Notes under the pieces: model-generated | The model's input: only the letters and a program-made list of their open reading frames with translations | Told to the model about the DNA's origin: nothing | The model's database searches: none | In this document: in pieces, positions 1 through 35,484 of the stretch | Layout: the number at the start of each line of letters is the position of its first letter | How positions within the stretch are numbered: the stretch's first letter is position 1 | NCBI RefSeq assembly: GCF_002211445.1 | Contig: NZ_LSTO01000001.1 | Span: forward strand, 4,067,935 to 4,103,418 | DNA from: Noviherbaspirillum denitrificans | GTDB lineage: Bacteria > Pseudomonadota > Gammaproteobacteria > Burkholderiales > Burkholderiaceae_D | Length of the DNA: 35,484 bases | Direction of reading: 5' to 3' | Made by a program: the position numbers and the translations under genes

Positions 1-796
1 TGAAGATACGGGCCGACGCGTACAGCGCGGGCAGTTCCTGCTGAGAGGCATGTCCGTTGAAATGGGCCTCCACCCATTCGCTGCGGCGTGCGGCTGCCGC
101 CCGTACTTCATCTTCCTGTTCACCATTGCCGACGTAAAGCACTGTGACGCGACGGCCGAGGCGGCGCGCGGCGGATTCGGCGACCTCGAGCGTGAAGAGC
201 GGATTCTTTTCCTGGACGATACGGCCGCAAAAGACCAGGTCATAGCGCTTGTCCGCGCTGTGCGCGAAAAAGGCATCGTTGTCCGCACACAGGCAGGACT
301 GGAAGCACCGCGCGGCATCGATGCCGTAGTTTTCATAGAGCCGCAGCCCGCCATGGCTGGCCGCGATGAAGGCTTGCGAGCGCGCATAGACCAGGCGGCG
401 GATCGTCTTGTGCAGGCCGGACAGCACTTGTTCCGATACATCGGTGCCATCGGTCATCGGAACGTGCGGAATGCCGCATACCTGCGCGAAGCCGAATGCA
501 TACAGATGGGTCGGATTGAAGCCGGTAGTGATGATGACATCCGGCTGCATGCGCTTCAGCGTGCGCAGCACATCCGGGTTGTTGTGGATGAAGTTGGAGC
601 CGCGCTGGACGAATCGCTCCTTCAGGAAGGAGTGGCTGAAGCGCATCGGCGGCAGGTCCCACTGGCGGTTCGGTTCGCGCGGGCTGCAGAAGATCGCGTG
701 GAGCGTCACGTCAGGTGCACGCGCGATCTCGTTGTAGATGGGAATCCGGAACGGCGGCGGGTGGTTCGTGACGAGGGCAATACGTAGCATCGGCAT
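1..796 (-). CDS. Glycosyltransferase family 4, partial (3' end outside window)
   Basis: The minus-strand frame is open from 796 to the window edge, giving about 265 codons without a stop; the C-terminus lies outside. The N-terminus reads MPMLRIALVTNHPPPFRIP, typical of the first Rossmann fold of GT-B glycosyltransferases. Near the visible end the motif FCGRIVQEKNP marks the start of the GT4 donor-nucleotide domain. It should transfer a sugar from a nucleotide donor to the growing lipid-linked repeat unit at the cytoplasmic membrane face. The start is uncertain: ATG at 796 has AGGA 8 bp upstream, ATG at 790 has AAGG 7 bp upstream, and an in-frame ATG at 874 could add 26 residues. It is separated by 262 bp of apparently empty DNA from the upstream glycosyltransferase gene and continues the exopolysaccharide operon. 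Donor and acceptor sugars cannot be told from sequence. Confidence 0.85.
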   Translation of the reverse strand, partial: MPMLRIALVTNHPPPFRIPIYNEIARAPDVTLHAIFCSPREPNRQWDLPPMRFSHSFLKERFVQRGSNFIHNNPDVLRTLKRMQPDVIITTGFNPTHLYAFGFAQVCGIPHVPMTDGTDVSEQVLSGLHKTIRRLVYARSQAFIAASHGGLRLYENYGIDAARCFQSCLCADNDAFFAHSADKRYDLVFCGRIVQEKNPLFTLEVAESAARRLGRRVTVLYVGNGEQEDEVRAAAARRSEWVEAHFNGHASQQELPALYASARIF

Positions 797-1058
797 ACCT
801 TGTGTCCTGTCCGCACGCGGCCGCAGTGGCATGACGGGGGCGAGATGGCGTTTCTTGTTTGTCCGTTCGATCATCGTTTCGGTTCAGGACCTGCCGGCAG
901 GCACGCAAGACGGCAGTCCCTTGTTGGTGGGAGTCGGATGCTGCTGCAGAGATTGTGAATGCTGGGTATCTCTGCATTCCGTCCTAGATCAAAGGTCGGG
1001 ACAGTCGGCGATGCAGTTTTGTAACAATTGTTATCGACCGAATGCGACCTTCACGGTC

Positions 1059-1964
1059 TCATATCTCCTTGAGCGGCGAATTGACGGCTCCGGGCGGCAA
1101 CGAACTGTCCGCATGCTTCTTTTTCCATGCGAAGAATCCGTCGAGTCGGCCGCGCAATGTCGCATAGCCCAACGCAAGCTCGTCGCCGAACGATCCCTTC
1201 AGCAGCGGCCGCAGCATCGGCGCGGCAAGACCGCGCAGGATGACCCAGCCGGGCAGTCGATGCTTCGCGTACAGGGCGCCCGTGCCGCGCGCCCGGTGGC
1301 GCACTGCCGCGCAAGTGGCGGCATCGGCTTGCGGCTTGCCAGGGTTGACCGCGTGGTGGACTTCGCCGAGCGGTTCATAGGTGATGCGCGCCCCCGCGCG
1401 CAGGGCGCGCAAGGCGAGATCGGTTTCCTCGCCGGCACCGAACCACTGGCCGACACCGAGCCGTCCGTCGAATCCGCCGATCGACTTGAATAGCTGGCGA
1501 TGGCAGAACAGCGTGATCGAGCTGACCGGGATATCCCGAAAGGCGCGCGAACGTTCCCAGGAAAGCTCGGCGGCTGTTGCCGGTTGCTCGTCCTGTTCGA
1601 CCCAGCGCACGATGACGCCACTCGGCTTGTCGCTGCGGGAAAAGCGTGCCACGACGCGTTCCAGAAGGCGTGGCGCATACCAGCAGTCATCGTCCGGAAA
1701 ACCTATCCACTTGCCGCGTGCGGCCTCGATACCGGCATTGCGCGCGTTGGCGAGGTTGGGCGGGCTGTGCTTCAGGTGACGCACGGTCATGCCAAGGTAG
1801 CGCGCGCGCTCGAGATGCGGCAGCAGGCGGTCGTCGCTGTTCTGGTCGACCACGATAACCTCGAAACGCGAAAAGGTCTGCGCCGCAAGCGAATCGAACA
1901 GGCGGCCAAGCTCATCGGTACGGCCTACGGTGGCCAGAATGAGGGAGACGTCGGGTTTCCTCAT
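1059..1964 (-). CDS. Glycosyltransferase family 2 (GT-A)
   Basis: A 301-residue protein with a GT-A fold. The start MRKPDVSLILATVGRTDEL is the usual first strand of family 2 enzymes, VVDQNSDD (about residues 38-45) is the nucleotide-binding strand, and FPDDDCW carries the acidic metal-binding DDD at residues 91-93. It should transfer one sugar from a nucleotide-activated donor to the lipid-linked oligosaccharide on the cytoplasmic side. No membrane segment is evident. Its ATG overlaps the stop of the upstream family 2 gene by 4 bp (1961-1964), so the two are probably translationally coupled and cotranscribed. The sugar and linkage are unknown. Confidence 0.88.
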   Translation of the reverse strand: MRKPDVSLILATVGRTDELGRLFDSLAAQTFSRFEVIVVDQNSDDRLLPHLERARYLGMTVRHLKHSPPNLANARNAGIEAARGKWIGFPDDDCWYAPRLLERVVARFSRSDKPSGVIVRWVEQDEQPATAAELSWERSRAFRDIPVSSITLFCHRQLFKSIGGFDGRLGVGQWFGAGEETDLALRALRAGARITYEPLGEVHHAVNPGKPQADAATCAAVRHRARGTGALYAKHRLPGWVILRGLAAPMLRPLLKGSFGDELALGYATLRGRLDGFFAWKKKHADSSLPPGAVNSPLKEI

Positions 1965-2722
1965 GCATGTCCTTTCGCGTGGGTGACACGCCGGCGGCGC
2001 ACGAAGTAGCGGGCATAGTGACCGAGGAGCGCAAGCGGATTGCTGCCGGCATAGGAAAGCCTGACACGAAAGTCTTCGGCCATGGCCGCAAGCCGCGTAC
2101 GGGACGAGCTCGACAGGCTGCCCTCGTGTTCGCGGAACGCGGCGAGCGGTTCGTCCAGTTGCACCGGCGGGCCGATCCTCGCGAGCTTGAGCCAGAGGTC
2201 GTAGTCCATCGCGTACTTGAGCGAGGTGCTGAAGCCCCCGGCTTTCAGCATCAGGTCGCGGCGCACGAAGGTTGCCGGGTGGGGAATGTAGTTCCCGCGC
2301 AGCAGGCTGGCGTAGCTGAAGCGCGGCGCGACGTAATTGTCCGGATGGAGCTGGCCGTCAATCAGCGCCATCGTGCGGCCGAACAACCAGCTGCGTCCGC
2401 TCGACTCCAGCTGGCGGGCGACGCGCGACAGCACGTCCGGGTAGAGGTAATAGTCGTCGGAGTGCAGGTAGGCGATGACGTCGCCGGTGGCGGCGCGCAG
2501 GCCCTCATTCATTGCGCGGCTGACGCCGCCGCGCACGTTCTCCAGCAGGCGGTAGGGACGCTGCAGCGCGCGGATCTGCTCCAGCGTGCCGTCGGTCGAG
2601 CCGCCGTCGACGAAGATGTATTCGATGTTCGGATGGTCCTGCGCGAGGACCGAGGCGATGGATTCCGGAAGATAGCGTTCGCTGTTCCAGGTGCAAGTGA
2701 TGACGGAAATCGTGAGTGCCAT
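1961..2722 (-). CDS. Glycosyltransferase family 2 (GT-A), WcaE-like size
   Basis: A 253-residue protein opening with MALTISVITCTWNSERYL, then VDGGSTDGT (residues 38-46) and the metal-binding HSDD (residues 87-90), all hallmarks of family 2 glycosyltransferases with a GT-A fold. RAMNEGLRAATGD between them is the conserved donor-site helix. It is expected to add a sugar to the exopolysaccharide repeat unit at the inner membrane. The gene lies 5 bp downstream of the GT4 gene and overlaps the next GT2 gene by 4 bp, so it is in the middle of a tight operon. The short C-terminal part has a basic tail (VRRRRVTHAKG) that may help membrane contact. Substrate not predictable. Confidence 0.88.
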   Translation of the reverse strand: MALTISVITCTWNSERYLPESIASVLAQDHPNIEYIFVDGGSTDGTLEQIRALQRPYRLLENVRGGVSRAMNEGLRAATGDVIAYLHSDDYYLYPDVLSRVARQLESSGRSWLFGRTMALIDGQLHPDNYVAPRFSYASLLRGNYIPHPATFVRRDLMLKAGGFSTSLKYAMDYDLWLKLARIGPPVQLDEPLAAFREHEGSLSSSSRTRLAAMAEDFRVRLSYAGSNPLALLGHYARYFVRRRRVTHAKGHA

Positions 2723-2727
2723 GGCTG

Positions 2728-3957
2728 TTACCTGAGTGGATTGCCCGGAGGGGCGCGATAGATTTCAACGAGACGTCGGGCGGCGGTCCCCGCGCAGCCG
2801 AGCCCTTCAGGCGCGAAGCCGAAGCGCTTGCCTGGATCGAATGCGACGAGGTCGGAAACCAGCGACTCCATGTCGTCATGCAGGCGCAGCTGCCCCGGCT
2901 CCGACTGGTATACCGCCAGTTCCGGTGTGCCGCCACGCCGTAGCGCGAAGGTCGGTTTGCCGAGAAAGAGGCCTTCCAGCACGGTGGTCGCGCACGGTTC
3001 CTCCCATACGGAAGGAACGACGATGGCATTCGCCATCGATGCCAGTTTCAGCGTCTTGGCGGGATCGCACCAGCCGAGGAATTCGATGCGGTCGCCAGCG
3101 AAGCGCTCGCGCATTCGCTTTTCGTCAGGCCCGTCGCCGGCAATGGTCACGTGCATGTTCTGCGGAAGGCGCGGCGCGAGTGCGTGCAGGAATTGTTCGA
3201 CGCCCTTGGCAGGATAGAGCTTGGCCGCGATGAAAACATGGAAGCCCTCGCGCTCGGGCATGAGCGAGGCGGCATAGCGAATTTCCTCCAGCGCGGACCG
3301 ATCCACGAAGTTGTGCACCGTCGTTCCCCAGGGACCCGGTCCCGCGCAACGCGCAAAATTGCGCGCCAACAGGTCGGATACGAAGACCGTCTTGTGGGCG
3401 CGGAAGCTCTCCGCCACCTCGCGCCGGAAACGGACGACTGCAGCCTTCGACACCGCGCGCTGCAGCACATTGGGCGTGGCGTGGATGCATTTCGCGCATT
3501 CCGCCGGATCGATCGAGTCGCAGATCGCGCCGTCGCGGAAGCGGGTATGTCGGAAGCAATCGCCGCCCTGGTCGTGCCGCGTTTGCACGAAATTGATGTC
3601 CGCCGGCAGGTAGCGCGCGACGTTCGGGATATGTCCGTGGTAATGCACGACGTCGTAGTTGCGGGCGTGCCGCATGATGATGCGCGCGAAGTTGCGCGCG
3701 ATCGATGGCCGCTTCGGCGGCATGAACATGCCGAAGCTGATTTCCTTCCAGCCGGCATGGTGCCCGTTCAGCTCGCCAATGAAGCGGCCGCCGAACTTGC
3801 CTTCCTCGCCGCACACGTCGATCGGATGTTCGTCGCAGCCGAGCACGTCGACTTCGTGTCCGGCGCGCACCAGCGCGCGCGCGAGGTTGAGCGCGTGCTT
3901 GGCGAGGCCGCCCATGTTCGGGAATGGAATGTCTTCGCTGACGATGAGTATGCGCAT
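2728..3957 (-). CDS. Glycosyltransferase family 4 with four-cysteine insertion
   Basis: A 409-residue GT-B enzyme. I placed the start at ATG 3957 (MRILIVSEDIPFPNMGG), preceded by AAGGAAACAAGG; the frame stays open upstream to 4113, but that part lies within the flippase gene. GGLAKHALNLARAL is the acceptor-domain glycine loop. FIAAKLYPAKGVEQF begins the donor domain, and E320/E328 form the E-x7-E catalytic motif seen in GT4 enzymes. Between the two halves lie C134, C146, C154 and C157, a spacing that suggests a small metal-binding knuckle; similar Cys-rich inserts occur in other GT4 enzymes. It should add one sugar to the lipid-linked repeat unit. It is transcribed with the flippase gene upstream (11 bp gap) and GT2 genes downstream. 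Confidence 0.9.
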   Translation of the reverse strand: MRILIVSEDIPFPNMGGLAKHALNLARALVRAGHEVDVLGCDEHPIDVCGEEGKFGGRFIGELNGHHAGWKEISFGMFMPPKRPSIARNFARIIMRHARNYDVVHYHGHIPNVARYLPADINFVQTRHDQGGDCFRHTRFRDGAICDSIDPAECAKCIHATPNVLQRAVSKAAVVRFRREVAESFRAHKTVFVSDLLARNFARCAGPGPWGTTVHNFVDRSALEEIRYAASLMPEREGFHVFIAAKLYPAKGVEQFLHALAPRLPQNMHVTIAGDGPDEKRMRERFAGDRIEFLGWCDPAKTLKLASMANAIVVPSVWEEPCATTVLEGLFLGKPTFALRRGGTPELAVYQSEPGQLRLHDDMESLVSDLVAFDPGKRFGFAPEGLGCAGTAARRLVEIYRAPPGNPLR

Positions 3958-3968
3958 GCCTTGTTTCC

Positions 3969-5462
3969 TTATGGCCGCAGTCGGCGTGCCATCGCCATCA
4001 CCGCGTTGCGTTCGTCGACGCCGACGATGAAGAACAACCCGGCCAGCCCCAGGGACAGGACAGCTGCCGACACGACAGCGACGGTCCCGAACAGGCCGGC
4101 GGGCACCAGCCACTTCACCGGCAGCAGGACGCAGATGACCAGGAAGCCAACCCAGAGGCTGCGCCCGAAGCCCTGGCGCATTGTTTCTCCAAAAGCGATG
4201 GGCACCGTCCGGCCATGCACGAACAGCAGGAAACTGACGCCCAGCACCAGGGAGGACAAGAGGTGGCCGGCAGCCGCACCGACGATGCCGCCGATCGATG
4301 TGCCAAGGTAGACCATCGCGACGCCGCCGAGACCGTTGGCCAGTGCGAAGCGGCCGGTCACGCGCGGATGTCCGAGCGCGTCGTTGACCAGCGACGGGAT
4401 GTTGGTCAGCGAATCGGCCAGAAGCGCCAGCGTCATGAGCACCAGCACCGGATAGCCTTGCTGCACGAATTCCGCGCCTACCCAGCGCCGCAGGAATTCG
4501 TCGCCCGCCAGCACGATGATGCCCAGTGCCGCGAGGTTGATATAGGTGACGTAGCGCATCACGCCGAGGTACACCGGATGCAATTCCGCAATCCGGCCCG
4601 CGCCGGCCAGTGCGGAAGCACGTGGATAGATGACGCTCGACAGGCGGTAGGTCAGGCCGAGGATGCGGCCGGCAAGTGTGACCGGCACCGTATAGAAGGT
4701 CAAGGCGACCGGGCCTGCAATGGCACCGACGATCAGCTTATCCGCATGCTGGTGCAGCGTGGACGCAATCTTGCTCAGGTAGGCGTAGGCGCTGAAGGAA
4801 GTGAGCGCCGCCCGCACATCCTTGCCCGGCTTGCAGGGGGACATTCCGAGGCGGAAGCTGTGGATCATCCAGACAAGGTAAACGATGTTCGCCGCGGAAA
4901 CGGAGAGGCGCGCGATGATGACGCCGACGATGCCGGTACCCGCTAGCGCCGCCGCGACCGAGGCGAGGTTGACGACGACGCCGAAAAAGGCTTCACTTTG
5001 CGCCGAGCGGTCGTAGCGCTGCAGCGCCTGCGGCACGACCAGCAGGTAACTTTGCGTCTGCGTCAGGGCAAAGCCAAGTGCGCCGAGCTGAAAGGCGGTA
5101 TGTGTTGCGTCGCGCATCTCCGGCGACACTTCGAAGAAACGACCCACCAGCAAGTCCGACGCAAAATAGATCCCGGTTGCGCCAAGCAGTCCGAGCGCGC
5201 CGTAGAACATCGCACCGAACCAGAAGGTCTCGGCAAATCGCCGCCGGTCACCCGACGCATGATGCTCGGCCAGGTACTTTATCGCGCCGGAAGTCAGGTT
5301 GATGTCGAGCACGCCGAAATAGCCGATTACCGAGCTGACCATGGTCACGATGCCGAAGCCTTCGACGCCGAGCGCGCCGATGAGCAACGGCACTGTCGCC
5401 AGCGCGACGACCATGGGAACGGCGGAACCGCTCAGGTTCCAGAGCGAGTTACGCAACAGCAT
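3969..5462 (-). CDS. Wzx-type polysaccharide flippase (MATE/MOP superfamily)
   Basis: About 497 residues, very hydrophobic with roughly 12-14 predicted membrane helices. The N-terminus MLLRNSLWNLSGSAVP followed by ALATVPLLIGALGVEGFG is the standard opening of polysaccharide-transporter (MOP/RfbX/Wzx) proteins. These move undecaprenyl-diphosphate-linked repeat units from the cytoplasmic to the periplasmic leaflet before polymerisation. I chose ATG 5462 because the family starts at this point; a frame start at 5498 would add 12 polar residues. Neither has a strong ribosome site. The start overlaps the 3' end of the polymerase gene by 14 bp, indicating coupling. Paired with the polymerase gene, it identifies the cluster as Wzx/Wzy-dependent. 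Confidence 0.87.
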   Translation of the reverse strand: MLLRNSLWNLSGSAVPMVVALATVPLLIGALGVEGFGIVTMVSSVIGYFGVLDINLTSGAIKYLAEHHASGDRRRFAETFWFGAMFYGALGLLGATGIYFASDLLVGRFFEVSPEMRDATHTAFQLGALGFALTQTQSYLLVVPQALQRYDRSAQSEAFFGVVVNLASVAAALAGTGIVGVIIARLSVSAANIVYLVWMIHSFRLGMSPCKPGKDVRAALTSFSAYAYLSKIASTLHQHADKLIVGAIAGPVALTFYTVPVTLAGRILGLTYRLSSVIYPRASALAGAGRIAELHPVYLGVMRYVTYINLAALGIIVLAGDEFLRRWVGAEFVQQGYPVLVLMTLALLADSLTNIPSLVNDALGHPRVTGRFALANGLGGVAMVYLGTSIGGIVGAAAGHLLSSLVLGVSFLLFVHGRTVPIAFGETMRQGFGRSLWVGFLVICVLLPVKWLVPAGLFGTVAVVSAAVLSLGLAGLFFIVGVDERNAVMAMARRLRP

Positions 5463-6867
5463 AGTTCTGGCCGTAGAGTGCCTGGCGGACCTGGACATTG
5501 CGCACGCCCACTGCGATGAAGGGCATGGCCAGCGTCAGGCCGAGCAAGAGCATGGTGCGGAACTCGATGATCGGCGTGCCGACCAGCAAGGTGGGTATCC
5601 AGAACAGGAATCCCGCGAAGCCGGCATCGGCCAGCAGCCTTGCCTCGCCGTACAAGCTTCGCCGGTTTCGCAGGTAGAAGGCGATGTATGCCGCCAGCAA
5701 TCCGCAGAAGGCCAACAGGCCGACGATGCCGGACTTGAGAAGTACATGACCGAATCCGCTGTGCACGAAGCCGAAGTCGCTGCCGTGGTAGGAGAGGCGG
5801 TCATAGTCGCCGCTGAAGGTACCCCATGTGCCGCGCCCGAAGATCCAGTTGCCCTCCATGCTTTGCGCGGCGGCATAGAGTTCATAGAAGCGGCCATCGC
5901 GGATACCGCGTTCGGGAGTGATGTCGTAGATCAGCGACGAGAACAGGCTTTGATTGTTGTTGAACTGCAGGCGGTGTTCGAAGAAGACCGAAGCAACCAC
6001 TGCCAGCAGCGCCCCGGCAAGAATGGCGAATAGGAACTTGCGCTTGCCCGGCAACCGCAGGAAGAGGAAGGCAAACATCAACCCGAGGCCGATCAGCGAG
6101 GAACGCCGGAAGGACAGCGCGACGGCGGCAATCTCGAGCACCAGGAAACCGAACAGGATCGCGCGGCGGAACCAGGACGGTTTCGACTCCGGCGCAGTGA
6201 GCAGCCAGGCCGCGCAGAATGCGCCCAGCGACGCCACGAAGTTGTCGCTGATGTCGAAGTAGAAAATCTTGATGTTCAGGCCTTCGAAGTTGCGGTAAGG
6301 ATTGGCGGTGTCGCCGTCGAACACAAAGTAACGGACCGCACCGAACACACCGCGAATGGCGGCAACCACGACGATGGTCCACAACAGTGTGCGCGTATCC
6401 TTTTCGCTGTCGAAGGCCATGATGACGAGGAACATGAACACCATCATGTTGATGATGTTGAAGATGCCGCTGTTGCCGAGGATGACGTTGAGCTCGATGC
6501 CTTCCATCAGGCCGACGATCACGTGTCCGGCAATGAGGAAGACGAAGGCGGCAAAATATTTGGTCATCGGCGGCGCTAGGTGGGGCGCCAGCGGATTGGT
6601 CAGGCGCCTGAGCAGCACGGCAAATCCGGCGGTCAGCAGCACCATGTTCAGCAGCGAAAAATAGAACATGCCCGAGCCGCGCGAATAGATCGTCGTCTCG
6701 GTCGTCAGCTGGCCCCAGTTGGAATCGGAGAATGAAAACAGCACGCCGATGAATCCCAACGCGACGAGCTGTGGCGCCTTGATCACGAATCCGAAGACGA
6801 TTGGGATCAGGAACAGGGCAGCCAGCAGGTTGGTGGTAACTTCGGCAGGTGTCAGGGCAGGCGTCAT
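5449..6867 (-). CDS. Wzy-like O-antigen/exopolysaccharide polymerase
   Basis: A 472-residue integral membrane protein with about 10-12 hydrophobic segments and a larger periplasmic loop in the C-terminal half (around GRGTWGTFSGDYDRLSYHGS), the arrangement of the O-antigen ligase/polymerase superfamily. Arg-rich LSFRRSSLIGLGLMFAFLFL resembles the conserved segment next to the active loop. It is expected to join flipped repeat units at the periplasmic face of the inner membrane. It could alternatively be a ligase, but position directly beside a Wzx gene favours polymerase. It lies 175 bp downstream of fcl, across a gap with two stem-loops, and its stop overlaps the flippase start. Ribosome site weak (GAGCAAAGCC). 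Confidence 0.82.
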   Translation of the reverse strand: MTPALTPAEVTTNLLAALFLIPIVFGFVIKAPQLVALGFIGVLFSFSDSNWGQLTTETTIYSRGSGMFYFSLLNMVLLTAGFAVLLRRLTNPLAPHLAPPMTKYFAAFVFLIAGHVIVGLMEGIELNVILGNSGIFNIINMMVFMFLVIMAFDSEKDTRTLLWTIVVVAAIRGVFGAVRYFVFDGDTANPYRNFEGLNIKIFYFDISDNFVASLGAFCAAWLLTAPESKPSWFRRAILFGFLVLEIAAVALSFRRSSLIGLGLMFAFLFLRLPGKRKFLFAILAGALLAVVASVFFEHRLQFNNNQSLFSSLIYDITPERGIRDGRFYELYAAAQSMEGNWIFGRGTWGTFSGDYDRLSYHGSDFGFVHSGFGHVLLKSGIVGLLAFCGLLAAYIAFYLRNRRSLYGEARLLADAGFAGFLFWIPTLLVGTPIIEFRTMLLLGLTLAMPFIAVGVRNVQVRQALYGQNYAVA

Positions 6868-6924
6868 GGCTTTGCTCGAAGAAAATAACTGTGGGGGCCG
6901 GCACGGGAAGCTGACCGGGAAGGG

Positions 6925-6964
6925 TGCCGGCGCATCGTTACGCCGGCATACGCGTCGTGACGCG
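6925..6964 (-). other. Two adjacent stem-loops between fcl and the polymerase gene
   Basis: Within the 175-bp gap inside the operon, TGCCGGCG (6925-6932) pairs with CGCCGGCA (6941-6948) across an 8-base loop. Immediately beside it CGCGTC and GACGCG (6951-6964) form a second, tight palindrome. Neither is followed by a U-tract on the minus strand, so this is not a standard terminator. It may be an mRNA processing or stability element, or a partial pause site; function is inferred only from structure. Confidence 0.4.
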
Positions 6965-7042
6965 CGATGCCTCTCCCGTATTCAGACAGCGGACTGCGCC
7001 ACTGGTGTCCGGCGGCGCCAATCGAAGGGATCGAACAAAGCG

Positions 7043-8008
7043 TCAGGCCTTGTACTCCGCCTGGAAACACGCGTAGGTCTCCTTGATGCCTTCGCCGAGG
7101 CGCATACCCGGGCGCCATCCCAGCGAAGTCAGCTTGGCGGTGTTCATCAGCTTGCGCGGCGTGCCGTCCGGCTTGCTCGCATCGAATTCGATGTCGCCGC
7201 CGAAACCAACTACCTTCCTTATGATTTCGGCAACTTCCTTGATTGTGACGTCCTCGCCTGTGCCTACATTGATATGGGACAACATGGGTGTCGTATGCGA
7301 TTCATAAACGGACCGGTCGAGTCCCATGACGTGCACGCAGGCATCGGCCATGTCGTCGACGTACAGGAATTCACGACGCGGCGTGCCGGTCCCCCAGATG
7401 ACCACCTTGTTCGCGCTGCTTAGTTTTGCCTCGTGGAAGCGGCGGATGAGGGCGGGGATGACGTGGCTGTTCTCCGGATGGTAGTTGTCGCCCGGACCGT
7501 ACAGGTTGGTCGGCATCACGCTGCGGTAATCGGTGCCGTATTGACGGTTGTAGCTCTCGCACATCTTGATGCCGGCGATCTTGGCGATCGCATACGGTTC
7601 GTTGGTCGGTTCCAGCGCGCCGCTCATCAGGTATTCCTCGCGGATAGGCTGTTCGGCGAGGCGAGGATAGATGCAGGAGGAGCCAAGGAACAGCAGCTTC
7701 TTCACGCCGGCGCGCCACGCTTCGTGGATCACGTTGGACTGCACCATCAGGTTGTCGTGGATGAACTCCGCCGGATAGGTATTGTTCGCATGGATGCCGC
7801 CGACGCGCGCTGCCGCCAGGTACACCTCGTCGATTTGCTCCGACGCGAAGAAATTGCGCACCTGCTGCTGATCCGTGAGTTCCAGCTCGGCATGGGTGCG
7901 CGTCACGATATTCGTATTGTCGCGCTTTCGCAATGCACGAACGATGGCGGATCCGACCAGGCCGCGGTGGCCGGCCACATAGATGCGTTTGTTCAGCTTG
8001 TCTTTCAT
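7043..8008 (-). CDS. fcl: GDP-L-fucose synthase (GDP-4-keto-6-deoxymannose epimerase/reductase)
   Basis: A 321-residue extended short-chain dehydrogenase. The Rossmann glycine pattern is in [10 protein letters not shown] (residues 11-20). The epimerase/reductase signature FLGSSCIYP (108-115) contributes the catalytic Ser and Cys, and Tyr139/Lys143 in PYAIAK complete the active site. It converts GDP-4-keto-6-deoxy-D-mannose to GDP-L-fucose with NADPH in the cytoplasm. The start at 8008 is preceded by GAGAGGA at good spacing; the open frame extends to 8113 but that part overlaps gmd. It directly follows gmd with a 40-bp gap, forming the usual pair for fucose donor synthesis in an exopolysaccharide cluster. 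Confidence 0.95.
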
Positions 8009-8048
8009 ATGCGTCCTCTCTGGATAACGGTGCGCTTGCGATGGCGGG

Positions 8049-9227
8049 TCAGTCGTGGTACGTGTGCGGGGCACAGTCGTGCTGCTGGAACACCTGGTCG
8101 CGCGCCGCCGCATCCAGGTCGCACCGGACCATTTCGCGCACCAGTTCCTCGAACGGCACCTTCGGTTCCCATCCGAGCTTTTGCCTTGCCTTGCCGGCGT
8201 CGCCGACCATGCAATCGATATCCGTCGGCCGGAAATAGCGCGGGTCGACGCGGACGATCACCTGTCCTTCCTTCACGTTGTCTTGCGGACCTGGATCGAC
8301 GACTGTCGCCGTTTCTTCCACGCCGTGGCCGTCCCACTGCAGCGTCATGCCGAGCTCGTTCGCCGCTGCATTGACGAAGTCGCGCACGCTGCGCTCGATG
8401 CCGGTGGCAATGACGAAATCCTCCGGCCGATCCTGCTGCAACATGCGCCACATCATCTCGACGTAGTCGCGGGCATGGCCCCAGTCGCGGCGTGCATCGA
8501 GATTGCCGAGGTAGATGCAGTCCTGGTGGTCGAGCACGATGCGCGCCAGACCACGTGTGATCTTGCGCGTGACGAAGGTCTCGCCGCGCAGAGGTGACTC
8601 ATGGTTGAAGAGGATCCCATTGCAGGTGTACATGCCGTAGGCTTCGCGGTAGTTGACCGTGATCCAATAGGCATACAGCTTGGCGATCGCGTATGGACTG
8701 CATGGTCGGAAGGGCGTGTCTTCCGACTGCGGCAGTGCCCGCGACTGGCCGAACATTTCGGCAGTCGATGCCTGGTAGAAGCGTGTCTTGCCGGCCAGGC
8801 CGAGGCGCCGTACCGTTTCCAGGATGCGCAGCGGCCCGAGCGCATCGGAATTGGCGGTGTATTCCGGCTCGTCGAACGACACCGCGACATGGCTTTGCGC
8901 GGCGAGGTTGTAGATTTCGTCCGGTTGCGTTTCCTGGATGATGCGCATGATCGACGCCGAGTCGGTCATGTCGCCGTGGTACAGGATGAAGCGCCGCTCG
9001 TCTTCCTGCGGTCCCTGATATAAATGGTCGATACGCTCGGTGTTGAAGCGCGAAGTGCGGCGCTTCAGTCCATGCACGATGTAGCCTTTCCCGAGCAGGA
9101 ACTCGGCGAGGTAGGCGCCGTCCTGGCCGCTTACGCCGGTAATCAATGCCACCTTCCTGTTCGATCCCGCTGTTGTTTCGCTACCTGAAGCGGGGACATG
9201 CCTGGTCTCGAAATCCTTCATGTTCAT
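8049..9227 (-). CDS. gmd: GDP-mannose 4,6-dehydratase
   Basis: A 392-residue NADP-dependent short-chain dehydrogenase. [17 protein letters not shown] (about 29-45) is the diagnostic nucleotide-binding segment of GDP-mannose dehydratases. STAEMFG (154-160) and Tyr179/Lys183 in PYAIAK provide the catalytic residues. [17 protein letters not shown] is also strongly conserved in the family. It makes GDP-4-keto-6-deoxy-D-mannose, the substrate of the next gene product, Fcl. An N-terminal tail of about 24 residues precedes the fold, slightly longer than usual; ATG at 9221 is an alternative start. The start lies 3 bp beyond the galU stop, so galU and gmd are almost certainly cotranscribed. GDP-mannose itself must be supplied by genes outside the window. 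Confidence 0.96.
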
Positions 9228-9230
9228 GAC

Positions 9231-10175
9231 TCAGCTCGCAAGGGCGACGGGTTCCGCCGGGACATGCGGCAAGGCCGCCGACTGGCGCGGAAGGCGTGGT
9301 TGGCTGAAAGGCAGGTTTTGCAGGAAAGAGCGGAATTCCTCGCGTACCTCCGGATGACGCAATGCGAACTGCACGGTCGCCTGCAGGTAGCCGAGCTTGC
9401 TTCCGCAGTCGTAACGGATGCCTTCGAACTGGTAGGCGAGGACGGTTTCTTGCGCAAGCAGCGAGGCGATGCCGTCCGTCAGCTGGATTTCTCCGCCGGT
9501 ACCGGGTTGGAGTTCGCGCAGATGCTTGAAGATCGCCGGTGTCAGGACATAACGGCCGACGACACCGAGGGTGGACGGCGCCTTTTCAGACGCCGGCTTT
9601 TCGACAATACCGTTCAGCTTGATGAGGCGTTCGGCATAGCTTGTGCCAGAAATAACGCCATAGGAGCGGCTCTGTTCGCGCGCGATGTTTTCAACGCCGA
9701 TGACGCTACAGCCATACTGCTCGTACAGCTCTGTCATCTGCTGCATGACCGGCGTCTCGCCGTCGAGCAAATCGTCGGCTAGCATCACGGCGAACGGCTC
9801 GCCGTTGACCAGCCGCTCGGCACACAGCACCGCATGGCCCAGGCCGAGCGCTTCCGCCTGGCGCACGTAGAAGCATTCGACGTTGTCGGGCTTGATGCTG
9901 CGGATGACGTTCAGCAGCTCCGACTTGTTGCGCGCTTCCAGTTCTGCTTCCAGCTCGTATGCCTTGTCGAAATGGTCCTCGATGGCGCGCTTGTTGCGTC
10001 CGGTGACGAAGATCATTTCCGTAATGCCGGCGGCAACGGCTTCCTCGACCGCGTACTGGATAAGCGGCTTGTCGACGATCGAAAGCATTTCCTTCGGGCT
10101 GGCCTTGGTCGCGGGCAGGAAGCGGGTGCCGAGGCCGGCAACCGGGAAAACAGCTTTGGTGATTTTCTTGCGCAT
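9231..10175 (-). CDS. galU: UTP-glucose-1-phosphate uridylyltransferase
   Basis: A 314-residue nucleotidyltransferase. The start carries [19 protein letters not shown] (residues 7-25), the UTP-binding signature of GalU, followed by [32 protein letters not shown] and the late [13 protein letters not shown] are also characteristic. It makes UDP-glucose from glucose-1-phosphate and UTP in the cytoplasm, a donor for exopolysaccharide and other glycans. The C-terminal tail (about 25 residues, Pro/Ala rich) is longer than in E. coli GalU. The start ATG at 10175 has a purine-rich site AGAGAAGAAAA. It lies 104 bp after the phosphoglycosyl transferase gene and just before gmd. A second housekeeping galU elsewhere is possible but cannot be judged. 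Confidence 0.95.
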
Positions 10176-10259
10176 GGTTTTCTTCTCTGGGTTCTTCGTT
10201 TAAGAAAGCAAGTTCGCCCGGTGCGGATTCGCGGCGCCGGTGGCGTTTCTCGCGCAGGG

Positions 10260-10276
10260 GGGCCGCTGATCGGCCC
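10260..10276 (-). other. GC-rich stem-loop just after the first EPS gene
   Basis: GGGCCG (10260-10265) and CGGCCC (10271-10276) form a perfect 6-bp stem with loop CTGAT, located 4 bp beyond the stop codon of the phosphoglycosyl transferase gene. No U-run follows on the minus strand, so complete termination is unlikely. It may pause polymerase or protect the 3' end of a processed mRNA. Confidence 0.3.
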
Positions 10277-10279
10277 GGC

Positions 10280-11686
10280 TCAGTAAGCGTTGTTTCCGGT
10301 CCAGCCCTTGAAAGCAGTCCAGAGGATGATTCGCATGTCCATCCACAGTGACCAGTTCTGGATGTAGTGCAGGTCGAACTGGACGCGTTTGGCCATCTTG
10401 TCGACGGTGTCGGTCTCGCCGCGATAGCCGTGGATCTGCGCCCAACCGGTGATTCCGGGTTTCACGCGGTGGCGCAGCATGTACGTCTCCAGCAGGTCCT
10501 TGTACATCTCGTTGTGCTGGAGCGCGTGCGGGCGCGGGCCGACGACGGACATGTCGCCCAGCAGCACGTTGATAAACTGCGGCAGCTCGTCCAGGCTGGT
10601 GCGTCGAATGAATGCACCGATCGGCGTGACGCGCGGATCATTGCGCGTCGCCTGCGTCACATTGCCGGCCTCCTGGTGCACTTTCATCGAACGGAACTTG
10701 TAGACGTTGAACTGCCGGCCGTTGAGGCCAAGGCGCGGCTGCTTGAAGAACACCGGTCCAGGTGACGAGAGCTTGATGAGAATGGCGAGCACAAGGAACA
10801 GCGGCGCCAGCAGGACCAACGCGACGATGGCGAAGGCCTTGTCGAAGATGTCCTTGATGATGCCGTTCACGCCGCTCGAGACAGGCTGGTTCAGGTCCAC
10901 CACCGGGAGGCCAAGGAAATTGCCCATCTTGTTGCTCAGCATCTGCAGGCCGAGGATGTCGGGCACCCAGCGAATGTCGACCAGGGTGTTGCGCAGCAGG
11001 TACCTCACTTCCTGCAGGCGTGGCGATGCCATCAGTGGCAGCGTGATCCAGATTTCATGGATGTGGTTGCGCACGACGTAGTCGTGGATCTCCTGCAGGC
11101 TGTTGACGCGCGCGATAGAGGGATCTTCGATTTTTGCCGCATCCTCGCCTTCCGCATAGATCGCCTTGACGTCGTAGCCGGTCCATTCCTGCTGCAGGGC
11201 GCGGCGATGCATTTCCTGGCCGGTACTTCCGTAGCCCACGAGCAGCACGCGCTTGTTGTTCAGCCCTTTAGTGCGCAGGTAGCGCAAGCCGTAATAAACC
11301 CCGATGCGGTAGACGGCCAGCATCGTGACACCGATCGCATACCAGTAGAACATCCACATGCGCGACACGTGCCCAACGTGGTGGATGAGGAAGCTGAAGA
11401 ACAATCCAACGAGAAGCACCAGCGCCCACGACGCCGCAAGCCGTATGAACATGTCGGCAAGTGAACGGCCGCGCCACGATCCGTACAGTTCGAGCTGAGG
11501 GAAGAGAAGAAAGGCGAGCGCGCTGCAGACGTGCAGCAGTACCGTGTGGATAGGCGCTGTCTCGCTCAATGGCGCCTGGAAGTGGATCAGGCCGGCAAGA
11601 CCTCCCGCAATTTCGAGCGCGAGGACATCCATGACGCGCATCGAGAATTCCAGCCGGGATGAATTTGTGATGATCAAGTCTCGCAT
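10280..11686 (-). CDS. Undecaprenyl-phosphate glucose/galactose phosphotransferase (WcaJ/ExoY family)
   Basis: A 468-residue polyprenyl-phosphate hexose-1-phosphate transferase. The N-terminal half has four or five membrane helices and a CoA-binding-like Rossmann segment (RVLLVGYGSTGQE). The C-terminal half is the bacterial sugar transferase domain, with a membrane re-entrant helix then SSPGPVFFKQPRLGLNGRQF, VYKFRSM and DELPQFINVLLGDMSVVGPR. It starts repeat-unit synthesis by moving a hexose-1-phosphate from a UDP-sugar to undecaprenyl phosphate. I chose ATG 11686 (MRDLIITNSSRLEFSMR) over the longer frame start at 11803, whose extra residues look non-coding. It is the first gene of the leftward cluster, so the operon promoter should lie in 11687-12151. 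WcaJ-like function (glucose) is the likeliest, galU being adjacent. Confidence 0.9.
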   Translation of the reverse strand: MRDLIITNSSRLEFSMRVMDVLALEIAGGLAGLIHFQAPLSETAPIHTVLLHVCSALAFLLFPQLELYGSWRGRSLADMFIRLAASWALVLLVGLFFSFLIHHVGHVSRMWMFYWYAIGVTMLAVYRIGVYYGLRYLRTKGLNNKRVLLVGYGSTGQEMHRRALQQEWTGYDVKAIYAEGEDAAKIEDPSIARVNSLQEIHDYVVRNHIHEIWITLPLMASPRLQEVRYLLRNTLVDIRWVPDILGLQMLSNKMGNFLGLPVVDLNQPVSSGVNGIIKDIFDKAFAIVALVLLAPLFLVLAILIKLSSPGPVFFKQPRLGLNGRQFNVYKFRSMKVHQEAGNVTQATRNDPRVTPIGAFIRRTSLDELPQFINVLLGDMSVVGPRPHALQHNEMYKDLLETYMLRHRVKPGITGWAQIHGYRGETDTVDKMAKRVQFDLHYIQNWSLWMDMRIILWTAFKGWTGNNAY

Positions 11687-12151
11687 GGGCTCTCTGCGTG
11701 TGGTCCTGGCACCTGGTTCAAGCTGCCGACGCACGATTGCGATATGCTCTCGTGTTGTCGTCCCGCTGCGTCGCTTCGCAGCACTCGGGTAACAACCACA
11801 CATGCACTTGCCCCGGTCTGTTTTTTTGTCGCGTTGCGACTGAAAACTGTCGTCTTTCAGGCGAGCTTTGTTGTTACCTTTTAGGCAATAGTAATCATTA
11901 AAAAACTGTGGAATTTGCTAACTGGTGTTTGCTTGCGACCGCTCAAACACGCGATTGCACCGAGTCAAACTTGGTGTTGTATCGAGTCCACCACGCAACG
12001 AAACAGCATCAAAATCCCCTCGAATTTCCACCTGTCAGCGTATTGGCGCGAATGCATCGAACGATGCACGGCATATGCCTCAATGCACTCGATAAATGAC
12101 ACGCAGGCAACGTGATTCCTGGCGGACATTGCATGCGCTATCATTCGCACC
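11687..12151. promoter_or_regulatory. Divergent regulatory gap between EPS operon and truncated haemoglobin gene
   Basis: No convincing gene lies in these 465 bp. Visible structure: an AT-rich stretch at about 11865-11925, much lower in GC than its surroundings; an imperfect hairpin with arms at 11958-11964 and 11970-11976; the hexamer CGAGTC repeated at 11961 and 11983 (22 bp apart, two helical turns); a near-perfect 16-bp palindrome at 12053-12068 and a perfect 10-bp palindrome GGCATATGCC at 12070-12079. Immediately before the haemoglobin gene TATCAT (about 12137-12142) could be a weak -10. I could not assign a confident promoter for the leftward operon. The repeats are plausible regulator sites controlling one or both transcripts. 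Confidence 0.5.
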
Positions 12152-12553
12152 ATGAGCACTGACGACACACCACAACACACGGCATTCGAGCTTGTCGGAG
12201 GGGAAGAAAAACTCCGCGCGCTTGTCGATCGTTTCTATGACCTGATGGAACTCGAACCGGAGTTCGCAGGTATCCGCGCAATGCATCCCGCAGCGACCGA
12301 TGGTTCGCGCGACAAGCTCTTCTGGTTTCTTTGCGGCTGGATGGGGGGCCCTGATCACTACATCGAACGTTTCGGCCATCCGCGTCTGCGCGCGCGGCAC
12401 CTGCCTTATGCCATCGCATCGAATGAACGGGACCAATGGCTGCGTTGCATGGCATGGGCCATGCAGGACACGGATATCCCCGAGGAATTGCAGCAGCGCC
12501 TGATGGAATCTTTCTATCAGACCGCCGACTGGATGCGGAACCAGGCAGGCTGA
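12152..12553 (+). CDS. Group II truncated haemoglobin (2/2 globin)
   Basis: A 133-residue globin of the short 2/2 type. RFYDLM supplies Tyr29 at helix position B10. GHPRLRARHLPYAI contains the proximal haem ligand His83 (F8), and DQWLRCM carries Trp96 at G8, the combination that marks group II (TrHbO-like) proteins. GGEEKLRALVDRFY is the conserved N-terminal helix. Such proteins bind haem and O2, and are linked to protection from nitric oxide, peroxide or sulfide, or to oxygen handling; the exact job here is unknown. The start is ATG 12152 with no clear ribosome site. It is followed 50 bp later by rmuC and is divergent from the exopolysaccharide operon. Confidence 0.93.
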   Translation: MSTDDTPQHTAFELVGGEEKLRALVDRFYDLMELEPEFAGIRAMHPAATDGSRDKLFWFLCGWMGGPDHYIERFGHPRLRARHLPYAIASNERDQWLRCMAWAMQDTDIPEELQQRLMESFYQTADWMRNQAG

Positions 12554-12603
12554 GTCCGGCACTTGATCACCAAAACAATTTCTCCAGGAAAGCTGGGAGG
12601 AAC

Positions 12604-14058
12604 ATGACCACCATCGAACTCGTCACGCTGCTGCTTGTTGGCGCAGTGTTCATCTTGCAGCTTGTCATTCTCTTGCGCAGACGCAGCGGTGATAACGCTG
12701 ATCAACTGCATATGCTGCAGGCAGACCTGCAGCGCCAGTTGCAACAGGGCAGCGAACGTGTCGAGCGGGAACTGCGTGCCGAAGTGCAATCCAGTGCGCG
12801 AGGAACACGTCAGGAATTGAGCGGCAGCCTGGGACAGTTCCAGCAGGCACTCGCCGCGCAACTGACGAGTGTCGCTACCATCCAGAACAACCAGATCGAC
12901 AGCTTTGCCCAGCAGCTCGCGAAGCTGAATGAAGCCAATGCACAGCAACTTGAATCGATGCGGCTTGCCATTGCGACACAGGCACAGGCAGGCAGGGAAG
13001 AACAATCGATTGCGCTGAAGCGATTCGGCGACACGCTTAACCAGGCATTGAGCACGCTCACCGAATCGAATGCGCAGCGCATGACCGAAGTGCGCGGCAC
13101 GCTGGAAGCGAAGATCCGCGACCTGCAGGAAGACAACGGCAAGCGTCTGGAGGAAATGCGCCGCACCGTCGACGAGAAGCTGCACGCCACGCTGGAACAG
13201 CGCCTCGGCGAATCCTTCAAGCTCGTTTCCGACCGCCTGGAAAAGGTGCACCAGGGACTGGGCGAGATGCAACAGCTTGCGATCGGCGTGGGCGACCTCA
13301 AGCGCGTGCTCACGAATGTGAAGACGCGCGGCACCTGGGGCGAAGTGCAGCTTGAAATGCTGCTTGAACAGGTGCTGACACCGGATCAGTACGCAAAGAA
13401 CGTGGAGACGGTTCCGGGTACGGGCGAGCGCGTCGAGTTCGCCATCAGGCTGCCGGGACAGGATGATTCCGAACGTCCGGTCTGGATGCCGATCGACGCC
13501 AAGTTCCCCAAGGAGCAGTACGAACGCCTTGCCGAGGCAGCCGAACTCGCGGACGGCGAAGGCGTGGCGGCAGCGGGACGCGAACTCGAGCGCGCGGTGC
13601 GTCTGGAGGCCAAGACAATCTCCGAGAAGTATCTGTCCCCGCCGCTGACCACGGATTTCGCGATCCTGTTCCTGGCAACGGAGGGCTTGTATGCGGAGGT
13701 CATGCGGCGCCCGGGGCTGGCCGACGACGTGCAGCGCCAGTGCCGGGTCACGATCGCAGGACCCTCCACCCTGTCTGCCTTGCTCAACAGCCTGCAAATG
13801 GGCTTCCGCACACTGGCGCTTGAAAAGCGCTCGTCGGAAGTGTGGCAGGTGCTCGGCGCGGTCAAGACCGAATTCGGCAAGTTCGGCGATGTGCTGGCTG
13901 CGACGAGAACCACGCTGGAGCGCGCGGCCAGGAATATCGAGCAGGCCGAAACACGCACGCGCCAGATGTCGCGCAAGCTGAAGTCCGTCGAAGCGCTGCC
14001 GTCCGAGACGGCACAGCTTCTGCTGGGCACCGACGCGCCTGAAGCGGGGGACGAATGA
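12604..14058 (+). CDS. rmuC: DNA recombination protein RmuC
   Basis: A 484-residue protein. One N-terminal membrane helix (about residues 4-24) is followed by a basic LLRRRS stop-transfer and a long coiled-coil (about 30-225) rich in Gln, Glu and Leu. The RmuC nuclease-like domain then contains TRGTWGEVQLEMLLEQVL (about 241-258), PIDAKFPKEQYERL and FAILFLATEGLYAEV, typical of the family (PD-(D/E)xK-like fold). RmuC limits inversions between short inverted repeats; the biochemical activity in most bacteria is inferred. I chose ATG 12604, which follows GGGAGGAAC; the open frame begins at 12436 but that part overlaps the globin gene. No link to the globin beyond adjacency is evident. Confidence 0.93.
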   Translation: MTTIELVTLLLVGAVFILQLVILLRRRSGDNADQLHMLQADLQRQLQQGSERVERELRAEVQSSARGTRQELSGSLGQFQQALAAQLTSVATIQNNQIDSFAQQLAKLNEANAQQLESMRLAIATQAQAGREEQSIALKRFGDTLNQALSTLTESNAQRMTEVRGTLEAKIRDLQEDNGKRLEEMRRTVDEKLHATLEQRLGESFKLVSDRLEKVHQGLGEMQQLAIGVGDLKRVLTNVKTRGTWGEVQLEMLLEQVLTPDQYAKNVETVPGTGERVEFAIRLPGQDDSERPVWMPIDAKFPKEQYERLAEAAELADGEGVAAAGRELERAVRLEAKTISEKYLSPPLTTDFAILFLATEGLYAEVMRRPGLADDVQRQCRVTIAGPSTLSALLNSLQMGFRTLALEKRSSEVWQVLGAVKTEFGKFGDVLAATRTTLERAARNIEQAETRTRQMSRKLKSVEALPSETAQLLLGTDAPEAGDE

Positions 14059-14140
14059 GGGTAGTGTGCTGCATTTGTGATAACGTGTTCGCTTGATTCA
14101 CTGTTTCAACCCCATTCCCGGTTCACGGGCTGCGTAAAAC

Positions 14141-15454
14141 ATGGAAATTGCGATACTGCTCGGCTTGATCATTCTTAATGGCGTGTTCGCCATGTCTGAA
14201 ATTGCGTTGGTGACGGCGCGCAAGGTCAGGCTGCAGAAGCTGGCGGAGGAGGGCGATGCCGCCGCGGCGGCCGCCATCAAGCTGGGCGAGGACCCGAACC
14301 GGTTCCTCTCCACTGTCCAGATCGGCATTACCTCCATCGGCGTGCTCAACGGTATCGTTGGCGAGGCCACGCTCGCGCATCCCTTTGCCGTCTGGCTGCA
14401 CCGTATCGGCGTGGACAGCCCATGGGCCGAGTACACGGCCACTGGCCTCGTCGTGGTCAGCATTACCTATTGCACGATCGTCCTCGGCGAGCTGGTACCC
14501 AAGCGCGTCGGGCAGATCAGCCCGGAAGCGATCGCCCGCCTGGTGGCGCGTCCCATGCTTTGGCTGGCGACACTGACCAAGCCGTTTGTCCGCTTGCTGT
14601 CAGGCTCGACACAGCTGGTGTTGCGCAGCTTCGGCGTCAGCGAACGGATGGAGCCGAGCGTCACCCAGGAAGAAATCAACCTGATGCTGGCCGAAGGATC
14701 CAGCGCCGGCGTCATCGAAATGCACGAGCACCAGATGGTGCGCAATGTGTTCCGCCTCGACGACCGGCAGATCGCCTCGCTGATGGTGCCGCGCGGCGAC
14801 GTGGTCTACTTCGACGTAAACGAGCCGCTGGAAGAAAACCTCAAGCGCTTCGAGGAAAGCGACCATTCGCGCTTCCCCGTCGTGCGCGGCGGCTGGGAAG
14901 ATGTGTTGGGCGTGGCCAATGCGCGCCAGCTACTGGCGCAATCCCTGCGTGGCGAAAGGCCCAATCTCATGCAGCACCTGCAGCCGGCAGTGTTCGTGCC
15001 CGAATCGCTGACCGGCATGGAACTGCTCGAGAACTTCAAGACATCCGGCGTGCAGTTGGCCTTCATCATCGACGAGTACGGCGAAGTGCAGGGCATTGTC
15101 ACGCTGCAGGATGTGATGGAAGCGATCACCGGCGAATTCAAGACGCACCGCGCGGAAGACGCATGGGCAGTGCAGCGCGACGATGGCTCCTGGTTGCTGG
15201 ATGGCCTCATCCCGGTGCCGGAACTGAAGGACCGCCTCGGCCTCAAGGTTGTGCCCGAAGAGGAGCGCGGCCGCTATAACACACTGAGCGGCATGGTCAT
15301 GCTGCTGCTGGGACGCCTGCCCCAAACCGCGGACATCTGCGAATGGGAAAACTGGACCTTCGAAATCGTCGACCTCGATGGCAAGCGCATCGACAAGGTA
15401 CTTGCGACTCCGAAAGTTGCCGAAGAGCCGAAGGCTTCCACCGAAGCGGTGTGA
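14141..15454 (+). CDS. CNNM/CorC (HlyC/CorC) family membrane protein with CBS domains
   Basis: A 437-residue protein with three parts. Residues 1 to about 190 form a DUF21/CNNM membrane domain with a first helix that reads AILLGLIILNGVFAMSEIAL; GELVPKRVG is a strong family signature. Residues about 200-330 are a pair of CBS domains (for example MVPRGDVVYFDVNEPL and AFIIDEYGEVQGIVTLQD). Residues about 345-425 are the CorC/HlyC C-terminal domain. Members are associated with Mg2+ or Co2+ efflux and with magnesium homeostasis; the old haemolysin label is not supported by this sequence. It is encoded 82 bp after rmuC with only a poor ribosome site. The 170 bp that follow show no terminator I could identify. 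Confidence 0.9.
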   Translation: MEIAILLGLIILNGVFAMSEIALVTARKVRLQKLAEEGDAAAAAAIKLGEDPNRFLSTVQIGITSIGVLNGIVGEATLAHPFAVWLHRIGVDSPWAEYTATGLVVVSITYCTIVLGELVPKRVGQISPEAIARLVARPMLWLATLTKPFVRLLSGSTQLVLRSFGVSERMEPSVTQEEINLMLAEGSSAGVIEMHEHQMVRNVFRLDDRQIASLMVPRGDVVYFDVNEPLEENLKRFEESDHSRFPVVRGGWEDVLGVANARQLLAQSLRGERPNLMQHLQPAVFVPESLTGMELLENFKTSGVQLAFIIDEYGEVQGIVTLQDVMEAITGEFKTHRAEDAWAVQRDDGSWLLDGLIPVPELKDRLGLKVVPEEERGRYNTLSGMVMLLLGRLPQTADICEWENWTFEIVDLDGKRIDKVLATPKVAEEPKASTEAV

Positions 15455-15624
15455 ACGCCGGCTGAAAAGACCGCCATCATTTGACCGTCGTCATTGCGTT
15501 TGCGTCCCGCGCGGACGTCGCGCAACGCATCCTCCGATTGCCAGTCCGAGCATGATCCCGGAGCGCGGCTTCGGGCATAATTGCCGCCACGCAGCTTGTG
15601 CAAGGCTCACTCACGGAGGAAGTC

Positions 15625-17628
15625 ATGGTGCATCGCATTCCCGACCCCATGGCGGGTGGTTCCCGGCCGTCCCATCGCAACAAGATCGTCACTGCCGCTG
15701 AAGCGGTACGCCTGATCCATGACGGCGACACCATTGCCACCGGCGGTTTCGTCGGTATCGGCTTCGCGGAAAACATCGCCGTCGCGCTTGAAAAGCGCTT
15801 CCTCGAGAGCGAGGAAGAAATGCTGGGCAAGGGCTCGCCGTCGAACCTGACGCTCGTGTATGCGGCAGGACAGGGCGACGGCAAGGAAAAGGGCCTCAAC
15901 CATCTTGGACATGAAGGGCTCATCAAGCGTGTCATCGGTGGCCACTGGGGCCTTGTGCCCAAGCTGCAGCAACTGGCGATCGCCAACAAAATCGAAGCCT
16001 ACAACCTGCCGCAAGGCGTCATCACCCACCTGTTCCGCGATATTGCAGCAGGCAAGCCGGGACTGCTGTCGAGCGTCGGCCTCGGCACCTTCGTCGACCC
16101 GCGCCATGGCGGTGGCAAGATCAACGAAAGGACGACCGAAGACCTGGTCGAGTTGCTGACGGTCGGCGGGAAGGAATACCTGTTCTACAAGGCGCTGCCG
16201 ATCAATGTCGGCGTCATCCGCGGCACGACTGCGGACCCCGAAGGCAATGTGACGATGGAAAAGGAGGCGCTGACCCTGGAGGCGCTCGCCATCGCCATGG
16301 CTGCCCACAATTCGGGTGGTATCGTGATCGCGCAGGTCGAACGCATCGCAGAGAGCAGTTCGCTGAATCCGCGGCAGGTGAAGATTCCCGGCATCCTCGT
16401 CGATTGCGTGGTGGTTGCGGAAAAGCCCGAATACCACATGCAAACCTTCATCGAACCCTACAGCCCGGCATTCGCCGGCGAGATGCGTGTGCCGATGTCA
16501 TCCATCCAGCCGATGGAAATGAGCGAACGCAAGATCATCGCGCGCCGTGCGCTGCTGGAGATCAAGCCGAACAACGTGGTCAACCTCGGCATCGGCATGC
16601 CCGAAGGCGTGGCCAGCGTGGCGGCGGAGGAAAAGGTGCTCGACCTGGTGACGCTGACTGCGGAGCCGGGCGTGGTGGGCGGGATTCCGGCGGGCGGACT
16701 GAATTTCGGTGCGGCGACGAATGCGGATGCCATCATCGACCAGCCGTATCAGTTCGATTTCTACGATGGTGGCGGGCTCGACGTGGCCTTCCTCGGCCTG
16801 GCGCAGGCCGACAGGCATGGCAACCTCAATGTCAGCAAATTCGGCCCGCGCCTGGCAGGTGCCGGCGGCTTCATCAACATCAGCCAGAATGCAAAGAAGG
16901 TTGTCTTCGTCGGCACCTTCACGGCGGGTAACCTTGAAGTCGCGGTCTCGCACGGCAAGCTGCACATCCGGCGCGAGGGCTCGGCGCAGAAGTTCGTCGA
17001 CGCGGTCGAGCATCGTACCTTCAGTGGCGAGTACGCGATGCAGCGGGCGCAGACGGTGCTCTACATCACCGAGCGCTGCGTGTTCCGCCTGATCCTCGAA
17101 GGACTGGAAGTGATCGAGATCGCGCCCGGCATCGACCTCGAGCGCGACATCCTCGGACAGATGCGCTTCCGTCCCGAAGTCAGCCCGCAACTCAGGCTGA
17201 TGGACGAGCGCATCTTCCGGCCTGGGCCGATGGGACTGCGCAATGACATCCTTTACCTGCCTCTGGAGCAGAGGTTGACCTATAGCGCCAAGCGTAATGT
17301 GTTCTTCGTGAACTTCGAGGGTTTCGAGGTGAAGAACGTGGCCGATATCGAAGCGATCCGTGACCAGGTGGAGAGCATCCTCCACCCGGTGGGACGGAAA
17401 GTGCCGGCGGTGGTCAACTACGACAATTTCTCAATCACGCCGGACTTGCTCGACTCATACGTGGACATGGTGCACGACCTTACAGAGCGCTTCTACTGCC
17501 GAGTGACGCGCTATACGAGCAGTGCCTTCATGCGCAGCTATTTCGGCACCGCCTTCCGGCGGCACCAAACGGATCCGGCGCTATTTGCGAGCAGGGAAGA
17601 GGCGTTCTCCCATCTTGGGGAGAGTTAG
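15625..17628 (+). CDS. Acyl-CoA:carboxylate CoA-transferase (family I) with C-terminal extension
   Basis: A 667-residue protein. The start ATG 15625 follows a strong ACGGAGGAAG site; an upstream in-frame ATG at 15598 lacks one. Residues 20 to about 290 are the alpha-type half ([20 protein letters not shown]) and residues about 300-535 the beta-type half ([19 protein letters not shown]). Glu347 in [14 protein letters not shown] sits at the catalytic glutamate position that forms the glutamyl-CoA thioester. The two fused halves resemble propionate/acetate CoA-transferase (Pct, YdiF), about 530-540 residues. Here about 125 residues follow (541-667) with a beta-alpha-beta-alpha pattern not part of the transferase fold. 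Substrate is unclear: short-chain acyl-CoA with acetate or another acid is likely. The 3' end overlaps the convergent moeA by 4 bp. Confidence 0.88.
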
Positions 17629-18902
17629 GTCAGGCCCTCGAACAGCACGACGTCGACAGCTTCGCCCGGATGTACATTGCCCTGTGCATGCGGGACGACG
17701 ATCATGCAGTTCGCCTCCGACATGGAGCGCAGGATGCCGGAACCTTGCGAGCCGGTGACACGCACCTCCGGCTTTCCATCCGCGTCCAGCGACAGGATGC
17801 CGCGCTGGTATTCCGTGCGCCCGGGCTTCTTTCGGATCGTCGATTGCAAGGTGACGCGTACGCGCGGCAACGCCACGGACTGCGCGCCCATCATCCGCAG
17901 CAGCGCCTCGCGCGCAAAGAAATAGAAGCTGACCATCGCCGCCACCGGATTGCCGGGCAGGCCGAACAAGAAGGCGCTCGTGCCATTGGATGTGATCCTC
18001 CCGAATGCCATCGGTCGTCCCGGCCGCATCGCCAGCTTCCAAAAGTGGACGTCGCCGAGTTTTTCCATCATCGCCTTGGTGTAGTCGGCGTCGCCGGCGG
18101 ACACGCCGCCCGAGGTCACGATCGCGTCGGCGCTTTCGCACGCGCTGCGCAATGCCGATTCGAGTGAGGCGGGATCATCGCGGACGACGCCCATGTCGAT
18201 CACCTCGCAACCCATGCGCGAGAGCATGCCGTAGACGGTATAGCGGTTGCTGTCGTAGATACAGCCTTCCTCGAGCACTTCGCCGATGGAGCGTAGCTCG
18301 TCGCCGGTCGAAAAGAAGGCGACGCGCAGGCGGCGCTTGACGGGCACCTCACCGATACCGAGCGAGGCGAGCAAACCAAGGTCGGCGGGACGGAGGATTT
18401 TCCCCATCCTTAGTGCAGGCGTCCCGGCGGCCAGGTCCTCGCCCTGCAATCGCCGATTGTCACCTGCCTTCGCGCTGCCAGCGGCGATCGTCACCGTACT
18501 CTCGGTCAGGTTCTTCACGAGTTCAATCGGGATCACGGTGTCGCATCCTGCCGGCATGACCGCACCCGTCATGATGCGCACGCACTCTCCCTCGGATACC
18601 GTCCCGCTGAACGGATGCCCCGCAAAGGCGGTCCCGGTGACTTTCAACGTGACGTCCTCGTGGCCAAGTGCTTTACTAAGGAAGGCAAAGCCATCCATGG
18701 CGGAATTGTCATGCGCCGGCACATCGATGGGGGAAATGACATCCTCCGCAAGCACGCGCCCGAGCGCTGCCGTGAGCGTCTGCCTCTCGTCGCCGTCGAC
18801 CGGTGCCACAAACGCGCGGATGAGCTCCTGCGCCTGTCCGACCTCCAAAGCATCCGGGTTGAATCCGGCGATTTCCTGTGCGATGTCGGCAAGCTTGGTC
18901 AT
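17625..18902 (-). CDS. moeA: Molybdopterin molybdenumtransferase MoeA
   Basis: A 425-residue enzyme that inserts molybdate into adenylylated molybdopterin, completing the molybdenum cofactor. [15 protein letters not shown] (about residues 59-73) is the family signature. FFSTGDEL and [14 protein letters not shown] belong to the central MoaB/Mog-like domain, and [18 protein letters not shown] is also conserved. The C-terminal domain IV ends in [14 protein letters not shown]. Length is in the normal range of 400-420. The start ATG 18902 has CAGGAA upstream at long spacing. It lies 148 bp downstream of moaA with no gene between, so cotranscription is likely. Its stop overlaps the CoA-transferase stop on the opposite strand. 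Confidence 0.96.
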
Positions 18903-19050
18903 GGTGTATCGAAGTTCCTGAGTTATTCGAGGTTTTAGAGACGGTGGAAAGCGAGCCCGTCGCCAGGCCCATCCTTGCTTTCATACGCCGTAGCATCCCG
19001 CAGCCATGCAGCGGGGTCCATAGGCAATAAGGGGGAGTGACAGGAGCGCG

Positions 19051-20166
19051 TCAGCCGCCGATGTAGGACATTTCGACCTTGCGCACCGCGCGTTCGGTGA
19101 GGTCGGTATTCGCCGTGCGCAGTTCCGAGTAACGGTCCCCGCGGCGTCGCCAGATATTGGCGACTACGGTCGACAGTTCGAGGTCACTGCGTCCGCTGCG
19201 GATGAGCGCGCGCAGGTCGTGGCCCTGCGTCGCAAACAAGCAGGTGTACAGCTTGCCTTCGGTGGACAGGCGGGCGCGCGTGCAGTCATGGCAGAAGGCG
19301 CGCGTGACGCTGGAGATGACACCGATCTCGCTGCCGTCATCCTTGTAGCGCCAGCGCTCGGCGGTTTCGCCCGTGTAGTTGGGTTCGATTTCCTCGAGGG
19401 GCATCTCGGCATTGATCCGGCGGATGACTTCGGCCGAAGGAATGACCTCGTCCATCTTCCACCCATTGCTGCTGCCGACATCCATGTATTCAATGAAGCG
19501 CAGGATGAACGGCGAGCCCTTGAAATGCCGCGCCATGGGCAGGATTTCCTGGTCGTTCATCCCGCCCTTGACCACCATGTTGACCTTGATCGGCCCCAGC
19601 CCGACGGCATGCGCAATGTCGATGCCTTTCAGGACGTCGGAGACCGGAAAGTCAACGTCGTTCATGCGCTGGAATACCTTCTCGTCCAGTGCATCGAGGG
19701 ACACGGTTACGCGCTTCAGCCCCGCTTCCTTCAGGGCGCGGGCCTTCCTTGCCAGCAGCGAAGCGTTGGTGGTCAGCGTCAGGTCGATGGCTTCGCCGTC
19801 CGGCGTGGACAAGCCGGCCAGCATCTCGACCAGCCGTTCGATGTCCTTGCGCAGCAACGGTTCGCCGCCGGTCAGGCGGATCTTGCGCACGCCGTGCGCG
19901 ACGAATACCTTCGCCACCCGCGTGATTTCCTCGAACGAGAGCAGGGCGGAATGCGGCAGGAAGGCATAGTCCTTGTCGAACACTTCCTTCGGCATGCAGT
20001 ACACGCAACGGAAGTTGCAGCGGTCGGTGACGGAAATCCGCAGGTCGTGCAGGGGACGCGCAAGCGAGTCCGCGACAAGGCCGGTTGGCGCCTCGAGCTC
20101 GGCGGGTATGTCGGGTGCGGTGGAAAGCACGCGGTGGTCGACAACGGGGATGATTCTTTCGGCCAT
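19051..20166 (-). CDS. moaA: GTP 3',8-cyclase MoaA
   Basis: A 371-residue radical SAM enzyme. C50, C54 and C57 in [13 protein letters not shown] bind the SAM [4Fe-4S] cluster. [11 protein letters not shown] (98-108) is the GGEP SAM-binding motif. C292, C295 and C309 ([10 protein letters not shown]...YTC) hold the second cluster that binds GTP. The C-terminus ends in Gly-Gly, needed for activity in characterised MoaA. It makes 3',8-cyclo-7,8-dihydro-GTP, the first intermediate of molybdenum cofactor synthesis. The N-terminus is about 35 residues longer than in E. coli MoaA, a common feature in Burkholderiales. It lies 31 bp downstream of the chromate transporter gene and upstream of moeA; mobA is missing from this locus. 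Confidence 0.97.
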
Positions 20167-20197
20167 TCTGGTGACACGTTCGATTCAGGATACTGTC

Positions 20198-21529
20198 TTA
20201 AGATACCACGAGACCCAACAGTGCACAGGCGACGATCAGGGGGATGGTGCCGACCTTGAAGCGGAGCAGGGCGATCGCGGCCGCGGCGGCAATGGCCATC
20301 GACATCGTGTCCCAGCTCCCGACGGGCTCGGCCAGCTTGAATACGTGTTCGGCGAAGAAAACCGCCAGGCTCACAATGACGCCCACAACCGCGGCGGAAA
20401 TCGCCGTCAGCGGTGCCGTCAGCCGGATATTTCCGCGCGTCGATTCCACGAGCGGACCGCCGGCAAGGATAAAGATGAACGAGGGCAGAAAGGTAAAGAA
20501 GGTCGCCGTGCACGCGCCTGCCATGCCTGCAAGCAAGAGCGCATCCGGTCCGAACGCGGTCGTCGTCCATGCGCCGATGAAGCCGACGAAGGCAACAATC
20601 ATGATCAAAGGGCCGGGCGTTGTTTCTCCGAGCGCCAATCCGTCAATCATCTGCGCCGCGGTCAGCCAGTGGAAGTGTTCAACCGCACCCTGGTAGACGT
20701 AGGGCAAGACTGCATAGGCTCCGCCAAAGGTAAGAAGCGCCGCTTTCGTAAAGAACCAGCCCATTTGCGCAAGCGGGGTGGCGGTGCCGGAAAGCGAGGC
20801 TAGGGTCAACCACATTCCGGTCCCGAGAACGATCCCGGTTGCACTGACAAGCGCGAGCTTGAACCACGAAAAGCGCGCATGATCCGGCGTGGGCGTATCG
20901 TCATCGATCAGAGCCGAGCCGTAGGACGTGTTCCCTACATTGGCGTGTCCGTCTCCCAAATGGAATTTTTCGGGCGCAACCCGGCCGCCAATCAGGCCGA
21001 TGAAAGCGGCGGCCAGGACGATCAGCGGAAATGGAATATCGAGGAAAGTGATCGCCACGAATGCCGCGACTGCAATACCGGCAAGCAATCCGTTTTTGAG
21101 CGAGCGGCTGCCGATACGCCAGGCGGCCGCCAGCACGATCGCAACGACGGCGGGCTTGATTCCGAACAGCAGTCCCGCCACTGCAGGCGTATTGCCGAAC
21201 ACCATATAGACCCATGTCAGGCCGATCAGGATCAGGAGTGAAGGCAGGACGAACAGGGTACCGGCAATGATGCCGCCCCATGTCCTGTGCAGCAGCCAGC
21301 CGATGTAGACCGCAAGCTGCGTTGCTTCAGGGCCGGGCAGCAGCATGCAGTAGTTAAGGGCGTGCAGGAAGCGATGCTCCGATATCCAGCGGCGTTTTTC
21401 GACAAGGTCGGCATGCATGATCGCAATCTGCCCGGCCGGCCCGCCGAAACTGATGAAACCCAGCTTCAGCCAGTACCAGAATGCTTCCCGAAGGGTAATC
21501 GCTGCCGGAGGGCGCAGATCGTTTTTCAT
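20198..21529 (-). CDS. chrA: Chromate transporter family protein (ChrA, long-chain CHR)
   Basis: A 443-residue membrane protein with two homologous CHR halves, as in the long-chain CHR family. The first half has LGFISFGGPAGQIAIMH and LLPGPEATQLAVYIGWLLH. The second half repeats these elements as LLTFGGAYAVLPYVYQGAV and LGETTPGPLIMIVAFVGF. About 10-12 membrane helices are expected. Characterised members export chromate, giving resistance; many members are untested, so chromate is a family-level prediction. No chrB regulator is nearby. The gene sits between rne and moaA, and its start is only 34 bp after the rne terminator, leaving little room for a promoter. The ribosome site is weak. Confidence 0.88.
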   Translation of the reverse strand: MKNDLRPPAAITLREAFWYWLKLGFISFGGPAGQIAIMHADLVEKRRWISEHRFLHALNYCMLLPGPEATQLAVYIGWLLHRTWGGIIAGTLFVLPSLLILIGLTWVYMVFGNTPAVAGLLFGIKPAVVAIVLAAAWRIGSRSLKNGLLAGIAVAAFVAITFLDIPFPLIVLAAAFIGLIGGRVAPEKFHLGDGHANVGNTSYGSALIDDDTPTPDHARFSWFKLALVSATGIVLGTGMWLTLASLSGTATPLAQMGWFFTKAALLTFGGAYAVLPYVYQGAVEHFHWLTAAQMIDGLALGETTPGPLIMIVAFVGFIGAWTTTAFGPDALLLAGMAGACTATFFTFLPSFIFILAGGPLVESTRGNIRLTAPLTAISAAVVGVIVSLAVFFAEHVFKLAEPVGSWDTMSMAIAAAAAIALLRFKVGTIPLIVACALLGLVVS

Positions 21530-21564
21530 GCTTGCTGTGGCAAGTGGACCTGTTTATGAAACAA

Positions 21565-21586
21565 AAAGGGAGCAAACGCTCCCTTT
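21565..21586 (-). terminator. Rho-independent terminator of rne
   Basis: AAAGGGAGC (21565-21573) and GCTCCCTTT (21578-21586) form a perfect 9-bp stem with loop AAAC. On the minus strand the stem is followed by further T residues (CCCTTTTTGT), the form of an intrinsic terminator. It lies 44 bp after the rne stop codon and 36 bp before the chrA start. Confidence 0.88.
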
Positions 21587-21629
21587 CTGCATGGTGGCCA
21601 TCCACTCCGGACGGAGCGGAATAGCGCGC

Positions 21630-24416
21630 TTATCGACGTGTCTCGACCTGGATAAGCGGCTCGTTCGACACTGGTGGCACCGGCTTGCGGACGCGCGGTA
21701 CACGTGCCGGCGGCACGAAGCGCTCTGCAGCCTCCTGGGCGACACGAAGCTTTTCCGGATCGGTGACGGCGAGCGTCAGGCCTGCTGCGGACAGAACTTC
21801 CCGCAGTTGTTCAAGCTGCATCGGAGCCGGAGCCACCAATGCCGTTGACGCGGCGACAGGAGTTGCCTGCGGTTCTGCACGCGGCGCGGCCACAGGGGCG
21901 GCCACAGGGGCGGCAACTGGTGCGGCAACTGGTGTGGCAACCGGTGCGGCGGGTTCGATTGCAGGTGCTTCGATCACTGCGGCCACAGGCGCTGCTTCAG
22001 CCTCGGCCACTTCCACAACAGCAGGAGCCGCTGCCGGTGCGGCAATTTCCGCAATTTCCAGCTGCATGGCCTGTTGCGGTTCCACGCCTTCCTCGCCTTC
22101 GTGTTCGGCGCCGGCAATGACTTCTCCGGTTTCGCGGTCGCGGCGATTCCGGTTGCGTCCACCACGGCGGCGGCGGCGGCGGCGCTCTTCGCCTTGCTGT
22201 TCGCCGGCACCTTCCGCGCCAAGCGCTGCGTCAGTTGCAATGTCGTCGTCGGCAGCCGGAACCGCTTCCACCAACGGCTGCGGAACTGCTACCGGCGTTG
22301 CCGGCACTGCATTCAGCACTTCCTCGGCGACCGGTGCGGCGGTTTCCTTGCGTTCTTCACGCTGGCGCTGCTGGCGTTCGCGGCGCGATTCATTGCCTTC
22401 GCGCGGTTCGCGGGGCTCGCGTGGTTCACGCGGCTCGCGCGCCTCCCGCGGTTCGCGGACTTCACGGGGCTCGCGCGGCGGGCGGGGAGGACGTTGTTGC
22501 GGTTGCGGTGCATCCGCTGCCGGCACGGCGGCCTGCTTAACGGTTTCCTCACGGGTAGTTTCTTCGCCGCGGTCACGTCCGCCGCGGCCGCGACGGCTAC
22601 GGCCCCGGCCGTTACGGTCGCTGCTGCTGCGTTCACGTGCCTGGGCGGGCTTTTCTTCCACGACCGGAGCAGCCTGGACGACAGGCGCCACCGGCTTCTT
22701 GCGGAAGAAACCGAATACGCGGCTGAGGAAACCTTCTTCCACCACAGGAGCGGCGACCGGTGCGGGAGCGGGCACCGGCTCGACCGGCTTGCGCTCGACG
22801 ATCGGTGCAGGCTGGTCCGGCGTAATGCCCTTGACCACGGCTTCCTGGCGCGGACGCGCTTCTTCCTTCTGGCGCTTGTTGTAGCTGATATCGGTATCCG
22901 CTTCCTCGGCCATGTCGTAGCTGGCTTGCGGCTCTTCCAGGCGCGGATCGTCGTGCTTGATGCGCTCGAGCTTGTAATGTGGAGTCTCGAGGTGCTTGTT
23001 CGGAATCATGATGATCGTCACGCGATGGCGCGTTTCGATCTTCAGGATTTCGCCGCGCTTTTCGTTCAGCAGGAAAGCGGCCACATCGACCGGTGCCTGG
23101 ACGTGAATGGCGGCGGAGTTCTCCTTCATTGACTCTTCCTGGACGATGCGCAGGACTTGCAATGCGGAGGATTCAGTGTCGCGGATATGGCCGGTGCCGT
23201 TGCAGCGCGGGCAAGTCACGTGGCTGCCTTCGGACAGCGACGGACGCAGGCGCTGACGGGACAGCTCCATCAGGCCGAAGCGGGAGATCTTGCCCATCTG
23301 CACGCGGGCGCGGTCGTAGCGCAGCGCATCCTTCAGGCGGGTCTCGACTTCGCGCTGGTTCTTTGCGTTCTCCATGTCGATGAAGTCGATCACGATCAGG
23401 CCGCCCAGGTCGCGCAGGCGCAACTGGCGTGCCACTTCGTCGGCAGCTTCAAGATTGGTGTTGAGCGCGGTGGTTTCGATGTCGCTGCCGCGGGTGGCAC
23501 GGGCGGAGTTGACGTCGATGGAAACGAGGGCTTCGGTGTGGTCGATGACGATGGCGCCACCGGAGGGCAGGGGGACGGTGCGGGAGTAGGCGGTTTCGAT
23601 CTGGTGTTCGATCTGGAAACGCGAGAACAACGGCACATCGTCACGGTAGCGCTTGACCCGGTGCACCATATCCGGCATCACGTGGCTCATGAACTGCTGC
23701 GCCTGCTCGTAGATGTCGTCGGTGTCGATCAGGATCTCGCCGATGTCGGGCTGGAAATAGTCGCGGATGGCGCGGATGACCAGCGAGGATTCCTGGTAAA
23801 TCAGGAAGGCGCCCGGGGCGGATTGGCCCGCGCCTTCGATCGCGCGCCACAGTTGCAGCAGGTAGTTCAAGTCCCACTGCAGTTCTTCGACATTGCGGCC
23901 AATACCGGCGGTACGGGCAATGACAGACATGCCGGACGGGATTTCCAGCTTGTCCATGGTTTCGCGCAGTTCCTGGCGGTCTTCGCCTTCGACGCGGCGG
24001 GACACGCCGCCTCCGCGCGGATTATTCGGCATCAGCACCAGGTAGCGGCCGGCCAGGGAAATGAACGACGTCAGGGCAGCGCCCTTGTTGCCGCGCTCTT
24101 CCTTCTCGACCTGGACCATGATTTCCTGGCCCTCGCGCAGCGCGTCCTTGATGGAGGCGTTGCGGACGTCGATGCCTTCCTTGAAATAGCTGCGCGCCAC
24201 TTCCTTGAAGGGCAGGAAGCCATGGCGTTCTTCGCCGTAATTGACGAAGCAGGCTTCCAGCGAGGGTTCGATGCGGGTGATGACACCCTTGTAGATGTTC
24301 GACTTGCGCTGTTCGCGGCCAGTCGTCTCGATGTCGATGTCGATGAGCTTCTGCCCGTCGACAATGGCCACGCGCAGTTCTTCCTGCTGCGTGGCGTTGA
24401 ACAACATGCGTTTCAT
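21630..24416 (-). CDS. rne: Ribonuclease E
   Basis: A 928-residue endoribonuclease of the Rne/Rng family. The N-terminal catalytic half has the S1 RNA-binding domain (about 35-120), a 5'-sensor region, and the DNase I-like site with Asp301 ([11 protein letters not shown]) and Asp344 (IVIDFIDM). C402 and C405 in CPRCNGTG form the zinc link between subunits. The C-terminal half from about residue 500 is low-complexity: basic and Arg/Gly-rich, a run of Arg-Glu-Pro repeats, and an Ala-Pro-Val repeat; such tails bind RNA and degradosome partners. It ends with a short motif, PLIQVETRR. It processes rRNA, tRNA and mRNA at the inner membrane. GGAG lies 9-10 bp before ATG 24416. It is followed by an intrinsic terminator and preceded by a long leader. 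Confidence 0.97.
21886..21945 (-). repeat. Five 12-bp tandem repeats in rne (Ala-Pro-Val tract)
   Basis: Five consecutive 12-bp units, two GCGGCCACAGGG, two GCGGCAACTGGT and one GTGGCAACCGGT, lie within the 3' part of rne. In the protein they encode the run of PVAA/PVAT units. The unit length is a multiple of three, so copy-number changes would keep the frame. Identical neighbouring copies suggest recent duplication by slippage. Confidence 0.85.
22398..22475 (-). repeat. 9-bp Arg-Glu-Pro codon repeats in rne
   Basis: About eight consecutive 9-bp units encode Arg-Glu followed by Pro, Val or Ala. The DNA units vary at third positions (CGGTTCGCG, GGGCTCGCG, TGGTTCACG on the plus strand). They lie in the unstructured C-terminal half of RNase E and form an alternating basic-acidic helix-like or extended spacer. 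Confidence 0.8.
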
Positions 24417-25119
24417 TTTTATTTACTCCGTGACTCTGGGGTCAACTAGAGCCGCGGATGACAGGTTTCGCCACCGCGGCAGGTACAGGGATGTACGCGA
24501 GGTCGGAGTGCTTGATGAGGGAATTGCCTTAGTGTGCAGTGGCGCAAAGCTTCAGCGCATGGACTGCAACGGGGCGCGGACGTGGTTGGAACAGATGCCG
24601 AGCGCGCGCGGCATCCGCGATGCGCAATCCGGCCAGGGCGTTATGGGCCGGGCAGGGCGCAGCGTCAGGCAGCGAGCAGTGTGATGGAGCCAGGTGAAAA
24701 TTCATGGCATTCAGCGAAATCGGCAAACACGGGCCAACTACATCAACCAGCGAGCAACCTGTAACAGGCATGCTCACCAGACATATCCTTGGTATTCAAG
24801 CAATCTTGTCCAACGCCTATGCGCGCTATCCGATTGCAACTACGGTGCAACCCTGACTCGCACAAGGGCGATGCATACACATCTTTTTCGGGTACCGAAA
24901 ACAATCCGAGCCCCGGGGCCGAGCTGAAGGGCGCGACGTACTCCTGTACATCCCTGCTCCTCTAACTCTGGTCCTGGGCACTCTTGTCATTTTCATGGCG
25001 CCCTGTCCATCGAATTTGCAATTCGGCGAGGCTGATGGACACGCCCCTGTGTAGAATGTGCTTTTTATTCTCACACGCGCGCCGGTTTGTAACCGACACG
25101 AAACAATTATATCTGCAAA
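24417..25119. promoter_or_regulatory. Long rne/rluC intergenic region and probable rne leader
   Basis: This 703-bp stretch holds no credible gene. Divergent rne and rluC starts flank it. RNase E genes in other proteobacteria have long 5' leaders that mediate autoregulation, so much of this may be transcribed leftwards as rne leader. An 11-bp perfect inverted repeat is present (CAGGGATGTAC at 24486-24496, GTACATCCCTG at 24946-24956) and could close a long-range stem. A perfect minus-strand TATAAT lies at 25106-25111 but lacks a -35 match. For rluC, TTGTAA and TATATC occur just before the start at only 15-bp spacing. I see no confident promoter for either gene. Confidence 0.45.
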
Positions 25120-26127
25120 ATGAAGGACTTAGCGAGATTTTCTGGAGGTCGGACGGATTCGGCTGCAAATGAACAGTCCTCCCAGGCATCCGCTCAGGTT
25201 CGCCTCGTGACGATTTCCGAAGACGAAGCCGACCAGCGCATCGACAATTTCCTGTTGCGCGTCTGTAAAGGCGTGCCGAAAAGCCATATCTACCGCGTGC
25301 TGCGCTCGGGTGAAGTGCGCGTCAACAAGGGGCGGATCGACCAGACTTACCGCCTCAAGGAAGGCGACGTGGTTCGGATTCCGCCTGTACGGGTTGCGGA
25401 AAAGGCAACGACATCCGTGCCTGGTGCAGAATTCACCATCCTGCTCGAAGACGCCCACCTGCTCGTCATCGACAAGCCGGCCGGTGTGGCCGTGCACGGC
25501 GGATCGGGCGTCAGCTACGGCGTGATCGAGCAACTGCGGGCCGCACGTCCGCAAGCCAAGTTCCTGGAATTGGTTCACCGCCTGGACCGAGAGACGTCGG
25601 GAGTGCTGTTACTGGCCAAGAAGCGCTCCGCGCTGACCGACCTCCACGAACAGATCCGCGAAGGCGAACTGGACAAGCGTTACTTCGCGTTGGTGCATGG
25701 CGAATGGAAAAATTCCCGCCAGCATGTCAAGTTGCCTCTGTTTAAATACACCACGCCGGATGGTGAGCGCCGGGTTCGTGTGCAAGCCGACGGCCAGCCG
25801 TCGCATACGGTGTTCAACCTTGTCCGGCGCTTCGGCGACTTCGCATTGCTGGAGGCCGAGCTGAAGACGGGGAGAACCCACCAGATTCGAGTCCATCTTG
25901 CGTCCAGCGGTTTCCCGATTGTCGGAGACGACAAGTATGGCGATTTCGGTTTGAACAAGATGCTGCAGAAGGCTGAAGGCGACCGCGTTGCGCTCAAGCG
26001 CATGTTCCTGCATGCACATCAGGTCACCTTCCGTCATCCAGATTCCGGGCAGCCGGTCACGCTAAACGCGCCACTTCCACAGGAATGTGAGCGTTTCTTG
26101 AAGAGTATCGGCAAGAAGGCGGCTTGA
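25120..26127 (+). CDS. rluC: 23S rRNA pseudouridine synthase RluC
   Basis: A 335-residue RluA-family enzyme. An S4 RNA-binding domain spans about residues 33-90 (QRIDNFLLRVCKGVPKSHIY). The catalytic domain contains LVHRLDRETSG with Asp156 as nucleophile, and GRTHQIRVHLA near the end. It makes pseudouridine at positions 955, 2504 and 2580 (E. coli numbering) of 23S rRNA; that exact site set is inferred from family and from the conserved rne/rluC pairing. The start is uncertain: ATG 25120 has no ribosome site, and an in-frame GTG at 25207 would directly begin the S4 region. I kept ATG because the 29 extra residues are common in relatives. It is divergent from rne and leads a plus-strand group with the HAD, Rieske and sppA genes. 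Confidence 0.93.
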   Translation: MKDLARFSGGRTDSAANEQSSQASAQVRLVTISEDEADQRIDNFLLRVCKGVPKSHIYRVLRSGEVRVNKGRIDQTYRLKEGDVVRIPPVRVAEKATTSVPGAEFTILLEDAHLLVIDKPAGVAVHGGSGVSYGVIEQLRAARPQAKFLELVHRLDRETSGVLLLAKKRSALTDLHEQIREGELDKRYFALVHGEWKNSRQHVKLPLFKYTTPDGERRVRVQADGQPSHTVFNLVRRFGDFALLEAELKTGRTHQIRVHLASSGFPIVGDDKYGDFGLNKMLQKAEGDRVALKRMFLHAHQVTFRHPDSGQPVTLNAPLPQECERFLKSIGKKAA

Positions 26128-26178
26128 GCCGGGACGCTACAATACATTCACATCACAAGCAGCATTGCTGCACTCGTA

Positions 26179-26838
26179 ATGGCAAAAAAGAAATTTGACC
26201 TGATCGTATTCGACTGGGACGGAACATTGATGGACAGCACGAGCACGATCGTGACGTGCATCCAGGCGGCCGCAAGGGATCTGGGACTCCCGGTGCCTGA
26301 TGACAAACAGGCGGCCTACGTGATTGGCCTTGGCCTTGCCGAGGCCATGCAGGCGGTTGTGCCGGGACTGGAGGCCAAGCATTATCCGCACATGGTGGAG
26401 CGTTACCGCTATCACTACTTGACCAAGGACAAGGGTTTGACCCTGTTCGAAGGCGCGCGTGAAATGCTGGCTGACCTCGCCCACGAAGGCTATTTTCTCG
26501 CAGTCGCAACCGGGAAGAGCAGGGTTGGTCTGAATCGCGCCCTCGACGCGGCCAACCTGCTTTCCGTATTCGATGCCACTCGCTGCGCAGACGAAACCTT
26601 TTCCAAGCCACATCCGGCGATGCTCCAGGAATTGACGCGCGAACTTGGCCAGGATATGCGCCGCACCCTCATGATTGGCGATACCACGCACGACTTGCAA
26701 ATGGCTGCCAACGCGGGGGCCGCCGGTGTTGGCGTGCATTACGGGGCCCATACGGCACCCGAGTTGCAGGCGTTGGATCCTTTGTTTATCGCAAGTTCCG
26801 TGTCCGATCTGCACACCTGGTTACGCGACAATGCATAA
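26179..26838 (+). CDS. HAD-superfamily phosphatase (phosphoglycolate phosphatase-like)
   Basis: A 219-residue HAD hydrolase, subfamily IA. Motif I FDWDGTLMDS has Asp12 and Asp14, motif II is Thr111 (VATGKS), motif III Lys143 (FSKPHP), and motif IV MIGDTTHD has Asp168 and Asp172. The cap domain is the helical insert between residues 18 and 90. It should remove phosphate from a small metabolite; Gph-like activity on phosphoglycolate is possible but not established by sequence. There is no Shine-Dalgarno, and a GCAGC/GCTGC hairpin (26159-26171) sits where one would be expected. It is 51 bp after rluC, and its stop region overlaps or touches the Rieske gene start. Confidence 0.9.
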   Translation: MAKKKFDLIVFDWDGTLMDSTSTIVTCIQAAARDLGLPVPDDKQAAYVIGLGLAEAMQAVVPGLEAKHYPHMVERYRYHYLTKDKGLTLFEGAREMLADLAHEGYFLAVATGKSRVGLNRALDAANLLSVFDATRCADETFSKPHPAMLQELTRELGQDMRRTLMIGDTTHDLQMAANAGAAGVGVHYGAHTAPELQALDPLFIASSVSDLHTWLRDNA

Positions 26839-26845
26839 TGCTCCT

Positions 26846-27217
26846 ATGGAAGAGATTGCGATTCCAGTGTGCGAATCCTCGGCATTGCAGGATCGCGGGA
26901 AGGGCGTTCGCTTCCCCGTTACAGCGGGCGGAGAGGACAGTACGGGCTTTGCTGTCCGCTTCGGCAGTAACGTCTATGCCTACCTGAATCGCTGCGCCCA
27001 TGTTCCGATCGAGCTCGACTGGAACGAGGGCGACTTCTTCGAGTCGAGTGGACTGTACCTGATGTGCTCTACACACGGTGCGCTCTATACGCCTGAAACC
27101 GGGCGTTGCGCTGGAGGCCCTTGCCGTGGCGGCCGCCTGAGGCCGATTTCCGTGTTCGAAAGGGATGGCCATGTCTATTGGAGGCCAGATGATTACGTCA
27201 AGCCGGTCCGAGCCTGA
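26846..27217 (+). CDS. Small Rieske [2Fe-2S] protein
   Basis: A 123-residue soluble Rieske-type ferredoxin. The cluster ligands are C50-A-H52 and C74-S-T-H77, giving the C-x-H and C-x2-H halves of a Rieske motif 21 residues apart. Two extra cysteines (C88 and C93, in TGRCAGGPC) follow the second half; the CxGGPC-type sequence is the usual continuation in this subfamily. It has no oxygenase catalytic domain and no membrane segment, so it is probably an electron carrier or regulator with an unknown partner. ATG 26846 is chosen; an in-frame ATG at 26831 would overlap the HAD gene by 8 bp. Gene order suggests cotranscription with the HAD gene before and sppA after. Confidence 0.88.
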   Translation: MEEIAIPVCESSALQDRGKGVRFPVTAGGEDSTGFAVRFGSNVYAYLNRCAHVPIELDWNEGDFFESSGLYLMCSTHGALYTPETGRCAGGPCRGGRLRPISVFERDGHVYWRPDDYVKPVRA

Positions 27218-27245
27218 AAGACAAGAAAACAGATGGTAATGAACG

Positions 27246-28253
27246 ATGATTGAAGACAATTTTGAAGAGCAGAACCAGATTCGCACATCGGTGCCGCCGT
27301 CCGCTTCGCACCAAGGCACCGGTTGGGAGCGGGAGGTTCTCGAAAAACTCGCGTTCGCCACATTGCGCGAACAGCGCGCCGCGCGTCGCTGGAACATTTT
27401 CTTCCGGATCGTCACGCTCAGCCTTATCGGATTCGGCATGTGGCTCGCATTCGGATATACCCAGCAGGATGCGGAAGTCGTTGGTCCGCATACGGCGCTG
27501 ATCGAAATTGACGGCACGATCGAATCCGGCACGTCCGGTTCGGCCGATGCGGTCATCCAGGCCCTCAACCGCGCCTATTCAGATGAAAGTTCGGTCGGTG
27601 TCGTTCTCCGTATTAATAGTCCCGGCGGCAGCCCGGTGCAGGCAGGAATGATCAATGACGAGATCGGACGCTTGCGGCAAGAATTCCCGAAGAAGCCGCT
27701 TTATGTCGTGGTCGACGAAATCTGCGCCTCGGGCGGCTATTACATTGCCGCTGCAGCAGACAAGATTTTTGTCAACAAGGCAAGCATCGTCGGCTCTATT
27801 GGCGTGCTGATGGATGGATTCGGTTTCACCGGGCTCATGGACAAAGCCGGGATCGAACGCCGGCTCATGACGGCCGGCGAGAACAAGGGCTTCCTCGACC
27901 CCTTCAGCCCGCAAAGCGCGAAGCATCGCAACTACGCGCAGGATATGCTCAATGAAGTGCACCAGCAGTTCATCGATGTTGTGCGCCATGGGCGCGGGGA
28001 CCGGTTGAAGGAAACTCCGGAAACGTTCTCCGGCCTGTTCTGGAGCGGCTCCAAGGCAGTGGAAATTGGACTGGCGGATGGTTTCGGCACCGTCGATTCA
28101 GTCGCGAGGGATGAGCTCAAGGCGGAGGATATCGTCGACTACACCCAGCGAGAAGGTTTATCCGAGCGCCTGCTGAAAAAATTCGGCGGTGCGGTGGGCA
28201 CAGCGGTAGTGAATTCGCTCTGGACCACCTCGGCCCGCCCGGCATTTCGCTAG
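27246..28253 (+). CDS. sppA: Signal peptide peptidase SppA (short form)
   Basis: A 335-residue S49-family serine protease. A single membrane helix (about residues 50-70) follows a basic cytoplasmic segment (REQRAARRW). The active domain has RINSPGGSPV (oxyanion region), nucleophile Ser162 in CASGGYYIA, and a candidate general base Lys214 in GENKGFLDPF. The short form acts as a homo-oligomer in the periplasm or on the outer membrane face and cuts signal peptides left in the membrane. ATG 27246 lies 28 bp after the Rieske gene. It is the last protein gene of the plus-strand group that starts with rluC; a small-RNA promoter follows 72 bp downstream. Confidence 0.94.
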   Translation: MIEDNFEEQNQIRTSVPPSASHQGTGWEREVLEKLAFATLREQRAARRWNIFFRIVTLSLIGFGMWLAFGYTQQDAEVVGPHTALIEIDGTIESGTSGSADAVIQALNRAYSDESSVGVVLRINSPGGSPVQAGMINDEIGRLRQEFPKKPLYVVVDEICASGGYYIAAAADKIFVNKASIVGSIGVLMDGFGFTGLMDKAGIERRLMTAGENKGFLDPFSPQSAKHRNYAQDMLNEVHQQFIDVVRHGRGDRLKETPETFSGLFWSGSKAVEIGLADGFGTVDSVARDELKAEDIVDYTQREGLSERLLKKFGGAVGTAVVNSLWTTSARPAFR

Positions 28254-28324
28254 GGCGCTAAAGGCAGCCTATGGCACTGTATTGCATCATAGAGATTTTT
28301 CAAGGCGCGGAGTCTGATACAGCC

Positions 28325-28352
28325 TTGATTCCTGCATCCTGCGCTTTATACT
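28325..28352 (+). promoter_or_regulatory. Sigma-70 promoter of the small RNA
   Basis: TTGATT (28325-28330) and TATACT (28347-28352) are 16 bp apart, matching 4/6 and 5/6 of the -35 and -10 consensus. It lies downstream of sppA, with no plus-strand protein gene after it before convergent genes begin. Transcription would start near 28358-28360. Confidence 0.7.
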
Positions 28353-28358
28353 GCAGAT

Positions 28359-28527
28359 GTCTGGCGCCGGTTTCGATCCTGTATCGCACAAGAAGCTCGT
28401 TACTGGAAAAACTCTCGGACCAGATGTCAGGAGCCGCGTTTCGGACGCGGTGTTGAGAGGCGTAATAGCCTGCTCAAGAACTGCCCGACAGGGCATGCAA
28501 AACGGCGGCGCAATACCGCCGTTTTGC
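28359..28527 (+). ncRNA. Structured small RNA, possibly a 6S RNA
   Basis: A roughly 170-nt transcription unit has its own promoter and ends in an intrinsic terminator. Local hairpins: 28434-28450 (CCGCGT/ACGCGG), 28453-28477 (9 bp with one bulge) and 28482-28495 (TGCCC/GGGCA). The same sequence can also fold as a rod: TGTCTGGC and GGTTT near the 5' end pair with GAACT and GCCCGACA at 28478-28490, and CTCTCGG pairs with TTGAGAG below the terminal hairpin, leaving a large central bubble. That rod-with-bubble shape, plus CACAAGAA on the 5' side and AGCCTGC on the 3' side, recalls E. coli 6S RNA, which sequesters sigma-70 RNA polymerase. It is shorter than the 184-nt E. coli RNA, so identity is not secure; it may be another sRNA. 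Confidence 0.55.
28497..28527. terminator. Strong stem-loop terminator, probably bidirectional
   Basis: GCAAAACGGCGG (28497-28508) and CCGCCGTTTTGC (28516-28527) form a perfect 12-bp stem with loop CGCAATA. The stem contains TTTT on either strand but has no long external U-run. It lies between the plus-strand small RNA and the stop of the minus-strand methyltransferase gene (28539), so it can serve both. Confidence 0.75.
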
Positions 28528-28538
28528 GCGTTTACGCG

Positions 28539-29291
28539 TTACTGTGCAAGCAGCAGGAAAACAGTCGGGCGTTTCTGGATATTCCCGGTTTTCCCTGAAG
28601 CTAAGTCTCCTTTCCATTTTGCCGCCGTCTGGGTACGAATGGTTTCTTCGGGCAATGAAAGATCGGTCGCCGTGCAGACCAAGGTGTTTGCCTGGCAAGT
28701 GTTTGCAAATGCTTCGAGCAGTGCAGAATTCCGGTACGGGGTTTCGATGAACAGTTGCGTCTGCTTCTCTTGCCGTGACCGCTCCTCAAGGGCTTTGATG
28801 CGCTTTGTCCGCTGAGCCGGATCGGTCGGCAAGTAGCCGTTGAATGCAAAGCTTTGTCCGTTCAGGCCGCTTGCCATTACGGCGAGCAGCAGAGAGGAGG
28901 GGCCGACCAGTGGTCGTACGCGGATGCCTTCGACGTGAGCCAATCTCACAAGATTGGCACCCGGGTCGGCTACTGCCGGCACGCCTGCTTCCGAAATCAA
29001 TCCGCCGTCGCGTCCTTCCTTGATTGGCAAGAGCAAGGATGGCAGCGACTTTGCATCGGTGTTGACGTTCAGTTCGTTGATCTGGATTTCCTGAATCGGC
29101 TTGCAAAGGGGGTGCGCCGAACCAATGGCCTTCAGGTGTGCCCGAGTGGTTTTGGCATTCTCGGCAATGAAGTAATCGAGCCTCGATGTAATGGCCTGAA
29201 CTTCGTCGGGAATCACGAATTCCGGTGAGGTTTCCTGGCCCGCACTAAAGGCGCCGAGTGTATTGGGAATCAGGTAAAGGATGCCAGGCAT
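28539..29291 (-). CDS. RsmI-like tetrapyrrole-methylase-fold SAM methyltransferase
   Basis: A 250-residue protein of the tetrapyrrole methylase (class III SAM methyltransferase) fold. GGLISEAGVPAVADPGANLV (about residues 97-116) and VGPSSLLLAVMASGLNG (129-145) match the RsmI (16S rRNA C1402 2'-O-methyltransferase) signature. However, the N-terminus YLIPNTLGAFSAGQETSPEF differs from the glycine-rich start of true RsmI, and the protein is shorter than the usual 280-290 residues. It is best regarded as an RsmI paralogue of unknown target, known in many beta- and gammaproteobacteria beside maf. The gene lies 4 bp downstream of the Maf-like gene and is probably cotranscribed with it. It ends next to a strong terminator. 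Confidence 0.85.
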   Translation of the reverse strand: MPGILYLIPNTLGAFSAGQETSPEFVIPDEVQAITSRLDYFIAENAKTTRAHLKAIGSAHPLCKPIQEIQINELNVNTDAKSLPSLLLPIKEGRDGGLISEAGVPAVADPGANLVRLAHVEGIRVRPLVGPSSLLLAVMASGLNGQSFAFNGYLPTDPAQRTKRIKALEERSRQEKQTQLFIETPYRNSALLEAFANTCQANTLVCTATDLSLPEETIRTQTAAKWKGDLASGKTGNIQKRPTVFLLLAQ

Positions 29292-29295
29292 GGTG

Positions 29296-29910
29296 TCACG
29301 CTTGAAAGAATGGTACGCCGGCGCGCCGAAGCATCGAGCACAGGGCGATCATGGGCAGTCCGGTCAAGGCCGTCGGATCGGTGCTTTCGATGCGCTCGAT
29401 GATTGCAATTCCCAGTCCTTCGTTCTTCGCGCTGCCGGCGCAGTCGTAAGGTTGCTCGATGCGCAGGTAGGCATCGAGTTCGTGGTCGGGCAGTTCGCGG
29501 AACGAGACGAAAGTCTGGACGTTTTCGACCTGCAGTCGATCAGCCTCGGTGCGGGCCAAGTCATTCCATAGGCATAGTGCGGTATGAAAGACGACTTTCC
29601 TGCCCCGCATCTTCTTTAGTTGGGCCAAGGCGTTTTCATGTGACCCTGGCTTGCCGATTTGCTCGCCATCGAGTGTCGCCACTTGATCGGATCCGATGAC
29701 GAGCGATCCGGGATTGGACGAGGCAACGAAAGAAGCTTTCTCTTTTGCAAGCCGGAGCGCCGTCTGTTCCGGCGCCTCGTCGGTGAACGGTGTTTCGTCG
29801 ATATCCGGAACGGATATCTCGAAAGGCATGTGCAAACGCGACAAGAGCTCTTTCCTGTAACGGGAGCTGGATGCCAGGATCAGGCGGGGAAAGGTGGCTG
29901 GAGAGGGCAT
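29296..29910 (-). CDS. Maf-like nucleoside triphosphate pyrophosphatase (YceF type)
   Basis: A 204-residue Maf/HAM1-fold enzyme. LILASSSRYRKELLSRL (about residues 10-26) is the P-loop-like Maf signature. Asp75 in VIGSDQVATL and the following IGKPGS are the conserved catalytic region. Lacking the SxSxRR form with a second Arg and carrying DQVA rather than DTxV points to the YceF subfamily, which in E. coli removes pyrophosphate from 7-methyl-GTP. ATG 29910 (MPSPATFPRL) was chosen; a TTG-initiated frame at 29931 adds seven residues. It is divergent from yceD, sharing a 105-bp promoter region, and it sits beside yceD and rpmF as in many proteobacteria. Confidence 0.9.
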   Translation of the reverse strand: MPSPATFPRLILASSSRYRKELLSRLHMPFEISVPDIDETPFTDEAPEQTALRLAKEKASFVASSNPGSLVIGSDQVATLDGEQIGKPGSHENALAQLKKMRGRKVVFHTALCLWNDLARTEADRLQVENVQTFVSFRELPDHELDAYLRIEQPYDCAGSAKNEGLGIAIIERIESTDPTALTGLPMIALCSMLRRAGVPFFQA

Positions 29911-29957
29911 TTTGCATTCATTTTTGAACAAGCGCTCAACAAAAGCGCCCTAACACT

Positions 29958-29987
29958 TTGACGAATAAGGGAAAAGCCTGTTATTAT
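29958..29987 (+). promoter_or_regulatory. Sigma-70 promoter for yceD-rpmF-fab cluster
   Basis: TTGACG (29958-29963) and TATTAT (29982-29987) stand 18 bp apart, each a 5/6 match to consensus. The expected start is near 29994, giving a leader of about 22 nt before yceD, which has no evident Shine-Dalgarno. Confidence 0.75.
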
Positions 29988-30015
29988 CGCAGGTTTTCCG
30001 GGTTCGGCTCGACGT

Positions 30016-30513
30016 ATGAATGCTTTTGTGATCGACGCTTTTGAATTTTGTCGGCTCAAAGAGCGCCGCGAAGGGGAAATTCCGGTCGCCGACTTGCCCC
30101 GTCTGGCCGATGAATCGGTCGACAAGATCGGCGTCGTGCGCTGGGTGCTCGAGGGGGGTAGTGATATGCGCGGACATCCCCAGTTGGTTCTGACTGTGTC
30201 GGGTGCATTGAATTTGATGTGCCAGCGCTGCCTGACGCCATTTGCGTTCGAATTCGATTCCGGCGCAACGCTCGTGCTTGCAAAGGACGAGGATGGTGCG
30301 GATGCGATTGATGCCCAGCTCGCGGACGAATCCGTCGAGGTAATTGTGGGTGGCAGCAGTTTCGATGTGTCCCAGGTGATTGAGGATGAGGCGCTGCTGG
30401 CGATTCCCTTGTCGCCGAAACACGACGTATGTCCGGATCCGGTGGCACGCGAAGCGGAGCAGGAAGTCAAGAAAGAGTCGCCGTTTGCGGTGCTAAAGAA
30501 ACTGAAGCAGTAG
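30016..30513 (+). CDS. yceD: YceD family (DUF177) protein, 23S rRNA accumulation
   Basis: A 165-residue acidic protein of the DUF177 family. The conserved core is LMCQRCLTPFAFEF (C69 and C72), then a long acidic stretch and C139 in PKHDVCPDP. The family is associated with accumulation of 23S rRNA and is nearly always encoded directly upstream of rpmF, as here. Whether the Cys residues bind metal is not established. The C-terminus ends with PFAVLKKLKQ, a typical tail. It is transcribed from a good sigma-70 promoter and lies 80 bp upstream of rpmF, which also seems to have its own promoter. Confidence 0.93.
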   Translation: MNAFVIDAFEFCRLKERREGEIPVADLPRLADESVDKIGVVRWVLEGGSDMRGHPQLVLTVSGALNLMCQRCLTPFAFEFDSGATLVLAKDEDGADAIDAQLADESVEVIVGGSSFDVSQVIEDEALLAIPLSPKHDVCPDPVAREAEQEVKKESPFAVLKKLKQ

Positions 30514-30557
30514 AAGTTCCGAAGAATTCCCGGGATGCAAGGTTTGCAGACCGGATA

Positions 30558-30566
30558 TGTTAAAAT
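30558..30566 (+). promoter_or_regulatory. Extended -10 promoter for rpmF
   Basis: TGTTAAAAT forms an extended -10 element (TGn then TAAAAT) 28 bp upstream of rpmF. No good -35 is present 17 bp upstream, which extended -10 promoters can tolerate. It would give a short leader with the GGAG ribosome site. Confidence 0.5.
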
Positions 30567-30593
30567 TTCCGATCTTAAGGTTTAGGAGTCATC

Positions 30594-30776
30594 ATGGCCG
30601 TTCAACAGAACAAGAAGTCCCCGTCCAAGCGTGGTATGCACCGCTCGCACGACCACCTGAGCGTTCCCCCGCTGGCAGTCGAGCCGACCACCGGCGAAAC
30701 GCATCTGCGCCACCACATCAGCCCGAATGGCTACTACCGTGGTCGCAAGGTCCTCAAGACCAAGAACGACGAATAA
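30594..30776 (+). CDS. rpmF: 50S ribosomal protein L32
   Basis: A 60-residue basic protein beginning [20 protein letters not shown], the standard opening of bacterial L32, and continuing with [16 protein letters not shown]. It is part of the large ribosomal subunit. The length is as expected (55-60). There are no zinc-ligand cysteines, so this is the C-minus form. ATG 30594 follows TTAGGAG at good spacing. It lies between yceD and plsX, and an intrinsic terminator comes 28 bp after the stop, so part of the transcription from yceD and rpmF should end there. Confidence 0.98.
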
Positions 30777-30803
30777 TTGCAGTCATTGTTCGAGGCTGAA
30801 AAG

Positions 30804-30836
30804 CGGCGCAACGAGTTTGACTTGGCGCCGTTTTTT
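30804..30836 (+). terminator. Intrinsic terminator after rpmF
   Basis: CGGCGC (30804-30809) and GCGCCG (30825-30830) form a GC-rich stem around a 15-base loop, with CAA/TTG able to extend it. TTTTTT follows directly (30831-30836). It lies between rpmF and plsX and may be only partly effective, linking the operon to downstream fab genes. Confidence 0.75.
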
Positions 30837-30922
30837 CATATGCTGAAAAAGTGCATCGCGTCATTTTGAATCACGCCGGATCTGGCCCGCATGCTGGTTA
30901 GAGCGAGGTACTGAGTCAAAAC

Positions 30923-32014
30923 ATGACAATCAAAATTTCCATCGACTGCATGGGTGGTGATCACGGCCCTTCGGTCACGATCCCCGCAGCCGTCTCCTTC
31001 GCTAGTCACGAACCTGGCGCTGAATTGATTCTGGTCGGTCTCGAAGATGTCATTCGGGCCGAACTAAAAAAGCTTAACGCTTCCTCGCACGCTCGCCTCT
31101 CGATCGTTAACGCCACGGAAGTCGTGGCCATGGACGATCCTGTCGAGGTTGCGCTGCGTCGGAAGAAGAATTCTTCCATGCGTGTGGCCGTCAACCTGGT
31201 CAAGGAAGGCAAGGCCGACGCGTGCGTCTCGGCAGGTAATACGGGCGCGCTCATGGCAGTCTCCCGTTATGTGCTGAAAACGATTCCGGGCGTCGACCGC
31301 CCGGCAATCTGCTTCCCCATGCCCAACCAGACTGAGACACCGACGTACATGCTGGACCTCGGTGCCAATGTCGATTGCGAGCCTCAGCATCTGCACCAAT
31401 TCGCCTTGATGGGTTCGGCGCTGGTGTCCGCGCTCGAGGACAAGGCCAAGCCGACGGTGGGCCTGCTGAATATCGGTGAAGAGGACATCAAGGGAAACGA
31501 GGTCGTCAAACAGACCGCTGTGCTCCTGCGCGCTGACCACGAGAAAGGCGTCATTAACTTCTACGGCAACGTGGAAGGGAATGACATTTTCCAAGGCACT
31601 ACCGACGTTGTTGTATGCGACGGTTTCGTCGGCAATGTCGTACTTAAGGCTTCGGAGGGGTTGGGGCGGTTCCTGAAGACGGTGTTCAAGAACGAGTTCA
31701 AGAGCAATCCCGTGAATATCCTCGGCGCTTTTATCGCGCAGGGGGCGCTCAAGGCTATCTCTCAGCGCATGAATCCTTCGCGCTACAACGGCGCGAGTTT
31801 CCTCGGCCTGCGCGGCCTCGTCTTCAAGAGTCATGGCGGTGAAGACGCCTATGGCTACGAATGGGCGATCAAGCGTGCATACGATGCCGCTAGCCACGAC
31901 CTGCTGGCGCGCATTTCGAAAACGATTGCGGAACTGATGCCGCAACAGGAGGCGGTGCCGGCTGCTCCGGTGCCGGGCGATGTCACAGAATTAACTCACC
32001 AGAAGACGGCATGA
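30923..32014 (+). CDS. plsX: Phosphate acyltransferase PlsX
   Basis: A 363-residue enzyme that converts acyl-ACP to acyl-phosphate for phospholipid synthesis, acting at the inner membrane surface. The start [16 protein letters not shown] is the family hallmark, and [30 protein letters not shown] and [17 protein letters not shown] are conserved. Length is slightly above the usual 340-350 because of a Pro/Ala-rich C-terminal tail. ATG 30923 has a modest GAGGTA site some distance upstream. Its stop overlaps the fabH start by 4 bp, so PlsX and FabH are translationally coupled. The upstream terminator suggests a promoter or read-through is needed; I could find only a weak promoter. Confidence 0.97.
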
Positions 32015-32997
32015 CGCTCTACAGCAAAATCATCGGCACCGGCAGCTACCTGCCCCCGAAGCGTGTAACGAACCAGGAACTTGCGGTCCAGCTGGCGGAG
32101 AAGGGGATTGAGACCTCCGACGAATGGATTGTTTCCCGCAGCGGCATCTCGGCGCGTCACTATGCTGATCCGGCGGTGCAATCCAGCGACCTTGCCGTTG
32201 AGGCGGCAAAGCGCGCATTGGAAGCTGCTCATCTCACTCCGGGTGATATTGATCTCATCATTGTGGCGACCTCCACACCGGACCATTTCGGCGGTTTTCC
32301 AAGCACAGCATGTGTCGTGCAGCGCAAGCTCGGCATCAAGAATGGCGGTGCAGCTTTCGACGTGCAGGCGGTTTGTAGCGGTTTCGTCTACGCCGTGTCG
32401 GTTGCGGACAGTTTCATCAAATCCGGCGCACACAAGAACGTTCTCGTGATTGGTGCCGAAGTCTTCTCCCGCATCCTGAATTTCGATGACCGTACCACAT
32501 GCGTCCTTTTCGGTGACGGAGCCGGCGCTATTGTCATGTCCGGTTCGAGCGAGCCCGGCATCCTGGCTACGAAGTTGCATGCGGACGGCAGCCATGGCGA
32601 CATCCTGTGTGTTCCTGGCAGCGTGACCGGCGGCGTCATTGAAGGAAGCGCATTTCTTTACATGGATGGCCAGGCAGTATTCAAGCTCGCCGTCTCCGTT
32701 CTCGAAAAGGTTGCGAACGAGGCCTTGGAAGCAGGTGGTCTTCAATCGTCGCAAATCGATTGGCTCGTGCCCCATCAGGCCAATATCCGCATCATGCAGG
32801 GCACAGCAAAGAAGCTCGGTCTGCCGCAGGAAAAGATGGTCGTCACGGTAGACCAGCACGGCAATACATCTGCGGCATCCATTCCCCTTGCACTGGATAC
32901 CGCGGTGCGCGAAGGCCGCATCAAGCCCGGACATAACGTCATGATGGAAGGCGTCGGCGGCGGCTTTACCTGGGGTGCGGTCCTCGCACGCATGTGA
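32011..32997 (+). CDS. fabH: 3-oxoacyl-[acyl-carrier-protein] synthase III (KAS III)
   Basis: A 328-residue thiolase-fold enzyme that starts fatty acid synthesis by condensing acetyl-CoA with malonyl-ACP. The catalytic triad is visible as Cys122 (AVCSGFVYA), His255 ([10 protein letters not shown]) and Asn285 (HGNTSAAS). [10 protein letters not shown] at the end is the usual glycine-rich closing loop. Length matches family norm. ATG overlaps the plsX stop (ATGA). It is followed by fabD after 25 bp. Confidence 0.98.
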
Positions 32998-33022
32998 CAA
33001 CCAACTCAACTCACGATAACGA

Positions 33023-33955
33023 ATGACCAAGTTCGCATTTGTATTTCCCGGGCAGGGATCGCAAGCCATTGGTATGTTGAACGGATTTTCCGGCAACGAG
33101 GTTGTGCAGCAGACCGTTGCCGAGGCATCGGACGCATTGCAATTCGACCTCGGTAAACTGATTGCGGAAGGCCCCAAGGAAGAACTCGATCTCACGACCA
33201 ACACTCAGCCCGTTATGCTGACCGCGGCGGTGGCCTTCTATCGCGCATGGATTGCCGCAGGCGGCAAGACTCCCGACATCGTTGCGGGGCACAGCCTTGG
33301 CGAATACTCGGCCCTGGTCGCCTCAGGCGTCATTCCATTCAAGGATGCCGTTCCTCTCGTGCGTTTCCGCGCACAAGTCATGCAGGAAGCCGTGCCCGTC
33401 GGGCAGGGCGGCATGGCCGCAATTCTCGGCCTCTCTGACGACGATGTGCGTGCAGCATGCCAGGATGCGGCGCAGGGTGAGGTCGTGGAAGCAGTCAATT
33501 TCAATGCGCCCGCCCAAGTCGTAATCGCGGGTCACAAGGCGGCAGTCGAACGTGCGTGCGAGGCGGCGAAGGCGAAGGGGGCCAAACGTGCGCTGCCACT
33601 GCCAGTGTCCGCACCTTTCCATTCGTCCCTGTTGAAGCCCGCGTCCGACCGCCTGCGCGATTACATGGTCGGTCTCGCTTTCTCCGCACCTCAATTGCCC
33701 CTGATTAACAATGTGGACGTCGCCGTAGTGCAGGATGTCGCCAGCATCAAGGACGCGCTTGTCCGTCAGGCGGCAAGCCCCGTGCGTTGGGTCGAGACGG
33801 TTCAGAAAATGGCTGCCGAGGGCGTGACGCATGTGGTCGAGTGTGGTCCTGGTAAGGTGCTTGCCGGCCTCACCAAGCGCATCAACGGCGACCTGACAGG
33901 TGAAGCAATCATCGACCAGGTCTCTATGGACAAAGTACTGGAGCTTCTCAAGTGA
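33023..33955 (+). CDS. fabD: Malonyl-CoA:ACP transacylase
   Basis: A 310-residue acyltransferase that loads malonyl from CoA to acyl carrier protein. The start KFAFVFPGQGSQ is the oxyanion-hole motif, Ser91 in GHSLGEYSALVA is the nucleophile and His200 in SAPFHSSLL the partner base. Length is as expected. It follows fabH closely and its stop TGA overlaps the GTG start of fabG, so both are translationally coupled. The Shine-Dalgarno is weak. Confidence 0.98.
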   Translation: MTKFAFVFPGQGSQAIGMLNGFSGNEVVQQTVAEASDALQFDLGKLIAEGPKEELDLTTNTQPVMLTAAVAFYRAWIAAGGKTPDIVAGHSLGEYSALVASGVIPFKDAVPLVRFRAQVMQEAVPVGQGGMAAILGLSDDDVRAACQDAAQGEVVEAVNFNAPAQVVIAGHKAAVERACEAAKAKGAKRALPLPVSAPFHSSLLKPASDRLRDYMVGLAFSAPQLPLINNVDVAVVQDVASIKDALVRQAASPVRWVETVQKMAAEGVTHVVECGPGKVLAGLTKRINGDLTGEAIIDQVSMDKVLELLK

Positions 33956-34698
33956 ATTTGAACAATCAAGTCGCCCTGGTTACCGGGGCATCGCGTGGTA
34001 TCGGCCGTGCCATTGCGCAGGAGCTCGCAAAACAGGGCGCCAAGGTTATCGGAACCGCCACCAGTGAAGCTGGCGCTGCAGCTATCTCGGAATACCTTGC
34101 AGCAGTCCGTCCTGATTGCGGCAAGGGTGCCGTGCTCAACGTCACGGACGCAGACGCTTGCAATGCGGTAATCGACATGGTGCAGAAAGAATTCGGCGGC
34201 CTTTCCATCCTCGTCAACAACGCCGGCATCACCATGGACCAATTGGCCATGCGGATGAAGGACGAAGAATGGGATGCGGTCATCGCAACCAACCTGACTG
34301 CAGTCGGTCGTCTTTCACGCGGTGTATTGCGCGGCATGATGAAGGCGAAATACGGGCGCATCATCAATATCACATCCGTTGTCGGCTCGTCGGGCAATGC
34401 AGGTCAAATGAATTACGCCGCAGCAAAGGCAGGCGTTGCCGGCATGAGCCGGGCGCTTGCCCGCGAGATCGGCAGCCGCAACATAACCGTCAATTGTGTC
34501 GCCCCGGGTTTCATCGACACTGACATGACTCGCGAACTGGGCGAGCAGCAGACCGCTGCGTTGATGCAGCAGATACCGCTCGGCCGCTTCGGCCAGCCGG
34601 AGGACATCGCTGCGGCAGTCGCATTCCTTGCCTCGCCACAAGCAGGCTACGTCACGGGTACGACGCTGCACGTGAATGGCGGGATGTACATGAGTTAA
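33952..34698 (+). CDS. fabG: 3-oxoacyl-[acyl-carrier-protein] reductase
   Basis: A 248-residue short-chain dehydrogenase that reduces 3-ketoacyl-ACP with NADPH. TGASRGIGRAIA (11-22) is the NADPH glycine motif, NNAG is at 89-92, and the catalytic set is Ser142, Tyr155 and Lys159 (QMNYAAAKAG). The start is GTG at 33952, overlapping the fabD TGA (GTGA), with GGAG eight bases upstream; no ATG lies near. The end VTGTTLHVNGGMYMS is typical. The next gene, acpP, has its own extended -10 promoter, with an inverted repeat in the 122-bp gap. Confidence 0.98.
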   Translation: MNLNNQVALVTGASRGIGRAIAQELAKQGAKVIGTATSEAGAAAISEYLAAVRPDCGKGAVLNVTDADACNAVIDMVQKEFGGLSILVNNAGITMDQLAMRMKDEEWDAVIATNLTAVGRLSRGVLRGMMKAKYGRIINITSVVGSSGNAGQMNYAAAKAGVAGMSRALAREIGSRNITVNCVAPGFIDTDMTRELGEQQTAALMQQIPLGRFGQPEDIAAAVAFLASPQAGYVTGTTLHVNGGMYMS

Positions 34699-34712
34699 AT
34701 GGCTTTTAGGCG

Positions 34713-34756
34713 CTTTTGGCTGAAGATCAAGCATTATTGAAAACAAAAGCCAAAAG
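34713..34756 (+). other. Inverted repeat between fabG and acpP
   Basis: CTTTTGGCT (34713-34721) and AGCCAAAAG (34748-34756) are perfect complements, with 26 bases between. The stem is AT-rich and not followed by a strong U-tract, so it is not a clear terminator. It lies just upstream of the acpP promoter and could be a regulator site, an mRNA processing point or a weak terminator. Confidence 0.45.
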
Positions 34757-34777
34757 TGAATTTTCACTGCGCAAACC

Positions 34778-34786
34778 TGATAAAAT
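34778..34786 (+). promoter_or_regulatory. Extended -10 promoter for acpP
   Basis: TGATAAAAT is an extended -10 element (TGn then TAAAAT) 35 bp before the acpP ATG. No clear -35 is seen. It fits the need for high acyl carrier protein expression relative to the upstream fab genes. Confidence 0.55.
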
Positions 34787-34820
34787 GCGCGCACTTTCTG
34801 TAATCCACTGGAGGGGTAAT

Positions 34821-35060
34821 ATGTCCGATATCGAACAACGCGTTAAGAAGATCGTCGCCGAGCAGCTGGGCGTCGCCGAAGCCGACATCAAGAATGAATC
34901 GTCTTTCGTCGATGACCTCGGTGCCGACTCGCTTGACACGGTTGAACTCGTGATGGCACTCGAAGACGAATTCGAAATGGAAATCCCTGACGAGCAGGCT
35001 GAAAAGATCACGACGGTGCAACAGGCGATCGACTACGCCAAGGCACACGTCAAGGCCTGA
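34821..35060 (+). CDS. acpP: Acyl carrier protein
   Basis: A 79-residue acidic protein; Ser37 in [13 protein letters not shown] is the 4'-phosphopantetheine attachment site. It carries the growing acyl chain in fatty acid synthesis. Start ATG 34821 follows a strong GGAGGGG site; the open frame extends upstream to 34716 without biological support. Length matches E. coli AcpP (78). It has its own promoter and lies 31 bp before fabF. Confidence 0.99.
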
Positions 35061-35090
35061 TGCTGTTTTGATTCAAACCAGGAGTACCGC

Positions 35091-35484
35091 TTGAGCCGCT
35101 CTCGTGAACGTCGTGTCGTAGTGACCGGCCTCGGATGCGTTTCGCCCATTGGCAATTCGATTGCTGATTCTTGGGCTGCGCTAATCGAAGGCAAGTCTGG
35201 CATTGCGACCATCACCAAATTTGACGCCACGCCTTTTTCCACCCGCTTTGCCGGCGAGGTCAAGGGCTTCAATATCGAGGATTACATCCCCGGTAAGGAG
35301 GCGCGTCACATGGATGACTTCATCCACTTCGGGATGGCCGCAGGTATACAGGCGATTCAGGACAGCGGCCTGACCGCAACCGAGGAAAATGCCGAGCGTA
35401 TCGGCGTTATCGTCGGTTCCGGTATCGGCGGGCTTCCGATGATCGAAGAAACGCACGCTGAACTGACGAATCGCGGCCCCCGCC
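35091..35484 (+). CDS. fabF: 3-oxoacyl-ACP synthase II (KAS II), partial (3' end outside window)
   Basis: The first 131 codons are present and the frame stays open to the window end. RRVVVTGLGCVSPIGNSI near the start is the KAS I/II signature, followed by FDATPFSTRFAGEVKGF and KEARHMDDFIHFGMAA. The catalytic Cys and His residues lie beyond the window. The start is TTG at 35091, preceded by AGGAG six bases upstream; no in-frame ATG occurs in a suitable place. It elongates acyl-ACP with malonyl-ACP, and its position after acpP is the usual one. Confidence 0.93.
   Translation, partial: MSRSRERRVVVTGLGCVSPIGNSIADSWAALIEGKSGIATITKFDATPFSTRFAGEVKGFNIEDYIPGKEARHMDDFIHFGMAAGIQAIQDSGLTATEENAERIGVIVGSGIGGLPMIEETHAELTNRGPR

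Follow-up and report, generated by a model that had tools for sequence, protein, structure and literature searches.

The RNA gene and its surroundings

The window analysed here is a stretch of 35,484 nucleotides from the genome of Noviherbaspirillum denitrificans. Within it, the sppA gene is separated from a convergent methylase-like gene by a short intergenic stretch in which the initial annotation had recognized an unannotated, structured, stand-alone small RNA gene on the plus strand. Folding and comparison with relatives support the presence of such a gene. The features of the locus are as follows (A4 and A6 are alignments described below).

27246-28253, plus strand: sppA, peptidase family S49; upstream neighbour, outside the RNA gene
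28254-28538: intergenic stretch between plus-strand sppA and the convergent methylase-like gene
28325-28352, plus strand: predicted promoter, with −35 box TTGATT (28325-28330), a 16-nt spacer and −10 box TATACT (28347-28352); 9/12 consensus matches
28358-28527, plus strand: small RNA gene of ~170 nt, both ends predicted from the sequence
28359-28425, plus strand: 5' domain, an interrupted hairpin closed by helix P1 (28359-28364 with 28420-28425); covariation in A6
28434-28450, plus strand: stem-loop A; doubly changed pairs 3/7 in A6 and 3/7 in A4
28455-28475, plus strand: stem-loop B; doubly changed pairs 3/6 and 86.7% paired in A6
28482-28495, plus strand: stem-loop C, the weakest aligned helix; doubly changed pairs 1/5 in A6
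28497-28527, plus strand: 12-bp intrinsic terminator with loop 28509-28515 (CGCAATA) and T4 at 28522-28525; 100% of cells paired in A6
28539-29291, minus strand: gene resembling tetrapyrrole methylases, the convergent neighbour downstream; its 22.8 bits fall short of the Pfam cut-off (27.8)

A scan of 28200-28620 found the promoter in place as originally described (TTGATT, 16 nt, TATACT). It is one of two promoter-like sites in this region, against 0.1 expected from shuffled sequences; the other lies on the minus strand (28276-28303; TTGAAA, 16, TACAGT), is aimed back at sppA and may be due to chance. The RNA would start near 28359, 6-8 nt past the −10 box, and would end at the T-run at 28522-28525. 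The three stem-loops and the 12-bp terminator of the initial annotation are present in both the sequence and the fold and are kept in relatives. The minimum free energy of 28357-28529 is −73.1 kcal/mol (z = −3.8), a value that none of 200 shuffled sequences equalled. A simple terminator scan of 28200-28620 returned no site because it demands five T in the eight bases after the stem, where this terminator has four.

The exact 14-base word at the terminator apex, GGCGCAATACCGCC, occurs once in the genome, so the idea that it is copied around the genome was rejected, at least for the exact matches that were sought. Within the genus the terminator loop (28509-28515) is nearly invariant, which is unusual for a plain terminator. 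A few genes upstream of sppA there is an RNase E/G-family gene (21630-24416, minus strand); it is divergent from a pseudouridine-synthase gene, the first in the run of genes that leads to sppA.

Distribution and gene context

When the intergenic region was used as a BLASTN query against 60 genomes, 20 matched, its own included: all 15 of the genus and five others of the family, making six genera. No match was obtained in 24 genomes from other families. When the 20 loci were compared, the copy lay between sppA and the methylase gene wherever tblastn found the methylase (all loci but L021). A covariance model of the 3' core of the RNA (R1) extended this range, within the family, to 77 of 145 genomes, representing 23 of 44 genera. 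Applied to 120 genomes of the order, the same model gave five matches, two of which belong to the family and three of which are out of context. The latter (L053-L055; 32.4-37.8 bits) have none of six neighbour genes alongside and were taken as chance. Their scores overlap with those of the weakest family matches, and family matches at 33.5-40 bits therefore rest on gene context.

The model was negative for 68 of the 145 family genomes. Among 20 of these that were sampled, 19 have SppA, and the 400 bases 3' of sppA were inspected in 20 loci of those 19 genomes, five weaker SppA-like loci being excluded. The methylase gene starts 0-114 bases past sppA in 13 of the 20 loci, with no copy seen, and five of the other seven lack a copy visible by eye. 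The remaining two (L170 and L171) hold divergent copies that R1 had missed, which makes 77 of 145 a minimum.

A pattern search of named genomes, combining the promoter, GAG and the terminator apex, yielded 59 stretches. Nine of them (L102, L105, L122, L126, L129, L132, L137, L147 and L159) were set aside as chance on the basis of organism or fold. The other 50, which were accepted by organism name and not one by one (26 of them were also folded), come from Noviherbaspirillum, Janthinobacterium, Duganella, Rugamonas, Massilia, Pseudoduganella, Herbaspirillum sp. ST 5-3, unplaced Oxalobacteraceae and metagenome bins. No plasmid copies were found by blastn at E 0.001. One genome (G130) has two model matches, L074 behind sppA and L069 near a contig end without the neighbours.

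The gene context was compared for 85 copies. The end of sppA lies at most 600 bases upstream of the 3' core in 79 of these, while four (L034, L071, L091 and L098) have a Rieske gene upstream with no sppA between, and two have neither gene upstream. In the four genomes with the sppA-less locus, the only SppA-like protein is a distant one (30-31% identity) encoded elsewhere. On the downstream side the convergent methylase is the neighbour in 48 of the 85 copies. Four of five inspected loci from Janthinobacterium, Massilia, Rugamonas and Duganella have downstream, at varying distance, a plus-strand frame beginning MSK-SLDRILQSQG, which was not seen in the fifth (L152). The downstream frame of L104 matches RNA pseudouridylate synthase (66.8 bits); the other frames were named by likeness. 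Since the downstream neighbours vary by lineage, the RNA is not the leader of one gene and, with sppA also absent in some loci, its gene is bound to neither of the two neighbours. In Massilia sp. RYN_587 (L075/L124) a promoter-bearing copy lies away from sppA, which in that genome is on another contig.

Conservation of the promoter and the fold

The motif CTTG-N19-TA[TC][AG]NT is found upstream of 79 of the 85 copies. The promoter search fixed CTTG and most letters of the −10 box, and their conservation is thus given by the selection of rows. The letters that were free to vary are A at position 5 of the −35 box (0.78) and the TT soon after it (0.81 and 0.70), and near the −10 box a preceding T (0.68) and G (0.78) and, immediately upstream of TATA, a C (0.65). 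RpoS promoters, too, are marked by a C at this last position.

The fold was tested on MAFFT alignments that were not fitted to any structure. Alignments A1 and A2, the latter covering the 3' core, contain 18 of the 20 BLASTN sequences (L017, with a long insertion, and the divergent L021 were excluded). A4 represents the Massilia/Janthinobacterium/Duganella type by 29 of its 40 sequences, after exclusion of L095 (insertion) and of rows at least 95% alike to a retained one. A5 contains 14 of the 15 genus sequences (without L018), and A6 contains all 15 at full length. The proportion of cells paired and the number of doubly changed pairs are high throughout: 91.4% and 12/33 in A2, 95.4% and 14/38 in A4, 95.8% and 10/36 in A5, and 94.9% and 12/36 in A6, values reached by 1, 0, 1 and 0 of 500 shuffles, respectively. 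When the structure was slid along the alignments, 38-52% of cells were paired, yet up to eight pairs still showed a double change; because the structure was read from the members' own folds, this control leans towards it. Further pair types are not strikingly numerous, their count being reached by 154 (A2), 38 (A4), 49 (A5) and 17 (A6) of 500 shuffles. The check for covarying pairs in homologous regions downstream of sppA that was proposed with the initial annotation thus revealed compensatory pairs, for a fold of local hairpins.

The individual helices contribute unequally. P1 is paired in 97.7% of cells in A6, with four of six pairs doubly changed; in the Massilia/Janthinobacterium type its letters (GTAGTTC/GAACTAC) are quite different from those of the genus and the pairing is kept. 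As the letters of the 5' domain differ between lineages, its function may differ too. Stem-loop B is nearly invariant in A4 (99.5% paired, no double change), and the terminator has 7/11 doubly changed pairs in the same alignment. Stem-loop C, the region that had originally been paired with the 5' end of the RNA, has 3/6 doubly changed pairs in A4 and just 76.7% of cells paired. G.U cells outnumber A.C cells by 61 to 8 in A4, by 36 to 15 in A5 (on which the count for the genus was made) and, most weakly, by 33 to 21 in A2, an excess that favours the plus strand as the probable RNA strand. For the predicted promoter, hairpins and terminator, this comparative conservation is stronger evidence than the fold of a single sequence. 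The comparison shows a gene under selection for its promoter, fold and terminator, and it also establishes the strand and the conservation across the family.

Alternative identities and relation to known RNAs

The initial annotation suggested that the transcript might be a divergent 6S RNA, and several of its properties are in keeping with this or with a second 6S RNA: it is ~170 nt long (6S RNA, ssrS, is ~170-180 nt), structured and free-standing, has a sigma-70-type promoter and shows some complementarity between its ends. The comparison was not kind to this proposal. The 6S covariance model RF00013 matches nowhere in 28000-28900 at E values up to 10, nor anywhere in the window at the gathering threshold, and the genome has its own 6S RNA ~630 kb away (C1:4727055-4727236; 62.9 bits), as one was found in each of the 15 genus genomes searched, this one included. 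Second 6S RNAs are known, and a 6S RNA need not be the only one in its genome. The fold that is kept is also another one. The proposed rod with a central bubble, formed by the 5' part and the region before the terminator, is paired in 64.2% of cells with none of its 13 pairs doubly changed among the 14 sequences of A5, and 405 of 500 shuffles pair as well. The 5' TGTCTGG, thought to pair with GCCCGACA before the terminator, pairs in the kept fold with the CCAGAT region (28420-28425), closing a separate 5' domain. The words CACAAGAA and AGCCTGC, held to be shared with Escherichia coli 6S RNA, each occur in only one of the 14 aligned sequences, that of the window itself. With no model match, a 6S RNA elsewhere and a rod devoid of double changes, 6S identity was rejected as extremely improbable, which removes a false second 6S RNA from consideration.

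A short or leaderless coding gene is scarcely less improbable. An open reading frame of 152 codons (28357-28815) has its ATG at the predicted transcription start, and its first eight codons are alike (xSGxxFDP) in several members of the genus. However, among the window and 13 relatives a possible start codon is present in 12 of 14 sequences, one of them CTG, and the frame closes after 11-33 codons in ten of these 12. Only the window and L003 keep it open until the stretch ends, and there the open frames lie in different frames of the aligned letters; the 5' part also changes in length by steps of one or two bases. No reading frame being kept in A5, the coding gene was rejected. The RNA could also be merely the 3' untranslated region of sppA with its terminator, shaped by termination alone, as its place behind sppA in 79 of 85 copies would allow. 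This is improbable given that the RNA has its own conserved promoter, has covarying helices beyond the terminator and persists in the four genomes whose locus is without this sppA. Altogether, we hold with high confidence that the locus carries a real structured RNA gene that is not 6S RNA.

The wider search of RNA models that was recommended with the initial annotation came back empty, no Rfam family matching at gathering in the window. Nor did any match at gathering in 20 homologous loci, or up to E 1 in seven homologous loci (five of them among those 20). On the plus strand of 28000-28900, STnc250 (RF01409) is the sole Rfam family matched at E values up to 10, but its 14 bits against a cut-off of 42 (E 8.1) are at chance level and the aligned part is mostly terminator. 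Burkholderia cenocepacia ncS35, compared here by its description in part of the text of PMC5760752, is likewise free-standing, with 166 nt and four predicted hairpins, but lies between BCAM2068 and BCAM2069 and not behind sppA. Bordetella S17, in the portion of PMC11722255 drawn on here, is a conserved betaproteobacterial small RNA with a long form of ~190 nt and a sigma-A-type promoter, and is related to the betaproteobacterial toxic small RNA RF02278; unlike the present RNA it lies beside coq7, and RF02278 is not among the Rfam matches at our locus. The Burkholderiales-1 RNA motif, known here from a table row (PMC2864571), is a candidate structured RNA from the same order, given there without an Rfam number.

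The best reading is a new RNA family within a familiar class, that of free-standing small RNAs in bacteria, in a comparison that leaves the Herbaspirillum list and the Burkholderiales-1 alignment outside. That list, as far as the text of PMC7011215 used here goes, comprises 117 small RNAs reported in H. seropedicae and could include the present one. The open-licence literature searched, supplements excluded, names no small RNA behind sppA, which is not proof of absence from print. As far as the same literature shows, few small RNAs have been studied in Oxalobacteraceae, and these soil- and plant-associated bacteria here gain a well-supported RNA family that no Rfam model matches. Its stable site, promoter and structure ease probing and deletion of the gene.

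Proposed role

The RNA is best read as an independent, highly structured regulatory small RNA. It would be transcribed from the plus strand by its own sigma-70-type promoter, starting near 28359, and would end at the intrinsic terminator near 28525, folding into the interrupted 5' hairpin, three short hairpins and the terminator. In the likeliest reading it would then act in trans as a chaperone-bound regulator, with a protein of the ProQ/FinO type or Hfq, and pair with messenger RNAs through exposed loops. Two loops are candidates for this: that of the terminator, which reads CGCAAUA in the genus and GCAAU in the Massilia/Janthinobacterium type, and, in the latter type, a G-rich internal loop within the 5' domain. 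We consider the chances of such a trans-acting, chaperone-bound and messenger-pairing RNA to be about even. For it speaks an architecture that resembles that of common small RNAs, and the genome encodes both Hfq (103.1 bits) and a ProQ-domain protein (66.9 bits). The T-run of four, poor for Hfq, speaks against it. The terminator loop is the one conserved open stretch, seven bases in the genus and about five in the Massilia type, and no other long unpaired conserved stretch was seen as an obvious seed.

With little else both conserved and unpaired, the main rival is a protein-binding RNA whose hairpins titrate or steer a protein, as in 6S or CsrB RNA, with no antisense pairing. Most conserved letters do lie in paired stems (stem B and the terminator in A4). 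RNA polymerase bound through a 6S-type rod, however, is ruled against by the unconserved rod, and titration of CsrA was set aside as unlikely because CsrA was not found in the genome (no PF02599 match; 97.88% complete). Protein binding is a possible but rather doubtful role, and a further reading is a good deal less likely. In the Massilia/Janthinobacterium type, 24 of the 29 sequences have GGRGG, a Shine-Dalgarno-like run, within their first 32 bases (GGAGG in 12 of 29), on a 5'-domain strand that is partly open and with no evident reading frame behind it. Of 94 distinct full-length copies, 39 have GGAGG within the first 60 bases. In six loci (L036, L037, L040, L076, L085 and L117) the 5' domain has a Shine-Dalgarno-like AAGGAGG or AAGGGAGG and then an A/T-rich stretch, again with no evident reading frame following. 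The G-rich run of the Massilia/Janthinobacterium type could work as a decoy, the RNA being a family-specific structured RNA that binds a protein or the rRNA end that recognizes ribosome-binding sites, a role that we regard as quite improbable. A strict ribosome-binding site would be more uniform than this G-rich motif, which lowers the odds of the decoy.
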